Source: a gamma proteobacterium symbiont of Ctena orbiculata
GTDB taxonomy: Bacteria > Pseudomonadota > Gammaproteobacteria > Chromatiales > Chromatiaceae
Direction of reading: 5' to 3'
DNA: 64,000 nt
NCBI GenBank assembly: GCA_003058495.1
Contig: QBVC01000029.1
Location: 27,857 to 91,856 of the forward strand
In this document: positions 1 through 64,000 of the stretch, piece by piece
How positions within the stretch are numbered: the first letter of the stretch is position 1
Layout: each line of letters begins with the position of its first letter
The notes under the pieces: generated by a model
What the model saw: the letters and a program-made list of their open reading frames with translations, nothing else
Database searches by the model: none
Told to the model about the DNA's origin: nothing
Made by a program: the position numbers and the translations under genes

Positions 1-1
1 G

Positions 2-2746
2 GGCATCTCCGATGTGCATCGCTTCTGGGAGCAGACCGGCAGCTTCTACGCCACCGGCAAGGGCAACGAGAATCTCTCCGACCCCTATCAGGCGCTATCC
101 CTGATCCCCGCCGCCACCGGCGTGTTTCGCGACATGACCCAGATCCGTTTCGACTATCCCAAGTGGGTCGCCGAAAACTGTACCGCCTGCGGCGACTGCT
201 ACGTGGTCTGCCCGGACAGCGCGATCCCGGGCCTGGTCAACAGCGTCGGTGATGTCTTCAACACCGCCATCAACCGTATCGAGACCGCAGGCCGTCCCAC
301 CCAGTATCTCCGCCGTGAGAGCCGTAACGTGGAAAAGCGGCTGCGCGAGCTGCTCAACGAAGGGGGCGAGGCCGCGAACGTCAGAGAGCGCCTCGATCAG
401 GCGGTTCTGGAGTCGATCGCCGCAGCGGAGATCGAAGAGGAGTCCCGCCCGGCCCTCGAAGAGGAGTTCGGTCTCTTCCTCGACGCCCTGGGCGAGTTCG
501 ACTTCTCCGTCACCAAGCCCTATTGGAACAACATGGAGAAGAAGAACAAGAACAGCGGCGGTCTCTTCTCCATCACCGTCAATCCCTACACCTGTAAGGG
601 CTGCATGGAGTGTGTCGAGATCTGCGAGGACGACGCCCTGGTCGCCACCCATCAGGATGAGGCGGCGATCAAGCGCATGCGGGACGACTGGGAGATCTGG
701 CTCGATCTCCCCACCAGCCACCCCTCCTTCAACCGCATCGACGACCTGGACGAGAAGATCGGCGCCCTGCATACCCTGTTGATGGACAAGGCCAACTACA
801 ACGCCATGTCCTGCGGCGACGGCGCCTGCCTGGGTTGCGGCGAGAAGACCATAATCCATCTCTTCACCAGCACCGTGACCGCGCTGATGCAACCGCGGGT
901 GAAGGCGCACCTGGAGAAGATCGACAATCTGATGGCGCAATTGGAACAGCATGTGCGTCTCAAGCTCGCCGCAGGCGTCGATCTCAGCGATGCGGGTGCG
1001 ATAGCGGAGGTCGTCTCCAACAACCGGGAGGACGATCTCACCCTCTCCGATCTCAGCGAAAATCTCGACAGCGGCCACGAGAAGACCTTGATCGATCGTG
1101 AATGGCTGCAGTGGGCAACCCGGCTGCTGGAGCAGCTGCGGGAGCTGAAGTGGCACTACACCGAGGGCGTCACCAACAACGGCCGCGCCGAAATGGGCAT
1201 AGTCAACGCAACCGGATGCACCTCGGTCTGGGGTTCCACCTACCCCTTCAATCCCTACCCCTTCCCCTGGGCCAGCCATCTCTTCCAGGACAGCCCATCG
1301 GTGGCGATGGGACTCTTCGAGGGGCATATGCGCAAGATGGCGGAGGGCTTCGCGGCAATCCGCAAGGCCGAGCTGGAACTCGCCGGCAAGTACAACCCGG
1401 GGGAACACGACGACTACTTCAAGCAGTTCACCTGGAGGGATTTCAGCGACGATGAGTGGCTGCTCTGCCCACCGGTGGTCTCCATCGGCGGTGACGGCGC
1501 GATGTACGATATCGGCTTCCAGAATCTCTCCAGGGCGCTGGCCTCCGGGATGCCGATCAAGGTCCTGGTGGTCGACACCCAGGTCTACTCCAACACCGGT
1601 GGCCAGGCCTGTACCTCGGGCTATATCGGCCAGGTCGCGGACATGAGCCCCTACGGCAAGGCCTGGAAGGGCAAGAAGGAGATCCGCAAGGAGGTCTCCC
1701 TGATCGGCATCGCCCACCGCACCACCTATGTGCTGCAGAGCACGATCAGCAATACCACCCACCTGCTCGAGGGCTATATCGACGGCCTCAACAGCCGCCG
1801 TCCGGCGCTCTTCAACATCTATGCCGTCTGCCCCCCCGAGCACGGCATCGGCGATGATGTGGCGGCCCAGCAGTCGAAGATGGCGGTGGAGGCCAGGGCC
1901 TACCCGCTGGTCAAATACGATCCGGACGGGGGCGAGTCGATTGAAGCCTGCATCGACCTGGAAGGCAACCCGGCAATGGACCAGGATTGGCCGACCTATA
2001 ACATCGACTATCAGGATGAGAAGGGTGAGGCGTGCAAGCTCGAGGTACCGATGACCTTTGCCGACTTTGCCGTCACCGAGGGACGCTTCCGCAAGCAGTT
2101 CCGTATGGCGCCGCCGGAGACCTGGAACGACAACATGGTGCCGATGCACGAATTCATCGACCTCGACGAGGATGATCGCGACGGCTTGTTCCCCTATATC
2201 TGGGGGGTCGACGGCAAGAACCGCCTGATGCGCATCGTCTGTGCGGAAGAGATGGCCCACTCCTGCGAAGAGCGTCGCCAGTTCTGGCGCCAGCTCAAGG
2301 GTATTGCCGGCGAACTCGACAAGGTCGACGTCAACGCCCTGGTGGATCAGGCCAAGATCGACATGGCCAACCGCCTCAGCTCCACCCTGCTCTCCATGGC
2401 GGCCACCGGCAACGCAGCCGCCCTGGCCGGATCGATCTCGGCAAATGGCGCCGGCAACGGTGCCGCGGCTGCCGCGGACAGCGCCGCCATGGGAGACTAT
2501 GAACCGGTCTGGATCGAGACACCGGAGTGCACGGCCTGTGACGAGTGCATCGAGATCAATCCCGGTATCTTCGCCTACAACGACGAGAAGAAGGCAGTGA
2601 TTGTCAATCCTCAGGGAGGACAGTTCAAAGACATCGTCAAGGCCGCCGAGAAGTGCACCGCCGAATGCATCCACCCCGGCACACCCTGGAACCCATCGGA
2701 AAAAGACTTGGAAAAGCTGGTCAAGCGCGCGGCAAAGTACCAATAA
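2..2746 (+). CDS. Pyruvate (2-oxoacid):ferredoxin oxidoreductase, C-terminal part, with fused ferredoxin domain (5' truncated)
   Basis: The reading frame is open to the left window edge, so the N-terminal part is missing and 914 residues are visible. The enzyme family interconverts 2-oxoacid + CoA and acyl-CoA + CO2 using ferredoxin and TPP. Visible in order: a 2x[4Fe-4S] domain (CTACGDC near residue 60, CKGCMEC near 200), the cysteines of the TPP domain (CGDGACLGC near 270-280), a TPP-binding GGDGAMYDIG stretch near 495, and the PFOR signature VYSNTGGQ near 540. An extra C-terminal cluster (CTACDEC, then CTAEC; about residues 842-890) resembles a fused ferredoxin. The fragment plus the missing domains would exceed the usual ~1170 residues of NifJ. 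It lies 92 bp upstream of rnfC, which suggests that Rnf and this enzyme share electrons. The substrate is inferred; other 2-oxoacids cannot be excluded. Confidence 0.9.
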   Translation, partial: GISDVHRFWEQTGSFYATGKGNENLSDPYQALSLIPAATGVFRDMTQIRFDYPKWVAENCTACGDCYVVCPDSAIPGLVNSVGDVFNTAINRIETAGRPTQYLRRESRNVEKRLRELLNEGGEAANVRERLDQAVLESIAAAEIEEESRPALEEEFGLFLDALGEFDFSVTKPYWNNMEKKNKNSGGLFSITVNPYTCKGCMECVEICEDDALVATHQDEAAIKRMRDDWEIWLDLPTSHPSFNRIDDLDEKIGALHTLLMDKANYNAMSCGDGACLGCGEKTIIHLFTSTVTALMQPRVKAHLEKIDNLMAQLEQHVRLKLAAGVDLSDAGAIAEVVSNNREDDLTLSDLSENLDSGHEKTLIDREWLQWATRLLEQLRELKWHYTEGVTNNGRAEMGIVNATGCTSVWGSTYPFNPYPFPWASHLFQDSPSVAMGLFEGHMRKMAEGFAAIRKAELELAGKYNPGEHDDYFKQFTWRDFSDDEWLLCPPVVSIGGDGAMYDIGFQNLSRALASGMPIKVLVVDTQVYSNTGGQACTSGYIGQVADMSPYGKAWKGKKEIRKEVSLIGIAHRTTYVLQSTISNTTHLLEGYIDGLNSRRPALFNIYAVCPPEHGIGDDVAAQQSKMAVEARAYPLVKYDPDGGESIEACIDLEGNPAMDQDWPTYNIDYQDEKGEACKLEVPMTFADFAVTEGRFRKQFRMAPPETWNDNMVPMHEFIDLDEDDRDGLFPYIWGVDGKNRLMRIVCAEEMAHSCEERRQFWRQLKGIAGELDKVDVNALVDQAKIDMANRLSSTLLSMAATGNAAALAGSISANGAGNGAAAAADSAAMGDYEPVWIETPECTACDECIEINPGIFAYNDEKKAVIVNPQGGQFKDIVKAAEKCTAECIHPGTPWNPSEKDLEKLVKRAAKYQ

Positions 2747-2794
2747 GCACGCTGACAAGAGCAATGATGGCTGACAGAATACGCTTCTTTTCAC

Positions 2795-2820
2795 ACAGGC
2801 GGGTCACCGGATCCGCCTGT
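2795..2820 (+). other. Hairpin between the PFOR gene and rnfC
   Basis: An 8-bp perfect stem (ACAGGCGG / CCGCCTGT) encloses a 10-nt loop, 18 nt before the rnfC start. No T-run follows, so it is not a convincing terminator. It could be a processing or stability element in a PFOR-rnf transcript. Confidence 0.4.
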
Positions 2821-2838
2821 TAACCGAGTCTGAGCGCT

Positions 2839-4179
2839 ATGGGACTTCTCAACCTGATGTTTGGGCTGAAGAGCTTCACCCACGGTATCCATCCACCCTA
2901 TCACAAGGATACCGCGGACAAACCGATCCGGCGCCTTGCCTTCCCGTCGCAGCTGGTGCTGCCGCTGGATCAGCACATCGGCAAAGCGGCGATCCCATTG
3001 GTAAAAAAAGGTCAGGAGGTGGTGCGCGGAGAACCGATCGCCAAGGCGGACGGCAACTTTTCGGTACCCCTCCATGCTCCGGCCACCGGGCGGATCCGTG
3101 ACCTGGAGCTGATGCCGACACCCAAGGGGCCCAAGTCCGCCTCGATCGTCCTCGATGTCTACGAGGGCTCCACCCAGGAGGTGTTGTGGAGCCAACCCCG
3201 GGAGATGAGCGAACTCAGCCGGGAGGAGATTCTCCAGGCGATCCAGGACAGCGGCATGGTGGGGCTCGGCGGCGCGGCCTTCCCGTCGCACATGAAACTG
3301 ACGATACCGAAGGAGAAGCAGGTCGACACCCTGATCGTCAACGGCTGCGAATGCGAACCCTATCTGACCTGCGATCACCGCATGATGCTGGAATATCCCA
3401 AGGCACTGCTCAGGGGCATTCGCTATGCGATGCAGGCCTCGGCCACCACCCAGGCCATTATCGGCATCGAGGACAACAAGATGGATGCCGTGGAGGTGCT
3501 GCGCAACAACCTCTCCAGGGGCAGCGCGATCCGCGTGGAGGCGGTGGAGACCAAATATCCGCAGGGCTCGGAGAAGATGCTGATCAAGTCGCTGCTCAAC
3601 CGGGAGGTCCCTACGGGCGGGCTGCCGGCGGATGTGGGCGTGGTGGTCAACAACGTGGGCACCCTCGCCTTTCTCGGGCAACTGCTGCCGAAGGGTCAGG
3701 GCTTGATCGAGCGGGTGATAACCGTCGCCGGACCCGGCATCGTGAAGCCAGGCAACTACCTGGTCCCCCTGGGTACACCGGTCCGTCACATACTTGAACA
3801 GGCCGGCTATGAGGGTTCGCGCACCGAGTTCATTCTCGGCGGCCCGATGATGGGACCCGCCGTCTCCGCGATGGACACACCCATCACCAAGGGCACCTCC
3901 GGCCTGCTGGTATTGAATGAGCCCTCCATCGAGGATGAGAGCCAGAGAATCTGGCCCTGTATCCGCTGCGCGCGCTGCGTCAAGGCCTGTCCCATGCATC
4001 TCAACCCCTCCATGCTTGGACTGTTGGCGGCAAAACGCAAATATGAAGAGATGGCGCAGGACTACCATCTCAACGACTGTTTCGAATGCGGCTGCTGTTC
4101 CTACGTCTGCCCGTCCAACATACCCCTTGTCCAATATTTCAGGATCTCCAAGGCGATCAACAGAGAGCAGGCCGCATGA
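2839..4179 (+). CDS. rnfC: Rnf electron transport complex subunit RnfC
   Basis: Peripheral subunit of the ion-translocating ferredoxin:NAD+ oxidoreductase; it carries the NADH/FMN-binding module and two [4Fe-4S] clusters. The 446-residue protein shows the N-terminal glycine-rich RnfC region (LPLDQHIGKAAIP), the NADH-binding-like stretch VGLGGAAFPSHMKL near residue 140, and two cluster motifs: CIRCARCVKACP from Cys374 and CFECGCCSYVCP from Cys414. It lacks the long alanine-rich C-terminal extension of E. coli RsxC. The next gene, rnfD, overlaps by ATGA. rnfC opens a CDGEA order like that of Acetobacterium, rather than the ABCDGE order usual in Gammaproteobacteria. Confidence 0.95.
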   Translation: MGLLNLMFGLKSFTHGIHPPYHKDTADKPIRRLAFPSQLVLPLDQHIGKAAIPLVKKGQEVVRGEPIAKADGNFSVPLHAPATGRIRDLELMPTPKGPKSASIVLDVYEGSTQEVLWSQPREMSELSREEILQAIQDSGMVGLGGAAFPSHMKLTIPKEKQVDTLIVNGCECEPYLTCDHRMMLEYPKALLRGIRYAMQASATTQAIIGIEDNKMDAVEVLRNNLSRGSAIRVEAVETKYPQGSEKMLIKSLLNREVPTGGLPADVGVVVNNVGTLAFLGQLLPKGQGLIERVITVAGPGIVKPGNYLVPLGTPVRHILEQAGYEGSRTEFILGGPMMGPAVSAMDTPITKGTSGLLVLNEPSIEDESQRIWPCIRCARCVKACPMHLNPSMLGLLAAKRKYEEMAQDYHLNDCFECGCCSYVCPSNIPLVQYFRISKAINREQAA

Positions 4180-5222
4180 GCAAGAAACCCACCATCGAGC
4201 TGCGCACCTCGCCCCATGCCCATGCCGGGGGAGATGTGGTCAAGATCATGCGCAACGTGGTCTACGCCCTGATTCCGATCTCGCTCTTCACCGTCTGGCA
4301 GTTCGGACTCAGCGCCCTTGCCCTGTTGATCGTGGTGACCCTCACCTGCCTGTTGAGCGAGCGTCTTTTCAATCGACTCAGTGACGAGCCCAACAGCCTC
4401 GGCGACTGGTCGGCCACCATTACCGGCCTGCTGCTGGCCTTGACCCTGCCGCCGGGCTTTCCCCTCTGGATGGGCGCGGTGGCGGGCTTCATCGCCATCG
4501 CCCTCGGCAAGGCCCTGTTCGGCGGCCTCGGCATGAATGCCATGAACCCGGCATTGATCGGCCGCGCCTTCGTGCAGGCCGCCTTCCCGGTAGCCATCAC
4601 CACCTGGACCCCCGCCTTTTTCGAGGGACGCTTCAGCCAGTTCGTACCGACCACCCTGACCCCCCCCTTCCTGCAGCCCCCCGCGCTCAACGATTGGGTG
4701 GAGACGGTCAAGGTGGACGCCTTCAGCGGCGCGACCCCGCTGGCACTGCAGAAGTTCGAGGGTATACAGACCGAGCTCCTGGATATGCTGCTGGGCACCA
4801 CCGCCGGTTCCGCCGGCGAGACCTCGGCGCTGCTGATCCTGATCTGCGGGTTCTACCTGGCGGCACGTAAAATGCTCGACTGGCGTATTCCGCTGATGGT
4901 GATGCTGGGCGCCGCGGCCACGGCGGGGGTCTTCTTCCTCATCGATCCGACACGCTATCCCGACCCCCTCTTCGTCCTCTGTTCCGGCGGCCTGATGCTG
5001 GGGGCCTGGTTCATGGCAAGCGACATGGTCGGTTCTCCCGTCACCCCCCTCGGGGTCATCATCTACGGCCTGATGATCGGCGTCATAACCGTGATCATCC
5101 GCCTCTTCGGCGGCCTCACCGAGGGGGTGATGTACGCCATCCTGCTCGGCAACGCGGCAACACCGTTGATCGACCAGATAACCCAGCCCCGTGTATTCGG
5201 CGAGCAGAGGACAGGCAAATGA
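4176..5222 (+). CDS. rnfD: Rnf complex membrane subunit RnfD
   Basis: Integral membrane subunit with covalently bound FMN, forming part of the ion channel of Rnf. The 348-residue protein is very hydrophobic, with about nine membrane segments. It carries the flavinylation motif SGAT with Thr187, the same position as in well-studied RnfD proteins. The start ATG overlaps the rnfC stop (ATGA), so an in-frame extension further upstream inside rnfC is ignored. The end overlaps rnfG by ATGA. Translational coupling through the block fits assembly of a single complex. Confidence 0.95.
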   Translation: MSKKPTIELRTSPHAHAGGDVVKIMRNVVYALIPISLFTVWQFGLSALALLIVVTLTCLLSERLFNRLSDEPNSLGDWSATITGLLLALTLPPGFPLWMGAVAGFIAIALGKALFGGLGMNAMNPALIGRAFVQAAFPVAITTWTPAFFEGRFSQFVPTTLTPPFLQPPALNDWVETVKVDAFSGATPLALQKFEGIQTELLDMLLGTTAGSAGETSALLILICGFYLAARKMLDWRIPLMVMLGAAATAGVFFLIDPTRYPDPLFVLCSGGLMLGAWFMASDMVGSPVTPLGVIIYGLMIGVITVIIRLFGGLTEGVMYAILLGNAATPLIDQITQPRVFGEQRTGK

Positions 5223-5938
5223 GCACCCCCGAAGCCGAAGCCCTGCCACCGGCGACACCCGCAGGAAAGATGATCCAGACCCTGGTGGGGATCGCCATGC
5301 TGTCCGGCTTTCTGGTGGTGCTCACCTATCAGCTGACCAAGCCGATCATCGCGGAGAATCAACGCCGGGCGATTGAGGCCGCGGTATTCACGGTCATTCC
5401 CGACGCCGTTGTGCGCAGTGATTTCGTGATCAACGACAAGGGGCTCACCCCGGTGACCGGGGAGGAATCCGTCGAGGGTGTGCTGATCTACGCCGGATAC
5501 AATCGCGACGGGGAACTGAAGGGAATCGCGGCAAAGGCCGCCGCCCAGGGTTATGCGGATCTGATCCATCTGCTCTACGGCTATGACCCCGGCTGCGAGT
5601 GTATCCGCGGCATGAAAGTGCTGAAACTCGCCGAAACCCCCGGCCTGGGCGACAAGATCATCACCGATGCCAATTTCGTCGCCAACTTCGAGGCCCTGGA
5701 TGCCAGGCTCAATACCGATGGTTCAGCCCTGGCCAATGAGATCGTCACCGTCAAGGCAGGCAGCAAGCAGAATCCCTGGGAGATCGATGCCATCTCCGGG
5801 GCCACCATCTCCTCGAAAGCGGTGGGCAAGGCGATAAATCAGTCGGCCAAGCAGCTGCTGCCCGCTATCAGACCCCACCTGGAAAAGCTGAAACAGCCCC
5901 CGGTTCTGCCGGATCAGCAGGAGGTCGCCGATGATTAA
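5219..5938 (+). CDS. rnfG: Rnf complex subunit RnfG (covalent FMN protein)
   Basis: Single-span, mostly periplasmic flavoprotein of Rnf. The 239-residue protein has an N-terminal membrane anchor at about residues 22-42 (VGIAMLSGFLVVLTY) and the FMN-attachment motif ISGATISS with Thr196. A CEC pair near residue 126 is present in the periplasmic domain. It overlaps rnfD (4 nt) and rnfE (8 nt). Confidence 0.94.
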   Translation: MSTPEAEALPPATPAGKMIQTLVGIAMLSGFLVVLTYQLTKPIIAENQRRAIEAAVFTVIPDAVVRSDFVINDKGLTPVTGEESVEGVLIYAGYNRDGELKGIAAKAAAQGYADLIHLLYGYDPGCECIRGMKVLKLAETPGLGDKIITDANFVANFEALDARLNTDGSALANEIVTVKAGSKQNPWEIDAISGATISSKAVGKAINQSAKQLLPAIRPHLEKLKQPPVLPDQQEVADD

Positions 5939-6575
5939 AGAGAAACCCACCATCACCTGGGAGACGTTCACCGAGGGCTTGTGGCGGGAAAATCCCGTAT
6001 TCGTCATGCTGCTCGGCATGTGTCCTGTGCTCGCGGTGACCAACTCGGCGATCAACGCCCTGGCCATGGGACTCGCCACCACCTTTGTCCTGCTTGCCTC
6101 CGGCACATTGATATCCCTGCTCCGCCACAACATACCGAAACAGGTCAGAATCGCCACCTATATCGTGATCATCGCCACCTTCGTCACCATCGTCGACTAC
6201 ACCATCCAGGCCATCTCCCTGGATCTCTACAACGCCCTGGGCGCGTTCATTCAGCTGATCGTGGTGAACTGCATGATCCTCGGGCGCGCCGAGGCCTATG
6301 CCTCGAGAAACAGACCGCTGAAGGCCATCGTCAACGGTATCGGCATGGGCATCGGCTTCACCTTCGCCCTGCTCTGCCTGGGTGTGGTGCGGGAGATCCT
6401 GGGCGCCGGCACCCTGTTCGGTCTCGATCTTTTCGGACCCCGCTTCGAACCCTGGGTGGTGATGCTGCTGCCACCCGGCGGCTTTCTCGTCCTCGGCGCC
6501 TGGTTGTTGCTGTTCGAGTGGATGAAGCAGCGGAAAGAGCGGGCGGAACTGGAAGCAGCGGCGGAAACGAGATGA
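5931..6575 (+). CDS. rnfE: Rnf complex membrane subunit RnfE
   Basis: Six-helix membrane subunit, homologous to NqrD. In the Nqr/Rnf family the RnfA/RnfE pair holds an intramembrane [2Fe-2S] cluster. The expected cysteines are visible in GMCPVLAVTN near residue 31 and in VNCMILGRAEAYASR near residue 109. The 214-residue length is normal. The gene starts 8 nt inside rnfG. Unlike its tightly packed neighbours, it is separated from rnfA by about 150 bp that hold an AT-rich inverted-repeat element. Confidence 0.94.
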   Translation: MIKEKPTITWETFTEGLWRENPVFVMLLGMCPVLAVTNSAINALAMGLATTFVLLASGTLISLLRHNIPKQVRIATYIVIIATFVTIVDYTIQAISLDLYNALGAFIQLIVVNCMILGRAEAYASRNRPLKAIVNGIGMGIGFTFALLCLGVVREILGAGTLFGLDLFGPRFEPWVVMLLPPGGFLVLGAWLLLFEWMKQRKERAELEAAAETR

Positions 6576-6576
6576 T

Positions 6577-6703
6577 TAATTTTGAATTTTTAATTTTGAA
6601 TTTTGAATTAGGGGTGTGCGCTTCGCGCACGCCTATTTTAGAACACAACGCGAGCGAAGCGAGCTCCTCAATTCATAATTCAAAATTCAAAATTCCAAAT
6701 TCC
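6577..6703. repeat. AT-rich inverted-repeat element inside the rnf operon
   Basis: The arms are built from repeated AATTTTGAATTTTGAATT-like sequence, left 6577-6610 and right 6669-6703. They enclose GC-rich mini-palindromes (GTGCGCTTCGCGCAC and GCGAGCGAAGCGAGC). A related element with the same arm motif and a similar GCTCGCTTCACTCGCGC core lies at 43804-43941. No gene is visible inside; it looks like a miniature dispersed repeat inserted between rnfE and rnfA. Confidence 0.75.
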
Positions 6704-6725
6704 AAAGCCCGGAGGGCGCCCAACA

Positions 6726-7307
6726 ATGGGTACTGAAACACTCAGCTTCATATTCCTCAACGCGGTGCTGGCGAACAACTTCGTGCTCGCGCTGTTTCTC
6801 GGCCTCTGCCCGTTTCTCGGTGTCTCCGGTAAACTCAACACCGCACTGCCCATGGGGCTTGCGACCATGTTCGTGATGCTGGTCAGCTCGGTCTGCGCCT
6901 ATCTGATCAACCTCGTGCTGGTGACATTCGAGATCGAGTTCCTGCGCCTGATCGCCTATATCGCGGTGATTGCCAGCGCGGTACAGCTGGTGGAGATGAC
7001 CCTGAAGAAATTCACCCCGGGACTGTTCCGCTCCCTGGGCATCTTTCTGCCGCTGATCACCACCAACTGCGCCATCCTCGGCCTGGCCCTGTTCCAGACC
7101 TTCAAGGAGTATGACTTCCTGCAATCCCTGGTCTATGCCCTGGGGGCCGGTACCGGCTTCATGCTGGCGATTTTGCTCATGGCCGGTCTGCGGGAAAAGC
7201 TGGAGCTCTCGACCATGCCCACCATCACCCAGGGGGCGGCGGTCAGTCTCATACTCGGCGGATTGCTGTCGCTCTCCTTCATGGGATTCGCCGGACTCGG
7301 AGGCTAG
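6726..7307 (+). CDS. rnfA: Rnf complex membrane subunit RnfA
   Basis: Six-helix membrane subunit, homologous to NqrE and partner of RnfE. The 193-residue protein has the conserved NNFVLALFLGLCPFLG start and TTNCAILGLALF in the middle; the two cysteines are the expected [2Fe-2S] ligands. It is the last canonical rnf gene here. rnfB, normally adjacent, is absent between rnfC and ppsA, so it must lie elsewhere or be replaced. Confidence 0.95.
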   Translation: MGTETLSFIFLNAVLANNFVLALFLGLCPFLGVSGKLNTALPMGLATMFVMLVSSVCAYLINLVLVTFEIEFLRLIAYIAVIASAVQLVEMTLKKFTPGLFRSLGIFLPLITTNCAILGLALFQTFKEYDFLQSLVYALGAGTGFMLAILLMAGLREKLELSTMPTITQGAAVSLILGGLLSLSFMGFAGLGG

Positions 7308-7311
7308 AAGA

Positions 7312-7509
7312 GTGATAGACTATTTAATCGCCATGACAATCATACCCTTACTGCTGCTCGGTTGGTTGATCGTACAAGCGATCGCGCGGCGTTTCGCCAG
7401 GCTGCACCCTGAATTCGGCCCTCCCAGGGAAGAGGGAACGGGCTGCGGAAAGAGCTGTTCGTGCAGCGGCAGCAGCTGCCAACGTCAAGGAGACCACCTC
7501 AGAGGTTAA
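7312..7509 (+). CDS. Small cysteine-rich membrane protein, NqrM-like, at the end of the rnf block
   Basis: A 65-residue protein. The GTG start at 7312 is chosen because GGAGG lies 8 nt upstream; a later ATG at 7333 would cut into the membrane helix. Residues 3-24 form one hydrophobic helix. The C-terminal tail has four cysteines (Cys45, 49, 51, 56) in a glycine/serine-rich setting. The architecture of one helix plus a four-cysteine tail resembles NqrM, which is needed to mature the iron centre of Na+-NQR between NqrD and NqrE. RnfA and RnfE are their homologues. It follows rnfA by 4 nt and precedes ppsA by 4 nt. A role in Rnf iron-sulfur assembly is inferred from architecture and position only. 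Confidence 0.7.
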
Positions 7510-7513
7510 AACA

Positions 7514-9922
7514 ATGAACGATTCATCCAATCAATCCAAAAGCCGGGGCCAAGCGGTGAATGAACAGATCATCTGGTTCGAACACCTGAAGATGCAGGAT
7601 GTGGATCAGGTCGGCGGGAAGAACGCGTCCCTGGGTGAGATGATCAGCGGCCTTGCCGATGCGGGTGTCAGCGTTCCGGGAGGATTTGCCACCACCGCCC
7701 ATGCCTTCCGTGAGTTTTTGCGCCATAACAACCTCGCGGAGCGGATTGATCCCTTGTTGAAAGCCCTCGATGTGGAGGATGTCACCGCCCTGGCCGAGGC
7801 GGGCAAGACGATACGTCAATGGGTCGTTGAGTCCAGCTTTCCCGAGGCCCTGGAAAAGGCGATTATCGACGCCTACAAAGCGCTCGCCGGCGATGCGGAC
7901 AACCCGCCGTCGGTGGCGGTGCGCTCTTCGGCAACCGCGGAGGATCTTCCGGATGCCTCATTCGCAGGACAGCAGGAGACCTTTCTCAATGTACAGGGTC
8001 TGGACAGCGTCATGATCGCCATCAAGGAGGTCTTTGCCTCCCTCTATAACGATCGCGCCATATCCTATCGGGTGCACCAGGGTTTTGCCCACGAGGAGGT
8101 TGCCCTCTCCGCCGGCATTCAGCGCATGGTGCGCTCCGACATCGGTGCAGCGGGGGTCATGTTCACCCTGGATACGGAGTCCGGTTTCAAGGATGCGGTC
8201 TTCATCACCAGCTCCTATGGCTTGGGTGAAACTGTGGTGCAGGGCTCGGTGAACCCGGATGAGTTCTATGTGCACAAGGGAAATGTGGAGGCGGGACGCC
8301 CGGCTATCCTGCGCCGCAATCTCGGCAGCAAGGCGATCAAGATGGTCTACGGAGAGAACGCCGAGGAGCGGGTGGTCACCGTGGATGTACCGGAACAGGA
8401 TCGGCGCCGGTTCTCCCTCACCGACGAACAGGTGGAAAGCCTGGCGCAGATGGCGATAACCATCGAGGAGCACTATCAGCGGCCGATGGACATCGAGTGG
8501 GGCCTGGATGGCGGCGACGGCCGGCTCTACATCCTCCAGGCCCGTCCCGAAACGGTTGAGAGCCGGGTCGACAGCTCCTCGGTGGAGCGCTTCAAGATGG
8601 AGGAGAAGGGCAAGGTATTGGCCCAGGGCCGCGCCATCGGTCAGCGCATCGGCGTCGGGGTGGCAAAGGTGATTCACAGCGCCAGCGAAATGGCCAAGGT
8701 CGAGCCCGGCGATGTGTTGATCACCGACATGACCGATCCCGACTGGGAACCGGTGATGAAACGCGCCTCCGCCATCGTCACCAACCGGGGCGGGCGCACC
8801 TGCCATGCCGCGATCATCGCCCGCGAACTGGGGATACCGGCGGTGGTGGGCTGCCACGATGCCACCGAAACCCTGGTGGAGGGTCAGGAGGTCACGGTTT
8901 CCTGCGCCGAGGGCGATGACGGCTTTATCTACGAAGGCCAGCTGAAATTCTCCATCAGTCGCGGCGATGTCACGGCAATGCCGGAGCCCCCCGCCAAGAT
9001 CATGATGAATGTGGCCAATCCCAGCCGCGCCTTCGCCTTCAGCCGCATCCCCAATGCCGGCATCGGCCTGGCACGCCTCGAGTTCATCATCAACACCACC
9101 ATCGGTGTCCATCCCAAGGCCTTGATGGAGTTTGACAATCTCCCCGACGAGCTCAAGGCCGAGGTGCAGAGCCAGATCGACGGCTATCCCGATCCGGTGG
9201 AGTTTTATGTGGAGAAACTGGTCGAGGGGATCTCCACCCTCGCCGCCGCCTTCAACGGCAAACCGGTGATCGTGCGCACCTCGGATTTCAAATCCAACGA
9301 ATATGCAAACCTGATCGGCGGCAGGCTCTATGAACCCGAGGAGGAGAATCCGATGATCGGCTTCCGCGGGGCCTCGCGCTATATCTCGGAGAGTTTCAGG
9401 GCCTGTTTCGAACTCGAGTGCAGGGCCCTGAAGCGGGTGCGCGAGGAGATGGGATTCGACAACGTGGAGATCATGATCCCCTTCGTCCGCACCCTGGATG
9501 AGGCGGCCCAGGTCATCCAGCTGCTGGAGGAGAACGGCCTGAAACGGGGCGAGAACGGCTTGAAAGTCATCATGATGTGCGAATTGCCCTCCAACGCCGT
9601 ATTGGCCAGGGAGTTCCTGGAGTATTTCGACGGCTTTTCCATCGGCTCCAACGATATGACCCAGTTGACCCTGGGCCTGGACCGGGATTCCGGCCTCGTC
9701 GCCAAGAGTTTCGATGAAAGAAATCCCGGTGTGAAGCGGATGCTGGAGATGGCGATCCAGGCCTGCAACGAGGCCGGAAAATATGTCGGCATCTGCGGCC
9801 AGGGCCCGTCGGATTACCCCGACCTGGCCGAGTGGCTGGTGGAACAGGGCATCAAGAGCATGTCGCTGAATCCGGACACGGTGATCGACACCTGGCGTCT
9901 CCTGGCCGGTCAGGAGAGTTGA
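7514..9922 (+). CDS. ppsA: Phosphoenolpyruvate synthase
   Basis: Converts pyruvate + ATP + H2O to PEP + AMP + Pi, in the gluconeogenic direction. The 802-residue protein shows the N-terminal ATP-grasp domain ([29 protein letters not shown]), the swivelling phosphohistidine domain with catalytic His431 in [14 protein letters not shown], and the C-terminal PEP/pyruvate TIM-barrel with [11 protein letters not shown] and Cys761 in GICGQGPSD. It begins 4 nt after the small Rnf-associated gene with an AGAGG ribosome-binding site, so it is probably cotranscribed with rnf. The adjacent ppsR encodes its regulator. With the upstream PFOR this suggests acetyl-CoA -> pyruvate -> PEP. Confidence 0.97.
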
Positions 9923-9950
9923 TCGAAACAGATTGGGGCCTGTTGACCCT

Positions 9951-10775
9951 ATGAAACGCACCATCTTCTTTCTTGCCGATCACACCGGTATCACGGTCGA
10001 GGCCATGGGGCGTTCGTTGCTGAGCCAATTCGAAGGTTTCAGCTACGAAACGGTTCATTGGCCGTTCATCGACAGCCTGGACAAGGCGAGACGGGTCGCG
10101 GAACGCATCAACCAGACAACCATGGAGTCCGAACAGAAACCGATCGTCTTCACCACCCTGGTCGATCCCCAGATTCGTGACTATTTCAAACAGCTCGACG
10201 TCCCGGTGATGGACTTTTTCGAGACCTTCACCAGCCGTCTCGAAGAGGAACTGCAACTCCCCTCCTCCCATGCCCTGGGCCGTTTTCACACCACCGACAA
10301 CAACCGGGCCTACGACCAGCGCATCCATGCGGTCAACTTCGCACTCAACAACGATGATGGGGCGGTGACAAAGAACTATACCACCGCGGACCTGATCCTG
10401 ATCGGCGTGTCCCGTGTCGGCAAGACACCCACCTGCCTCTTTCTCGGTCTGCAACATAGCGTCCTGGCGGCCAACTACCCCCTCACCGATGACGACCTGA
10501 ATAACGATCTGCTACCCAAACCCTTGCGCACCTACAAAGACAAGCTCTACGGCCTGACCATCGATCCGCAGCAGTTACAGCGGATTCGCCAGGAACGGCG
10601 CCCGGATCGCCGCTACTCCACCCTCGAGCAGTGCAAATTGGAGATCAAGATGGCGGAGGATCTCTTCAAGCACTACAAGATCCCCTATTTGGATACCACC
10701 TCCATGTCCATCGAGGAGATATCCGCAAGGCTCCTGCAGCATATAAACCGGGCCGCAAGGGTTTCAAACGACTGA
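9951..10775 (+). CDS. ppsR: PEP synthase regulatory protein (kinase/pyrophosphorylase, DUF299)
   Basis: A bifunctional regulator of the DUF299 family: ADP-dependent phosphorylation inactivates PEP synthase and Pi-dependent dephosphorylation reactivates it. The 274-residue protein begins with the family start KRTIFFLADHTGIT. It has the P-loop-like motif GVSRVGKT (residues 152-159) and a C-terminal TTSMSIEEISARL segment. ATG 9951 is used because the conserved N-terminus begins there; an in-frame TTG lies 18 nt upstream. It is located 28 nt after its target ppsA. Confidence 0.95.
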   Translation: MKRTIFFLADHTGITVEAMGRSLLSQFEGFSYETVHWPFIDSLDKARRVAERINQTTMESEQKPIVFTTLVDPQIRDYFKQLDVPVMDFFETFTSRLEEELQLPSSHALGRFHTTDNNRAYDQRIHAVNFALNNDDGAVTKNYTTADLILIGVSRVGKTPTCLFLGLQHSVLAANYPLTDDDLNNDLLPKPLRTYKDKLYGLTIDPQQLQRIRQERRPDRRYSTLEQCKLEIKMAEDLFKHYKIPYLDTTSMSIEEISARLLQHINRAARVSND

Positions 10776-10789
10776 TCATGCCGAGTAGA

Positions 10790-10837
10790 CCGCTGGTCGC
10801 CCTATCCTGACCGGTGGGGCTATATTTTGTTTTTTTT
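10790..10837 (+). terminator. Probable Rho-independent terminator after ppsR
   Basis: A 9-bp imperfect stem (CCGCTGGTC / GACCGGTGG, with wobble pairs) is followed within 8 nt by a T-rich tract. It sits 15 nt after the ppsR stop and would end the rnf-pps transcript. Confidence 0.6.
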
Positions 10838-11012
10838 CATGAAAGCATATCGCTATCTCAATATACTTACGCTGGCATCTAACAAACACTATTGTGTAAG
10901 CTTTGCGGCAGCAGGATGGGCCGCTCATTTAGCCGATAGCAGGCCGTGAAACATCATTCACCTTCAACTTTAAATATTTTCTATAACTAATTGTTATATA
11001 AGACTATACTTC

Positions 11013-12455
11013 GTGATTAACTGGTTTGTACGACTGTTTCGGAAGGCACCCGTACCCATTGCGATCAAGTGGACGATCTACATCGGCACCTTGATCACAC
11101 TGGTCATGGGCGTACTCGGCTGGTTTCTCATCTCCCAACAGACCAGCTTCCATATGCGCGAGGTAAAGGGCTTTGGCGAAGTCCTGGTCGAACAGCTGGC
11201 CCACTCCGCCAGTGAACCGCTGCTCGCGGACGATCAGTTCAACCTGCAGGGACTGGTCAGCCGCCAGACCCAGAACGAGAAGGTTGTCGGCGCCGCCATC
11301 GCACCCGCCGGAAAACCCTGGATCTCTTCCGGCAGCGTTCCCCACCAGCTGCCCAGCTCAGATGAGCTGCTACCGATGATCTGGGCCTGGCGGGACGAAG
11401 AGAGCAACAGGCATCCGGCGATCACTTTCTTCAGCCAGATCAACTTTCGGGATGTGGTTGCCGGCCATGCGATAATCACCTTGGACAGGCAATTTCTCGA
11501 TCGCAACCAAAAACGCACCATCGGCATTATCGGCTACGCCACCTTTGGGCTGATCCTGATAGCAGCCATACTCTCCTATGTGTTGAGCAAGCGCCTGAGC
11601 CGGCCGATCACCCTGCTCGCCCAGGCGGGACAAAAGCCCGAAGCGGGGCTGCTGGTCAGCCCGATGGAGATAGACCGCCACGACGAGATCGGCCAGGTTT
11701 ACGCCCATTTTGACCGTATGAGTGCGGGCCTGCTGGAAAAACGCCAGGTCGAAGACGCCCTCTCCCGCTATGTCTCGCCCGTGGTTGCGGAGAAGATCCT
11801 CTCCAACCTGTCGCAACCGCGCCTTGCCAACCAGGAGATGGAGGGCAGTATCCTGTTCTGCGACATTGTCGGTTTTACCCGGCTTTCGGAGGATCTCCCC
11901 GCCGACGAGGTGGCAGCCCTGCTCAATCTCTACCTGGGCGCCATCGCCGACTCGGCTCATCGCTGCCGGGGAGTCGTGGATAAATTCATCGGTGACAGCG
12001 CAATGATCCTGTTCGGTGTTCCCGAAGCCGACAATGAACATGGCCAGCAGGCGATTCGCTGTGCCTGGCTGATTCAAGCCATGGTGCGCCATATCAACAA
12101 AAAGCGCCGCCAGGCGGGCAAGGAGCCGATCATGTTGCGCATCGGTATCAACAGCGGCACCATGCTAGCCGGCAATATCGGAATCCCTGACCGACTGGAA
12201 TATACTGTAGTGGGCGATACTGTGAATCTCGCCTCCCGATTGTGCGGCGCCTCGCCGGCCGACGGCATCATGATGAGCCAGGCCACGGCGGAGTTTCCCG
12301 GTGTGGCTGAAATGGTGGAATTGCACAGACAGCCAACGCTGAAAATTCGGGGTAAGAAAAATCTCGTCACGCCCTATATTGCGGGAACACCGTCACGGGA
12401 ATTCGGTCAATGGTTGTTGCGTACCATGACCTACATTTTGAAAAAACAGGTTTGA
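11013..12455 (+). CDS. Membrane-bound class III adenylate cyclase with HAMP domain
   Basis: A 480-residue protein. A transmembrane helix at about residues 18-40, a periplasmic sensor region to about 170, a second helix (GIIGYATFGLILIAAILSYV), a HAMP domain (about 190-240) and a C-terminal cyclase domain are visible. The two metal-binding aspartates are Asp284 in LFCDIVGFT and Asp328 in KFIGDSAMILFG, at the usual spacing of 44. DKFIGD and YTVVGDTVNLASRL fit ATP rather than GTP as substrate (family knowledge). The start is GTG 11013. The stop overlaps the start of a lipoprotein gene by one base, so the two are probably made together. The signal sensed is unknown. Confidence 0.88.
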   Translation: MINWFVRLFRKAPVPIAIKWTIYIGTLITLVMGVLGWFLISQQTSFHMREVKGFGEVLVEQLAHSASEPLLADDQFNLQGLVSRQTQNEKVVGAAIAPAGKPWISSGSVPHQLPSSDELLPMIWAWRDEESNRHPAITFFSQINFRDVVAGHAIITLDRQFLDRNQKRTIGIIGYATFGLILIAAILSYVLSKRLSRPITLLAQAGQKPEAGLLVSPMEIDRHDEIGQVYAHFDRMSAGLLEKRQVEDALSRYVSPVVAEKILSNLSQPRLANQEMEGSILFCDIVGFTRLSEDLPADEVAALLNLYLGAIADSAHRCRGVVDKFIGDSAMILFGVPEADNEHGQQAIRCAWLIQAMVRHINKKRRQAGKEPIMLRIGINSGTMLAGNIGIPDRLEYTVVGDTVNLASRLCGASPADGIMMSQATAEFPGVAEMVELHRQPTLKIRGKKNLVTPYIAGTPSREFGQWLLRTMTYILKKQV

Positions 12456-13411
12456 TGAAACAGCCTCTAAAATCAGTCATAGCCTACCTTTCGCTAACGA
12501 TGCTCGCAGGCTGTCAACTGATTGAAACCAAACAAACAACACCCGCCCCCGTTGTTGACAATGCCCTCGACAAGAGCCGGCAGTTGGCGGCCAAGGGACG
12601 CTATGGCGAGGCGATCAGCCTGCTCGACCGCGCCAGCAGTAACCGCAACCTGAATAATGCCTACAGAAAAGAGCTTGAAAGCTTCAGAAACCAGCAGAAG
12701 CTAGTCGAGGAGGAGCTGAACGATCAGCTCCTCATCAGCAACACCTCGGCCCTGAAGAATCAACTGCCGATACTGACCAAGTTGACCCAGGCCAGCCCCG
12801 ACAAACCCCACTATGCCGATCTCCTTGAAGAGACCCGGGAGACCCTGCAAAGCATGCAAAGGGGCCTGTCGGAGTGTGCTTGGCGCCATTTCAAACGAAA
12901 CAACGCCCTGGCCAAGGACTGCCTTTCGCTCTCCCTGTCACTGAAACAGGACAAGGCCGACCAGAACCTGATGGAGCACCTGCTGCAGGAGCAGGTGGAG
13001 TACAAGAAGGAGGTGGCACAGAAGGAGCAGGCCAATCGGGAGGATAAGTGGAAAAAGCGTGTCGACAAAAACCTCGCCGAGGCGCGGCGGCTCATCGAGA
13101 GCGGACAGCTGAAGGATGCCAGGCGCGCGCTGAAGCGGGCCTTGAAGGAGTCGCCCAAGAACGAAGCCGCGAAAAAGATGCTCGCCGATGTCAATCGGAC
13201 CCTGGCGAAATATATCGACAACCTGCTGCTTGCGGGCGACCGACTCTACCGGGATGGAGAGATCGAGAGCGCCAAGGCAACCTGGCGGGCAGCCCTCACC
13301 CTCGATCCGCTGGACCAACGGGCCCGGGAAAAGATCCAGCGCGCGCAGCGTGTCCTCGATAACCTGGAAAATCTGAGAAAATCCAACGAGAATGGCGAGA
13401 ATATCCCTTAA
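12455..13411 (+). CDS. Lipoprotein with TPR-like helical repeats
   Basis: A 318-residue protein with a short charged start, a hydrophobic stretch and a lipobox LAGC with Cys20, so it should be a lipid-anchored envelope protein. The rest is helical and rich in Lys, Glu, Ala and Leu. Repeat-like segments such as RQLAAKGRYGEAISLLDRA near residue 45 and RLYRDGEIESAKATWRAAL near 270 look like TPR units. The start codon overlaps the cyclase stop (TGATG). It may sense or scaffold on the periplasmic side for the cyclase; this is inference from coupling only. Confidence 0.8.
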   Translation: MKQPLKSVIAYLSLTMLAGCQLIETKQTTPAPVVDNALDKSRQLAAKGRYGEAISLLDRASSNRNLNNAYRKELESFRNQQKLVEEELNDQLLISNTSALKNQLPILTKLTQASPDKPHYADLLEETRETLQSMQRGLSECAWRHFKRNNALAKDCLSLSLSLKQDKADQNLMEHLLQEQVEYKKEVAQKEQANREDKWKKRVDKNLAEARRLIESGQLKDARRALKRALKESPKNEAAKKMLADVNRTLAKYIDNLLLAGDRLYRDGEIESAKATWRAALTLDPLDQRAREKIQRAQRVLDNLENLRKSNENGENIP

Positions 13412-13543
13412 CTAACTGTTTTTTACTATTATTTAACCCGCATCGACAGGCACCCCCCAGTCCCATCGGTTCTGATGCAGCGAACTACCAGCCACCCCGG
13501 CCTCCCCCGGTTAATCAGCAAATCTCACAAATAGCGCCGAAAG

Positions 13544-13574
13544 TTGTGGTTCCTGGATGGCGATCCGCTATAAT
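13544..13574 (+). promoter_or_regulatory. Candidate sigma-70 promoter upstream of the DUF3943 gene
   Basis: A perfect TATAAT (13569-13574) is preceded by TTGTGG at 19-bp spacing, about 125 nt before the proposed start codon. The long spacer makes this tentative. The 13412-13700 gap otherwise shows no gene. Confidence 0.35.
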
Positions 13575-13700
13575 CGCGGCCTGCAATCCCTGTCTCTCTA
13601 TCGTCCAGGATTGATAATTCAGCATCGTCTGCAGCCACAGCCCCAAGCGTGCAGCGGACATCCGCATATGATCATCGACGTAAAGGATATTGACACTCAG

Positions 13701-14606
13701 ATGAAGTTTCTGCTGAGACGACTCATTCTCAGTCTCATCCTGGTGTCCATGGCGGGTCATGCGGAAACCCTCGATTGGCTGCCGGATAGTCCGGTATCCT
13801 TTTATGAATTGGCGTCTGCACATGAGTTTCCAGCTGAAACCCGCGAGGCCCGCTACAGACCCACGCTGGATAATCCCGAGACAACCCTGCCCCTCGATCG
13901 GCAACGTCCCTACGGCTTCGGCAGGGAACTCAACGATACGAGCCCGGTCGACTACTCGGGATTGAGGCGTGATGCAGCCTATTTTTTCGGCTACCAGTTC
14001 TTTATCGTGGGTCTGCTCTATGCCATGCCGGAAGATATCTCCTCCTGGTCGGAGGAGGACAAGGAGGAGTACTCCTTCGATAAGTGGTGGGACAATGTCT
14101 CGAATCCCCGCTGGGACCCGGATGAGTGGTATATCAACTACATCCTGCACCCCTATTGGGGTATGACCTACTACACCAGGGGCCGGGAAAGGGGCCTTTC
14201 GGAGATGGGCGCATTCTGGTTCTCCTTTACCCTGTCCTCAATCTACGAATTCGGCCTGGAGGCCCTGTTCGAACCGGTCTCGATTCAGGATGTCATTTTC
14301 ACCCCGACCCTTGGCGCCTGGCTGGGCTGGTATTTCGAGGATACCCGTCGCAGCATCAAGCAGCAGTCCAGCTTCAGCGCCTGGGACAAAACCATCCTCA
14401 TTGCCACCGACCCCCTCGGCACCCTAAACACCATGGTGGACAAACTGTTCGGGATTGGCGTTGAGAGCGAGTTGGCATTGCGCACCTTCTACCAGAGTCC
14501 ACAATTGCCGGAGTCCGGGGCGCCCCACTGGAATGACCCCCATCGCGCGCATACGGATCCGGTGGCAAGAGACTACATCGGGATTCAGCTCACCCTGCAG
14601 TTTTAG
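13701..14606 (+). CDS. DUF3943 family exported protein
   Basis: A 301-residue protein. The start is placed at ATG 13701 because a good Sec signal peptide follows (MKFLLRRLILSLILV, cleavage after GHA); an upstream in-frame ATG would add 48 residues of unlikely sequence. The core HPYWGMTYYTRGRERG, SSIYEFGLEALFEP and IFTPTLGAWLG matches the DUF3943 pattern of bacterial envelope proteins. No function is established for this family. It stands alone, convergent with lptG. Confidence 0.8.
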   Translation: MKFLLRRLILSLILVSMAGHAETLDWLPDSPVSFYELASAHEFPAETREARYRPTLDNPETTLPLDRQRPYGFGRELNDTSPVDYSGLRRDAAYFFGYQFFIVGLLYAMPEDISSWSEEDKEEYSFDKWWDNVSNPRWDPDEWYINYILHPYWGMTYYTRGRERGLSEMGAFWFSFTLSSIYEFGLEALFEPVSIQDVIFTPTLGAWLGWYFEDTRRSIKQQSSFSAWDKTILIATDPLGTLNTMVDKLFGIGVESELALRTFYQSPQLPESGAPHWNDPHRAHTDPVARDYIGIQLTLQF

Positions 14607-14672
14607 AGATTAGTGTCTATCCGGGATCGGCGTGCGGGGTACAGGAGCAGCAACCCGGTGGCCATGCATTGA

Positions 14673-15737
14673 TCAATAGACGCGCCGAAACAGCCAGACA
14701 GCCAGCGCCAGAAACAGCAGCAGGGGTAAAAAGGCGGCAACCAGGGCATTCATCGAGTAGACCATCGCCATATAGGCGAAGGCCCTGTTCAACAGATAGA
14801 AGACGATCCCCAGCATGGCACCGACAAAGACCCGTTGTCCGGCTCCGGCACTGCGCAGAGAACCGAAGACAAACGGAATACTCAGGAACAGCATCACCAT
14901 GGTCACCAGCGGCGTGGTCATCTTGCCCCAGAAGGCAACCTCATAGTTGATCGAGGCCTGACCGTTTTGTTGCAGATAACCGATATAGCGCCACAGATCC
15001 CAGGCAGCCAGCATATGGGGCTTCACCGTCAATACATCGAGCGCGGAGGGATCCAGCTGAGCCCGCCAGGCCTGCTGTGGCGTCGATGTGACTGACACAG
15101 CCGGGCCGGTGAACTCGCTCTGTTCCACGCCCCGGATGACCCAGCCCCCCGACCGATAACTTGCCCGCTCCGCATGTATCGCCTTGAGAAGACGACCATC
15201 CCCGCCATATTCATAGATCGAAATATCCGCCAACTCCGAGTTGGGCAGAATCTGCCGGATGTTGATGAAGGTATTGCCGTCACGGGACCAGAATCCGTAG
15301 CGGGTCTTCAGGCTGATCTGTCCCGACAGGGCCTCGTTTTTCATGCGCTGTGCCTGCTGCTCCGTCAGCGGGGCCAGATATTCACCGATGACCACCACGA
15401 CCGCGAGCACCAGTAACCCCGTCTTCAGCACCGAGACGACGATTCTGGCTATAGAGACCCCTGCCGCGCGCATCGCGAGGAGTTCCGAATTTCCCGCCAA
15501 GACCCCCAGTCCCAGCAGACTTCCGAGCAGGGTCGCCAGGGGAAAGAGTTCATAGCAGTAGCGGGGCATGCCCAGGATCACGAAGGTGTATGCCATCGCT
15601 GTGGTATAGCCGCCCTTCACCTCCTCCAGCTCGGCCACCAATTCGAAAAAGCCGATCAGCACCAGCAACAATGCCAGCACGCCGACGATGCCGATCAACA
15701 CGGTGCGGCCGATATAGCGATCAAGCAATGAGATCAT
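14673..15737 (-). CDS. lptG: LPS export ABC transporter permease LptG
   Basis: One of two permeases of the LptBFG transporter that extracts lipopolysaccharide from the inner membrane. The 354-residue protein has the YjgP/YjgQ layout: N-terminal helices (RTVLIGIVGVLALLLVLIGF), a periplasmic beta-jellyroll domain (about residues 135-260) and C-terminal helices. Start ATG 15737 overlaps the lptF stop by 4 nt; an in-frame extension further upstream lies inside lptF and is rejected. Confidence 0.94.
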   Translation of the reverse strand: MISLLDRYIGRTVLIGIVGVLALLLVLIGFFELVAELEEVKGGYTTAMAYTFVILGMPRYCYELFPLATLLGSLLGLGVLAGNSELLAMRAAGVSIARIVVSVLKTGLLVLAVVVVIGEYLAPLTEQQAQRMKNEALSGQISLKTRYGFWSRDGNTFINIRQILPNSELADISIYEYGGDGRLLKAIHAERASYRSGGWVIRGVEQSEFTGPAVSVTSTPQQAWRAQLDPSALDVLTVKPHMLAAWDLWRYIGYLQQNGQASINYEVAFWGKMTTPLVTMVMLFLSIPFVFGSLRSAGAGQRVFVGAMLGIVFYLLNRAFAYMAMVYSMNALVAAFLPLLLFLALAVWLFRRVY

Positions 15738-16840
15738 GCGATTCCTCTCAACAGCTTGCGGTGCAGTCTGCGATAGATGAGGGTATCGGGCAACAGCAGC
15801 AGCAGTCCGATCAGGGCCAACGTCAGATGGACCCACCAGATACCCATCCACTCCGCCGTTGCGCCGTTGATCATCCAGTTCTCCGCCACCCCCTGAAGAC
15901 TCAGATAGAGGGTGTAGAGGATAAAGGCCAGCAGCAAGCGGCCAAAGGGGCCCTGGCGCGGCATGGAACGGCCAAGCGGAAGACTGAGCAGGGCAAATAC
16001 CAACAGACCGAGTATCTGCGCCACCCTGACCTGGAACTCCGCCCGGTCCCTGATCGAGCTTGAGGTCAACAGCGCATGATTGGAGAGCGACTTGCGGTTG
16101 ATCTTGGCGACAACGCCATCGGAACCCTTGATGCGCAAGCCGTAGCGTTCGAATTTGCTGACCCGGTAGTCCGCATCACCCGGCGAGCCTTCATATCTCA
16201 GCCCGTCCTCCAATACCAGATAGCGTTCCCCCGACTCTTTGTCGACATATTGATAACCGCGTTGCGCAGTCACCAGGCTGAGCACACCCTCCCTTCGCTG
16301 CTGCACGAAGACGTTGCGCATCCGCCTCTGCCCACTCGAAATCGACTCCACATAGAGCACCAGATCGCCCTGGCTGTACTCGTTGAAGCGACCGGCGCTG
16401 ACTCCGGCCAATTCTGTCGCCTGTCCGCGCTGGGTACTGATCAGCTCAGCGCTCAACCTGCTCGCCCAGGGCTGCACATAGAGCGATAACCAGCCAGTCA
16501 ACAGCGCGATAGGTGTCACCACGAGAATCAGCGAACGGTAGAGGCGAAAGTCGCCGACACCGCAGGAGGCCAGGGCGACCATTTCGCTGTCACGGTACAT
16601 CCTGCCGATCACGTAGAGCACCGCGAAGAAGAAGGCCGGTGGTATCAGGCGGGGAATATAGACCACCATCTGCAAACCGAGCAGCTGAAACAGCAGATGG
16701 CTGCTGAGATCTCCGCCAGCCACCTCCTTGAGCAGCTTGATGAAGCTGTTGCCGAGCATGATCAAGGCCAGCACAAGCAGAATCGCAAGCAGTGCCTTGA
16801 ACACTTCTCTCATCAGGTAGCGGTCAATCAGTGTGATCAA
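15734..16840 (-). CDS. lptF: LPS export ABC transporter permease LptF
   Basis: Partner permease of LptG. The 368-residue protein starts MITLIDRYLMREVFKALLAIL, as is typical of LptF, with helices at the N- and C-terminal ends and a periplasmic domain in between (about residues 130-265). It is transcribed divergently from pepA, an arrangement conserved in many Gammaproteobacteria. The gene order is lptF-lptG with overlap. Confidence 0.95.
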   Translation of the reverse strand: MITLIDRYLMREVFKALLAILLVLALIMLGNSFIKLLKEVAGGDLSSHLLFQLLGLQMVVYIPRLIPPAFFFAVLYVIGRMYRDSEMVALASCGVGDFRLYRSLILVVTPIALLTGWLSLYVQPWASRLSAELISTQRGQATELAGVSAGRFNEYSQGDLVLYVESISSGQRRMRNVFVQQRREGVLSLVTAQRGYQYVDKESGERYLVLEDGLRYEGSPGDADYRVSKFERYGLRIKGSDGVVAKINRKSLSNHALLTSSSIRDRAEFQVRVAQILGLLVFALLSLPLGRSMPRQGPFGRLLLAFILYTLYLSLQGVAENWMINGATAEWMGIWWVHLTLALIGLLLLLPDTLIYRRLHRKLLRGIA

Positions 16841-16952
16841 AAATCCTGTCCTGCCCTTGCTGCATATGGTTTAAAATTTAGATTACACCATGCAAGGTGT
16901 TAATTGGTTGATGATTGGGTAGACTTGAGGCAGCTGCTTCAACACCGGGATC

Positions 16953-16981
16953 CTGACAATTCCCTATCCCTAGTGTATAAA
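16953..16981 (+). promoter_or_regulatory. Sigma-70 promoter for pepA
   Basis: CTGACA (16953-16958) and TATAAA (16976-16981) are separated by exactly 17 bp, in the lptF-pepA divergent gap. The start codon would lie about 64 nt after the transcription start. Confidence 0.65.
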
Positions 16982-17051
16982 AAAGTTGGAATTGCCACCT
17001 ATCCTGGGTAAACACCAATCTGCAACAAGAATCTGCGAGGCCACCCGTTCC

Positions 17052-18545
17052 ATGGATTACACGATAAAAACCGGAGACCCTGCCAAACTCAAGACTGCCT
17101 GCCTTGTGGTAGGCATCTTCTCCAAGCGTCAACTCTCGCCCCTGGCACAGCAGCTGGATAAATCCTGCAAGGGTGCGCTGCAGCGCATCGTGAAGCGCGG
17201 AGATATGGATGGGGAGAGCGGCCAGCTGCTGCTGCTCTATGACCCGCCCGGAGTCGCGGCGGAGCGTATCCTCCTGGTTGGATTGGGTAAACAACGCGAA
17301 TTCAACAGGAAACAGTATACCAAGTGCGTCACTGCCGTCACCAAGAGTCTGAATCAAAACCATGCGATGGAGGCGATCTGGGGACTCAGCGAGCTGATCA
17401 GCGCCGACTTGACCCTGCCACAGGCTGTCCGGGAGACCGTTGTCAGTGCAGAGGCCAGCCTCTACAGGTTCAGTGAAACCAAGAGTGAAGTCAAAAAAAT
17501 CCAACGCCCACTGAAGCGACTCGCGCTCCTCATACACGACCGCCGCCAGCTGAAAACGGCACAAAAGGCACTCGCGCAGGCAAGCGCCATCGCCACCGGC
17601 ATCGCGTTTACCAAGCATCTGGCCAATCTCCCGGGTAACATCTGCACCCCGAGTTATCTTGCTGATCAGGCAAGAAAACTGGGGCGTGACGAGAGCCGCC
17701 TCAAGGTGCGTATCCTGGATGAAAAGCAGATGGCGAAACTGGAGATGGGCTCTCTGCTCTCCGTCTCCCGTGGCAGCCGCCAACCCGCGAAACTGATCAT
17801 CATGGAGTATTCAGGAGGCAGACCGGGCGCCAAACCGGTTGTCCTTGTCGGCAAGGGACTGACCTTCGATGCGGGCGGCATCTCCCTCAAGCCCTCGGCG
17901 GCGATGGATGAGATGAAATACGACATGTGTGGCGGCGCCGCTGTCTTCGGCACAATCAAGGCCGCCCTTGCCATGGATATGCCGATCAACCTGATCGGTG
18001 TTGTGCCCGCCTCGGAAAACCTGCCCGATGGCGATGCCAACAAACCAGGCGATATCGTAACCAGCATGTCGGGGCAAACCATCGAGATACTCAACACCGA
18101 CGCCGAGGGACGCCTGATTCTTTGCGACGCCCTGACCTATTCCGAGCGTTTCAACCCGGCGGTGGTGATCGATATCGCCACCCTGACCGGCGCCTGCATC
18201 GTGGCCCTCGGCAGCCATGCATCTGGGCTGATGGCCAATGACGATGCCCTGGCAAAGGAACTGCTGGAGGCCGGCAGCGATACCGGGGACCGCGCCTGGC
18301 AACTGCCCCTGTGGGATGACTACCAGGAACAACTCGACAGTAATTTTGCCGACATGGCCAATATCGGCGGCAAGGGCGCGGGAACCATCACCGCGGCCTG
18401 TTTCCTCTCGCGCTACACCAAAAAGTTCAAATGGGCACACCTCGATATCGCCGGCACCGCCTGGCGCGGCGGCGCGCAGAAAGGCGCCACCGGACGGCCG
18501 GTGGGGCTTCTCACCCAATTCCTCCTTAGGCGTTGCGGCCAATGA
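17052..18545 (+). CDS. pepA: Leucyl aminopeptidase (cytosol aminopeptidase, M17)
   Basis: Zinc/manganese aminopeptidase of the M17 family, which in E. coli also binds DNA in cer/xer recombination. The 497-residue protein has the catalytic signature NTDAEGRL and the metal/lysine motif GKGLTFDAGG, plus DMCGGAAV and ATLTGACIVALG. ATG 17052 is chosen because the family N-terminus MDYTIKTGDP starts there and the promoter lies just upstream. holC follows after 31 nt, the classical neighbourhood. Confidence 0.95.
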   Translation: MDYTIKTGDPAKLKTACLVVGIFSKRQLSPLAQQLDKSCKGALQRIVKRGDMDGESGQLLLLYDPPGVAAERILLVGLGKQREFNRKQYTKCVTAVTKSLNQNHAMEAIWGLSELISADLTLPQAVRETVVSAEASLYRFSETKSEVKKIQRPLKRLALLIHDRRQLKTAQKALAQASAIATGIAFTKHLANLPGNICTPSYLADQARKLGRDESRLKVRILDEKQMAKLEMGSLLSVSRGSRQPAKLIIMEYSGGRPGAKPVVLVGKGLTFDAGGISLKPSAAMDEMKYDMCGGAAVFGTIKAALAMDMPINLIGVVPASENLPDGDANKPGDIVTSMSGQTIEILNTDAEGRLILCDALTYSERFNPAVVIDIATLTGACIVALGSHASGLMANDDALAKELLEAGSDTGDRAWQLPLWDDYQEQLDSNFADMANIGGKGAGTITAACFLSRYTKKFKWAHLDIAGTAWRGGAQKGATGRPVGLLTQFLLRRCGQ

Positions 18546-18576
18546 GATTATCGGCCTATGCAAGCAGGGGTATGAA

Positions 18577-19005
18577 ATGACGCAGGTCGACTTTTACGTG
18601 CTCGATGAGCGTGCTGCAGGAAACCGCTTCACCCTCGCCTGTCGCCTGAGTGAAAAGATCTATCATCAGGGTCGCAGGGTTTATATCCACACCGGCTCCG
18701 AGGAGGAGTCAAGGCATATGAACAGGCTGCTGTGGACCTTTCGCCAGGGCAGCTTCGTACCCCATGGAATGGCCAGCGAATGCGATCCTTTGACCACCCC
18801 GGTGGTTATCAGCCATGATAAGGAGAGTGGAGAGGAGAAGGATGTCCTCATCAACCTGGCAGGCGATGTACCCAGTTTCTTCAGTCGATTTGAGCGGGTT
18901 GCGGAGATCATCGATCGGGAGCCAGAGGTCGTTACGGCTGGTCGGGAACGTTTCCGCTTCTATCGCGACAGGGGCTATCCCCTCAATAAACACGACATTA
19001 AATAG
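18577..19005 (+). CDS. holC: DNA polymerase III chi subunit
   Basis: Clamp-loader accessory subunit that contacts SSB. The 142-residue protein begins MTQVDFYVLDE and contains VYIHTGSEEESRHMNRLLWTF, typical of HolC. Start ATG 18577 is in frame; an ATG 5 nt earlier is out of frame and stops at once. The valS gene that usually follows pepA-holC is absent and replaced by an acidic unknown gene. Confidence 0.93.
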   Translation: MTQVDFYVLDERAAGNRFTLACRLSEKIYHQGRRVYIHTGSEEESRHMNRLLWTFRQGSFVPHGMASECDPLTTPVVISHDKESGEEKDVLINLAGDVPSFFSRFERVAEIIDREPEVVTAGRERFRFYRDRGYPLNKHDIK

Positions 19006-19422
19006 ATGAACAGAGATGACATTTCACAGGACCAGGATTCCGCCATTCCGTTGCTGGAAGATGTGGTTTCCATGGAAGAGATCGAATCGGAATTTATCGA
19101 GTTTGCCGATGAAGAGGCGGAAATTGCGGACAGCGGTATACCGGAGTATGACGAAGAGCTTCTCGCCATGCGCGACGACATCGCCAAACAGCTCGAATCC
19201 GATCTGCGAGGCATTCTCACCGAGGTGCTGAATAAGGTGATAGACGACACCAGCTCACGCATCAAGCAGATCCTGCACGATGAACTTGATACTAACTTGG
19301 CTCACCGAATCAGCTACTTGATCGAACAACGTCTGGAAGAGGAATTCGGGCCCCGGCGACAGCATGCCCAGGATGACGAGGATCAGGATGCGATAGATCT
19401 CTATCACGACGACAACCTCTGA
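19006..19422 (+). CDS. Small acidic protein of unknown function coupled to holC
   Basis: A 138-residue protein whose ATG directly follows the holC stop with no gap. It is very acidic (a Glu/Asp-rich first 50 residues and an acidic C-terminus), with a central amphipathic helix (about residues 55-110) that could form a coiled coil. No domain was recognised and no catalytic motif is visible. Immediate coupling to holC hints at a link with the replisome, but this is inference. Confidence 0.7.
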   Translation: MNRDDISQDQDSAIPLLEDVVSMEEIESEFIEFADEEAEIADSGIPEYDEELLAMRDDIAKQLESDLRGILTEVLNKVIDDTSSRIKQILHDELDTNLAHRISYLIEQRLEEEFGPRRQHAQDDEDQDAIDLYHDDNL

Positions 19423-19599
19423 GCCGTAGCGGTCATGACCGGAATTGGCAGTCATTGGTTATCCAGCGGGGACTTTCGAGATCAAACAAGCCGATCTTCC
19501 TGGAATCAGACAACCATAGAATGTCCGTTATTAACCTAGACCTACCGTCTTAGCCGGAGCCGGATGAGTCGCACAATAATTGTTTATCGCACAGCTCCG

Positions 19600-20088
19600 C
19601 TATTCTTTCTCACCTGCCCGTGATCGATTCTTGTTACTGACATAGAGCCATGCGCCTAAATAGACACAACCCAGCGACAATAGGCTCAATATCAGGTTTT
19701 CACTCATTGAATAGTAGGATTGCCCCATGAAAAATCCGAAAACCACGACAATGAATGCCAACACCGCGACAACCCGGTATTCAGAATGATTGACTAATTT
19801 CGCGCAGAGATAACCGGCGTATGTTGTGATTAGACAACCTGAGACCACAGCGACCAAGGATACCTTCGAAGTTAACTCCATATGCGAGAGTTTCGTTGTG
19901 ATGACTTCGATAGAATCGCCATTGGAAGCCAGTATCATGCCGTAAACAATTGATATCGCCACGCCGATAAACACAGTGGCCGTAATATCCACAACGGTCG
20001 CTATTAAGATAGCCCTTACCGCAGAACCCCTTGGTTTTTCTTGACTCGACAATTCCGATTTCGGTGTCCTGTAGACATCTTCTTCCAT
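19600..20088 (-). CDS. Small membrane protein of unknown function
   Basis: A 162-residue protein with a polar N-terminus of about 25 residues (MEEDVYRTPKSELSSQEKP) and four hydrophobic helices (starting near ILIATVVDI, SLVAVVSGCLI, VVAVLAFIVVVFGFFMG and LILSLLSLGCVYLGAW). The N-terminal pattern resembles DUF-type four-helix membrane proteins, but no family was recognised. It stands alone, with about 270 bp of apparently empty sequence (20089-20356) before the next gene. Base composition is lower in GC than the neighbouring operons. Confidence 0.65.
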   Translation of the reverse strand: MEEDVYRTPKSELSSQEKPRGSAVRAILIATVVDITATVFIGVAISIVYGMILASNGDSIEVITTKLSHMELTSKVSLVAVVSGCLITTYAGYLCAKLVNHSEYRVVAVLAFIVVVFGFFMGQSYYSMSENLILSLLSLGCVYLGAWLYVSNKNRSRAGEKE

Positions 20089-20356
20089 CTATGTACTTCC
20101 TGCTTCCGATGTTGGTTCATGTATCGTGTAGCTACATGAGCCCTGTATAATACTATCCAGCTTGAATTAAATCCGGAAATGCGCGTGATTGACAAGTTGT
20201 TGCCTGATACCACCCAGTCGCCGTATCAGAACGATATATGCGTCTTTGTCATTAAATCTGCAATATGTGAATTTTTGTTCACAATTTATCCATTACGGAC
20301 CTGTCGAATCCTTCACCTCTTTTCAAACAAAACCCGATGCACGAAACTGTCCCGAA

Positions 20357-22948
20357 TCAGTTCATCGAAGACAGCCAGATCACATTGTCGCCATCAGTTT
20401 CAGATATAAATTCCTTGAATGGCTTCGGATGCGCTATACCGTACCCCTGACCAAGGTCGATACCCACCCTACGCAGCTCCTCAATAATCTCGTCATTCTC
20501 CACGAACTCCGCTATGGTCGTCAACTCCATTGTATCTGCAACCGTCTTGATCGCCTCGACCATTCCTTTATCGAGTGAGTCGGTATTCATATCCTTTATA
20601 AACATGCCATCGATTTTAAGAAAATCGACGGGCAGGTTTTTCAAATAACCAAACGAAGAGAGTCCTGATCCGAAGTCGTCCAATGCAAAACGGCATCCCA
20701 GCTCACGCAGTTCACGAATCATTTTCAAAGCGCTGGATAGGTTCTGTATGGTTGTTGTCTCGGTAACCTCGAAGGTAATTTTCTCAGGCTTGATTTCATA
20801 CTGCAGCAACAGTTTTTTTAGGAATTGCGCTATGTTCTGGCGACTTAGCGTTCCACCTGAAAGATTTATAAAACAATCCGGATAATCACTCCTGCATCTC
20901 GCCAACATGCGCAGAACTTCTTCAATAACCCAGTAATCGATGCGTTCAACCAGATCATACCTTTCCGCCGCCGGGAGAAAGGCGCCAGGAGGAATCAGGT
21001 CTCCATCTGCGGTGCGCATCCTCAACAATATCTCCACTGCAACAATCAGTCTGTTGTCACTGTTCAAGTCGACGATAGGTTGCGCGTAGAGGACCATCCG
21101 ATCCTCCTCCAGGGCACTGTTGATGCGTGAAACCCACTGCATTTCACCGAGTCTGTTTCTGGTTGTCGTGCTGTCCTTTTCATAAACGACAATACGGTTT
21201 CGACCTGAATCCTTGGCTGAATAGCAGGCAGCATCAGCGGTACTCATCAGCTGCACCACATTTTGGCTATAGAGGTTAATGGGAGAAACCCCAACGCTGA
21301 GGCTGATTCTGAAACTTTGGTTGTCCCAGTAAAAAATATGCTCCTGTACATCCTCGCGTAGTGAATCGATGCGTTCAATGGCCTGGGGTAGAGGACAGTC
21401 TATCAATATGGCGCTGAACTCATCACCACCCACGCGAGCAAGCACATCGCTCCCTCTAAAGTGTTTGCGCATAATACGCGCCAACTGACGCAATAACTCG
21501 TCGCCTGCAACGTGGCCGCAAGTATCGTTCACTATCTTGAATTGATCCAAGTCCATAAAACAGAGGATATGCTCTCTACCTCTATTTCTTGCTGACTCCA
21601 AGGCACTCTCCAAATGGGACTCGAATGCACTGCGATTTATCAGATCGGTGAGGCTGTCGTGGCTTGCCTGGCGGTGCAGTTCCGCCTGCAACCGGTACTC
21701 TCGGGTAATGTCGCGTATCACAATGACCACCCCGTCATCGTCGGTATTTTGGCTGCCGACCTGGGTAGCTGTAACCTGAACTTGCAGCGCTTCGCCATCC
21801 GGGATGAGGAGCGATACCTGCTCTTTTACGATCCGTTTTGACATACTTTCTCGGCAGCCAGCCACCAAGCCTTTGATGGTCCACTCCTCACCGTCACTCA
21901 TAAGTTTCAATAATTCGGAAAAATGCTGCCCAATCGGTCTCTCGGCATTTGTCCTGCACAGTCTCGTCGCGGCGGCGTTCAGATAGGTGATTATTCCATT
22001 CATATCCACAGTTATCACGCTGTCGCCAATCGATGCCAATGTGGTATGGGCCTGATTACGTTCGTTTCGCAATGCCTTCTCCGCTGAGCGTTGCGCTGTA
22101 ATATCCTGGATATAAACGTAGGCCTCACCAGCAACGTCAATCATCTGATAATGCGCAAGCAGATTCACATCACCGATTTTGTTCTCACCAAACACTTGAC
22201 GTTCACCATTGGCAAGGCGTTCAAGGAAACCGGGGTGATTTGCAGGTAATATACCGATTGGATCGACCTCATCGAACCTCCGCATCAACTTGGTAAATGC
22301 GGGATTCTTGAATGTTATCTTTCCGTTGAGGTCAAAAGCGATGATTGGATTCGGGTTTTCACGTGGAAACGCGGCCAATTGCAGATTACGTGATTCTGTA
22401 TATTTCAGCTCTTCAACCATTAAGCTAAGGAGATTTGCCTCGTAACGACGGGTCAGAAACAGATAGATTAACAGCGCAAACAGACTCGTCAGCAGCAACG
22501 CGGCCAACGCTGCCTGGACACTGTGCTCCAGGGTCTGCCTGTAGATGTTTTCAAGGCTCATGGACAGGGTTAAGGAGGCAGCACCGCGATAAGAATATGA
22601 AATCTCCTTGCTGACTATATATCTCCGTGCGGAAGGTTGATAAGGACCATAACTCGCAATAATGAAACCGTTACGTGCTACCAGCTTCACCTCGTCAATA
22701 TCTTTATGATTGACAGCCCATTGTTTGACCAGGGCGGAGAGTGTTTCATAATTGCCCTTCTGCAGCTCAGTCTCGGCAATCAGGGAGATGGTTTCGAGTT
22801 GGCTTTTCGCTACTTCTTCGGTGAACTTGATATGCTCGCTATGATTGCTCCAGATTGCAACTGCTATCGCCATGGCAAGCACCAATATGAACAACAAGGT
22901 TGTCAAAACGACCCAGGTCAGTGTCGGCAGATGTAATTGCTTGCTCAC
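20357..22948 (-). CDS. Membrane PAS-PAS-GGDEF-EAL cyclic-di-GMP protein
   Basis: An 863-residue signalling protein. Order: helix (about 10-32), periplasmic region, second helix (about 142-165), two PAS-like domains (about 190-290 and 300-415), GGDEF (about 425-590) with an intact RVGGDEFSAIL, and EAL (about 605-855). In the EAL motif the Ala is replaced (VAVEILLRM), but the metal-binding Glu, DDFGSGLSSFGYLKNLPVDFLKID and the QGYGIAHPKP ending are present, so phosphodiesterase activity is plausible. The start overlaps the stop of a periplasmic PhnD-like protein by 4 nt, so that protein is likely its sensor input. Confidence 0.92.
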   Translation of the reverse strand: MSKQLHLPTLTWVVLTTLLFILVLAMAIAVAIWSNHSEHIKFTEEVAKSQLETISLIAETELQKGNYETLSALVKQWAVNHKDIDEVKLVARNGFIIASYGPYQPSARRYIVSKEISYSYRGAASLTLSMSLENIYRQTLEHSVQAALAALLLTSLFALLIYLFLTRRYEANLLSLMVEELKYTESRNLQLAAFPRENPNPIIAFDLNGKITFKNPAFTKLMRRFDEVDPIGILPANHPGFLERLANGERQVFGENKIGDVNLLAHYQMIDVAGEAYVYIQDITAQRSAEKALRNERNQAHTTLASIGDSVITVDMNGIITYLNAAATRLCRTNAERPIGQHFSELLKLMSDGEEWTIKGLVAGCRESMSKRIVKEQVSLLIPDGEALQVQVTATQVGSQNTDDDGVVIVIRDITREYRLQAELHRQASHDSLTDLINRSAFESHLESALESARNRGREHILCFMDLDQFKIVNDTCGHVAGDELLRQLARIMRKHFRGSDVLARVGGDEFSAILIDCPLPQAIERIDSLREDVQEHIFYWDNQSFRISLSVGVSPINLYSQNVVQLMSTADAACYSAKDSGRNRIVVYEKDSTTTRNRLGEMQWVSRINSALEEDRMVLYAQPIVDLNSDNRLIVAVEILLRMRTADGDLIPPGAFLPAAERYDLVERIDYWVIEEVLRMLARCRSDYPDCFINLSGGTLSRQNIAQFLKKLLLQYEIKPEKITFEVTETTTIQNLSSALKMIRELRELGCRFALDDFGSGLSSFGYLKNLPVDFLKIDGMFIKDMNTDSLDKGMVEAIKTVADTMELTTIAEFVENDEIIEELRRVGIDLGQGYGIAHPKPFKEFISETDGDNVIWLSSMN

Positions 22949-23826
22949 TCAACTACCCCTCTGGCTCTTAAAGCAGTAAAAATATCCCTTAACTTCTTAT
23001 AATCGCTCGCTTCCACACTGACCAGAGCCGTGGCCCTCTTTTTTATCGGATGCAGGACCTGACCGGTTTCCGGGTTTCCTGCCTTGAGATGCAGTAGGTA
23101 TCGACGCAGTAATTCTACCCTGTCGTGATCTATGCCCGTGGGAGCAATAAAAAGATGCTCGGATATATCGGGGGTTGTGGCAACTGCTACAAGTCCTCGA
23201 TGCTGATATTTCTTGAACACAGCCTCCTTCACGGCACCCGCATCGGCATCTCCGGCAAGCACGGCGAGCGCAACATTGTCATGACTGTCAAAATAGCGGT
23301 GACTTGCGAAATCATCAACATCGATACCCGCTTCGAATAATAGCTGCCTGGGTACCAGATGACTCATGGTCGAGGACTTGCTGCCAAAGGCGAAGTGGGA
23401 TCCTTTGAGATCCTCGAGTGTGTGAATGTTACTCCCCTCCTTGGTAAAGATTATTCCATTGAAGGTTGGAGTTCCGTCAATCTCCAGTCGGGCTAATAGA
23501 TTCGGCACCCCCTGTTTATCTGACAATTGTACGAATAACGCAGGCCCGATGAATGCGACATCCACCTGACCCTTTACGATTGCGTCAAAGTGTGACTCGT
23601 ATGACTCCCCTATCCTCACCTCGACCGGTTTTCCGGCGCTACGGCTCAGGTAGTCCGCCAACGGAGCGAACATGGTTCGGAGTTCCGCATGGGAACGATA
23701 AGGATGGATGCCAAGAACCAGAGACTCCGCACTGCTGGATGCGCCGGTACTACAGATGAGCGCTAGGGCGACAACCCTAACCGCTAGCCGCTTCATCCAT
23801 AAACTGGTCCTTGGTGAGTTTAGCAT
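22945..23826 (-). CDS. PhnD-like periplasmic phosphate/phosphonate-type binding protein
   Basis: A 293-residue exported protein of the phosphate/phosphite/phosphonate-binding family: signal sequence (cleavage near SSSAES), LVLGIHPYRSHAELRTMFAPLADYL at the start of the mature protein, VDVAFIGPALFVQL, and FAFGSKSSTMSHLVPRQLL. ATG 23826 has GGGAG 4 nt upstream; an in-frame ATG 30 nt later would also leave a signal peptide. No permease or ATPase is adjacent. Instead it overlaps a membrane GGDEF-EAL protein, so it probably acts as a ligand sensor rather than a transporter component (inference). Confidence 0.88.
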   Translation of the reverse strand: MLNSPRTSLWMKRLAVRVVALALICSTGASSSAESLVLGIHPYRSHAELRTMFAPLADYLSRSAGKPVEVRIGESYESHFDAIVKGQVDVAFIGPALFVQLSDKQGVPNLLARLEIDGTPTFNGIIFTKEGSNIHTLEDLKGSHFAFGSKSSTMSHLVPRQLLFEAGIDVDDFASHRYFDSHDNVALAVLAGDADAGAVKEAVFKKYQHRGLVAVATTPDISEHLFIAPTGIDHDRVELLRRYLLHLKAGNPETGQVLHPIKKRATALVSVEASDYKKLRDIFTALRARGVVE

Positions 23827-23954
23827 GCACTCCCAATCCCGGGTTCGGGGTTTCTCCTAACATAAATCCATCACCCCTATTCAACCGCATTTTTTGAAGT
23901 GTTTAAGCATATCCTAGTAGCAACGCCAGAATCCACAAAAAAAGCGGTTGGGTA

Positions 23955-24242
23955 TCAGGCGGGTCCCATGTGAAGCATTTTCTGCTCTTTCCGACTTCGA
24001 TTGATTATTTTTCTGCAGATTTTCTTTTCCAGCATTGCCATGATATCGCCGTCAAGCTCATCCGCCGCCCTGTTTTCACCACCCAGCCGAAGATTTGCAG
24101 CCATAAGTTCAAGCTCTCTGATACTGCCTTTCACCCGGTTGCGCCCTTGACGCGCTCGACCCACACCCGTCTTAAACTGCCACTCCAGGTCGTCGGCTAT
24201 CAGTAAATGAGGAAGTACATTCTCTTTCAGCATATCGGTCAC
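23955..24242 (-). CDS. Small hypothetical protein
   Basis: A 95-residue frame starting at GTG 24242, with AGAG just upstream. It is charged (KTGVGRARQGRNRVKG, then an acidic/basic C-terminus) and predicted helical, with no signal peptide and no recognised domain. Coding potential is moderate. It lies between the PhnD-like gene and the repeat cluster. It could be a real orphan or a chance frame. Confidence 0.4.
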   Translation of the reverse strand: MTDMLKENVLPHLLIADDLEWQFKTGVGRARQGRNRVKGSIRELELMAANLRLGGENRAADELDGDIMAMLEKKICRKIINRSRKEQKMLHMGPA

Positions 24243-24391
24243 CGCTCTTTTACTGTGACAATCTTGTTTTTATCCATGCGACTGCGTTTGTTAAAAATCA
24301 GTCTGTAAAATAAATATAACCCTATAATTTTGAACGAAAAGTGATCTTTTACGCTGGAATTGTGTGAAAAATGCACATAGTGCGGTGCTGG

Positions 24392-25004
24392 GGGGCGCGG
24401 GACTCCTTGGCTTGGGTGCCGGCTGAGGGGAGGGATTACTCGGCCTGCGGCCTCGCCCTACGGGCATCGTCGCCGGGCGACGATGTTCTGCGTCGCTACG
24501 CTCCTTGTGATTCGTCTGCTGCGCAGACTCGCCCCTTCGGGGCGCCTTCGCTGCGCTCGGCGTCCTGCGGCGCTGCGCGCCTGGTCGAACGAAGGGTTCG
24601 AATCAAATCCTCCCTATCCGCCAAATAAACAGGGGCGCGGGACTCCTAGGCTTGGGTGCCGGCTGAGGGGAGGGATTACTCGGCCTGCGGCCTCGCCCTA
24701 CGGGCATCGTCGCCGGGCGACGATGTTCTGCGTCGCTACGCTCCTTGTGATTCATCTGCTGCGCTCGGCGTCCTGCGGCGCTGCGCGCCTGGTCGAACGA
24801 AGGGTTCGAATCAAATCCTCCCTATCCGCCAAATAAATAGGGGCGCGGGACTCCTAGGCTTGGGTGCCGGCTGAGGGGAGGGATTGATTCGCCTTCGGCT
24901 CACCCCTGCGGGGCGCCTTCGCTGCGCTCGGCGTCCTGCGGCGCTGCGCGCCTGGTCGAACGAAGGGTTCGAATCAAATCCTCCCTATCCGCCAAATAAA
25001 TAGG
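24392..25004. repeat. Three tandem, partly degenerate repeats ending in tRNA-like 3' sequence
   Basis: Unit 1 spans 24392-24631, unit 2 24632-24839 and unit 3 24840-25004. Each starts GGGGCGCGGGACTCC and ends with GGGTTCGAATC, a variable stretch and TCCGCCAAATAAA. Units 2 and 3 have internal deletions. The ends mimic the T-arm and 3' end of the adjacent tRNA-Ser, together with its downstream flank, but on the opposite strand. The interior is packed with GC-rich palindromes (for example CCCCTTCGGGG). The open frames inside follow the repeats and are not considered genes. Confidence 0.8.
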
Positions 25005-25033
25005 GGCCCACAGGGCCCCTATTTATTTGGCGG
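24989..25033 (-). terminator. Perfect 21-bp inverted repeat at the tRNA-Ser 3' end
   Basis: Arms 24989-25009 and 25013-25033 are perfectly complementary with a 3-nt spacer. The right arm includes the tRNA 3' end CCGCCA. On the minus strand this forms a strong hairpin directly after, and partly within, the tRNA transcript. It lacks a clear U-run, so termination or 3'-trailer processing is inferred. Confidence 0.6.
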
Positions 25034-25120
25034 AGAGAGAGGGATTCGAACCCTCGATGGAGCTATTAACCCCATACTCCCTTAGCAGGGGAGCGCCTTC
25101 AGCCGCTCGGCCATCTCTCC
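25028..25120 (-). tRNA. tRNA-Ser (anticodon GCU)
   Basis: A 93-nt class II tRNA read on the minus strand: acceptor GGAGAGA pairing with TCTCTCC, D-arm GGCCGAGCGGCTGAAGG, anticodon stem CTCCC/GGGAG with loop CTGCTAA (anticodon GCU), a long variable arm, T-arm GGGTTCGAATCCC and encoded CCA. It lies downstream of csrA, as in E. coli (alaS-csrA-serV). Confidence 0.97.
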
Positions 25121-25265
25121 GAATCGATTCGATTTTTTTGGGTTCAGTCAATCCTGTGCGGTTGACTGTCGTTACCTGTTCCCAGGGTTTTGGTGATCGA
25201 AGATTTGGGATTTTACTGCCCATAACCCCCGAGGTGTCGAGATTGTACAGATTTCTTCTTCCACA

Positions 25266-25297
25266 AACAAAAAAACTTTGCCTTCCGTGGCAAAGTT
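25266..25297 (-). terminator. Rho-independent terminator after csrA
   Basis: Stem AACTTTGCC / GGCAAAGTT with a 6-nt loop, followed on the minus strand by TTTTTGTTT. It lies about 45 nt after the csrA stop and separates csrA from tRNA-Ser. Confidence 0.85.
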
Positions 25298-25343
25298 CTT
25301 TCTTGAGGTTCAATTCGTTGCTTTATTTTGGTGATAAAGCCTC

Positions 25344-25526
25344 TTAGGAAGATTCTTCAGACTGCTCGCGTTTGATTCTTTCGTAGATCTCTTCCCGGTG
25401 TACGGTCACGTCGCGTGGTGCATTTACACCAATACGCACTTGATTTCCCTTAACACCCAGTACAGTAACCGTTACCTCGTCTCCAATCATCAGGGTTTCG
25501 CCAACTCGGCGAGTAAGTATTAACAT
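25344..25526 (-). CDS. csrA: Carbon storage regulator CsrA
   Basis: A 60-residue RNA-binding dimer that controls translation by binding GGA motifs in hairpin loops. The sequence [16 protein letters not shown] and the RNA-contact residues Leu4 and Arg44 are intact. It lies between lysC and tRNA-Ser, the conserved place. Its leader (25527-25734) contains a strong inverted repeat at 25560-25598. Three loci in this window carry AGGGAU-loop hairpins that could be CsrA targets. Confidence 0.97.
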
Positions 25527-25559
25527 GTCCAGTCTCCATGTATATCCTTTGAGTTTAGG

Positions 25560-25598
25560 GTGGGACTGGGTTTAGTAGCCACTAAATCCCAGTGCCAC
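25560..25598 (-). other. Inverted repeat in the csrA leader
   Basis: ACTGGGTTTAGT is followed after AGCC by ACTAAATCCCAGT, with partial extension (GTGG/CCAC) at the ends. It starts 34 nt upstream of the csrA start codon. There is no T-run, so it is a structured leader element rather than a terminator for lysC. Function unknown. Confidence 0.5.
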
Positions 25599-25734
25599 CA
25601 TTGCCAACCAAGCCTCCGTCAAAACGGGACTGGTAATGTTATTCTAGCAACTGGATTGGGGGTTAAAAAGAGGGAAAAACGACTGAAAATCCCTGTTTAT
25701 CGGGCAAATACACTCCGTTTAGCCGTTTTTAGGA

Positions 25735-26958
25735 TTATACTTCTTTTTCCAGTTCGAAGGCCTCGTGTAAAGCGCGCACGCCCAGCTCCAAATACTTTTC
25801 ATCGACCACCACGGAAATCTTGATTTCCGATGTGGATATCATTCGGATGTTGATGCCTTCGTTCGCGAGCGCCTCGAACATCTTGCTGGCTATCCCCGCA
25901 TGGGAGCGCATACCCACACCCACCAGGGATATCTTGACAATCTTGTCATCCGCGATCACCTCGCGGGCCCCTATTTCGTCGGCAGTCTGCTGCAGGATTT
26001 CCCGGGCACGACTGAAGTCGACACGATTTACCGTAAATGTGAAATCGGTGAGTCCGGTGTCGTGGGAGATATTCTGAATGATCATATCGACTTCGATATT
26101 CCGGCCGGAGACCGGTCCGATGATCTTATGCGCAACACCCGGTTGATCCGGGACACCGAGTATGGTCAGTTTTGCCTCGTCACGGTTAAAAGCGATACCG
26201 GAAATCTTTGCCTGCTCCATGTTCTCTTCCTCAAAGGTAATCAGTGTGCCATCGCCCGCTTCGAAGCTGGACAGGACACGCAGGGGAACATTGTATTTGC
26301 CTGCGAATTCGACGGCCCGAATCTGCAGCACCTTGGAACCGAGACTGGCCATCTCCAGCATCTCCTCGAAGGTGATGCGAGCCAACCGCCTTGCCTTGGG
26401 TTCCACTCTGGGATCGGTGGTGTAGACACCATCGACGTCGGTGTAAATCTGGCACTCGTCAGCCTTGAGCGCGGCCGCCATCGCCACTGCCGTGGTATCC
26501 GATCCGCCACGGCCCAGGGTTGTGATGTGGCCCTGCTCATCCACCCCCTGAAAGCCTGCGACCACAACCACCCGGCCCGCCTCGAGGTCCGCGCGTACAC
26601 GGGCGGCGTCGATATCACGGATGCGCGCCTTGCTGTAAGCGCTGTCGGTGAGAATATGGACCTGCCCCCCGGTATAGGAGCGGGCGGGACATCCACTCTT
26701 CTGCAAGGCCATGGATAGCAGGGCGATTGTGACCTGCTCTCCCGTGGAAACCAGGACATCCATCTCCCTAGGATCGGGCGCCTCATCGATCTCCCCCGCC
26801 AGCGCGATCAGGCGGTTGGTTTCACCCGACATTGCAGAGACAACCACAACCACCTGGTCGCCTCGCTCCTTGTAACCCTTTACCTTTTCCGCGACAGCCG
26901 TGATACGCTCGATCGAGCCGACAGAGGTGCCGCCGTATTTCTGCACAATCAGTGCCAT
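25735..26958 (-). CDS. lysC: Aspartate kinase
   Basis: Phosphorylates aspartate in the first step of lysine, threonine, methionine and diaminopimelate synthesis. The 407-residue protein starts MALIVQKYGGTSVGS, carries the kinase motif GRGGSDTTAVAMAAAL, and ends in two ACT domains (about residues 265-400), including VGVGMRSHAGIASKMFEAL, which bind feedback amino acids. Its position between alaS and csrA is that seen in Pseudomonas and related bacteria. The 117-bp gap to alaS shows no gene. Confidence 0.97.
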   Translation of the reverse strand: MALIVQKYGGTSVGSIERITAVAEKVKGYKERGDQVVVVVSAMSGETNRLIALAGEIDEAPDPREMDVLVSTGEQVTIALLSMALQKSGCPARSYTGGQVHILTDSAYSKARIRDIDAARVRADLEAGRVVVVAGFQGVDEQGHITTLGRGGSDTTAVAMAAALKADECQIYTDVDGVYTTDPRVEPKARRLARITFEEMLEMASLGSKVLQIRAVEFAGKYNVPLRVLSSFEAGDGTLITFEEENMEQAKISGIAFNRDEAKLTILGVPDQPGVAHKIIGPVSGRNIEVDMIIQNISHDTGLTDFTFTVNRVDFSRAREILQQTADEIGAREVIADDKIVKISLVGVGMRSHAGIASKMFEALANEGINIRMISTSEIKISVVVDEKYLELGVRALHEAFELEKEV

Positions 26959-27075
26959 CTCAATTCAAAACCCCTAATAACCGTTGAGCCCAGTAAAAGG
27001 CTGCACATTAAACACCAAAGCGGTTCGCAACGGAACCGTATTGCCCCTGTCGAGACCAAATCGCCTCGGCTCAGC

Positions 27076-29703
27076 CTATCCCATTCGCTCCCTGACCCAG
27101 GGCTCGACGACCGCGAGGGCCTGCGGCAGCGCATCGGGATTGCTCCCCCCCGCCTGCGCCATATCGGGCCGTCCGCCGCCCTTGCCATCGACCTTCTCCG
27201 CCGCCAGTTTCACCAGATCCCCCGCCTTCAGCCGGGCGGTAAGATCCTTGGTCACACCCGCCACCAGCGAGACCTTGCCCCCTGTCACGGCCGCCAGCAG
27301 GATAACCGCCGAGCCGAGTTTGTTCTTCAACTGATCCATGGTCTCGCGCAGCGATTTCGCATCGGCACCGTCCAATGCCGCCGCCAGTACGTTCACCTCG
27401 CCAACCTTGATCGCACCCGACGCCAGATCGCTGCCGGCGGCGCTGGCGAGCTTTCCCTTCAGCTGCTCCAACTCCTTTTCCAATCGACGGTTGCGTTCCA
27501 GCAGATGCCCAAGCTTATCCTCGATCTCGTCGCGCCCCGACTTGATCATCTCCGCAATCCGCTGCACCTGCTCTTCGTCCGCCTCCATCCACTCGATGGC
27601 GCGTTGACCGGTCACCGCCTCGATACGGCGGACACCCGCGGCAATACCGCTCTCGGAGGTGATCTTGAACAGACCGATATCACCCACCGCGTTGACATGG
27701 GTGCCACCGCACAGCTCCGTGGAAAAATCGCCCATGCTCAGGACCCGCACCTGATCCGCGTACTTCTCGCCAAACAGGGCCATGGCGCCGGAATCCTTGG
27801 CCTGATCCAGGGACATGAGCCGGGTAAGGACCTGGTGATTGTGTCGAATCTGGCGGTTGACCAGCTGTTCGATCGTCTGCAGCTGTTCCCGGGGAATGGG
27901 TTCGAAATGGGAGAAATCGAAGCGCAGCCGCTCCGCATCGACCAGCGAACCCTTCTGGGTCACATGGGTGCCCAGCTCCTGACGCAGGGCCGCGTGCAAC
28001 AGATGGGTTGCCGAGTGGTTGAGCGCGGTGGCCCCACGGGTATAGGCGTTGACCTGCGCCGTCACCCTGTCGCCCACCGCGAGGGAGCCCTCCTCGAGCT
28101 TGCCGATGTGGGCGTAGAGTTCTCCAGCCTGTTTTTGGGTATCCTCCACCTCGAACAGCAGGCCCCCTCCCTCGAAGACACCCTGATCCCCCACCTGGCC
28201 GCCGGACTCGGCGTAGAAGGGGGTGTTGTCCAGAAACACCATGCCCGACTCCCCCTGCTGCAGGGTTGGCACCGACTCGCCATCCCGCAAAATGGCAACG
28301 ACCCGCCCCTGGTCCTCGAGCCGGTCATATCCGGAAAACGCTGTCTCCCCATCAAGTTCCAGATCCACGCTTTGCGCCATCCCGAACTGACTCGCGGCCT
28401 GGGCGCGCTCACGCTGCGCCGCCATTGCCGCATCGAAACCTGGCTGATCGACGGTCAGCTCCCGTTCACGGGCGATATCCGCGGTGAGATCCCTGGGGAA
28501 ACCGTAGGTATCGTAGAGCTTGAAGACGATTTCCCCGGGAATGGTCTTGCCATCGAGTTGCGAAATCGTCTCCTCAAGTATCTTCATGCCCTGTTCAAGG
28601 GTCTGGGCGAACCGCTCCTCCTCCAGGCGCAGCACCTTTTCAACCTGGGAACGCTGAGCCGGCAGCTCCGGATAGGCCGCCCCCATCTCATCACAAAGCG
28701 AGCCGACGAGTTTGTGGAAGAACGGCTCCTTCACCCCCAGCATATAGCCGTGGCGAATGGCGCGGCGGATGATTCGCCGCAGCACATAACCGCGACCCTC
28801 GTTGGACGGCAGGACCCCATCGACGATGAGAAAGGCGCAGGAACGAATATGGTCGGCGATGACCCGCAGGGATTTCTCCTCGAGATTGCCGCATCCGGTG
28901 AGCCTGGCCGCGGTCTCTATGAGATGGACGAAGAGATCGATCTCGTAGTTGCTGTGGACATCCTGCAGCACGGCAGCCAGGCGCTCCAGCCCCATCCCGG
29001 TATCCACGGACGGTTTTGGCAGCGGTGTCAGGACGCCATCGCTGTCCCGGTTGTATTGCATGAAGACCAGGTTCCAGATCTCGATATAGCGATCGCCATC
29101 CTCTTCCGCGGTGCCGGGGGGACCGCCCCAGATCCCCTCGCCATGGTCGTAGAAGATCTCCGAGCAGGGACCGCAGGGGCCGGTATCCCCCATCGACCAG
29201 AAGTTGTCGCTCTCATAGCGTCTAGCGCCGGGTTTGTCGCCAATCCGGGTAAAACGGTTTTTATCGATGCCGATCTCGTCGAGCCAGATCCCTGCCGCCT
29301 CGTCATCCTCCTCGTAGACGGTCACCCACAGCTTCTCAGGCGGCAGACCGATGGTTTCGGTAAGAAACTCCCAGGCGAACTTGATGGCATCGCGCTTGAA
29401 GTAGTCGCCGAAGCTGAAATTGCCCAGCATTTCGAAAAAGGTGTGATGGCGGGCGGTATAACCCACATTCTCCAGGTCGTTGTGTTTTCCACCCGCGCGT
29501 ACACAGCGCTGGGAACTCGCCGCTCGCTGATAGCCGCGCTTTTCCCGACCGAGAAAAAGATCCTTGAACTGCACCATTCCGGCGTTGGTGAAGAGCAGGG
29601 TCGGGTCGTTCTGTGGCACCAAAGGACTGCTGGCAACCACTTCATGGCCATGTTCGGCGAAATAGTCCAGAAAGGCTTTACGTATATCGGCGCTGGTTTT
29701 CAT
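27076..29703 (-). CDS. alaS: Alanyl-tRNA synthetase
   Basis: Charges tRNA-Ala. The 875-residue protein has the class II catalytic core at the N-terminus ([33 protein letters not shown]), the editing domain with [11 protein letters not shown] and CGGTHV (zinc/editing residues), and the C-terminal C-Ala domain with [11 protein letters not shown]. Length and order are normal. It lies in the recA-recX-alaS-lysC-csrA block on the minus strand. Confidence 0.98.
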
Positions 29704-29756
29704 ATTGGAGGAAAATTAACCGCGAAAACAAACCGTAAAAGATAGCAGGATCGGAG

Positions 29757-29789
29757 AAAAAAAGCCCGTTTTGGTTACATCGATCGGGC
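29757..29789 (-). terminator. Probable terminator after recX
   Basis: On the minus strand GCCCG, a 16-nt loop, CGGGC and then seven Ts. It lies about 130 nt after the recX stop and 54 nt before the alaS start, so it would end recA-recX transcripts. The stem is only 5 bp. Confidence 0.5.
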
Positions 29790-29919
29790 CTCTTCCGGGC
29801 GTTCTCAATTCAGCATGTCCAGCCAACCCTGGTATAACCCGAAGTGGAGCTGGCAAACCGACATGCCGGACCGATATGGGGAGGCATGCCAAAGCACCCG
29901 AGCACCGGCAATTCGCGGA

Positions 29920-30366
29920 TCAATCGAAGAGAAGGTCACGGATCAACTCACTTGGGAAACCCCGGTATTCAAGAAACCGCACCTGCCTTGCCAGTGACTT
30001 TCGGTCTGTAGCCGGTTCCGTCCCGTACTTTGCATCATGGACCTGCTGCAACAGTGAAGGCCACAAATCAGCATAGGCCTCCAGATGGCGTTCGATCACC
30101 GATTCATCGATACCGCGCTCGCGCAGCTCGGCCCTGATGCGTATGGGACCGCTGCCTCTTTCGGTCCGGCTGGCGATATAGTTATCGGTGTAGCGGTCGT
30201 CGCTCTGCAGACCGGATTGAGACAACTGGCCTATGACGCTTTCGATGCCGCTCTCAGCGAAACCGCGGGAGCGCAGCTTCAGCTGCAACTCCCGCCGTGA
30301 ATGCTCCCTTTGGGTCAGCAGCCGGATCGCTGCCGCCTCGATCTCCCTGGTGTCGTCCCCGCTCAG
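29920..30366 (-). CDS. recX: Regulatory protein RecX, apparently starting at CTG
   Basis: Modulator of RecA filaments. The conserved RecX sequence, [24 protein letters not shown], begins near the recA stop, yet no ATG, GTG or TTG occurs in frame between the previous in-frame stop (30391-30393) and a TTG at 30288, which would cut through the first helix. The best candidate is CTG 30366, overlapping the recA stop (CTGA), giving 148 residues, normal for RecX. Translational coupling to recA would explain tolerance of a weak start. A start at ATC or ATT cannot be excluded. Product identity is secure; the start is not. Confidence 0.85.
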
Positions 30367-31391
30367 GCTTCGGCCTCGGCGAGCGCCTCTTCACCCTCTT
30401 GCGAGGGCAGCAGCTCCTCGCGGATGCGCGACTCGATCGTCTCGGCAATATCGGGATTCTCCTTTAGAAAGTTGCGTACGTTCTCCTTGCCCTGGCCGAT
30501 GCGGTCACCGTTGTAGCTGTACCAGGCACCCGACTTGTCGATGATGCCCTGCTGTACGCCCAGTTCGATGATCTCACCCTCGTGGGAGATGCCCTCGCCA
30601 TAGAGGATCTCGAACTGCACCTGTTTGAAGGGAGGGGCGACCTTGTTTTTCACCACCTTGACCCGGGTGTCGTTGCCGACCACCTCTTCACCCTTCTTGA
30701 TCGCGCCGATACGGCGAATATCGAGACGCACGGATGAATAGAACTTCAGCGCATTGCCGCCGGTGGTGGTTTCGGGATTGCCGAACATCACGCCGATCTT
30801 CATGCGGATCTGGTTGATGAAGATCACCAGGCAGTTGGTGCGTTTGATGTTGGCGGTCAGCTTACGCAGCGCCTGGGACATCAGTCGCGCCTGCAGGCCG
30901 ACATGGGAATCCCCCATGTCGCCCTCGATCTCCGCCTTCGGGGTCAGCGCAGCCACGGAGTCGATGACCACCACGTCCACCGCGCCGGAGCGCACCAGCA
31001 TGTCGGTGATCTCCAGGGCCTGCTCCCCGGTATCGGGCTGGGAGACGAGCAACTCATCCACATTGACCCCCAACTTCTCGGCATACTGCGGATCGAGCGC
31101 ATGCTCCGCATCGATAAAGGCGGCGGTGCCCCCCATCTTCTGCGCCTCTGCAACGACCTGCAGGGTCAGCGTGGTCTTGCCTGAAGATTCCGGTCCATAG
31201 ATCTCCACAACGCGACCTTTCGGCAGTCCGCCGATGCCCAGCGCGATGTCGAGGCTCAGGGAACCGGTAGAGATTGCGTCGAGGTTGCGCACTGCGCTGG
31301 TGTCACCCATCCGCATCACGGATCCCTTACCGAACTGTTTCTCGATCTGCCCCAGAGCGGCGCTCAGCGCTTTTGCACGGTTTTCGTCCAT
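30363..31391 (-). CDS. recA: Recombinase RecA
   Basis: DNA strand exchange and SOS co-protease. The 342-residue protein has Walker A GPESSGKT (residues 66-73), the conserved [15 protein letters not shown] and an acidic C-terminus. The start is taken as ATG 31391 (MDENRAKAL), since the in-frame codons upstream are not conserved. Upstream are a good sigma-70 promoter and a stable hairpin in the 5' leader. No LexA-type CTGT-N8-ACAG box was found near this promoter. Confidence 0.98.
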
Positions 31392-31426
31392 TCGGTCAAT
31401 CCTCATCAGTTGAATTTAAGCTGGAC

Positions 31427-31446
31427 GCCGGGCATCCCTGCCCGGC
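31427..31446 (-). other. AGGGAU-loop hairpin in the recA leader
   Basis: On the minus strand GCCGGGC-AGGGAT-GCCCGGC: a perfect 7-bp stem with a 6-nt loop, 35 nt upstream of the recA start and inside the predicted transcript. The loop and its C/G flanks match the core CARGGAUG of the CsrA consensus and the loops of the two elements at 53935 and 55500. Confidence 0.7.
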
Positions 31447-31467
31447 GATCGGTCATCACGGGTTGAA

Positions 31468-31496
31468 ATTATCACATAGCCACAGGCTCACGTCAT
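31468..31496 (-). promoter_or_regulatory. Promoter of recA
   Basis: On the minus strand ATGACG (31496-31491), 17 bp, then GATAAT (31473-31468). It matches 4/6 and 5/6 of the sigma-70 consensus and places the leader hairpin within the transcript. Confidence 0.6.
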
Positions 31497-31632
31497 GAGC
31501 CGATGCACGGGGTTTTTTCTCTCTTGGCGCTCGAGTGGATTCTTAGGAAAAATGGATATTTTCAATGAAATCGAGTTGTTATATTCACCACTTAGAGACA
31601 TATTTAAATAGCGCCGAGATCGAGAGGCGGCG

Positions 31633-32871
31633 TCATGGGCCCTCCGCTCTCTCCACAACAGCCACAGGGCGGTCAGGCAGCGGCCTGCGGCTCCCCAGCC
31701 AAAGGGTGATGCCAAAGGTGATACAGAGCACGATCAAAGAGCCGACGATCACACCCTCCCACCGGGCCCAGCGCCAGAAGGGCTCCAGATAGAGCCCCCC
31801 CAGGGTCGCCCCTGCATAGTAGAACATGAGATAGAGCGATGTGGCGCTGGCGCGGGCGGATTGGGCATGGCCCGTGACCCAACCCGCGGCCAGCGAGTGG
31901 GTGAAGAAAAAGCCGCAGGCATTGATGAAAAAACCGGCGACGATCAGAACCAGACCGGGCGCCAGGGTCAACAGGGTGCCGCCCATGAAGATCAGGATCC
32001 CCACTCCCATCGCCCCTGTTTGCGAACGGTTCCGCACCAGTCGTCCGGAAACGGAGGCGGCCAGGGTGCCGGTCAGGTAGGTGAGAAAGAAGAGTCCCAG
32101 CCAGTCGGAAGAGAGGCGGTAGGGCTCATCCGCCAGGACATAGGTGATATAGCTGTACTGATTGACGAAGATAAAGAAGTTGAGCCCGCCGATGAAACAG
32201 GCGGCGAGGATCATCGGATTGCGCAGGTGAAGAACGAGATCGGCTCCCATCTGGCGAAATCGAAACGGCCTGGGCTGAAAACGCCTTGACGCCGGCAACA
32301 GCCAATAGACCAGCAACAGACAGACCAGGTCAAACGCACCGAGGAAGAGGAAGCTGCTGCGCCATCCCCACTCGGCGGCAACCACGCCGCTGACCAATCG
32401 ACCGCTGACACCCCCCAGCGAGTTGGCGCCGATATAGAGCCCGACCGCCACCAACATAGCCTTGGATTCGAACTCCTCACCCATATAGGCCAGGGCCGCC
32501 GCGGGCAGCCCGGCGATCAGGATCCCCTGGAGGGATCGCAGAATCAACAGATCTGTGTAGTCCACGGCAAACGCGGTGGCGGTGGTGACCAGACAGAGCA
32601 ACAGCAGGGTGGTGAGGATAACCACCCGGCGACCGATGGCATCGGAGAGCGGCCCGAAGAAGAGCAGGCATATCCCCAGGGAGAGGGTGGCGACGGAGAG
32701 ACTCAGGGTCGCCTCCAGGGAGTCGATCTCGAACGCCTCGCGCAGCACGGGCAGCAGGGGCTGGGTGATATAGAGGTTGCTGAAGACCATCACCGAACCG
32801 ATGCAGAGTGCCAGGGTGGCGTACCAGAATGGCCTTGTGTTTGACGCTATCATCGTTGGTTGAACTCGCAT
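31633..32871 (-). CDS. MFS transporter (YnfM/arabinose-efflux-like)
   Basis: A major-facilitator permease of 412 residues with 12 predicted helices. It has the MFS motif GPLSDAIGRRVVIL in the 2-3 loop and a second GRLVRNRSQTGAMG in the 8-9 loop. Start ATG 32871 is used; ATG 32853 would also leave the first helix intact. It is divergent from a LysR regulator across an 80-bp gap, the usual sign that LysR controls it. The substrate is unknown; YnfM-type drug or metabolite export is a guess from the overall pattern. Confidence 0.85.
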   Translation of the reverse strand: MRVQPTMIASNTRPFWYATLALCIGSVMVFSNLYITQPLLPVLREAFEIDSLEATLSLSVATLSLGICLLFFGPLSDAIGRRVVILTTLLLLCLVTTATAFAVDYTDLLILRSLQGILIAGLPAAALAYMGEEFESKAMLVAVGLYIGANSLGGVSGRLVSGVVAAEWGWRSSFLFLGAFDLVCLLLVYWLLPASRRFQPRPFRFRQMGADLVLHLRNPMILAACFIGGLNFFIFVNQYSYITYVLADEPYRLSSDWLGLFFLTYLTGTLAASVSGRLVRNRSQTGAMGVGILIFMGGTLLTLAPGLVLIVAGFFINACGFFFTHSLAAGWVTGHAQSARASATSLYLMFYYAGATLGGLYLEPFWRWARWEGVIVGSLIVLCITFGITLWLGSRRPLPDRPVAVVERAEGP

Positions 32872-32907
32872 CGACCGGAATCTGTTGAGCCTAACCCGAT
32901 TCAAACT

Positions 32908-32940
32908 ATAATGAAAATATATTAAATATATCGATATCAT
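32908..32940. promoter_or_regulatory. AT-rich imperfect palindrome in the LysR-MFS divergent gap
   Basis: An ATATATTAAATATAT-like run lies 12-40 nt upstream of the LysR start. LysR proteins bind AT-rich T-N11-A palindromes between divergent genes, so this is a candidate operator. The evidence is weak because the sequence is simple. Confidence 0.35.
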
Positions 32941-32951
32941 TCTGATTCAAT

Positions 32952-33875
32952 ATGGATATACGACATCTGAGATACTTCAGGGCCATATGCCAATATGGCG
33001 GCTTCACCGCAGCGGCCCGTCAACTCCATATCGCCCAACCGGCGATCAGCATCGCCATGCGCAAGCTCGAGGCCGAACTGAACCTCACCCTGCTCCACCG
33101 CAGCGAGCGCCGGATCACACCAACCATCGAGGGCGAGGTGCTGCTGGCGCACGCCAAGCGCATCATCGAAATGACCGAGGCCGCCGAGCTGGAGATGGAG
33201 GAGCTTCGCGGACTCACCAGGGGAGAGGTGCGCATCGGCATCCCAAGCATGCTGGGCTCTTACTACTTCCCGCCGATTCTCATGGGTTTCAAGCATCGCT
33301 ATCCGGAGCTGAGCCTGTCGGTCTACGAAGAGGGCACCCGCCGCCTGCAGGAGATGATACGGATCGGCGAACTCGACCTCGGGGTGGTGGTGGCGGATGG
33401 CCCCCCGGAGGATCTTGAGACCCGCCTGCTGACCCGTGAAGAGATGGTGGCCTGCGTACCCAAGGCGCATCCCCTCGCGGCAAGGGAGAGGCTGTCCATG
33501 GAGGAGTTCTTCAGCCACGAACTGGTTGTCTTCAAAACCGGCTACTTCCTGCGCGAGTTTATCGATCGCTACAGTCTGAGCCATGAACTGTCGCCGAAGA
33601 TCGCCTTTGAAACCAACCTGATCCCCCTCACCAAGGCGATCGTGCGCCAGGGTTTCGGGATCACCACCTTTCTGCGCATGGTGATAGATCAGGATGGGCA
33701 GGAGGACCTGGTGGCCATTCCCTTCGACGAGCCGGTATTCCTCGATCTCTCCCTGGCCTGGAAAAAAGGAGGCTATCTGCCACGGGCGAACCGGGCATTT
33801 GTCGAGTATGTTCTGAGCGAGACCAAAGGCCATGGTGGGGCAGGGCCCCACCCTACCCAGAAAGAAAAGCCGTAG
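32952..33875 (+). CDS. LysR-family transcriptional regulator
   Basis: A 307-residue regulator with an N-terminal winged helix-turn-helix (MDIRHLRYFRAICQYGGFTAAARQLHIAQ, helix-turn-helix about residues 17-40) and a periplasmic-binding-like effector domain (about 90-290, starting VRIGIPSMLGSYY). It is divergent from the MFS transporter, its likely target. The last 13 or so codons (GGAGPHPTQKEKP) are encoded by a palindromic repeat at 33834-33894, and the stop codon lies in the second arm, so the C-terminus appears altered by repeat insertion. Confidence 0.92.
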   Translation: MDIRHLRYFRAICQYGGFTAAARQLHIAQPAISIAMRKLEAELNLTLLHRSERRITPTIEGEVLLAHAKRIIEMTEAAELEMEELRGLTRGEVRIGIPSMLGSYYFPPILMGFKHRYPELSLSVYEEGTRRLQEMIRIGELDLGVVVADGPPEDLETRLLTREEMVACVPKAHPLAARERLSMEEFFSHELVVFKTGYFLREFIDRYSLSHELSPKIAFETNLIPLTKAIVRQGFGITTFLRMVIDQDGQEDLVAIPFDEPVFLDLSLAWKKGGYLPRANRAFVEYVLSETKGHGGAGPHPTQKEKP

Positions 33876-33894
33876 GGTGGGGCCCTGCCCCACC
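33834..33894. repeat. Perfect 23-bp inverted repeat overlapping the LysR gene end
   Basis: Arms 33834-33856 and 33872-33894 are perfectly complementary (GGTGGGGCAGGGCCCCACC...), with a 15-nt spacer. The left arm and spacer are translated as the LysR tail and the TAG stop lies in the right arm. It may also act as a terminator-like structure. It looks like a dispersed palindromic repeat. Confidence 0.8.
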
Positions 33895-33972
33895 TAACAC
33901 GGTTGCAGAAGCGAGTAACTTTTCAAGTTGTTTGCTGACGTGTGCCATCTCCACACTCAGTCCAAATTACCC

Positions 33973-34001
33973 AAGTCATAGGTATGATTGCCGAGTATAA
34001 T
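33973..34001 (+). promoter_or_regulatory. Candidate promoter for ribC
   Basis: A perfect TATAAT at 33996-34001 lies 38 nt before the start codon; the -35 (AAGTCA, 17-bp spacing) is poor. No FMN riboswitch was seen in the leader. Confidence 0.4.
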
Positions 34002-34038
34002 GGCCATCGAGACATAGGCCAATCGATTCACCAGATAT

Positions 34039-34671
34039 ATGTTTACAGGTATTGTTCAAGGAACGGCAGAGGTCGTCCAGATCCAACAGAAGGAGGCATT
34101 CCGCACCCATCGGATACGCCTGCCGGAGAGCGCATTGGCGGGCCTGGCGCCCGGTGCATCCGTGGCGCACAACGGCTGCTGCCTGACCGTGACCCGCATC
34201 GCGGGCGACCTTGTCGACTTCGATCTGATGCAGGAGACCCTGAGCGTAACCAATCTGGGGGAGCTCGAGACCGGCGACCGCGTCAACTTCGAACGCGCCG
34301 CCCGTTTCGGTGACGAAATCGGCGGCCACGCCATGTCCGGTCACATCCTCTGCACCGCCGAGGTGGTGGATATCGTCAGCAGCGAGAATAACTACCAGGT
34401 CCGATTTCAACTGCCAACCCAGTGGCGTCGCTATATCTTCACCAAGGGCTATATCGGTATCGACGGCATCAGTCTCACCATCGGCCGGGTGGAGGATGAT
34501 GAGTTCGACGTCAACCTGATTCCGGAAACCCTGCAGCGCACCAACATCGGCAGCCGCAGGATCGGCGACCGGGTAAATATCGAAATCGACCCGCAGACCC
34601 AGGCGATCGTCGACACCGTGACCAACCTGCTGCCGGATCTGCTACCGCGGCTGGATCTGGGCAATCAATGA
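34039..34671 (+). CDS. ribC: Riboflavin synthase
   Basis: Dismutates two 6,7-dimethyl-8-ribityllumazine molecules to riboflavin. The 210-residue protein has the hallmark N-terminus MFTGIVQG, two lumazine-binding repeats (about residues 1-97 and 98-195), NGCCLTV and [10 protein letters not shown]. The sequence closely resembles the E. coli RibC type. It is isolated from other rib genes. No clear ribosome-binding site precedes it. Confidence 0.95.
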
Positions 34672-34719
34672 AATAAGCTCTGCTGACACTACCTCAGCAG
34701 CGTCGAGAAAATCGTGATA

Positions 34720-34930
34720 AGTCCACAAATGAACGCAAATACAGATAAAATAATGCTTCACATTTGCAATTGCCGTTCAAATACTTAAGGAACCTCTGAT
34801 TAACTCTCTTTTCGTCATCCCGGCACATGCCGGGATCCGGAAAAATCAAGCACATGGATTCCGGCATGCGCCGGAATGACGGATTACTCAGACCTTCCTT
34901 ATATAGAATATTTACGTTCATTTGCGGACT
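34720..34930. repeat. MITE-like element with AGTCCGCAAATGAACGC termini
   Basis: Left terminus 34720-34742 (AGTCCACAAATGAACGC) and right terminus 34909-34930 are inverted copies with few mismatches. The 211-bp element holds no gene and contains a nested GTCAT-type palindrome at 34813-34881. A second element with the same termini lies at 39590-39702. It fills most of the gap between ribC and the cupin gene. Confidence 0.75.
34813..34881. repeat. CGTCATTCCGGC-type palindromic repeat (REP-like)
   Basis: Two linked hairpins (CATCCCGGCACATGCCGGGAT and ATTCCGGCATGCGCCGGAAT parts) start CGTCAT and end ATGACG. A single-hairpin relative is at 57230-57257. This type is widespread between genes in Proteobacteria. 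Confidence 0.75.
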
Positions 34931-34965
34931 TTTTATAAATCATTTACTCAGCTTTGAGGTGCCCC

Positions 34966-35289
34966 ATGCAGATCGAACATTGGGATAAAAAAACCGATGG
35001 CGAGATGAGCGAAACAGCCATGCGCGCCAAGCTCGAGGCTCTTGGCTATCGCGTCACCCGCTATGTCTATCCACCGGGTACCTATTTCCCTCCCCACGAG
35101 CATGCTGTCGACAAGATAGACGGGGTCCTGTCGGGTCGCTTCAGAATGAGCATGGGCAGCCGCTCCGTGATTCTCGAAGCCGGTGACACCCTCCATCTCC
35201 CCAGGGGTGCCGTCCACTCCGCCGAGGTCGTCGGTGACCAACCGGTAATCAGCCTGGATGCAATCAAAGAGGCGTTCGGCGGATCCTAG
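34966..35289 (+). CDS. Small cupin-domain protein
   Basis: A 107-residue single-cupin protein. PPGTYFPPHEHAVDKIDGVLSGRF matches cupin motif 1 (HxH...E/D...G) and AGDTLHLPRGAVHSAEVVG matches motif 2, with metal-ligand histidines at both. Start ATG 34966 has GAGGT 5 nt upstream. It is followed after 9 nt by the Ap4A phosphorylase-like gene, so the two probably form an operon. The substrate is unknown. Confidence 0.88.
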   Translation: MQIEHWDKKTDGEMSETAMRAKLEALGYRVTRYVYPPGTYFPPHEHAVDKIDGVLSGRFRMSMGSRSVILEAGDTLHLPRGAVHSAEVVGDQPVISLDAIKEAFGGS

Positions 35290-35298
35290 TCAGCGCCC

Positions 35299-36207
35299 AT
35301 GACAACACGACTTGAAACGGGAATGCTGTGGCGACAACTGTGTTCACGCACCGAGTCGGCCATCGCCAGTGGCGCGCTTCACTCCATTGCAACCGATTAC
35401 CACCGCTTGCGGCAGGATGGGATGGAGTTCGTGGTCCGTGTCGCCCTCAACCTTGAGCGCAAGGCCCGGGAGAAGCGGAGGCAAACCGCAGCATCATCGG
35501 ATCTGCCCTTCAACCCTTTCCTGCCGCCGGAGCCCGATCTGACGGTTGCCGATATCTCTCCGACCCATCTATCGGTACTGAACAAATTCAATGTGGTCGA
35601 GCATCACCTGCTGATCGTGACCCGGGATTATCAAGACCAGGAGCGACTGCTGACCCTCGAGGACTTCGAAGCACTCTGGCTCTGCATGGCGGAATATCCT
35701 TCTCTGGGATTCTATAACGGCGGTGAAACCGCCGGCGCCAGTCAACGCCACAAACACCTGCAGCTGGTACCCCTGCCCCTCTATCAGGGGCAATCCTCAA
35801 TCCCGTTTCAACCCCTCTTCGCCTCGGCACCCGGGACCAAGGGGATGCAAAGCCTGAAGCAGCTCCCGTTCCTCCACTGCTGGGCTCCATTGCCGGATAG
35901 CATAACCGACGATCTGTCGAGTGCAGCGAAACGGATCCTATCCCTCTATCTGCAGATGCTGGGCGCGGTGGGCATCGAAACAGTGAAACGGCCGCTTGGA
36001 GACTACCAGGCGGCCCCCTATAACCTGTTGCTGACAAGGGAGTGGATGCTGCTGGTACCCCGCTCGCAGGAGTATTGTGAAACCATCTCAGTCAATGCCC
36101 TTGGCTATGTGGGATCACTATTCGTCAGGCAGCGCTCCGAGCTGGAGACCCTGACCAGGATCGGGCCGATGAACCTGCTGAGGGCTGTGTCGCTGCCCAA
36201 TAGCTAA
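35299..36207 (+). CDS. ATP adenylyltransferase / Ap4A phosphorylase family protein
   Basis: A 302-residue member of the Ap4A phosphorylase II family (HIT-like fold), which splits diadenosine tetraphosphate with phosphate to ATP + ADP, or makes ATP from APS in the related ADP-sulfurylase reaction. The nucleotidyl-transfer motif HKHLQLVPLP starts at His151; FNVVEHHLLIVTRDYQ and the C-terminal DYQAAPYNLLLTREWMLLVPR are also typical. Because the organism appears to oxidise sulfur, an APS-linked role is conceivable but not shown. It is in an apparent operon with the cupin. Confidence 0.88.
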   Translation: MTTRLETGMLWRQLCSRTESAIASGALHSIATDYHRLRQDGMEFVVRVALNLERKAREKRRQTAASSDLPFNPFLPPEPDLTVADISPTHLSVLNKFNVVEHHLLIVTRDYQDQERLLTLEDFEALWLCMAEYPSLGFYNGGETAGASQRHKHLQLVPLPLYQGQSSIPFQPLFASAPGTKGMQSLKQLPFLHCWAPLPDSITDDLSSAAKRILSLYLQMLGAVGIETVKRPLGDYQAAPYNLLLTREWMLLVPRSQEYCETISVNALGYVGSLFVRQRSELETLTRIGPMNLLRAVSLPNS

Positions 36208-36240
36208 TTTTGTGCGCACTAAACGGCAGCAGGATACAAG

Positions 36241-36519
36241 CTATCCCTTGGCAATGAATCCTTCGATGAGCCTTAGCTTTCGCGCCCGACTCATCTGCTT
36301 AATCTCATATTCGCGGCGTAGCGCCTCTCCGTGAGAGTTCAGGTCTTCGGCGAAGACCAGTTCAACGGGCGCGCGCCCCCGGGTATATTTTGCGCCGCTG
36401 CCGCTGTTGTGCTCGGCGACTCGCCTGCCAAGGTCCTTCGCAATACCCGTATAGATCGTCCGGTCGGCACAGCGAACCATGTAGACAGTCCAGAATCGGG
36501 AGGGATTGCTCGGTTTCAT
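36241..36519 (-). CDS. GIY-YIG nuclease-fold protein (UPF0213/YhbQ-like)
   Basis: A 92-residue stand-alone GIY-YIG domain: WTVYMVRCADRTIYTGIAKDLGRRVAEHNSG contains the VYMV...YTG core (the first tyrosine block is VYM instead of GIY), the catalytic Arg and the His. ATG 36519 is selected because the family begins just before the domain; upstream residues are unconserved. This family is linked to nucleic-acid processing but its substrate is unclear. It is convergent with the Ap4A gene. Confidence 0.85.
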   Translation of the reverse strand: MKPSNPSRFWTVYMVRCADRTIYTGIAKDLGRRVAEHNSGSGAKYTRGRAPVELVFAEDLNSHGEALRREYEIKQMSRARKLRLIEGFIAKG

Positions 36520-36639
36520 TGCGTAGGTTTTAGCCAGATAAGGCCGGTAAATGCACAACTTGTCTAAAAAAGACTACTTTTCCACAGTGGATACCGGGGT
36601 AAACCACTATCTTTTTCACCATTTTCTGGACTTTACACA

Positions 36640-36663
36640 GCATTGTTATAAGAATAACAATGC
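36640..36663. promoter_or_regulatory. Perfect inverted repeat upstream of soxX (candidate operator)
   Basis: GCATTGTTAT-AAGA-ATAACAATGC: perfect 10-bp arms, 4-nt spacer, 135 nt before the soxX start. A TTTACA -35-like sequence (36632-36637) precedes it. It is suited to a dimeric repressor such as an ArsR-type sulfur regulator (inference). It could alternatively be a transcribed hairpin. Confidence 0.5.
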
Positions 36664-36798
36664 TCCAAGCCAATAATACGTCCTTAAGAGACACTGGCAC
36701 TTTAGCGACTTGTTGTACCATCCTAACATGAGAAACCAGGCTTTACCGCCCAAACAACAACAGGTTAGAACCACATTCACCCCCATCTGGAGGATATA

Positions 36799-37170
36799 AT
36801 GATTGGTAACACCAAAAAGTGGATAGGAGTGGCCGGCACAATCACTGTCCTAGCCGGTCAGTTTCTGATCTCCCCCGCAATCTTCGCCGCCGGAGGCAAT
36901 GCCGTAGAAGAGGGAAAGAAGATTGCCTTTGACCGAAAAAAAGGGAATTGCCTTGCCTGTCACAATATTGTCAACGCCCCGTCGCCGGGCAATATCGCAC
37001 CCGCATTGGTGGCGATGAAAGCCCGCTACGCATCAAAGGAAGAACTGCGCATGCAGATTTGGGATGCCACCATCAAGAATCCTGAATCGGCCATGCCGCC
37101 ATTCGGCAAACACGGCATCCTCTCCGAAGCTGATTTGGAAAAAGTCGTCGAATATGTCTGGACGCTCTGA
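36799..37170 (+). CDS. soxX: SoxX, monoheme cytochrome c subunit of SoxAX
   Basis: Periplasmic cytochrome c that, with SoxA, couples thiosulfate to the SoxYZ carrier. The 123-residue precursor has a signal peptide (cleavage near IFAAGG), one heme site CLACH (Cys51, Cys54, His55) and a likely axial Met98 in SAMPPFG. GGAGG lies 5 nt before the ATG. It is the first gene of soxXAKL; soxYZ and soxB are not in the window. Confidence 0.95.
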   Translation: MIGNTKKWIGVAGTITVLAGQFLISPAIFAAGGNAVEEGKKIAFDRKKGNCLACHNIVNAPSPGNIAPALVAMKARYASKEELRMQIWDATIKNPESAMPPFGKHGILSEADLEKVVEYVWTL

Positions 37171-37222
37171 GCATAAGCCGACACCCGTGTCTGACAGCAA
37201 CTCCTTTGAGGATAGAAAGATC

Positions 37223-38062
37223 ATGAAACAACTATTTCGTCAGTTAACCTTGATGGTTTTAACCTGCGGCATTATCACCGCAGCGCAGGCAACGACCCCT
37301 GAAGAGGATCTAAAGGCCTTCCAGAACTTCTATAAAAAGCGTTTTCCCAATGTAGAGTATACCGATTACGTCAATGGCGCCTATGCCATCGATCCGGTAG
37401 GCCGGGAAAACTGGGAGGCCATCGAAGAGTTTCCACCCTATGAACCCTTCATCGACGAAGGACAGGCGATGTGGGAAAAGCCTTTTGCCAACGGCAAAGG
37501 CTTCAAGGACTGTTTTCCGGACGGTCCCGCCCTTGGCTCCAAGTATCCGAGCTGGGACAAGGAGAAAGGCATGGTCATGACCCTGCCCCTGGCGCTCAAC
37601 AACTGCCTCGAGGCAAACGGGGAAAAGCCCTTGAAATATAAGAAAGGGCCGATCAACGACATCCTCTCCTATATCGCCTTCGAATCGCGGGGTCAGATCA
37701 CCAATGTGGAGATTCCCAGTGATGATCCGCGGGCGCTCGAAGCCTACGAGGCCGGCAAGAAGTTCTACTATACCCGTCGCGGACAGCTCAATTTTGCCTG
37801 CGCTCATTGCCATCTGCAAAATGCCGGTATGATTCTGCGCACCGAGATTCTCAGCCCCGCGCTTGGACATACCACCCACTTCCCCGTCTATCGTTCCAAA
37901 TGGGGTACCGTGGGCACACTGCATCGCCGCTTCACCGGCTGCAACAAGCAGGTTCGCGCCAAGCCCTTCAAGGCGCATGGTGAAGAGTATCGCAATCTCG
38001 AATACTTCCTCACCTACATGAGCAACGGCCTGCCAATGAATGGTCCTGGTGCCAGAAAGTAG
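37223..38062 (+). CDS. soxA: SoxA, cytochrome c subunit of SoxAX (single-heme type)
   Basis: Catalytic diheme or monoheme cytochrome that forms the thiosulfate-SoxY bond. The 279-residue precursor starts at ATG 37223, where a signal peptide begins (cleavage after AQA). Only one heme motif is present, CAHCH (Cys193, Cys196, His197); the N-terminal heme site of diheme SoxA is reduced to a lone cysteine pair (Cys97, Cys128). The active-site cysteine ligand is Cys240 in RRFTGCNKQVRAKPF. It follows soxX by 52 nt. Confidence 0.95.
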   Translation: MKQLFRQLTLMVLTCGIITAAQATTPEEDLKAFQNFYKKRFPNVEYTDYVNGAYAIDPVGRENWEAIEEFPPYEPFIDEGQAMWEKPFANGKGFKDCFPDGPALGSKYPSWDKEKGMVMTLPLALNNCLEANGEKPLKYKKGPINDILSYIAFESRGQITNVEIPSDDPRALEAYEAGKKFYYTRRGQLNFACAHCHLQNAGMILRTEILSPALGHTTHFPVYRSKWGTVGTLHRRFTGCNKQVRAKPFKAHGEEYRNLEYFLTYMSNGLPMNGPGARK

Positions 38063-38113
38063 AAACTTCAACCAGCCAACGATATAAAGATTCATGCAAT
38101 CGGAGTGAAAGCG

Positions 38114-38446
38114 ATGCAAAAGAAATCAGTACTCATTTCAAGCTTGCTGGCCTGGATGATAAGTTCCAGCCTGGCAACCATGGCCGTGGCGGATGAAGTC
38201 TCCGCCGAAAAGGTAAAAAAATTGATTGACGCAGCGGATGATGCCAGAAAACAGGCGGCCAGTGTTGGCGGCGAATGGCGTGATACCAGTAAAATGATTA
38301 AGAAGGCGAAAGGACTACTGGAGAAAGGCGACTTCGTGGCGGCCGCCAAGCTTGCCAACAAGGCAGCCAAACAGGGACATTTGGGGTATGAACAGGCAAT
38401 GTCCCAGAAAGAGCTGAAAATGCCTTCTTACATACACTACGAATAA
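38114..38446 (+). CDS. soxK: SoxXA-binding protein (SoxK)
   Basis: A 110-residue exported helical protein: signal peptide to about AVA/DEV, then Lys- and Ala-rich helices (KVKKLIDAADDARKQA; LEKGDFVAAAKLANKAAKQGHLGYEQA). ATG 38114 is preferred over an in-frame GTG 9 nt upstream because GGAG lies exactly there as ribosome-binding site. Small proteins of this type between soxA and soxL are annotated as SoxK, which binds and stimulates SoxAX. The assignment rests on position and composition. Confidence 0.8.
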   Translation: MQKKSVLISSLLAWMISSSLATMAVADEVSAEKVKKLIDAADDARKQAASVGGEWRDTSKMIKKAKGLLEKGDFVAAAKLANKAAKQGHLGYEQAMSQKELKMPSYIHYE

Positions 38447-38471
38447 TGGCTAACGCCTGGAGGAAGACATA

Positions 38472-39143
38472 ATGAAGTTTGTAAAAGCACTCATGCTTAG
38501 CGCGCTTGTCAGTGGCGTAGCGGTTGCACCCCAGCTCCATGCAATGGAAGGCAATCAGATCACGCCCGGACTGCAGTCCGTCGAGGTGACTCACAGTGGA
38601 GAGAAGGTGATTATCAGCCGCGCAGCCGACAAAACCGCGAAAATTCCGGGTACCTTCGCCAAGGTCGCACGCCATTGTCCCCCATTCTGCATCCAGCCCG
38701 CGACTGTCGCCGCCGGTGTCGAGACCGTGGGTGAGCTGGAGGTTCTCGGTTATCTGAAGAGAATCGGCGACGGCGACCGCAAGGTCATGGTCATCGATTC
38801 CCGTACCCCGGATTGGATCATCCGCGGCACCATTCCCGGCTCGGTGAATATCCCATGGAACAAGATCAACGTGGACCTTGAGGGCACCTTCGAGGTCGCC
38901 GCGGAAGCGGATGGCGTACATGACATACTGGTCAACCAGCTCGGGGTTCAGGAGGTCGACGGCAATCTTGATTTCCGCAACGCCAAGACCCTGGTTCTCT
39001 TCTGCAACGGTATCTGGTGTCCACAGTCATCATCCAATATCAAGACCCTGATCAAGCTGGGATATCCCGCCTACAAGCTGAAATGGTATCGCGGCGGCAT
39101 GCAGGACTGGGTCAGCCTGGGGCTTACCACGGTCAATCACTGA
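38472..39143 (+). CDS. soxL: SoxL, periplasmic rhodanese-domain protein
   Basis: A 223-residue exported sulfurtransferase: signal peptide (cleavage near QLHAME), a unique N-terminal part with CPPFC (residues 69-73) and a C-terminal rhodanese domain with active-site loop CNGIWCPQS (Cys178, Cys183), preceded by VIDSRTPDWIIRGTIPGSVNIPW. In purple sulfur bacteria soxL follows soxXAK; it is thought to handle the sulfane sulfur. A terminator follows. Confidence 0.92.
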   Translation: MKFVKALMLSALVSGVAVAPQLHAMEGNQITPGLQSVEVTHSGEKVIISRAADKTAKIPGTFAKVARHCPPFCIQPATVAAGVETVGELEVLGYLKRIGDGDRKVMVIDSRTPDWIIRGTIPGSVNIPWNKINVDLEGTFEVAAEADGVHDILVNQLGVQEVDGNLDFRNAKTLVLFCNGIWCPQSSSNIKTLIKLGYPAYKLKWYRGGMQDWVSLGLTTVNH

Positions 39144-39169
39144 GGCGGACCGACATCGGCTGAGAATAA

Positions 39170-39196
39170 AAGGCTGCCGCATGGCGGCCTTTTTTA
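39170..39196 (+). terminator. Terminator of the sox operon
   Basis: AAGGCTGCC, 4-nt loop, GGCGGCCTT, then six Ts, 27 nt after the soxL stop. This is a standard Rho-independent terminator with one wobble pair. Confidence 0.85.
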
Positions 39197-39383
39197 TTCA
39201 AGCCGCGAATGAATGCGAATCACCGCCAATTTTCGCCAATGGTGTGAGAATGCGGATGCTTCCGCTTAAACTCTGCGATAGATGTGAGTAAAGAGAGTTT
39301 GCCTACATTCGCGGTGCTAAATGGTGGCGATCAGATCCTGACAGGGAGTTGATCGATCACCCGACAGACAATCCGAAGGGCAG

Positions 39384-39412
39384 AAAAAAGGGTTGCCTGA
39401 GACAGGCAACCC
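39384..39412 (-). terminator. Terminator of tRNA-Pro
   Basis: Perfect stem GGGTTGCCTG / CAGGCAACCC with a 3-nt loop, followed by six Ts on the minus strand; T-rich sequence on the other side could make it bidirectional. It starts 7 nt after the tRNA. Confidence 0.85.
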
Positions 39413-39419
39413 TGTTTTT

Positions 39420-39496
39420 TGGTCCGGGCGGGGTGATTCGAACACCCGACCCCTACAACCCCATTGTAGTGCGCTACCAGACTGCGCTACGCCCGG
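39420..39496 (-). tRNA. tRNA-Pro (anticodon GGG)
   Basis: A 77-nt cloverleaf on the minus strand: acceptor CCGGGCG pairing with CGCCCGG, anticodon stem CTACA/TGTAG with loop ATGGGGT (anticodon GGG), T-arm GGGTGTTCGAATCACCC and encoded CCA. It is downstream of the ihfA-merR genes, as in Pseudomonas and relatives, but has its own promoter. Confidence 0.97.
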
Positions 39497-39507
39497 AAAG
39501 AGCGGCA

Positions 39508-39536
39508 ATACTAGGCACTTAAGCGGCTTATGTCAA
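39508..39536 (-). promoter_or_regulatory. Promoter of tRNA-Pro
   Basis: On the minus strand a perfect TTGACA (39536-39531), 17 bp, then TAGTAT (39513-39508), 12 nt before the tRNA 5' end. Confidence 0.85.
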
Positions 39537-39589
39537 TGTGGAAAGGCGCTTTTCACCGAATGCCGCCAGTGAGTGAATCTGTGTTATGA

Positions 39590-39702
39590 AGTCCGCAAAT
39601 GAAGGCGAATGAACGCTAATATTTGGGAACTGAAAAAACCGGCGGTTGTGTGGGTTATCAACTGATCCGCAATTTGCGTTCATTTGCGTTTATTTGCGGA
39701 CT
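39590..39702. repeat. MITE-like element, second copy of the AGTCCGCAAATGAACGC family
   Basis: Left end from 39590 (AGTCCGCAAATGAA) and right end to 39702 are inverted copies over about 30 bp with few mismatches; total 113 bp. It shares termini with 34720-34930 but not the interior. It lies 7 bp beyond the merR stop. A weaker, degenerate relative (GCCGCGAATGAATGCGAA and its inverse) spans about 39202-39315. Confidence 0.75.
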
Positions 39703-39709
39703 GACAGGC

Positions 39710-40069
39710 CTATCTTTTCAGGATCTGCAGCACCTCTTCCAACTCACTGCGGATCTGCTTGATGATCTGCTGGCTCTGTTGCTGATCTTCCTTGGCGGTA
39801 TCGCCGGAGAGTTGTTGGCGGGCGCCACCGATGGTAAATCCCTGTTCATAGAGGAGACTGCGTATCTGCCTGATCATGAGCACATCGTGGCGCTGATAGT
39901 AGCGTCTGTTGCCACGCCGCTTGACGGGTTTGAGCTGTGGAAACTCCTGCTCCCAGTAGCGCAAGACATGGGGTTTGACCTGGCAGAGGTCACTCACCTC
40001 GCCGATCGTAAAGTAGCGTTTCCCCGGTATTGCGGGCAGATCTAGATTACTGCTGCTCGGATCCAGCAT
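39710..40069 (-). CDS. MerR-family regulator next to ihfA
   Basis: A 119-residue MerR-like protein: winged helix [26 protein letters not shown] (about residues 18-45), [23 protein letters not shown], and a C-terminal coiled-coil-forming helix ([22 protein letters not shown]). It lacks a cysteine-rich metal-binding loop. It overlaps ihfA by 23 nt. This MerR paralogue is conserved beside ihfA in many Gammaproteobacteria; its target is not established. Confidence 0.9.
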
Positions 40070-40349
40070 AGGCTTCCACTCGTGCCTTCAATTTTTGACC
40101 GGGTCTGAAAGTAACCACGCGGCGCGCGGAGATGGGTATCTCCATCCCTGTCTTGGGATTTCGTCCGGGTCTCTGTTTTTTCTCGCGCAGATCAAAATTT
40201 CCAAAACCGGAAAGTTTCACCTGTCCCCCTCTTTCAAGAGACTGGCGGATCTCCTCGAAGAACATCTCGACCATCTCTTTGGCCTCACGTTTGTTCAAAC
40301 CAAGCTCATCGAAAAGCCTGGCGGCCATGTCTGCTTTTGTTAGTGCCAT
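40047..40349 (-). CDS. ihfA: Integration host factor subunit alpha
   Basis: DNA-bending HU/IHF-family protein, forming a heterodimer with IhfB. The 100-residue protein has [25 protein letters not shown] and the intercalating-proline region [25 protein letters not shown]. It follows pheT by 11 nt, the standard pheST-ihfA operon. Confidence 0.97.
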
Positions 40350-40360
40350 CTCCGTCTACC

Positions 40361-42739
40361 CTAGTCTCTGAGTTTTGCGCCTAAATCTTCGGCCAAACGG
40401 TTTAAAACCTTAGCGACCACATCCTCCACTTCTTTATCTGTAAGAGTGTGTGATTTTTCCTGTAAAATCAATCCCAATGCGAGACTTTTTCGTCCCGAAT
40501 CTATGTTTTCCCCAGTATAGACATCAAATAAGATAATGTCTGTAACTATTTTGCCGGATTGGTCACGAATAAGATTCCTAATTGACTCAAAAGTGACCGA
40601 TTGGTCGACAACAATGGCGATATCCCGGCGGATAGAGGGAAATTTCGACAGGGTTTCAAAGCTGGGAAGCCTGCCCTGGGCCAGCTTTTCCAGCTTGATC
40701 TCGAAAACAAAGGCGGGACCGGTGAGATCGAGGGTTTTTTCGATTTGCGGATGCAGCATCCCGATCAGCCCGATATTTTCACCGGCCAGGCTGATCGCAG
40801 CAGACTGACCGGGATGAAGCGCGGCGTGTTCGGCAGGGGCGAAAGCGAACCCTCGCCGCCGGCCATTGAGTGACAACAGGGCCTCCACATCGGCCTTCAG
40901 GTCGTAGAAATCGGCGGCTCGACTCGCGCCACCCCACTGCTCGGGGTAGCGATCCCCGCTGACCAGGCCCGCCAGAACCGGCTCCTGGGTGATCTTGCCA
41001 TCCTCCCTGAAGAAACAGAGGCCGGTCTCGAAGATACGCACCCTCGGCTGCTGCCTCGACTGATTGTAGCGCGCGGTCTGCAGCAGGCCGGGCCAGATCG
41101 AGGTCCGCATCACCGACATGTCGGCCGAGATCGGGTTGGCGAGCCGGATGCCGCTCTTTCCGGGATCGATCAGGGCCTCTATCTCGGGACTGACGAAACT
41201 GTAGGTGATGACCTCCTGGTAGTCGCGGCCGACCAGCAGCATCCTGGCCCGGTTCAGATCGAAATCGACTTCGGGCCGTTCACGCATCTCCATGGCCGAG
41301 TGTCCGCGATGGGCGGGTATCCGCGTATAGCCGTAGATGCGTCCGATCTCTTCGATCAGGTCCTCTTCGATGGCGATATCGAATCGGCTGCTTGGGGCCC
41401 TTACCCGCCAACCCCGCTCCGTCCTGTTCACCGCCATCTCGAGCCGGTCGAGGATGTCGCTCACCTCGTCGTCATCGATCTCGACACCCAGTACCTTGTT
41501 GATCCGCTCTGCCCGCAACCCGATCAGCGGCCGCGGCTCGATCCGCTGCTCGTTGCAGGCCTCCACGATGGGACCCGGGCGGCCACCGGTTATCTCCACC
41601 AGCAGGGCGGTGGCGCGCTCCATCGCCTTGGTCTGTAGCTGCGGATCGACGCCACGCTCAAAGCGGTGGGATGAATCCGTATGCAGACCATAGCTTCTGG
41701 CCTTGCCGCTGATCGCGGTGGGTGCGAAAAAAGCGCTCTCCAGGAGAATGTGCCGGGTGGTCTCGTTCACCGCCGAGTCATCACCCCCCATGATGCCCGC
41801 CAATGCCAGGGGTCGATCGGCGTCCGCGATGACCAGGGTCTCCGCATCCAGGTCGACCTCCTGGCCGCCGATCAGGATCAGCTTTTCACCCGCCATTGCC
41901 ATGCGCACCCGAATCCGCTCGCTGATCCGCGCCAGGTCGAAGCCATGCATCGGCTGACCCAGTTCCAGCAGCACGTAGTTGGTGACATCCACCACCGGAC
42001 CCAGGCTGCGGATATCGCTGCGGCGCAGCCGCTCCTGCATCCATAGCGGGGTCTGGGCATTGACATCCACATCGCGCACCACCCGGCAGAGATAGCGTGG
42101 ACAGGCCTCGTCGGCCTCCAGATCGACCTCGACCCGGTCATCGATGGCCGCCTCAACCGCATCGATCGCCGGTGGCGTCACCTGACAGCGGTTGATCACA
42201 CCCACTTCCCTGGCGATGCCCGCAATACCGAGGCAGTCGCCCCGGTCGGGGGTCAGGTCGACATCGATGGCGCTATCCTCGAGCCTCAGAAAGTGGCGAA
42301 AATCCTCGCCGACGGGGGCATCTTCCGGCAGCGGCATGATGCCGTCCGAACTCTCGGCCAGGCCCAGCTCACTGGCGGAACAGATCATGCCGGAGGACTC
42401 CACGCCGCGTAACTTCGCCTTCCTGATCTTGAAATCTCCGGGCAGCAGGGCCCCGACAGTGGCTACCGGCACGCGCATGCCTGCGGCTACATTCTTCGCG
42501 CCACAGACGATCTGCAGCGGTTCGCCGCCGCCCACATTCACCCTGCAGACACTGAGCTTGTCGGCGTCGGGATGCTGTTCGCGGCTCAGCACCTCGCCGA
42601 CGACAACGCCATCGAAGACGGCGGCTACCGATTCCACCGAGTCGACCTCGAGGCCGGCCATGCTCAGCTGATCGGCCAACTCCCGAGTGGTCACCGCCGG
42701 ATCCACCCATTCACGCAACCAGGCTTCACTGAATTTCAT
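40361..42739 (-). CDS. pheT: Phenylalanyl-tRNA synthetase beta subunit
   Basis: Large subunit of the (alpha-beta)2 PheRS, needed for tRNA binding and editing of mischarged Tyr. The 792-residue protein contains the N-terminal OB-fold tRNA-binding domain (VVGEVLSREQHPDADKLSVCRV), the B3/4 editing domain (near residues 200-370), B5, and the C-terminal anticodon-binding domain (KFPSIRRDIAIVVD). It starts 15 nt after pheS. Confidence 0.97.
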   Translation of the reverse strand: MKFSEAWLREWVDPAVTTRELADQLSMAGLEVDSVESVAAVFDGVVVGEVLSREQHPDADKLSVCRVNVGGGEPLQIVCGAKNVAAGMRVPVATVGALLPGDFKIRKAKLRGVESSGMICSASELGLAESSDGIMPLPEDAPVGEDFRHFLRLEDSAIDVDLTPDRGDCLGIAGIAREVGVINRCQVTPPAIDAVEAAIDDRVEVDLEADEACPRYLCRVVRDVDVNAQTPLWMQERLRRSDIRSLGPVVDVTNYVLLELGQPMHGFDLARISERIRVRMAMAGEKLILIGGQEVDLDAETLVIADADRPLALAGIMGGDDSAVNETTRHILLESAFFAPTAISGKARSYGLHTDSSHRFERGVDPQLQTKAMERATALLVEITGGRPGPIVEACNEQRIEPRPLIGLRAERINKVLGVEIDDDEVSDILDRLEMAVNRTERGWRVRAPSSRFDIAIEEDLIEEIGRIYGYTRIPAHRGHSAMEMRERPEVDFDLNRARMLLVGRDYQEVITYSFVSPEIEALIDPGKSGIRLANPISADMSVMRTSIWPGLLQTARYNQSRQQPRVRIFETGLCFFREDGKITQEPVLAGLVSGDRYPEQWGGASRAADFYDLKADVEALLSLNGRRRGFAFAPAEHAALHPGQSAAISLAGENIGLIGMLHPQIEKTLDLTGPAFVFEIKLEKLAQGRLPSFETLSKFPSIRRDIAIVVDQSVTFESIRNLIRDQSGKIVTDIILFDVYTGENIDSGRKSLALGLILQEKSHTLTDKEVEDVVAKVLNRLAEDLGAKLRD

Positions 42740-42754
42740 GACGCTCTACCCTCC

Positions 42755-43786
<1,032 letters not shown>

Positions 43787-43803
43787 CTAACCCCAAAAAA
43801 AAT

Positions 43804-43941
43804 AATTTTGAATTTTGAATTGTGAATTATGAATTTCGGTGCTCGCTTCACTCGCGCTTATTTGGATCTGTCTTTCCATAAAATACAGCCTGCGCGGAGC
43901 GCAAACATCAATTCAAAATTCACAATTCAAAATTCATAATT
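43804..43941. repeat. AT-rich inverted-repeat element, second copy
   Basis: Arms 43804-43835 and 43910-43941 (AATTTTGAATTTTGAATT-type) are complementary with few mismatches and enclose a GC-rich core. It is related to the element at 6577-6703 and lies between the rplT terminator and pheS, so it could influence pheST expression. Confidence 0.75.
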
Positions 43942-43956
43942 CCTTTTGCAAAGCAA

Positions 43957-43988
43957 AAAAGGGAAAAGCCCCAAGGCCTTTCCCTTTT
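43957..43988 (-). terminator. Terminator after rplT
   Basis: On the minus strand AAAAGGGAAAGGCC, 4-nt loop, GGCTTTTCCCTTTT running on into TTGC. The 14-bp stem has a U-rich 3' side. It ends the infC-rpmI-rplT transcript about 48 nt after the rplT stop. Confidence 0.75.
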
Positions 43989-44035
43989 CTGTGGTCACTG
44001 TTCGGTCGGGTCCAACCCGGCCTCACGACATGCAC

Positions 44036-44395
44036 TTAGCTGGAAAGAGCGGCCTTGGCCTGTTCCGCCAGCACGCTAAATGCGGTTTTGTCGTTGACAG
44101 CCAGATCGGCCAGCATCTTGCGGTCGACCTCGATATTGGCCATGTGCAGGCCGTTTATCATGCGGCTGTAGGAGAGACCGTTTTCCCGCGCACCCGCATT
44201 GATACGGGCAATCCAGAGGGCGCGAAACTGGCGCTTTTTCTGGCGCCGGTCACGGTAGGCGTATTGCCCCGCCTTGATGACCGCCTGCTTGGCGACACGG
44301 TAGACCTTGCTGCGGGCACCATAATAGCCCTTGGCTTCTTCAAGCACCTTTTTGTGACGGGCGCGTGCTTGTACACCACGTTTTACTCTTGGCAT
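44036..44395 (-). CDS. rplT: 50S ribosomal protein L20
   Basis: Early-assembly 23S rRNA-binding protein, which represses its own operon in E. coli. The 119-residue sequence [28 protein letters not shown]...[20 protein letters not shown] is unmistakable. It lies 22 nt after rpmI and is followed by a terminator. Confidence 0.98.
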
Positions 44396-44417
44396 TTTTC
44401 AGATCCGATTCTTAAAG

Positions 44418-44615
44418 TCAGGCGTAAGGCAGCATGCGACGTGCAATGGCCGCATCCGCTTTTGCGATGGTATTGGGGGCGCGCAACTGGCGTTTCCGCT
44501 TGGTGCTCTTCTTCGTCAGGATATGCCGACGATGGGAGCAGTTGCGTTTGAATGAACCGGATGAGGTGCGCTTAAAGCGTTTCGCCGCACCCCGATTTGT
44601 CTTTATCTTGGGCAT
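44418..44615 (-). CDS. rpmI: 50S ribosomal protein L35
   Basis: A 65-residue basic ribosomal protein, [17 protein letters not shown]...[18 protein letters not shown], as in all bacteria. It sits between infC and rplT in the conserved order, 44 nt after infC. Confidence 0.98.
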
Positions 44616-44659
44616 TGTATCTAAACTCCGCTATTTGGGCGTTCAAGACGCCGTTAAAG

Positions 44660-45178
44660 TTACTTTTTCTTGGGACTCAGCACCATCACCATCTGGCGTC
44701 CCTCCATGATCGGTTTCTGCTCGATCTGGCCGTAGTCGGCAAGATCCCGCTCAACCCGTTCAAGGAGTTCCAGGCCCAGCTCGCGATGGGCGTGCTCGCG
44801 ACCGCGGAAACGCATGGTCACCTTGGTCTTGTCCCCGTCTTCAAGGAAACGTATCAGGTTGCGCAGTTTTACCTGATAATCCCCTTCCCCCGTCCCTGGC
44901 CTGAATTTGATCTCTTTGATGTGTACCTGCTTCTGCTTCTTTTTCGCGGCCTGTTTCTGCTTTTTCAGTTCGAAAAGAAACTTGCCGTAATCCATGACGC
45001 GACAAACAGGGGGTTCCCCATTCGGTACGATCTCTACCAAATCGAGTGCCGCCTCCTGGGCCGCTTCCTGGGCCTTTTCGATCGAGACAACACCCACCTG
45101 TTCACCATCAGCCCCTATGAGTCTTACCTCAACGGCTGTTATGTCATCATTAAGACGGTGCTTTTTTACAGCAGCGAT
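44660..45178 (-). CDS. infC: Translation initiation factor IF-3, starting at ATC
   Basis: Binds the 30S subunit and rejects non-canonical start codons. The conserved N-terminus is [12 protein letters not shown]; the codon before it is ATC at 45178, preceded by a perfect GGAGG (45191-45187) at 8-nt spacing. No ATG, GTG or TTG start is suitably placed. infC of E. coli uses ATT for autoregulation, so ATC here is consistent with the same discrimination mechanism. The product is 172 residues, with [15 protein letters not shown] in the linker and the C-terminal domain ending VMVLSPKKK. It follows thrS by 67 nt. Confidence 0.95.
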
Positions 45179-45245
45179 AACCGGTTCCTCCAAAAAGTCC
45201 AAACCCGAAAAGTAGAAAAGCACCGGATCGACCGATGCTTAACAC

Positions 45246-47162
45246 TCAGCTCACACGTTGCATGACTTCAGATTTCATACGTTCGACAAAAGCATTGACA
45301 GGCATGGCGCCCAGATCTTCACCTCCTCGCGTACGAACAGCCACCGTGCCCTCTTCCATCTCCCGATCACCAATGACCAGCAGATAGGGCACCCTCATCA
45401 ACGTGTGTTCGCGGATTTTAAAGCCAATCTTCTCATTTCTCAAGTCTGATTCGACTCGAAAACCGTTATCTTGCAAGGATTTGAGACATTTTGTCAGATA
45501 TTCGCTCTGGCGATCGGTGATATTCATCAAAACCGCCTGAACCGGGGCGAGCCAGAGGGGCAGCGCGCCGGCGTAGTGTTCGATCAGAATTCCGATGAAG
45601 CGCTCCAGGGAACCGAGGATCGCCCGATGCAGCATCACCGGCACCTGCTTGCTGTTGTCCTCGGCGATATAGCTGGCGCCAAGGCGCTCGGGCATGGAGA
45701 AATCGAGCTGGATGGTGCCCAGCTGCCAGATCCTGCCGAGGCAGTCACGCAGGGAGAATTCGATCTTCGGACCGTAGAAGGCCCCCTCTCCCGGCTGCAG
45801 CTCCCAATCCAGTCCCTGCTGGTTGAGCGCATCTTCAAGTGCTTTCTCAGCTTTATCCCATACCTCATCTGATCCGACACGCTTTTCAGGTCTTGTGGAA
45901 AGCTTGACCAGGACCTCGTCGAAACCGAAATCCCTATACACCTCCAGCAGCAGGTTATTGAAGGCCTCCACTTCACCGAGGATCTGCTCCTCGCTGCAGA
46001 AGATATGGGCATCGTCCTGGACGAAGTTGCGCACCCGCATCAACCCATGCAGGGTGCCCGAGGGCTCGTTGCGGTGGCAGGAGCCGAACTCAGCCAGGCG
46101 CAGGGGCAGGTCCCGGTAGCTCTTCAGGCCGTGGTTGTAGATCTGGATATGGGCCGGGCAGTTCATCGGCTTGATGGCATAGACCCGGTCGTCGGTCTCG
46201 GTGATGAAGATATCGTCGCGGAACTTCTCCCAGTGGCCCGACTTCTCCCACAGGGTGCGATCGATCACCTGGGGCGTGTGCACCTCCTGGTAGCCGTGGG
46301 CCTTCAGCTTGTCGCGGATATAGTCCTGGATCGTGAGATAGATGCGCCAACCCTTGTCGTGCCAGAAGGCCATGCCGGGGGCCTCCTCCTGGGTATGGAA
46401 CAGGTCCTGGGCCTTGCCGATCTTGCGATGGTCCCGCTTTTCCGCCTCTTCCAGGCGATGCAGATAGGCGTTGAGCTCCTTCTTGTCGCGCCAGGCCGTG
46501 CCGTAGATACGCTGCAGCATCTCGTTGTCGGAGTCGCCCCGCCAGTAGGCACCCGCCACCTTCATCAGCTTGAATCCCTTGCCCAGCATCCCGGTGCTGG
46601 GCAGGTGGGGTCCGCGGCAGACATCGAACCAGTCGCCCTGACGGTAGACGGAGACCTCCTCCCCATCGGATATGAACTCCCTGATGATCTCGACCTTGTA
46701 CTTCTCACCGATCTTATCGAAGGTCGCTATCGCCTCCTCCCTGTCCCACACCTCCCGCTGCAACGGCAGGTTGCGCTTGACGATCTCGTGCATGCGCTGT
46801 TCGATCTTCTTCAGGTCATCCGGAGTGAAGGCCTCGTCACGGGCAAAGTCGTAGTAGAAGCCATCCTCGATGGCGGGACCGATGGTGACCTGGGTGCCTG
46901 GATAGAGCTCCTGCACCGCCTGCGCCATGACATGGGCGGCGTCGTGGCGGATCAGTTCCAACGCCTCTTCGTCCCGGCTGGTGACGATGGCGACCTCGCA
47001 ATCCTGCTCCACAAGATAGGAGGTATCGACCAGACGGCCGTCGACCCGGCCGGCCAGGGCGGCCTTGGCGAGACCGGGACCGATATCGGCGGCAATCTCA
47101 TGCACCGTCACTGCTTTATCGAATTCACGCTGGGAACCGTCGGGGAGAGAGATAACTGGCAT
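45246..47162 (-). CDS. thrS: Threonyl-tRNA synthetase
   Basis: Charges tRNA-Thr and edits Ser-tRNA. The 638-residue protein has the N-terminal TGS domain ([28 protein letters not shown]), the editing domain with [17 protein letters not shown], the class II core with [12 protein letters not shown] (zinc Cys) and [10 protein letters not shown], and the anticodon domain at the C-terminus. ATG 47162 is chosen over longer frames because GAGGA lies 8 nt upstream and the TGS domain begins here. A hairpin immediately upstream resembles the thrS operator. Confidence 0.97.
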
Positions 47163-47182
47163 AGTCTGCTTCCTCATCAGTG

Positions 47183-47203
47183 GTGGCCCATACGAGAGGC
47201 CAC
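47183..47203 (-). promoter_or_regulatory. Candidate thrS translational operator hairpin with anticodon-like loop
   Basis: On the minus strand GTGGCC-T-CTCGTAT-G-GGCCAC: a 6-bp stem plus a U-G pair closing a 7-nt loop CUCGUAU, 7 nt upstream of the Shine-Dalgarno. U at loop position 2 and CGU at positions 3-5 copy a tRNA-Thr(CGU) anticodon loop. In E. coli, ThrRS binds such a mimic in its own leader and blocks ribosome binding. Confidence 0.65.
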
Positions 47204-47487
47204 ATGAAAGTAAAAAAGCCGCGCCATGAGGCCGGCCCTGTGTATTTGATGGCTTAATCGGCAACTTGTGCCGCACGACACCCCCCTTCAACCGCCGCTC
47301 GATCACATGCCTGGTTTGTTGTCATGAAATCAAGGGCTTATCGGGCGATGTCCGATCCAGGCGAAGTCTATACACAGCCGCTCGACAAGTCAAAGCCGGG
47401 ATGCGAAACAGACCAGGCAGATCAATATTTCAACTCAGCTACTGGCGGTGCGGCGAACCGCACCATTTTTCTCTGCATAGTGGAAAT
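47204..47487. other. Gap upstream of thrS; contains one terminator-like hairpin
   Basis: No convincing gene was seen between the thrS leader and the end of the metal-transporter permease. GGTGCGG-CGAA-CCGCACC at 47447-47464 is followed by ATTTTT on the plus strand; as both neighbours are on the minus strand its role is unclear, perhaps a 3' stabiliser of the permease transcript. Confidence 0.4.
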
Positions 47488-48267
47488 TTACGATACTCCG
47501 GCCTCTGCAGTCGCGGGTTTCCCCCGTTGCCACCAACCACCCAGGAGCGATGCTATCGCCAGGGTGTAGACGATCATTGCCCCTGCCGGCAGATCGAATA
47601 GCGCGGCCAGCACCAATCCCAACCCATATCCCGTTGCCGCTATCAGATAGCCGAGGAAATCGGCTCCACTATCCTTCTGCCGGACAGCCAATGCGGGAAG
47701 AATGAGGGTGGCGAAGACCAGAAAGATCCCAACCAGTTGTACGGAGGCGGTGATAGCGACGGCAAACAGCAGATAAAAAAGTAGTTGCGAGCGTTTGCGC
47801 AAAGGCGAGAACCACAGTGCAAGCACGGCTACATAGAGGAGCGCTACTGGAATAATCTGCTGATAGCCGACCCAGAGTATCTGACCCACCAGCAGTTCCC
47901 TCAGCCGCTCCCCGCCATGGGGATTGGCCGCCAGCAGCAGCACGCTGCCGCTGGACGCGAGGATGAAGAGGCAACCGATCAGGGCCTCCTGGATCTCCGG
48001 CCAGCGGCTCTCGGTGAGGTGGAGCAGATAGGCCGCGAATACTGCAGCGCTGACCGCGATCAACTGAACCTGCCAGCCTCCGGGTTCCCAATCCAGGGTA
48101 TGGGCCGCCACCAGACCCATACCCGCAGTCTGTGCCACCGCCAGATCGAGAAAAATGATTCCCCGTTTCAGCACCTGCCGTCCCAGGGGAACATGGGTGG
48201 ATGCCACCACCAGTCCGGCCAGAAAGGCAGGACCCAGGATTGTGACATCAAGACCCTCCCAACTCAC
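47488..48267 (-). CDS. Metal (zinc/manganese-type) ABC transporter permease
   Basis: A 259-residue ABC-3 family permease with about eight helices. LDLAVAQTAGMGLVAAH and LVGIFLVFATLILPALAVR are typical of ZnuB/MntB-like permeases. It overlaps the upstream solute-binding protein by 4 nt. No ATPase gene lies in this operon; the divergent znuC could serve it. Substrate zinc is inferred from the Zur-linked neighbourhood. Confidence 0.85.
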   Translation of the reverse strand: MSWEGLDVTILGPAFLAGLVVASTHVPLGRQVLKRGIIFLDLAVAQTAGMGLVAAHTLDWEPGGWQVQLIAVSAAVFAAYLLHLTESRWPEIQEALIGCLFILASSGSVLLLAANPHGGERLRELLVGQILWVGYQQIIPVALLYVAVLALWFSPLRKRSQLLFYLLFAVAITASVQLVGIFLVFATLILPALAVRQKDSGADFLGYLIAATGYGLGLVLAALFDLPAGAMIVYTLAIASLLGGWWQRGKPATAEAGVS

Positions 48268-49172
48268 GGTATCACCTCGAGCAGGCGTTTCAGGGTTTCA
48301 TCGAACAGGGTAAAAAGATCGACGACACCCTCGGCGCCACCTACCGTATAGGGGAGTTCAACGGCGGGTATGCCGGTAATCTGCGACAGGCGCTTGGCTG
48401 CCCTTGGACTCTGGTAAGCGGTATAGATGATGGCGAGAGGCGGCTCCTGCTGCAGCCTTTTTTTCAGTTTGACGATATGTCCGGATGACACCGGCAAGCC
48501 GGGCTTTGGCTCCAACGATCCTACCCTGATGATCCCGAGCCAATCGAAGAAATACTCCCAATCCTGGTGATGAACGACCAAGCGCGCACCCACCAGGGGC
48601 AGCGCACGCGTTTTCCACCGCTGCAGCGCCTCCTCCCAAGTTTGGGAAAACTCATCATGACGCTTGCGATAGTAGTCGGCATTGGTTGGATCAAGGTTTG
48701 CCAGACGATCGCTCAGGGCAGTGGCGATGGTCGACAGCCTGCGCGGATCGAGATGAACGTGGGGATTGCCCGAGGCGTGGATATCCCCCATGGAGCGATC
48801 CAGGCTGTCGGGAATGCCGAGGCGCTCGATCTGATCCGCCGCCTCGAAATAACCCGGCTGCCCCCGCAGAACCTTAGGATTGCCGGCCTGGCGTTGCAGC
48901 ATCGGCAACCAGCCGATCTCCAATTCGGCACCGCTGCAGACCAGCAGGTCGGCGCGCCTCACCTTGGCAATGAGGCTCGGCCTCGCCTCGATGCGATGGG
49001 GATCCTGATAGGCGGTGGTTGCGGACACCACCTTCACCCGATCACCACCCAGGGTCTCGGCGAGGGATGCCCACTCCGGCTCGCAGGCAAAAACGTTCAA
49101 CGCGGCAAGACTCGATTTGGTCAGCCCCATTGCCAGTACCAATAGAATAATTCGATAGTTAAGCCTCATCAT
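48264..49172 (-). CDS. Zinc-type ABC transporter solute-binding protein (second, non-His-rich)
   Basis: A 302-residue periplasmic protein of the cluster A-I (ZnuA/TroA) family. A signal peptide (cleavage after SLA) is followed by LNVFACEPEWASLAETLGGDRVKV, the metal-site stretch NPHVHLDPRR, VVHHQDWEYFFDWLGI, and EPKPGLPVSSGHI. It lacks the His-rich loop of the ZnuA at 50876. The tandem MM start at 49172/49169 leaves the exact Met open. It overlaps the permease by 4 nt. Confidence 0.88.
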   Translation of the reverse strand: MMRLNYRIILLVLAMGLTKSSLAALNVFACEPEWASLAETLGGDRVKVVSATTAYQDPHRIEARPSLIAKVRRADLLVCSGAELEIGWLPMLQRQAGNPKVLRGQPGYFEAADQIERLGIPDSLDRSMGDIHASGNPHVHLDPRRLSTIATALSDRLANLDPTNADYYRKRHDEFSQTWEEALQRWKTRALPLVGARLVVHHQDWEYFFDWLGIIRVGSLEPKPGLPVSSGHIVKLKKRLQQEPPLAIIYTAYQSPRAAKRLSQITGIPAVELPYTVGGAEGVVDLFTLFDETLKRLLEVIP

Positions 49173-49179
49173 CCGACCC

Positions 49180-50379
49180 CTAGAATTTATGTGCGCCATG
49201 GGGCCCAAGGCTCATGACAAACTGCAGTGTCAGGATATCGTCCGACTCCTCGTACGAGTCATCCTTGGCATACTGCAACCTCAACCGGCTGTACTCGCTA
49301 TGGGAGTAGTCGGCCATCAAGGTGACCCGCTCCGGCGTATGGCCCTCGTCATCGAGTCCCGCCTCGGCGAGCACCTCCTCATCCGATCCCTTATTGTCCG
49401 CCTCAAGCCAGTCATAGCGAAGTCCGACACGCCAGCGGGGCATGAACTGGTAGACCGCCTGCAGATACCACCCCTTCTGTTCGCCATCGTAGCTGGTCGC
49501 CTCCGGTGCCGCCGAACCGTCATCCATAATCACATCACCATCTTCATCGCGGATGAAGTACTCGCCCTGGAGCTTGAAGTTGCGCTCGCTGGCATTACCG
49601 CGCGGTGCCCATTTCCAGACGAAATCGATGCCGCTGACCCGGCTGTCGCCGCTGAAGGTCGGCACCTCTTCCGCCTCGCCTTCATGGGCATGTCCACCTG
49701 AGGTGCGGTTTTCCACATCGGCCCGCCAATGGGAGAGACCCAGCTGCCAGGCGTGACTCACTCCAATATCGCCACCGATCTTGGCGAAGAGGGTGCTCGC
49801 GCCCTTGCCGTCATTACTGGCGCCACCGGCGGGGAAGCGTTCGCCCCGCAGCAACTCACCTCCGACCTGCAGATAGATATCGGTGGGGGCAACCCAACCG
49901 ATCTGCACGCCGTCATCGATCAGCTGTTCGCCAAACAGGCCCCGATAGATCAGGGGTGCATCGACAAAGTCCCAAGCGTGTCCATGCTGCTGATTAAGAT
50001 AGCCGATAGCGGAAAAGAAGCGGCCGGCCCTGATGCTCAGGCCATTGCCCAGTGCCTGGGTTTCGATAAATGCCTCTTCCAGCTCCACCTCCGTCTCCCC
50101 TTCGTGATCTGCAATCGCGGTGGTGAGCTTGCCGTAAAACAGGTCGTCCACGTTAGCGCTGATGGCCAGTTCATTGTGACCGAGATGCAGTCCTTCCTCG
50201 CCGCGTCCCGCTTCACCACCGAGCATGAAACCGGGCAGCTCGTATTCAGATTCATTATCGAATGCGCTGTAACGACCATCCAGAATCAGGCTGATTTCAG
50301 GATTGAAGGAATCCACCGCAATAGCGTTGGTGGTCAGAGCCAGTGACACAGCAGAGGCAAGAGAAAGCCGTAAAAACAT
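49180..50379 (-). CDS. Outer-membrane beta-barrel protein in the zinc operon
   Basis: A 399-residue exported protein: signal peptide (cleavage after AIA), alternating polar/hydrophobic strands (DGRYSAFDNESEYELPGFMLGG; RWRVGLRYDWLEADN; YSRLRLQYAKD) and a C-terminal strand, typical of a porin-like barrel. A His/acidic loop (SGGHAHEGEAEE) near residue 225 may bind metal. It ends 8 nt before the binding-protein start, so it is cotranscribed with the zinc uptake genes and is probably an outer-membrane zinc channel (inference). Confidence 0.82.
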   Translation of the reverse strand: MFLRLSLASAVSLALTTNAIAVDSFNPEISLILDGRYSAFDNESEYELPGFMLGGEAGRGEEGLHLGHNELAISANVDDLFYGKLTTAIADHEGETEVELEEAFIETQALGNGLSIRAGRFFSAIGYLNQQHGHAWDFVDAPLIYRGLFGEQLIDDGVQIGWVAPTDIYLQVGGELLRGERFPAGGASNDGKGASTLFAKIGGDIGVSHAWQLGLSHWRADVENRTSGGHAHEGEAEEVPTFSGDSRVSGIDFVWKWAPRGNASERNFKLQGEYFIRDEDGDVIMDDGSAAPEATSYDGEQKGWYLQAVYQFMPRWRVGLRYDWLEADNKGSDEEVLAEAGLDDEGHTPERVTLMADYSHSEYSRLRLQYAKDDSYEESDDILTLQFVMSLGPHGAHKF

Positions 50380-50456
50380 GATGATTCTCCAACAGAGAGT
50401 GGAGCGTGCATAGGCGCACCCTCCCTTAATGAAACAGATTGTGTTTTATCTCTGAG

Positions 50457-50729
50457 TCAGATGGAGAATGGCGGGGCCCGGCTAGAATAGTGGCTTTTCG
50501 ACCCCTCAATGAAAACCGACGCCGATTGGGAAGGGATGGGGAGGTAATCCCGATTGAGGCTGAGGAATTGGGATAGGGAGACAACACCCTGGCCTTGGGC
50601 ATGTCCCAGCAGACAGATCTCGCAGACCTCATCATGATCGGCATCATGGTGATGATAGCGGTGATCTATCCACGCGCCCTGTGCCATGAGAAAGCAGAGG
50701 ACAAGCAGTGTGCTTGGAACCCTTCTCAT
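50457..50729 (-). CDS. Small exported His-rich protein (DUF2946-like)
   Basis: A 90-residue protein with a short signal-like N-terminus (STLLVLCFLMAQGAW), followed by a dense metal-binding-type segment HRYHHHDADHDEVCEICLLGHA. The histidine/aspartate run plus CEIC resembles DUF2946-type small proteins near metal transporters. It is the first gene after the Zur box on the minus side, 77 nt ahead of the outer-membrane gene. Possible periplasmic zinc binder; function unproven. Confidence 0.7.
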   Translation of the reverse strand: MRRVPSTLLVLCFLMAQGAWIDHRYHHHDADHDEVCEICLLGHAQGQGVVSLSQFLSLNRDYLPIPSQSASVFIEGSKSHYSSRAPPFSI

Positions 50730-50808
50730 CTCGACTTTCGATACCCTGGCTGTTGACCCTGTATTGATTGCACGGCCTTGATTTCAACGCTGATCGCGAA
50801 CCGACAAC

Positions 50809-50830
50809 AAATGTTATAATATAACGTAAC
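50809..50830. promoter_or_regulatory. Zur box between the two divergent zinc operons
   Basis: The core GTTATAATATAAC (50813-50825) is a perfect 13-bp palindrome in an AAATGTTATA...TATAACGT context, matching the known Zur consensus of Gammaproteobacteria. It lies 46 nt before the znuA start and 80 nt before the minus-strand small protein, so one site could control both operons. zur itself is in the plus-strand operon. Confidence 0.85.
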
Positions 50831-50875
50831 ATACAGGAACAGATCTCATCAATCCAGGACAGCCTACGCTTGATC

Positions 50876-51829
50876 ATGAGGAAATCGCGGTTATATCTCG
50901 TAGTGGCGCTGCTGCTTCTCAGCCCTCCAGGCACCAGCTTGGGGGCGCTGAATGTGGTGGTCAGCCTAAAACCGATCCATTCCCTGGTGGCGGCACTGAT
51001 GCAGGGCGTGGCGGAACCGAAGCTGTTACTGACCGACGCACAGTCCCCACACAGCATGACCCTCAGGCCGTCACAGATGCGGATGCTGAACGATGCGGAT
51101 CTGATCGTCTGGATCGGACCTGCCTTGGAGTCTTCTCTCGCCCAAATCCTAAAGCCCGATCGATACCGGGGGGAGCTGGTCAGCCTGATCCATACACCGA
51201 ATCTGCATCTGCTGCCGATTCGCGAGCACGAGGGTTGGCGCTCCCATGGAGAGGCCCATCACCATCACCATGCCCACCCGGATCCTGACTCCGATACGCC
51301 GATCCACGACACGCACATCTGGCTCTCCCCGGAGAATGCAGCCCGGATGGTTCGCTACCTGACCCGGATAGTGATAGGGCTGGATCAGTCCCATCGCGAG
51401 CAATACACGCAAAACAGCCAGGCCCTTTTGGCCCGTCTGCAGACCCTCGAAGGGCAGATCCGCGCCGAACTCGAGGCGGTGAAGAACAGACCCTACGTGG
51501 TGTTTCACGACGCCTACCAGTATTTCGAAGCACACTACGGACTGAACGCGGTGGGCAGTGTCAATATCGACCCGGACCGTCTCTCAGGCCCCCGGCATAT
51601 CCATCGCCTGCAAGAGACCATTCGTCGCACCAATGCCCGCTGCCTCTTCAGCGAACCCCAATTCGAACCGAAACTTGTCCGCACCCTGGTGGATGAGCTC
51701 GGACTGGGGAGCGGTGAGCTGGATCCATTGGGCAAACAGCTGGCAGCCGGGCCCGACAGCTACTTCAGTCTGATGAAGGGGCTCACCGACAACCTGATCG
51801 GATGCCTCTCCAGGGGGATGAATCGGTGA
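50876..51829 (+). CDS. znuA: Zinc ABC transporter solute-binding protein ZnuA
   Basis: A 317-residue periplasmic zinc-binding protein. Signal peptide (cleavage after TSLG), LNVVVSLKPIHSLVAALMQGV, SPHSMTLRPSQMRML with the first zinc histidine, a His-rich loop (HGEAHHHHHAHPDPDSDT), HDTHIWLSPENA, and VFHDAYQYFEAHYGL. ATG 50876 is preferred over TTG 50870. It is first in znuA-zur-znuC-znuB, all overlapping. Confidence 0.95.
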   Translation: MRKSRLYLVVALLLLSPPGTSLGALNVVVSLKPIHSLVAALMQGVAEPKLLLTDAQSPHSMTLRPSQMRMLNDADLIVWIGPALESSLAQILKPDRYRGELVSLIHTPNLHLLPIREHEGWRSHGEAHHHHHAHPDPDSDTPIHDTHIWLSPENAARMVRYLTRIVIGLDQSHREQYTQNSQALLARLQTLEGQIRAELEAVKNRPYVVFHDAYQYFEAHYGLNAVGSVNIDPDRLSGPRHIHRLQETIRRTNARCLFSEPQFEPKLVRTLVDELGLGSGELDPLGKQLAAGPDSYFSLMKGLTDNLIGCLSRGMNR

Positions 51830-52335
51830 AATCGAACAAACATCCGAACAATTTTCCCAGCGCCGATCATGATCACCAGCGCTGTGTGGATAGTGCCCTG
51901 GGCAAGGCCGAGAGCTACTGCACTGCCCGGGGTGTGCGCCTGACCAAGCTGCGCCACCGGGTATTGGAACTGATCTGGGCCAACCATCGACCGGTCGGGG
52001 CCTACGACCTGCTGCAGCAGCTGACCCTGGAAGGACACAAGGCGTCACCACCCACGATCTACCGATCACTCGACTTCCTCCTCGACAACGGCCTCATTCA
52101 CCGCATCAACTCGCTCAATGCCTACGTCGGCTGCGACCATCCGGGACTCGATCATGCGGCACAGTTCTTCATCTGCGGCGCCTGCGGCCAGGCCGCCGAA
52201 CTGGAGGATACCAAGATAGATTCGGCAATCAGCGGGCATGCGAGACGCATCGGTTTTTGCATCGAGGGAAAAACCATCGAGATCAGCGGCACCTGCGCCA
52301 ACTGTCAACAACAACAGCGCGATCGACAGGGATGA
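51826..52335 (+). CDS. zur: Zinc uptake regulator Zur (Fur family)
   Basis: Zinc-sensing repressor of zinc uptake. The 169-residue protein has a winged helix (about residues 30-90; [28 protein letters not shown]), [22 protein letters not shown] with a CxxC structural zinc site, and a second CANC near the C-terminus. The start is GTG 51826, overlapping the znuA stop (GTGA) with GGGGG upstream. It overlaps znuC by ATGA. The adjacent Zur box implies autoregulation. Confidence 0.94.
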
Positions 52336-53102
52336 ACCGGAAGATGACCCCACTGCTTGAAGCCAGGGAGATCAGTATCAGACTGCAGGGACGTCAGCTC
52401 CTCGAGCGGGTCAGCCTGAAGGTGGACCAGGGAGAGATCGTCACCCTGATCGGACCCAACGGGGCGGGCAAGACCACCCTGGTGCGGATCATCCTCGGCC
52501 TGCTGAAGGCCGATCAGGGAGAGGTTGTTCTGCAGCCGGGAGTGCGCATCGGCTATATGCCGCAACAGCTCGCCCTGTCTGAAAACATGCCTTTGCGGGT
52601 GGAGCGCTTTTTGTCCCTGGGCGCAGGCAGGTCCGACAGCGATGTTGCAACTATCGTCGATGAGCTGCTCATCGGCAAGCTGCTGCGGCAGCCGATGCAG
52701 CGCCTCTCCGGCGGTGAGCGCCAGCGGGTCCTGCTGGCCCGGGCGCTGATGCGGCGACCCGAGCTTTTGGTCCTCGACGAGCCGGTACAGGGTGTGGACG
52801 TGACCGGCCAGGCGGCCCTCTACTCGTTGATCACCGAGATACGTGAACGTTTCGGATGCGGGGTACTGATGATCTCCCACGATCTCCATCTGGTGATGGC
52901 CACCACGGATCAGGTGCTCTGCCTGAATCAGCACGTCTGCTGCTCAGGGCACCCCGAGAGTGTCAGCCAGCACCCCGCCTATCTCGAGCTGTTCGGGGCG
53001 CCCGCCAGCGCCAGGCTGGCGGTCTACACCCACCATCACGACCATACCCACGACATCCACGGCGATGTGGAAGCGGAGTCTGAGGAGCACTCCCATGGAT
53101 GA
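52332..53102 (+). CDS. znuC: Zinc ABC transporter ATPase ZnuC
   Basis: A 256-residue ATPase: Walker [10 protein letters not shown], signature LSGGERQRV, Walker [10 protein letters not shown]-loop SHDLH. The C-terminus carries a His-rich tail ([13 protein letters not shown]), common in ZnuC. It starts within the zur stop and overlaps znuB by 8 nt. As the only ATPase nearby it may also power the second permease at 47488-48267. Confidence 0.95.
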
Positions 53103-53886
53103 CTTTCTGCTGCGGGCGCTGATCGCCGGCCTGGGGGTCGCACTGGTGGCGGGACCCCTGGGGGTGTTCGTGGTGTGGCGGCGCATGGCCTATTTCGGCG
53201 ACACCCTCGCCCACTCCGCCCTGCTCGGGGTCGCCCTCGGTTTTCTCCTCGGCATCAACCTCAATCTCTCGGTGATCCTGCTGGGCATCCTGCTGGCGCT
53301 GCTGCTTGTCGCCATGGGCGGCAACCGCCAGCTGTCGCAAGACACCCAACTCGGCATCCTGGCCCACAGCGCGCTCTCCCTGGGTCTGGTGGTGATGGCG
53401 TTTCAGACCTCGATCAGGGTCGATCTGATGGGCTATCTGTTCGGCGATATCCTGGCGGTCACCGCCAGCGACCTGCTGTGGGTCTGGGGTGGCGGTCTCT
53501 GCGTGCTGCTGGCCCTGGGCCTGTTCTGGCGACCCCTCCTCTCGCTGACGGTGCATGAAGAGCTGGCCCAGGTCGAAGGCGTGCCGGTGGCCAGGATGCG
53601 GCTGCTCTTCATGCTCCTCATCGCCCTGGTGATCGCGGTCTCGATGAAGATCGTCGGGGTGCTGCTGATCACCTCCATGATGATCATTCCGGCCGCGGCG
53701 GCGAGGCGCTTCAGCCGCAGCCCGGAACAGATGGCGCTGATCGCAGCCGCCATCGGCGCCATCGCGGTGGCATTGGGACTGGCCGGTTCCTGGCACTGGG
53801 ACACCCCCGCCGGACCCTCGGTGGTGGTCGCGGCGGCGCTGCTATTCGCTGCAACACAGCTCGGTGGCAAAACTGGATATCCATGA
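53095..53886 (+). CDS. znuB: Zinc ABC transporter permease ZnuB
   Basis: A 263-residue ABC-3 permease with about eight helices. [22 protein letters not shown] and [21 protein letters not shown] are diagnostic. ATG 53095 starts at the conserved MDDFLLRAL; longer frames lie inside znuC. It is last in the znu operon; a 110-bp structured repeat follows. Confidence 0.95.
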
Positions 53887-53934
53887 TCCTTCACTGAACT
53901 ACTGATTTGCTGACTATTTAACAGTACCACTCGA

Positions 53935-54044
53935 GTCATTGCGACGTTAGCCGTATAGGAAAGTGTCGGCCGCAGGGATGCGGCCGTCAAGCGCCCAGGG
54001 ATGGGTTTACAGCGTCTTTCCTATACGGCTAACGTCGCAATGAC
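53935..54044 (+). repeat. Structured element A: 29-bp perfect stem enclosing two AGGGAT-loop hairpins
   Basis: Arms 53935-53963 and 54016-54044 are perfectly complementary over 29 bp. Inside, on the plus strand, are GGCCGC-AGGGAT-GCGGCC and CCC-AGGGAT-GGG. The RNA would be a long closing stem with a two-hairpin junction. Loops with C and G flanks match CARGGAUG of the CsrA consensus and resemble the TwoAYGGAY RNA motif, except for G at the second loop position. It lies between convergent znuB and the gene at 54076. Confidence 0.8.
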
Positions 54045-54075
54045 GATCTCAGAAATTGAACCAACACCAACGACT

Positions 54076-55242
54076 CTAATCGGCTGGCCAATAATCGGTC
54101 CCGATCCCATCCCCCAGATCGGCCTCGATGAGGCGGCGTCTCACCTCCAGCAACCTCTCCAACAGCGCCGGCTCTGCCACACCATAGGCCTCCGCGTTGG
54201 GCACCCGTTTCACCACCACCCCCAGCAGCTCGGTGATGGCGTTGCCGATGGAGTTCTGACTGATGGTTACGATCAGCTTGCCCGCCTCGTTGCGATAGAT
54301 GAGCTGCTTGAAGGCGGGCTGCCAGCGAATCGCATTGGCGTACTTGGCGTCGATGATGCACTGATCCCTGACCCGCTTCGCGGTGGCGAGAAAGTCGTTG
54401 TTGAAGAGGAGCACGCTCTCCACCTGATCCGGGTAGTAGACATCCTTCGGCATCGGCGCGTTGCGGGTGGAGACCTGACTGAAGAAGGTTCGATAGAAAT
54501 CGATAAAGCCCTCGAGAATGGCATCGTACTCATGCCAGAAACGGATATTCTTCAATGCCTCCACGCCGCCCCTTATCTCCCAGCAGGGCAGTCCCTGAGG
54601 GTAACCGGTCAGCTGGATATTCGACTCATCCGAACTTATCGGTTTCAACACCTTCAGTTCCAATGCGCGGTCGAAGAACTGCCGATAGACATCCCGCATA
54701 TAGGACTGGAAGAGGCTGTGCTGCCCCCCGTCGGTGAGGTTGGGATTGTCGCTATCCGCCAGCTTCGCCGCCCTCAGCTGCGCCATGGGAAACACCATGA
54801 AGTGGTTGTGCAGCATGCGGATGCTCGGCACCCCGGGGGAGCTCAACGGCCAGGTGGCATCCAGGCTCGCCTCCCCCGCCAGGATCAGGTGGCTGGCCGG
54901 ATCGGGATAGAGCTCGTCCATGTAGCCGATGATGATCTGGTTCATGCGGTTCCAGACATGGCGGACGTCTTCCGGCACCTGGGTCCGCCGCACCGGCCGG
55001 CCGAGGGGGTCGAGGATCACCCGGGAGGTGTTGTAGATGATTGAGGTATCGAACTCGTTGCTGTGGCCCAGGGCCTTGCGATAGAGGAGCAGGTGCTCCG
55101 GGTTGATCAGCAGGCCGTTGTTGTGGATCAGGTCATTGAGGTTTTCCGTGCTGTTGAAAAACTCGTTGGGTTTCATCCCCTCCGGCACGTCCAGCGGGAT
55201 GGGACGGAAGGGATTGATGATCTCGCGGGGTCCGTACTCCAT
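54076..55242 (-). CDS. Conserved-looking protein of unknown function
   Basis: A 388-residue soluble protein without signal peptide or membrane segment and with normal codon usage. No family was recognised. Features: an N-terminal Pro-rich start (INPFRPIPLDVPEG), LLINPEHLLLYRKALGHSNEFDTSIIYNTSRV, a HNHFMVFPMAQLRAAKLA segment with two histidines, a DVYYPDQVESVLLFNNDFL middle and a charged C-terminal helix. HNHFMVFP is reminiscent of HIT-type HxH motifs, but too little to assign. It is a single gene bracketed by elements A and B, with B in its likely leader. Confidence 0.8.
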   Translation of the reverse strand: MEYGPREIINPFRPIPLDVPEGMKPNEFFNSTENLNDLIHNNGLLINPEHLLLYRKALGHSNEFDTSIIYNTSRVILDPLGRPVRRTQVPEDVRHVWNRMNQIIIGYMDELYPDPASHLILAGEASLDATWPLSSPGVPSIRMLHNHFMVFPMAQLRAAKLADSDNPNLTDGGQHSLFQSYMRDVYRQFFDRALELKVLKPISSDESNIQLTGYPQGLPCWEIRGGVEALKNIRFWHEYDAILEGFIDFYRTFFSQVSTRNAPMPKDVYYPDQVESVLLFNNDFLATAKRVRDQCIIDAKYANAIRWQPAFKQLIYRNEAGKLIVTISQNSIGNAITELLGVVVKRVPNAEAYGVAEPALLERLLEVRRRLIEADLGDGIGTDYWPAD

Positions 55243-55499
55243 CTAAAAAGCCTCCTGGTGAAGAACTGCATAACGATTCCCTAATGCAACCGTTGTGCGT
55301 TACCCTAAACAGCAGACTCGATGAAAACAAGATCATAGAAAATCTTATGGGTCTATTGAGTGAGTTTGCGAAGAATAGATAAGCATTCGTTTTTTAAATG
55401 TGGCTCGTCTATGCTGGATTGCAGATGATGTTCTCTAACCCTGGTCGCTGGAAACCAAGTAGTATCCGTTCAGAAACAACAAGTACTATTCTGCACCTC

Positions 55500-55605
55500 G
55501 GCGCCTGACGGTTATCTTTCTCCGACGCCCCGACAGCACATCCCTGTGCTGACGGGGCTTACGCGGCATCCCTGCCGCTACTGCGAAAGACAACCGTCAG
55601 GCGCC
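55500..55605 (-). repeat. Structured element B: closing stem with two AGGGAT-loop hairpins
   Basis: Arms 55500-55520 and 55585-55605 pair with one mismatch over 21 bp. On the minus strand they enclose GCGGC-AGGGAT-GCCGC and GCAC-AGGGAT-GTGC (the latter extended by CCCCG/CGGGG flanks). ACAGGGATGT matches ACARGGAUGU of the CsrA consensus at every position. The architecture is the same as element A with different arms. It occupies part of the 55243-55674 gap, upstream of both flanking genes. The rest of that gap is AT-rich, with no gene. Confidence 0.8.
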
Positions 55606-55674
55606 ACCGACTATCATGTGTTTTTTTTAAATAGACTCTTGATAATTACCAATCATTGAGGTCGAAAGAGAAGC

Positions 55675-56979
55675 GTGATCATTATCCTCACGGGAGTCTC
55701 AGGCTCCGGCAAGACAACCATCGGACAACGCCTGGCGCAGGACCTGGGCTGGCGTTTCATCGAAGGCGACGACTACCACCCCGCGGAGAACCGGAAAAAA
55801 ATGGCGGCCGGCACGCCTCTCGATGACAACGATCGCCAACCCTGGCTCGTTGAACTGGAGAGGGTGATTACCCAATCCATCCAGTCTGGAGATGATGCGG
55901 TCCTCGCCAGCTCGGCCTTGAAAGAGCGCTACCGGGAGCAGCTGCGGGTGGATCCGGAACAGGTGCGGCTGGTCTATCTCTGCGGTTCCTACGAGCTGAT
56001 CCTGGAGCGGCTGAAGCAACGCATCGGCCATTTCATGAAGCCGGAGATGTTGCGCAGCCAGTTCGACGACCTGGAGCGGCCCAGCGATACCCTGGTGATC
56101 GATATTCACCAGGCCCCCGAGAAGATCGTCGATCAGATCATCGACCGGCTCAACCTGCCCGCCACCCGGCTGCTGCTGGATGGGTTGATGTTTCCCGAGG
56201 CGCCCCGCTGGCGCGACGGCTGGCTCTGGTTCACCGATCAACATGCCCAGCGCATCGTTCGGGTCAGCCCAGACGGGGAATCGGAAACCGTCGCTGAACT
56301 GGATGACCTGCCTGGAGGTCTGGGCTGGCTGCCGGACGGCCGCCTGCTGGTGGTATCGATGACCAAGCGGCAACTGCTGGTACTCGAGGATGGTGGACTC
56401 CGTCTCTATGCCGACCTCTCGGATCTCGCCTCTTTCCACTGCAACGATATGCTCGTCGATGCCCGGGGCCGCTGCTACGTGGGCAACTTCGGCTACGATC
56501 TCCACGCTGGTGCCGAACAGAGCCCCGCCGAGCTGATCCTGGTCGACACCCAAGGCGCATGCTCGATCGTTGCCAGGGAGATGATCTTTCCCAATGGCTG
56601 CGCCCTCACCCCGGACGGTTCCACTCTGTTGGTGGCTGAAACTTTCGCCTCACGCATCACCGCCTTCGATGTGGAAAAGGATGGCGCTTTGGCTAAGCGA
56701 TGCATCTGGGCCGAACTGGGGGATGCCTACCCGGATGGTATCTGCCTGGATAGGAATGGCCTGTTGTGGATCGCCGCACCCAATCAGTCGCGTCTGATTC
56801 TGGTACGCGAGGGGGGCGAAATCATGCGCAGTATAAAACCCTTGGGATCACCCTATGCCTGTATCTTGGGGGGTGATGATGGAGAGCTACTATTCATCGC
56901 CAGTTCGGAGACCGATGAACCCGAATCTGCCAAACAGCAAAAGAGCGGCAGAATAGAAACAATGGCAATTCAGCCTTGA
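55675..56979 (+). CDS. Bifunctional gluconokinase / SMP-30-type gluconolactonase fusion
   Basis: A 434-residue two-domain enzyme. Residues 1-162 are a GntK-type gluconokinase: P-loop GVSGSGKTT (7-15), EGDDYHPAENRKKMAAGTPLDDNDRQPWL, and ASSALKERYREQLR. Residues 163-434 form an SMP-30/gluconolactonase propeller with the metal-site residues Glu175 (MFPEAPRW), Asn257 (FHCNDML), Asn307 (FPNGCALTPDG) and Asp354 (YPDGICLDRNG) all present. One chain could therefore open gluconolactone and phosphorylate gluconate to 6-phosphogluconate. Start GTG 55675. Both halves look intact. The SDR at 63470 may supply the lactone. Confidence 0.9.
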   Translation: MIIILTGVSGSGKTTIGQRLAQDLGWRFIEGDDYHPAENRKKMAAGTPLDDNDRQPWLVELERVITQSIQSGDDAVLASSALKERYREQLRVDPEQVRLVYLCGSYELILERLKQRIGHFMKPEMLRSQFDDLERPSDTLVIDIHQAPEKIVDQIIDRLNLPATRLLLDGLMFPEAPRWRDGWLWFTDQHAQRIVRVSPDGESETVAELDDLPGGLGWLPDGRLLVVSMTKRQLLVLEDGGLRLYADLSDLASFHCNDMLVDARGRCYVGNFGYDLHAGAEQSPAELILVDTQGACSIVAREMIFPNGCALTPDGSTLLVAETFASRITAFDVEKDGALAKRCIWAELGDAYPDGICLDRNGLLWIAAPNQSRLILVREGGEIMRSIKPLGSPYACILGGDDGELLFIASSETDEPESAKQQKSGRIETMAIQP

Positions 56980-57229
56980 TGCTCTAACACCCCTGATTTA
57001 CCCCCATACTTCTACCTCTTACTGATCAGGTAAAGCGACATAAACATCAGCATTGGGTCCTTTACATCAACAGCACATCATCAGACATTCTTACCCACTA
57101 AATCACTACTGTCGTGTTAAATTAGGTTAAACATCAACATACTCCATTGTACTCTCGTAATTTAATAGGAATGAGGATTATGCAAGAGATAAAAAATCGA
57201 CAACCTGTGTCCTTGATCTTTCTGTCGCT

Positions 57230-57257
57230 CGTCATTCCGGCGAATGCCGGAATGACG
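57230..57257. repeat. CGTCATTCCGGC-type hairpin repeat
   Basis: Perfect 12-bp arms around GAAT. It belongs to the same family as the nested repeat at 34813-34881. It lies in the 56980-57360 gap, which is AT-rich and holds no other feature that I can see. Confidence 0.75.
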
Positions 57258-57360
57258 TGGATAAAATAACTAAACTTTTCTTGAGGAAGCGGAAGTGAAT
57301 GGAACAGCAGTACCACAAAAATATATATACACTATGTTCCTGATATCCAGGCAGAAATAA

Positions 57361-58473
57361 TTACTCCACAAATTCATACGTAACGTATTCCAACTCTACA
57401 TCTTCTTCCTTCTCATTTTCCTTCAATGAAAACAGATTTAACTTCTGTTTTCTGTATAACTCTATTTTACTGTTTGGTTTTCCCATATATGAATTTCCTA
57501 GAAATGATTTTTTAAACTGATACGATTTTTTCCATTGTGCCAAACGAGTCACATTAGGTACTGTCACTCCATTTAGGGTCAACCGACCAGAGTATGCAAC
57601 TACAGGATATGGGCCATCAGTATTTCTTAGTAAAATTCGTATCCAAAACTTGTTTAAACCTGGATTAGCTGCAACTCTGTGATTGAACTCGATGCCATAT
57701 TCAGGCAAAACATAGCGATGAAGAGTGTTGCTTTTTCCATTTTCTATATAATAATGCTTTGGCTCTAGACCTAGTATTTTATCGAGTTGACTGACAACAC
57801 TCCCATTTATTTCTCTTCCTTGAATTCTGAACTCACCGTTTTCTAAAATATCAATATCTATTCTTTTTGCCGTGAGTTGACTGAATGGCGATGCATTAAT
57901 GTACACGCTGTTTCCAGCGTAGTTTGTACCATACAACTTATCATAAGCATACTTTACATCAATAAGAGATTGTTTAAGCTCAATCAGATGCGAACGAAAT
58001 TTATAACCGACAACTATGCTGGTGCTGTTTAGCAATAGCTCTTTCAATGTTCCGCCTAATAAAACTGAATCTATGGGAATATTCACCGCTCTACAACCAA
58101 TGCTTATTTCACAGTGCGGGATAGCAAAGTGATAATTAGTACTGTTACGTTTACCATTACCTGTGAAGTAGAAGAACCCCCCATAGTCCTTATCAATAAC
58201 GCCTGGAACACCTATTGAAAGCCAAGAAAACGAATCACTAGACGTATCCATATGAAAACCTACAGAAACATGCTGCGCCAGTTCCCCTATGACCTTTCTT
58301 TCAAAATCAGTGTGAAAATGATAAGTGCTTTTATCGGAACTGTGTATGCTCCAAACACTGTTATCTCGTGTAAGGTGCTTAACTGAAACTTCAGCAAATG
58401 AAGATTGAACCCAACCAAAATAGACCAACAAGCATACTATATGTAAATAAGTACAATTACTTTTCATAAACAT
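57361..58473 (-). CDS. AT-rich secreted protein of unknown function
   Basis: A 370-residue protein with a signal peptide (HIVCLLVYFGWVQSSFA, cleavage before EVS). The mature part is beta-rich, with many Tyr, Asn, Ser and Lys residues and few cysteines (one pair, HCEISIGC), ending in an acidic tail. No domain was recognised. The base composition is markedly AT-rich compared with the roughly 60 % GC around it, and its flanks (56980-57360, 58474-58747) are AT-rich too, suggesting recent transfer. The start may be ATG 58473 or ATG 58467. Confidence 0.75.
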   Translation of the reverse strand: MFMKSNCTYLHIVCLLVYFGWVQSSFAEVSVKHLTRDNSVWSIHSSDKSTYHFHTDFERKVIGELAQHVSVGFHMDTSSDSFSWLSIGVPGVIDKDYGGFFYFTGNGKRNSTNYHFAIPHCEISIGCRAVNIPIDSVLLGGTLKELLLNSTSIVVGYKFRSHLIELKQSLIDVKYAYDKLYGTNYAGNSVYINASPFSQLTAKRIDIDILENGEFRIQGREINGSVVSQLDKILGLEPKHYYIENGKSNTLHRYVLPEYGIEFNHRVAANPGLNKFWIRILLRNTDGPYPVVAYSGRLTLNGVTVPNVTRLAQWKKSYQFKKSFLGNSYMGKPNSKIELYRKQKLNLFSLKENEKEEDVELEYVTYEFVE

Positions 58474-58747
58474 ATCTCGTTCCCAATCTTGTTTTTCGTA
58501 GAAAACATATCATTTAGGTTCAATATTGTTGGCCTTTGATCATGAGTAGCGATCATTGGATTCATTCCATGTAATCACCCAATAATCAATTCATACTTTT
58601 CAACATTCTTGAGCGAGTTATAAGTTTCCAGTTCTAATTCTGACTACTCTCTAAAGACTGTTCCTATTCATCCTTTTTCCATTTATTGTAAGTACACTTA
58701 TCCACTACTTCTCTAAATATGCACATTCCTTCACCGTGGGATTGAGG

Positions 58748-61444
58748 TTATCTCGCCAACGACTCATCCTCATGCCCGAGAAACACCGGGATATCCTTGC
58801 GGTAGCGCCGCATCACCAGATTGGCCAGCAGGCCTGTCCAGCCGGTCTGGTGGCAGGCGCCAAGCCCCTGCCCCGTCTCGGCATGAAAGTACTCGTAAAA
58901 AAGATTGAGATGACGCCAGCTCTCGTCGGTCTGAAAGGGGCTGTCGCGACGCAGTGCCGGAATATTGCCCTGCCCGTCCCGCCGGTAGAGATCGACCAGC
59001 CGCTCCGAGATCAGTGTCGCGATCTCCCGCAGGGTCAGCTTTTGGCCATCGAGACAGGGCACGGGATAGGTAAACTCGTCACCCAAAAAGCGATGGAACT
59101 TCTCCAGCGCCTGCACCAATGCATAGTTGGTGGGCAGCCAAACGGGACCACGCCAGTTGGAGTTGCCACCGAACAGGCCGCTCTCCGATTCTCCCGGCAG
59201 GTAGTCGATAGTGGTCTCGCCAATCCCCGGCAGATGACCCAGATCCCGATAATTTCGGTGCAGCTTGCTGAGACTGCGCACCCCGTAGAGCGAGAGGAAC
59301 TCATCCTCGTTGAGCAGACGATTGAGGATCCGCGGCAGCATGTTGTGATCGACCAGCGCCAACAGGTGTTCACCGCGATCGTTCTCCCAATCGGGACAGG
59401 CACAGACGTAGCTACCCTGAAACAAGCCTTTCTTGTGTATTTTCAGCATCTCGCGAAAGCGCGGCACGTTCGACAACAGACGTTGATCGACCACCTCGGT
59501 GGCAAACAGGGGGATCAGCCCGACCCAGGAGTAGACATCGATGCGGTGGTGCGAGCCATCCGGCGTTATCAGCAGGTCCTTGAAGAAGCCCGTCTCCATG
59601 TCCCAGAGGGAGGGACCGTTCTCGTCGCCGCCGCTGATCGCCTTGGCGATGGCGAGGAACTGCTCGTAGCACTGCACGGCAATCGCTTCATAGTCATTGT
59701 CCTCAACCGCCAGTTCCAGGGCAATCAGGGTCATATTGAGGGCGAACATGGCCATCCAGCCGGTGGCATCCGCCTGCTTGAGGCTAAACCCCGCCGGCAG
59801 GGGGCTGGAGCGGTCATAGACCGAGATATTGTCGAGGCCGAGAAACCCCCCCTCGAAGAGATTCTGCCCCTGGCTGTCCTTGCGGTTGATCCACCAGGCG
59901 TAGTTGAGCAGCAGTTTGTGGAACTCCCGCTGCAGAAATTTCCTGTCCCCGCTCCCCCGCTGCACCCGCTCGGCACGGTAGACCTTGAGGGTGCCCCAGG
60001 CATGGACGGGTGGATTGACATCCTCGAAGGCCCACTCATAGGCGGGGATCTGGCCATTGGGATGGAGATAGTGCTCACCCAGCACGACCTCGATCTGTTG
60101 CTTGGCGAAGTCCACATCGACCAGGGCCAGGGCCACGCAGTGAAAGGCGAGATCCCAGGCGGCGAACCAGGGGTACTCCCAGGCATCCGGCATCGACAGC
60201 ACATCCGCCGCGCGCAGGTGGCGCCAACGATGGTTCCTGCCCTGCCTGCGTTCCTGGGGCGGCCTTGCCTGATCACCCTCCAGCCAGCGCTGCACATCGA
60301 AGTGGAAAAACTGTTTACTCCAGATCATCCCCGCGAGTGCCTGACGCATGATCCGATGATCCTCCACCCCGCCCTCCGGCAGCAGTTCGTCATAGAAGAT
60401 GTCCGCCTCCGAGCGGCGCAGGGCAAGGAGCTTTTCCAATTCGTTGAAAGGCTGTTCAAGGGGGGTGTCAGTCAGTACCAGATCGATCTTTTTCGATGTG
60501 CCGGCGGCAACCTTGAGGTGGTATCGTGCGGCGAATTTGGTACCCCTGGCATCCGGATTGACGGCATCGATCTCCCCCTCGACCAGATAGCGGTGGAATG
60601 CGTCCTTCACATAGGCAGAGGATAACCGCTCTCCCCATAGCCTCTCGCCATTGGTCTCATTTTCCGTGAACAGCAGATCCGCCTCATGCTCTGCATAGAG
60701 CCAATAGTCACCCAAAGTGGCATGCTCGCATCTCACCGCCCAGGCCGCACCGCCGGTTGTCTGCGCTTCACGCCGCAATTCGGGTTTGACGATCTCGTCA
60801 TCCCCCCATGACCAGGTATTGCGGAACCAGAGCTGAGGCAATAGATCGATCTCTGCATCCTCATCCGAGCGGTTGTTGAGGGTGATGCGGATCGCTATCC
60901 GCCCAGGGGAAGCCTTGGCGTAACAGACATCCACATCCCAATAGCGCTGTTCATCGAAGAGACCGCTGTCGAGCAGGTTGAAGGGGGGATCGTGCCGGCT
61001 GCGACTGGCGTTCTCTGCGACCAGCTGCTGGTAGGGATAGGCTCCCTGGGGATACTTGTAGAGATAACGCAGCCAACTGTGGCTCGGCAGCGCATCGCTG
61101 TAGAAGTAGTACTCTTTGACATCCTCGCCCCGGTTGCCCTGGTTGCCGGTAAGACCGAAGGCCCGCTCCTTGAGGATTGGGTCGTGGCCATTCCACAAGG
61201 CAATGGCAAAGCAGAGCCGCTGGGCTTCATCGCATATCCCCCCCAATCCATCTTCGTTCCATCGATAGGCACGGGAGCGCGCCTGATCGTGGTCGAAATG
61301 CTCCCATGCGGTTCCATGAGGACTGTAATCCTCGCGTACCGTGCCCCAGGCCCGTTCAGAGAGATAGGGCCCCCACAGCTTCCAGTCGGCATCACCGAGC
61401 CGCTGCTGTTCCAATCGTTTACGTTCCTCATTGAGTTGTCCCAT
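58748..61444 (-). CDS. GH63-family glucosidase
   Basis: An 898-residue protein of the bacterial GH63 type (related to mannosyl-oligosaccharide glucosidase and YgjK), which removes alpha-linked glucose. N-terminal ERAWGTVREDYSPHGTAWEHFDHDQARSRAYRWNEDGLGG is characteristic, and the (alpha/alpha)6 barrel follows with YPWFAAWDLAFHCVALA (likely general acid Asp) and NSNWRGPVWLPTNYALVQAL. No signal peptide, so cytoplasmic. It starts 23 nt after the debranching enzyme, with GGGGG before the ATG. Confidence 0.9.
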   Translation of the reverse strand: MGQLNEERKRLEQQRLGDADWKLWGPYLSERAWGTVREDYSPHGTAWEHFDHDQARSRAYRWNEDGLGGICDEAQRLCFAIALWNGHDPILKERAFGLTGNQGNRGEDVKEYYFYSDALPSHSWLRYLYKYPQGAYPYQQLVAENASRSRHDPPFNLLDSGLFDEQRYWDVDVCYAKASPGRIAIRITLNNRSDEDAEIDLLPQLWFRNTWSWGDDEIVKPELRREAQTTGGAAWAVRCEHATLGDYWLYAEHEADLLFTENETNGERLWGERLSSAYVKDAFHRYLVEGEIDAVNPDARGTKFAARYHLKVAAGTSKKIDLVLTDTPLEQPFNELEKLLALRRSEADIFYDELLPEGGVEDHRIMRQALAGMIWSKQFFHFDVQRWLEGDQARPPQERRQGRNHRWRHLRAADVLSMPDAWEYPWFAAWDLAFHCVALALVDVDFAKQQIEVVLGEHYLHPNGQIPAYEWAFEDVNPPVHAWGTLKVYRAERVQRGSGDRKFLQREFHKLLLNYAWWINRKDSQGQNLFEGGFLGLDNISVYDRSSPLPAGFSLKQADATGWMAMFALNMTLIALELAVEDNDYEAIAVQCYEQFLAIAKAISGGDENGPSLWDMETGFFKDLLITPDGSHHRIDVYSWVGLIPLFATEVVDQRLLSNVPRFREMLKIHKKGLFQGSYVCACPDWENDRGEHLLALVDHNMLPRILNRLLNEDEFLSLYGVRSLSKLHRNYRDLGHLPGIGETTIDYLPGESESGLFGGNSNWRGPVWLPTNYALVQALEKFHRFLGDEFTYPVPCLDGQKLTLREIATLISERLVDLYRRDGQGNIPALRRDSPFQTDESWRHLNLFYEYFHAETGQGLGACHQTGWTGLLANLVMRRYRKDIPVFLGHEDESLAR

Positions 61445-61467
61445 GATCGCCCCCGGATGACTATCGG

Positions 61468-63477
61468 CTAACTGCTGGCCCCGTTGCGCTTCGCCTTTTC
61501 AAGACGCCACCAGGCATCCAGGGTGCAGGCCACCGACCAGGCCTGAGCCGGTGTCCCCGCGGGCAGATGGGGCGGATCGCCGTCAAAGATCTCGCTGATG
61601 GAGCCAAGCCCTGCATCCAGGAGATGATCGGCCAGGGGTTTGAGGATATTCTGAGCCCCTTCCGCATCACCATTCACCCTGAATTCGGCCTGGGCATAGT
61701 GTCCCAGCAGCCATGCCCAGACCGTCCCCTGATGGTAGGCGCCATCACGATCGGCCACGCCGCCTCGATAGCGGCCCCGATAGGCATTGTCGCGGGGACT
61801 CAGTGAGCGCAAACCGTATGAGGTGAGCAGCTCCCTGCCGCAGAGCGCGACGATCTCGCGGCAGGTCGTTTGATCAAGGGGGGTATGGGACAGACTGACG
61901 GCCAGGATCTGGTTCGGACGCACCGTCGCATCATCCCCGGATGGGCCGTCGAGCAGATCGTAGAGCCCCTGGCCGCCACCGCGGTGAAAACGCCCGAAGC
62001 TCCGGCCCACCTTGGCGGCAAGCTCGCTGTAGGATTTTTTCCCGCCGCCTAGCCGGGAGGCAAAATCGGCCATGACCTCGAGCGCATTGAACCAGAGGGC
62101 ATTGATCTCCACCGCCTTGCCCATCCTCGGGGTAACCACCCATTCACCGACCTTTGCATCCATCCAGGTCAGCTGCACCCCGGCCTCTCCCGCCGCCAGC
62201 AGATGGTCCTCGGGATCCATACCGATCCCATAGCGGGTACCCCTGATATGCCAGTCGATCATCCCCTCGAGCACCGGGAAGACCTCCGCCAGGGATTCCC
62301 TGTCCTGGGTGGCATCGATATAGGCTCGCCAGGCCTCGAAATACCATAATGCGGCATCCACCGTATTGTACTCCGCCTGCTCGCCGCCTGCGGTGAACCG
62401 GTTCGGCAGCTGTCCCCGGTCGGCCAGTTCCGCATAACCGAGCAGAATCGAACGGGCGATATCGGTCCTGCCCGTGGCAATGGTCAGGCCCGGCAGCGAT
62501 ATCATCGTATCCCGTCCCCAATCGCCGAACCAGGGATAACCGGCAATGATCGAATCGCCGCTCTTTTTCGATGGCAGGCCCCGCTTGATCAGGAAATCGT
62601 CGGCCGCCAGCAGGAGCCGGCATATCCACGCCGGCGCGCTGCCCGCGATCGAGTCGCTGCCGCCCCGTACAAGCTCGTCATCCCGCATGATGAACCGCTC
62701 CATCGACGATACCAGATCGAAATCCATGCCCCCCTCCAGGGTGATTGCGAAGCCCGCCCACTCACCCTGCTTGAGTTGAAGATTGACCCGGCCCACCGAC
62801 AGATTGTTATCCACCGCAGAGAGCCCGCGCTGCGCCTCAACCTGCAGCAGAAAGCCTTCGTACCAATGTTGCCAGGGCTCGAAGGAGGCGTCACTGGTAT
62901 GGATATGGAGCCGATCGCCCTCGGGCCACTCGACACAGAGGGCGTTGTCCGATTCGGTGACCGCAGCGGTTGTGTCGCTGATATGAATGGTGCCGTCATG
63001 GTCGCGGCGATTGGCCAGCAGATTGACGCTCAACTCTGCGGCCCCATCACCGCCTTCGAGCCGATAGGCCACATAGGTGGTGGCCTGACCATGCTCCATC
63101 CAGATACGCATCTCCAGGCTGGTATCGCCGAAGCTGAACCGCCACACCGGCATCCGTCCCTGCAGCCTGAAATTCTCGAGATACCGGTAACCCAGGGGAT
63201 CGATCGCCTCCCCATACCAGCGGTTGGTGAACAGCGGCAGCTCCCTGCCGTCAAGCCGCAGGGTGGCATCGGCCTTGGCCATCATGAGGTGGCGGTCGAG
63301 GGCCGCGGATAACGGGGTGATCAGCAAGCCATGGTAGCGCCGTGTCAGGCTGGTGGCGATGGTGCCCGCCGCGTAGCCGCCCAGGCCATTGGTCAGCAAC
63401 CATTCGCGGCGTTCCGCCTGACCAAGGTCGCCACAGACGGCTCGACCGAATGAGACCGGCAGCAAGGGATCAGCCAC
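61468..63477 (-). CDS. Amylo-alpha-1,6-glucosidase (glycogen-debranching type)
   Basis: A 669-residue GDE-type enzyme cleaving alpha-1,6 branches. The N-terminal domain starts EWLLTNGLGGYAAGTIATSLTRRYHGLL (family hallmark), and the catalytic (alpha/alpha)6 barrel has YPWFGDWGRDTMISLPGL and GGEQAEYNTVDAALWYFEAW. Start GTG 63477 overlaps the SDR stop by 8 nt. It is cotranscribed with the SDR and GH63 genes, so a glucan is likely broken down to glucose in the cytoplasm. Confidence 0.93.
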   Translation of the reverse strand: MADPLLPVSFGRAVCGDLGQAERREWLLTNGLGGYAAGTIATSLTRRYHGLLITPLSAALDRHLMMAKADATLRLDGRELPLFTNRWYGEAIDPLGYRYLENFRLQGRMPVWRFSFGDTSLEMRIWMEHGQATTYVAYRLEGGDGAAELSVNLLANRRDHDGTIHISDTTAAVTESDNALCVEWPEGDRLHIHTSDASFEPWQHWYEGFLLQVEAQRGLSAVDNNLSVGRVNLQLKQGEWAGFAITLEGGMDFDLVSSMERFIMRDDELVRGGSDSIAGSAPAWICRLLLAADDFLIKRGLPSKKSGDSIIAGYPWFGDWGRDTMISLPGLTIATGRTDIARSILLGYAELADRGQLPNRFTAGGEQAEYNTVDAALWYFEAWRAYIDATQDRESLAEVFPVLEGMIDWHIRGTRYGIGMDPEDHLLAAGEAGVQLTWMDAKVGEWVVTPRMGKAVEINALWFNALEVMADFASRLGGGKKSYSELAAKVGRSFGRFHRGGGQGLYDLLDGPSGDDATVRPNQILAVSLSHTPLDQTTCREIVALCGRELLTSYGLRSLSPRDNAYRGRYRGGVADRDGAYHQGTVWAWLLGHYAQAEFRVNGDAEGAQNILKPLADHLLDAGLGSISEIFDGDPPHLPAGTPAQAWSVACTLDAWWRLEKAKRNGASS

Positions 63478-64000
63478 CTTCTCTGAACCCCGGATAGAGG
63501 GTCATGCCGCCGTCGACGAACAGCGTTGTTCCCGTCACATAGTCCGATTCATCCGAGGCAAGCCAGACCGCCGCCTTGGCGATGTCCGCAGGATCGCCGA
63601 TTCGCTCATAGGGGATCAATTTCAACAGCGAGGCCTCGGCTTCCGGGGTCTCCCAGGCAGTGCGATTGATCGGCGTGCGGATCGCCCCCGGCGCGATGCC
63701 GTTGACCCTGATCTTCTGATGCGCCAGCTCCTGGGCGACGCTCTGCATGAACATCATAACCCCCCCTTTCGAGGCCGCGTAGTTGACATGCCCGGCCCAG
63801 GGAATGACCTCATGCACCGAGGACATGCAGATGACCTTTCCTGCCGCGCAAGAGAGTTCCGGCACCACACCGCGCCGCACAAACTCCCTGGTTGCCTCCC
63901 TGGTGCAGAGAAACTGGCCGCTAAGGTTTACATCCATAACCTTGTTCCACTGCTCAAGGGTCATATCGACAAAGGGGGCATCGCGCTGGATGCCGGCATT
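63470..64000 (-). CDS. Short-chain dehydrogenase, glucose 1-dehydrogenase-like (5' truncated)
   Basis: The N-terminal Rossmann part lies beyond the window edge; 176 residues are visible, starting NAGIQRDAPFVDMTLEQW (the NNAG motif is cut). Catalytic Ser in CMSSVHEV and YAASK are present, and the C-terminus GTTLFVDGGMTLYPGF resembles NAD(P)-dependent glucose 1-dehydrogenases. If so, it makes glucono-lactone, the substrate of the fusion at 55675. The specificity is inferred from the family pattern and context. It overlaps the debranching enzyme by 8 nt. Confidence 0.88.
   Translation of the reverse strand, partial: NAGIQRDAPFVDMTLEQWNKVMDVNLSGQFLCTREATREFVRRGVVPELSCAAGKVICMSSVHEVIPWAGHVNYAASKGGVMMFMQSVAQELAHQKIRVNGIAPGAIRTPINRTAWETPEAEASLLKLIPYERIGDPADIAKAAVWLASDESDYVTGTTLFVDGGMTLYPGFREGG

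What the first reader, a model, noticed from the sequence alone, without database searches (positions are those of the whole stretch)
53935..54044. Structured element A with twin AGGGAU hairpins and a 29-bp closing stem
Two hairpins with the identical hexaloop AGGGAU sit inside a perfect 29-bp inverted repeat. The loops fit the CsrA core (CARGGAUG), and the layout recalls the TwoAYGGAY RNA motif, though with G instead of a pyrimidine at loop position 2. It might be a CsrA-titrating RNA, a 3' regulatory structure or a miniature mobile element that carries such an RNA.
Basis: partly seen in the sequence, partly recalled or inferred. Interest (0 to 1): 0.75.

Follow-up and report, generated by a model that had tools for sequence, protein, structure and literature searches.

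The report
CsrA-type twin hairpins on mobile repeats
This 110-base palindrome is one copy of a repeat found in 72 of 369 sampled gammaproteobacterial genomes, bearing the marks of a transposed element in some of them, and its RNA is predicted to fold into two hairpins that would likely be gripped by the global regulator protein CsrA.

Summary
The structure is real and exactly placed: a perfect 29-bp inverted repeat encloses two AGGGAU hairpins. Its core matches the Yersinia miniature element YPAL/RU-2, and a covariance model from relatives matches 72 of 369 sampled gammaproteobacterial genomes. In 161 distinct copies the loops read A-N-G-G-A-N, with at most one exception per position, and the hairpins lie 23 nt apart in 159: the published CsrA/RsmE hexaloop. 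Closing stems differ between copies yet pair in 96.8% of cells. Imperfect pairs are G.U rather than A.C on the hairpin strand (28:7), pointing to selection on RNA. In two other lineages the core sits in miniature transposons with different ends and 9-bp target duplications. Most likely: a mobile, predicted CsrA-binding RNA hairpin, 3' of znuB. Binding, transcription and mobility of this copy are untested. Against: copies tend to lie antisense to neighbouring genes (28:14), and 5 of 72 carrier genomes showed no csrA. No paper in the open library searched holds both YPAL and CsrA.

The parts
53935..53963 (+). 5' arm of the closing stem of element A (29 nt)
   Evidence: 100% complementary to 54016-54044; fold
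53967..53986 (+). hairpin 1, loop AGGGAT at 53974-53979 (ANGGAN)
   Evidence: loop conserved across copies
53991..54013 (+). hairpin 2, loop AGGGAT at 53997-54002 (ANGGAN), 23 nt after hairpin 1, with the conserved TTTACAGC stretch
54016..54044 (+). 3' arm of the closing stem of element A
55493..55612 (-). element B: second twin-hairpin repeat, matches Rfam TwoAYGGAY RF01731
   Evidence: 43.7 bits, gathering 43; further copies in the same genome
53095..53886 (+). ABC-3 family metal transporter permease gene (znuB-like), ends 48 bases before element A, same strand as the AGGGAT loops
   Evidence: ORF; Pfam PF00950
54076..55242 (-). 388-aa gene of unknown family, convergent with znuB; ends 31 bases after element A
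   Evidence: ORF; no Pfam at E 0.001; one search found in 18 of 22 genus genomes
25344..25526 (-). csrA, 60 aa, the proposed binding protein, in the same window
   Evidence: PF02599, 2.8e-26

Best explanation
Element A is a 110-bp repeat unit with the core of the YPAL/RU-2 miniature elements, and its transcript is predicted to form a long stem that presents two ANGGAN hexaloops 23 nt apart, which would likely bind one CsrA dimer. Shown: the structure, the shared core, the loop pattern, the near-constant spacing, and paired change in the stems. Shown in relatives, not at this site: carriage inside miniature transposons with target duplications. Inferred: that it is transcribed (perhaps by read-through from znuB, since the loops read on that strand), that CsrA binds, and that such copies act as dispersed CsrA sites or decoys and tie the element or the neighbouring mRNA to CsrA control.
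For: Loops: in 161 distinct copies detected with the loop letters left free, loop 1 is A (161), N, G (161), G (161), A (160), N; loop 2 is A (160), N, G (161), G (161), A (160), N; offset 23 nt in 159. In the 68 of these from loci not chosen by the loop pattern (but chosen by model R1 or by Ysr224), loop-1 position 2 varies (G48 T15 A5) while both following G stay 68 of 68. PMC7652899 (passages) gives ANGGAN as the RsmE hexaloop with both N variable, and 10-63 nt for dual-site bridging. Covariation: 97.5% of 1122 cells paired against 65.2% in shuffles, score 0.812 against 0.173. RNA strand: G.U against A.C in the arms 28:7, p 0.0005, in 91 dereplicated copies; 58:16 in all 155; 8:0 in 15 element-B copies. 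Family: the YPAL/RU-2 sequence aligns through the whole core. Mobility in kin: 16 of 20 two-ended elements of G273 have exact 9-bp flanking repeats (control best 6 of 9), 4 of 7 in the Thiohalobacter set. Host has csrA. Carriers have csrA slightly more often: 67 of 72 against 246 of 297, Fisher p 0.029.
Against: Copies between co-directional genes lie antisense more often than sense (28 to 14, p 0.044, crude ORF calls), so most of these would not be read in the loop sense from the neighbouring gene. 5 of 72 carrier genomes showed no csrA; one, G220, is 98% complete, and the copy of it that I folded (L202) has intact loops. G006, with two copies, also showed none. Hairpin 1 is longer than the up to 4 bp favoured in SELEX. 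No promoter-like site in 53700-54300. No target duplication was seen by eye at A, and the G000 site of a second copy looks like a deletion remnant. Stem covariation alone could come from DNA-level palindrome repair. The number of further pair types does not stand out (113 of 500 shuffles as high). The mismatch asymmetry may partly be composition: A.G against C.T 22:4 and G.G against C.C 10:2 lean the same way. The csrA association is not corrected for relatedness or genome size.
Confidence: 0.52

Rival explanations
1. The conserved core is a DNA signal: a transposase or other protein recognises the extruded hairpins, and the RNA is incidental. Perfect arms are kept by template switching during replication.
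For: Target duplications and terminal repeats show DNA transposition in relatives. In Thiohalobacter the core occurs in both orientations relative to the outer arms, as expected from inversion between arms. Antisense excess over genes. Perfect palindromes are common: 38 of 161 copies have a fully Watson-Crick stem of 20 bp or more.
Against: G.U exceeds A.C 28:7 on one strand; a DNA signal predicts equality unless strand composition is skewed, which the A.G and G.G counts do not exclude. The loop pattern A-N-G-G-A-N with free N fits a known RNA-binding protein. Terminal repeats differ between lineages while the core is kept.
Confidence: 0.22
2. It acts only as a 3'-end RNA hairpin that stabilises or shields the convergent transcripts of znuB and the 388-aa gene, without CsrA.
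For: Sits 48 and 31 bases from two convergent stop codons. Convergent gene pairs are common sites: 32 of 84. The review PMC2229807 (passages) reports that YPAL might influence the stability of upstream transcripts.
Against: A bare stem would not need A-N-G-G-A-N loops and a near-fixed 23-nt spacing. No terminator-like site. Eight of ten genus genomes with the same gene pair do without it.
Confidence: 0.18
3. In this genome the copy is a neutral relic of an old mobile element with no present function.
For: Only one strong copy in the genome. A second copy of the sister genome survives in G000 only as a remnant. Patchy presence: 4 of 22 genus genomes.
Against: The 110 bases are identical in G000 and G006, whose flanking genes are 96% (388-aa protein) and 99% (znuB DNA) identical, so there has been little time for decay; arms perfect and loops intact. 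The G016/G021 pair differs by one two-sided change in the stem, and by one one-sided change near its outer end.
Confidence: 0.25

Closest known systems
YPAL / RU-2, Yersinia palindromic miniature element (De Gregorio 2006, not held, nothing seen; Delihas 2007, PMC2759123, passages including Table 1b seen)
   Same: Core from GTC through hairpin 1, TCGAGC, hairpin 2, TTTACGGCGTC aligns with A; loops of the printed copy are AAGGAT and ATGGAT, both ANGGAN; long internal inverted repeat; intergenic
   Different: YPAL is about 168 bp with outer sequences that A lacks; dozens of copies in most Yersinia genomes listed (PMC2847712 passage) against one strong copy here; no paper found holds both YPAL and CsrA
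Rfam RF02770 Ysr224, Yersinia sRNA
   Same: Matches A at 31.8 bits, E 7e-5; 16 of 143 sampled genomes show matches at E 0.001 or less
   Different: Below its cut-off of 70 bits (as were all matches) and drawn on the opposite strand, where the loops read TCC
Rfam RF01731 TwoAYGGAY
   Same: Two GGA hairpins in a long stem; proposed CsrA binder (PMC4333381, passages); element B matches it
   Different: A is not reported by it up to E 5 and not among the five own-genome matches; hairpin 2 and spacing differ
CsrB / RsmY / RsmZ sponge RNAs
   Same: GGA in hairpin loops, more than one per RNA
   Different: Those are stand-alone genes with numerous sites; A has two sites, no promoter-like site found, and is a dispersed repeat. 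No match to them at the gathering cut-off in the window
Bacterial MITEs (ERIC, Correia/NEMIS, RUP; PMC2229807, passages)
   Same: Short, palindromic, no protein known, dispersed; target duplications in relatives
   Different: Arms vary in sequence between copies and outer terminal repeats differ between lineages around one conserved RNA core

Membership tests
YPAL/RU-2 | homologous core sequence with twin hairpins | tested here: met
   alignment with the printed RU-2; weak reverse-strand match of A to Ysr224
YPAL/RU-2 | about 168 bp with Yersinia outer sequences | tested here: not met
   A is 110 bp; outer parts of RU-2 have no counterpart
YPAL/RU-2 | target duplication at the site | tested here: inconclusive
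   none seen by eye in the flanks of A; no clean empty site of A; seen in other lineages
TwoAYGGAY RF01731 (element A) | score at or above 43 bits | tested here: not met
   not listed
TwoAYGGAY RF01731 (element B) | score at or above 43 bits | tested here: met
   43.7 bits with lax filters; not listed in the fast window scan nor among the five matches of the own-genome search, where three other copies pass the cut-off
CsrA-binding RNA | ANGGAN hexaloops on hairpins, sites 10-63 nt apart | tested here: met
CsrA-binding RNA | transcribed and bound by CsrA | not testable with these tools
   needs RNA-seq and gel shift
MITE | terminal inverted repeats plus target duplication | tested here: inconclusive
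   met in G273 and Thiohalobacter; for A itself only the 29-bp inverted repeat is seen
intrinsic terminator | G+C-rich hairpin followed by T-run | tested here: not met
   0 found in 53700-54300

The most novel reading that the evidence does not exclude
One CsrA-binding RNA cassette has been carried across the Gammaproteobacteria inside unrelated miniature transposons. It plants ready-made CsrA sites around genomes and, in one lineage, multiplies its GGA hairpins to as many as six per element, so that a selfish repeat taps, or is tamed by, the host's global regulator.
Probability: 0.35. Interest if true: 0.85.

Novelty: new variant of a known kind. Interest (0 to 1): 0.68.

Why it matters
The papers seen treat YPAL as a repeat of Yersinia and Erwinia, and TwoAYGGAY as a family of unknown function. 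Both carry CsrA-type twin hairpins here, and the YPAL-type core reaches about a fifth of the gammaproteobacterial genomes sampled. If CsrA binds, many genomes hold numerous uncounted CsrA sites spread by transposition, which bears on how CsrA is titrated and how new regulon members arise. It is directly testable with one gel shift.

Tried and rejected
A single stand-alone sRNA gene: rejected as the main reading, since the core is dispersed in 72 of 369 genomes and no promoter-like site is near A. Terminator: none found. TwoAYGGAY membership of A: not met. Plasmid carriage: no match to the 110 bases in the plasmid collection. Virus carriage: 0 in viral contigs for one exact pattern. Clean empty site: the gene pair is kept in 10 genus genomes, A in 2, absent in 8, but spacers differ too much to read a target; the G006 second-copy site in G000 keeps part of the left arm, so deletion is likelier than a virgin site. 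Autonomous transposases with the same ends were sought only inside loci already held, by exact end pairs 600-2600 bp apart, none found. Sense-strand 3'-UTR use: the orientation count goes the other way. The first gene-context count was superseded, which left out seven loci with arrays and copies within 700 bases of a locus end. The first mismatch count used a stem score that favours G.U, so I rely. A literature search for the bare letters of the core matched 3,808 papers; none of the 20 listed was on point by title. Two mixed-term searches (20 of 104 and 15 of 119 listed) gave no title on such a repeat.

Rows dropped: alignment A1 uses 33 rows picked by me (the window and 32 locus stretches) from pattern hits with long stems; of 112 distinct pattern hits with enough flank, 80 had stems of 20 bp or more, so A1 shows the well-formed majority. 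One search found 184 distinct candidates without using the arms; 155 with at least 14 of 20 Watson-Crick arm pairs were counted, then 91 after removal of similar arms; a looser set (11 of 20, 73 copies) gave 32:11. One search scored at most 12 candidates per genome, so copy numbers there are floors. The csrA two-by-two table was made by comparing the handles listed; genomes absent from the positive list were taken as negative.

Full report
Observation. The finding is accurate to the base. The arms 53935-53963 and 54016-54044 are perfectly complementary over 29 nt and enclose two hairpins with the loop letters AGGGAT. The fold is far more stable than shuffles (z -10.4). The element lies between two convergent genes: an ABC-3 permease (znuB-like, PF00950) that ends 48 bases before it, and a 388-aa gene without Pfam match that ends 31 bases after it. 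The GGA loops read on the permease strand. Element B, 1.45 kb away on the minus strand, is a second twin-hairpin repeat and matches Rfam TwoAYGGAY at 43.7 bits, cut-off 43, when lax filters are used; the fast scan of the window and the own-genome search did not list it.

What genome. The sister genome G006 holds the identical 110 bases at the same place. The contig bearing it has the length of record NATV01000076.1, titled gamma proteobacterium symbiont of Ctena orbiculata, so the window comes from a relative of the lucinid-clam symbionts. That the genus is Candidatus Thiodiazotropha is recalled, not tested.

Relatives. They include Ectothiorhodospira, Halorhodospira, Thiohalobacter, Erwinia, Pseudomonas, Aquimonas and Pseudidiomarina. 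Of 112 distinct hits with enough flank, 80 have a closing stem of 20 bp or more. In Pseudomonas, Aquimonas and most Erwinia hits the measured stem is shorter or broken, and the one listed actinobacterial hit (Sinomonas, L060) has only a 13-pair match and is probably chance. A covariance model from 33 chosen rows matched 72 of 369 sampled genomes of the class at E 0.001 or less, 60 of 314 good-quality ones, and 4 of 22 genomes of the genus at E 0.01. In its own genome A is the only strong copy (98.4 bits); four weaker matches are of the B kind (30-37 bits).

Identity. The printed 168-nt YPAL/RU-2 sequence of Yersinia (PMC2759123, Table 1b, passages seen) aligns with A through hairpin 1, TCGAGC, hairpin 2 and TTTACGGCGTC. 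The Rfam family Ysr224 matches A on the opposite strand, below its cut-off. A therefore has the YPAL core but not its outer parts. YPAL was described as a miniature element with target duplications of 3-26 bp at sites that span or adjoin dyad symmetry (PMC2229807, passages); the original 2006 paper is not held.

Loops. I searched fetched loci for two hexaloop hairpins with a long stem, leaving the loop letters free. In 161 distinct copies both loops read A-N-G-G-A-N with at most one exception per position, and the hairpins are 23 nt apart in 159. The second and sixth loop letters vary. The review PMC7652899 (passages) gives ANGGAN as the loop bound by RsmE with both N variable, RUACARGGAUGU as the SELEX consensus, and 10-63 nt as the distance that one CsrA dimer can bridge. 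The match is thus to the recognised letters and the recognised freedom. Caution: the loci were found with a core pattern or with models of the core; the 68 copies from loci not chosen by the pattern behave the same way.

Stems. In the alignment the closing stem pairs in 96.8% of cells although every one of its 18 pairs changes on both sides in some copy. The whole structure has a covariation score of 0.812 against 0.173 in shuffles and at most 0.142 when slid; the number of further pair types is not above shuffles (113 of 500 as high). Related rows can exceed shuffles without structure, and such change could come from DNA palindrome repair alone. I therefore compared mismatches that are wobbles on the loop strand (G.U) with those that would be wobbles on the other strand (A.C), scoring both alike. 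Copies were found without using the arms (184); those with at least 14 of 20 Watson-Crick arm pairs were counted. The ratio is 58:16 in 155 copies and 28:7 in 91 with dissimilar arms (p 0.0005); a looser cut gave 32:11 in 73. In 15 distinct B copies it is 8:0, though these are close kin. A.G against C.T (22:4) and G.G against C.C (10:2) lean the same way, which RNA would tolerate but which a strand skew in composition could also give. On balance the loop-bearing strand looks selected as RNA.

Mobility. In G273, 239 matches to the 13-base end CAGCAATTCCCAR occur against 0 for the reversed control. I looked at 26 loci of this genome; 20 elements had both ends. Of these, 16 have an exact 9-bp direct repeat at the ends, 18 at least 8 of 9, and the control comparison never exceeded 6. 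That these ends resemble an IS4-type family is recalled, not tested. Several B copies in this genus show, by eye, yet another end, TAGTGTCCRTCC-like. So one core rides in elements with different ends. At A itself no target duplication is visible, and presence in 2 of 10 genomes with the same gene pair shows only gain or loss.

Expansion. In G273 the elements range from 147 to 399 bp, with hairpin 1 enlarged by further hairpins in the longer ones. Of 85 hairpin loops in 19 distinct elements, 25 show a GGA motif on the strand of hairpin 2 and 25 on the other, against 120 of 1889 loops in shuffles; the largest number in one element is six. The modules are related to each other, so this is few independent events, but the growth is largely by GGA hairpins. 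Most of the added ones face the opposite strand, so that either transcript direction would expose some.

Host protein. csrA lies in the window (25344-25526, minus), 60 aa, with Arg at position 44, the residue whose change alters the RNA-binding surface (PMC7652899, passage). Across the 369 genomes csrA was found in 67 of 72 carriers and 246 of 297 others (p 0.029; 59 of 60 against 221 of 254 in good-quality genomes, p 0.009). This is not corrected for ancestry. G220 and G006 carry copies without a csrA match.

Against the simple reading. With crude ORF calls, 127 copies had a gene on each side. 18 lay inside a long ORF and were set aside; 84 had both genes within 300 bases and split into 32 convergent, 28 antisense to two co-directional genes, 14 sense and 10 divergent. 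Sense use in the mRNA of the upstream gene is therefore not favoured; either the RNA comes from other starts, or hosts weed out sense insertions, or the selected step is elsewhere.

Verdict. A is a YPAL-core repeat with an RNA that is predicted to be a two-site CsrA ligand. What seems new is the CsrA pattern in YPAL-type elements, their reach across the class, and their carriage by transposons with different ends. The claim rests on three searches of an open-access library that lacks most subscription journals: MITE with CsrA gave one paper, on another matter; YPAL with CsrA gave none; a mixed search gave nothing on point among 15 of 119 listed.

Noticed in passing
window 55493-55612 (-): Element B is one of eleven B-type copies of like shape seen in this genome; several have, by eye, outer ends like TAGTGTCCRTCC next to TA. 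It lies 250 bases upstream of the 388-aa gene on the same strand.
   Followed up: partly
L084, L114, L133 (Erwinia sp. ErVv1) and L160: Dense clusters of core copies in both orientations within about 2-4 kb; in L114 they alternate with an inverted relative that has different arms. Looks like an expanding array.
   Followed up: no
L235, L239 against L237, L238 (Thiohalobacter): The core is inverted relative to the outer parts of the same element, as if the segment between the arms flips.
   Followed up: partly
L067, L105, L082, L130, L148, L146: Pairs of copies in opposite orientation about 90-250 bases apart.
   Followed up: no
L303-L322 (G273): 239 matches to one element end in one genome; elements grow in length by modules with GGA-loop hairpins, many facing the opposite strand.
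   Followed up: partly
Rfam RF02770: Ysr224 appears to be a copy of the YPAL repeat drawn on the strand without GGA loops, which may explain its high counts in a genome survey (PMC9029176, passages).
   Followed up: partly
L324 (G000:C8 near 73617): The window's own genome keeps about ten bases of the left arm of a copy that is whole in G006; the rest and about 67 bases of flank are missing.
   Followed up: yes
window 55675-56979 (+): A fused gene: kinase-like domain (SKI/AAA) followed by an SMP-30/gluconolactonase domain.
   Followed up: no
L009 near 1501 and L026 near 1501: A GGGCGCAGGGATGCGCCC hairpin downstream of a glycine-methionine-rich reading frame in two genus genomes; a possible separate CsrA-type site.
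   Followed up: no
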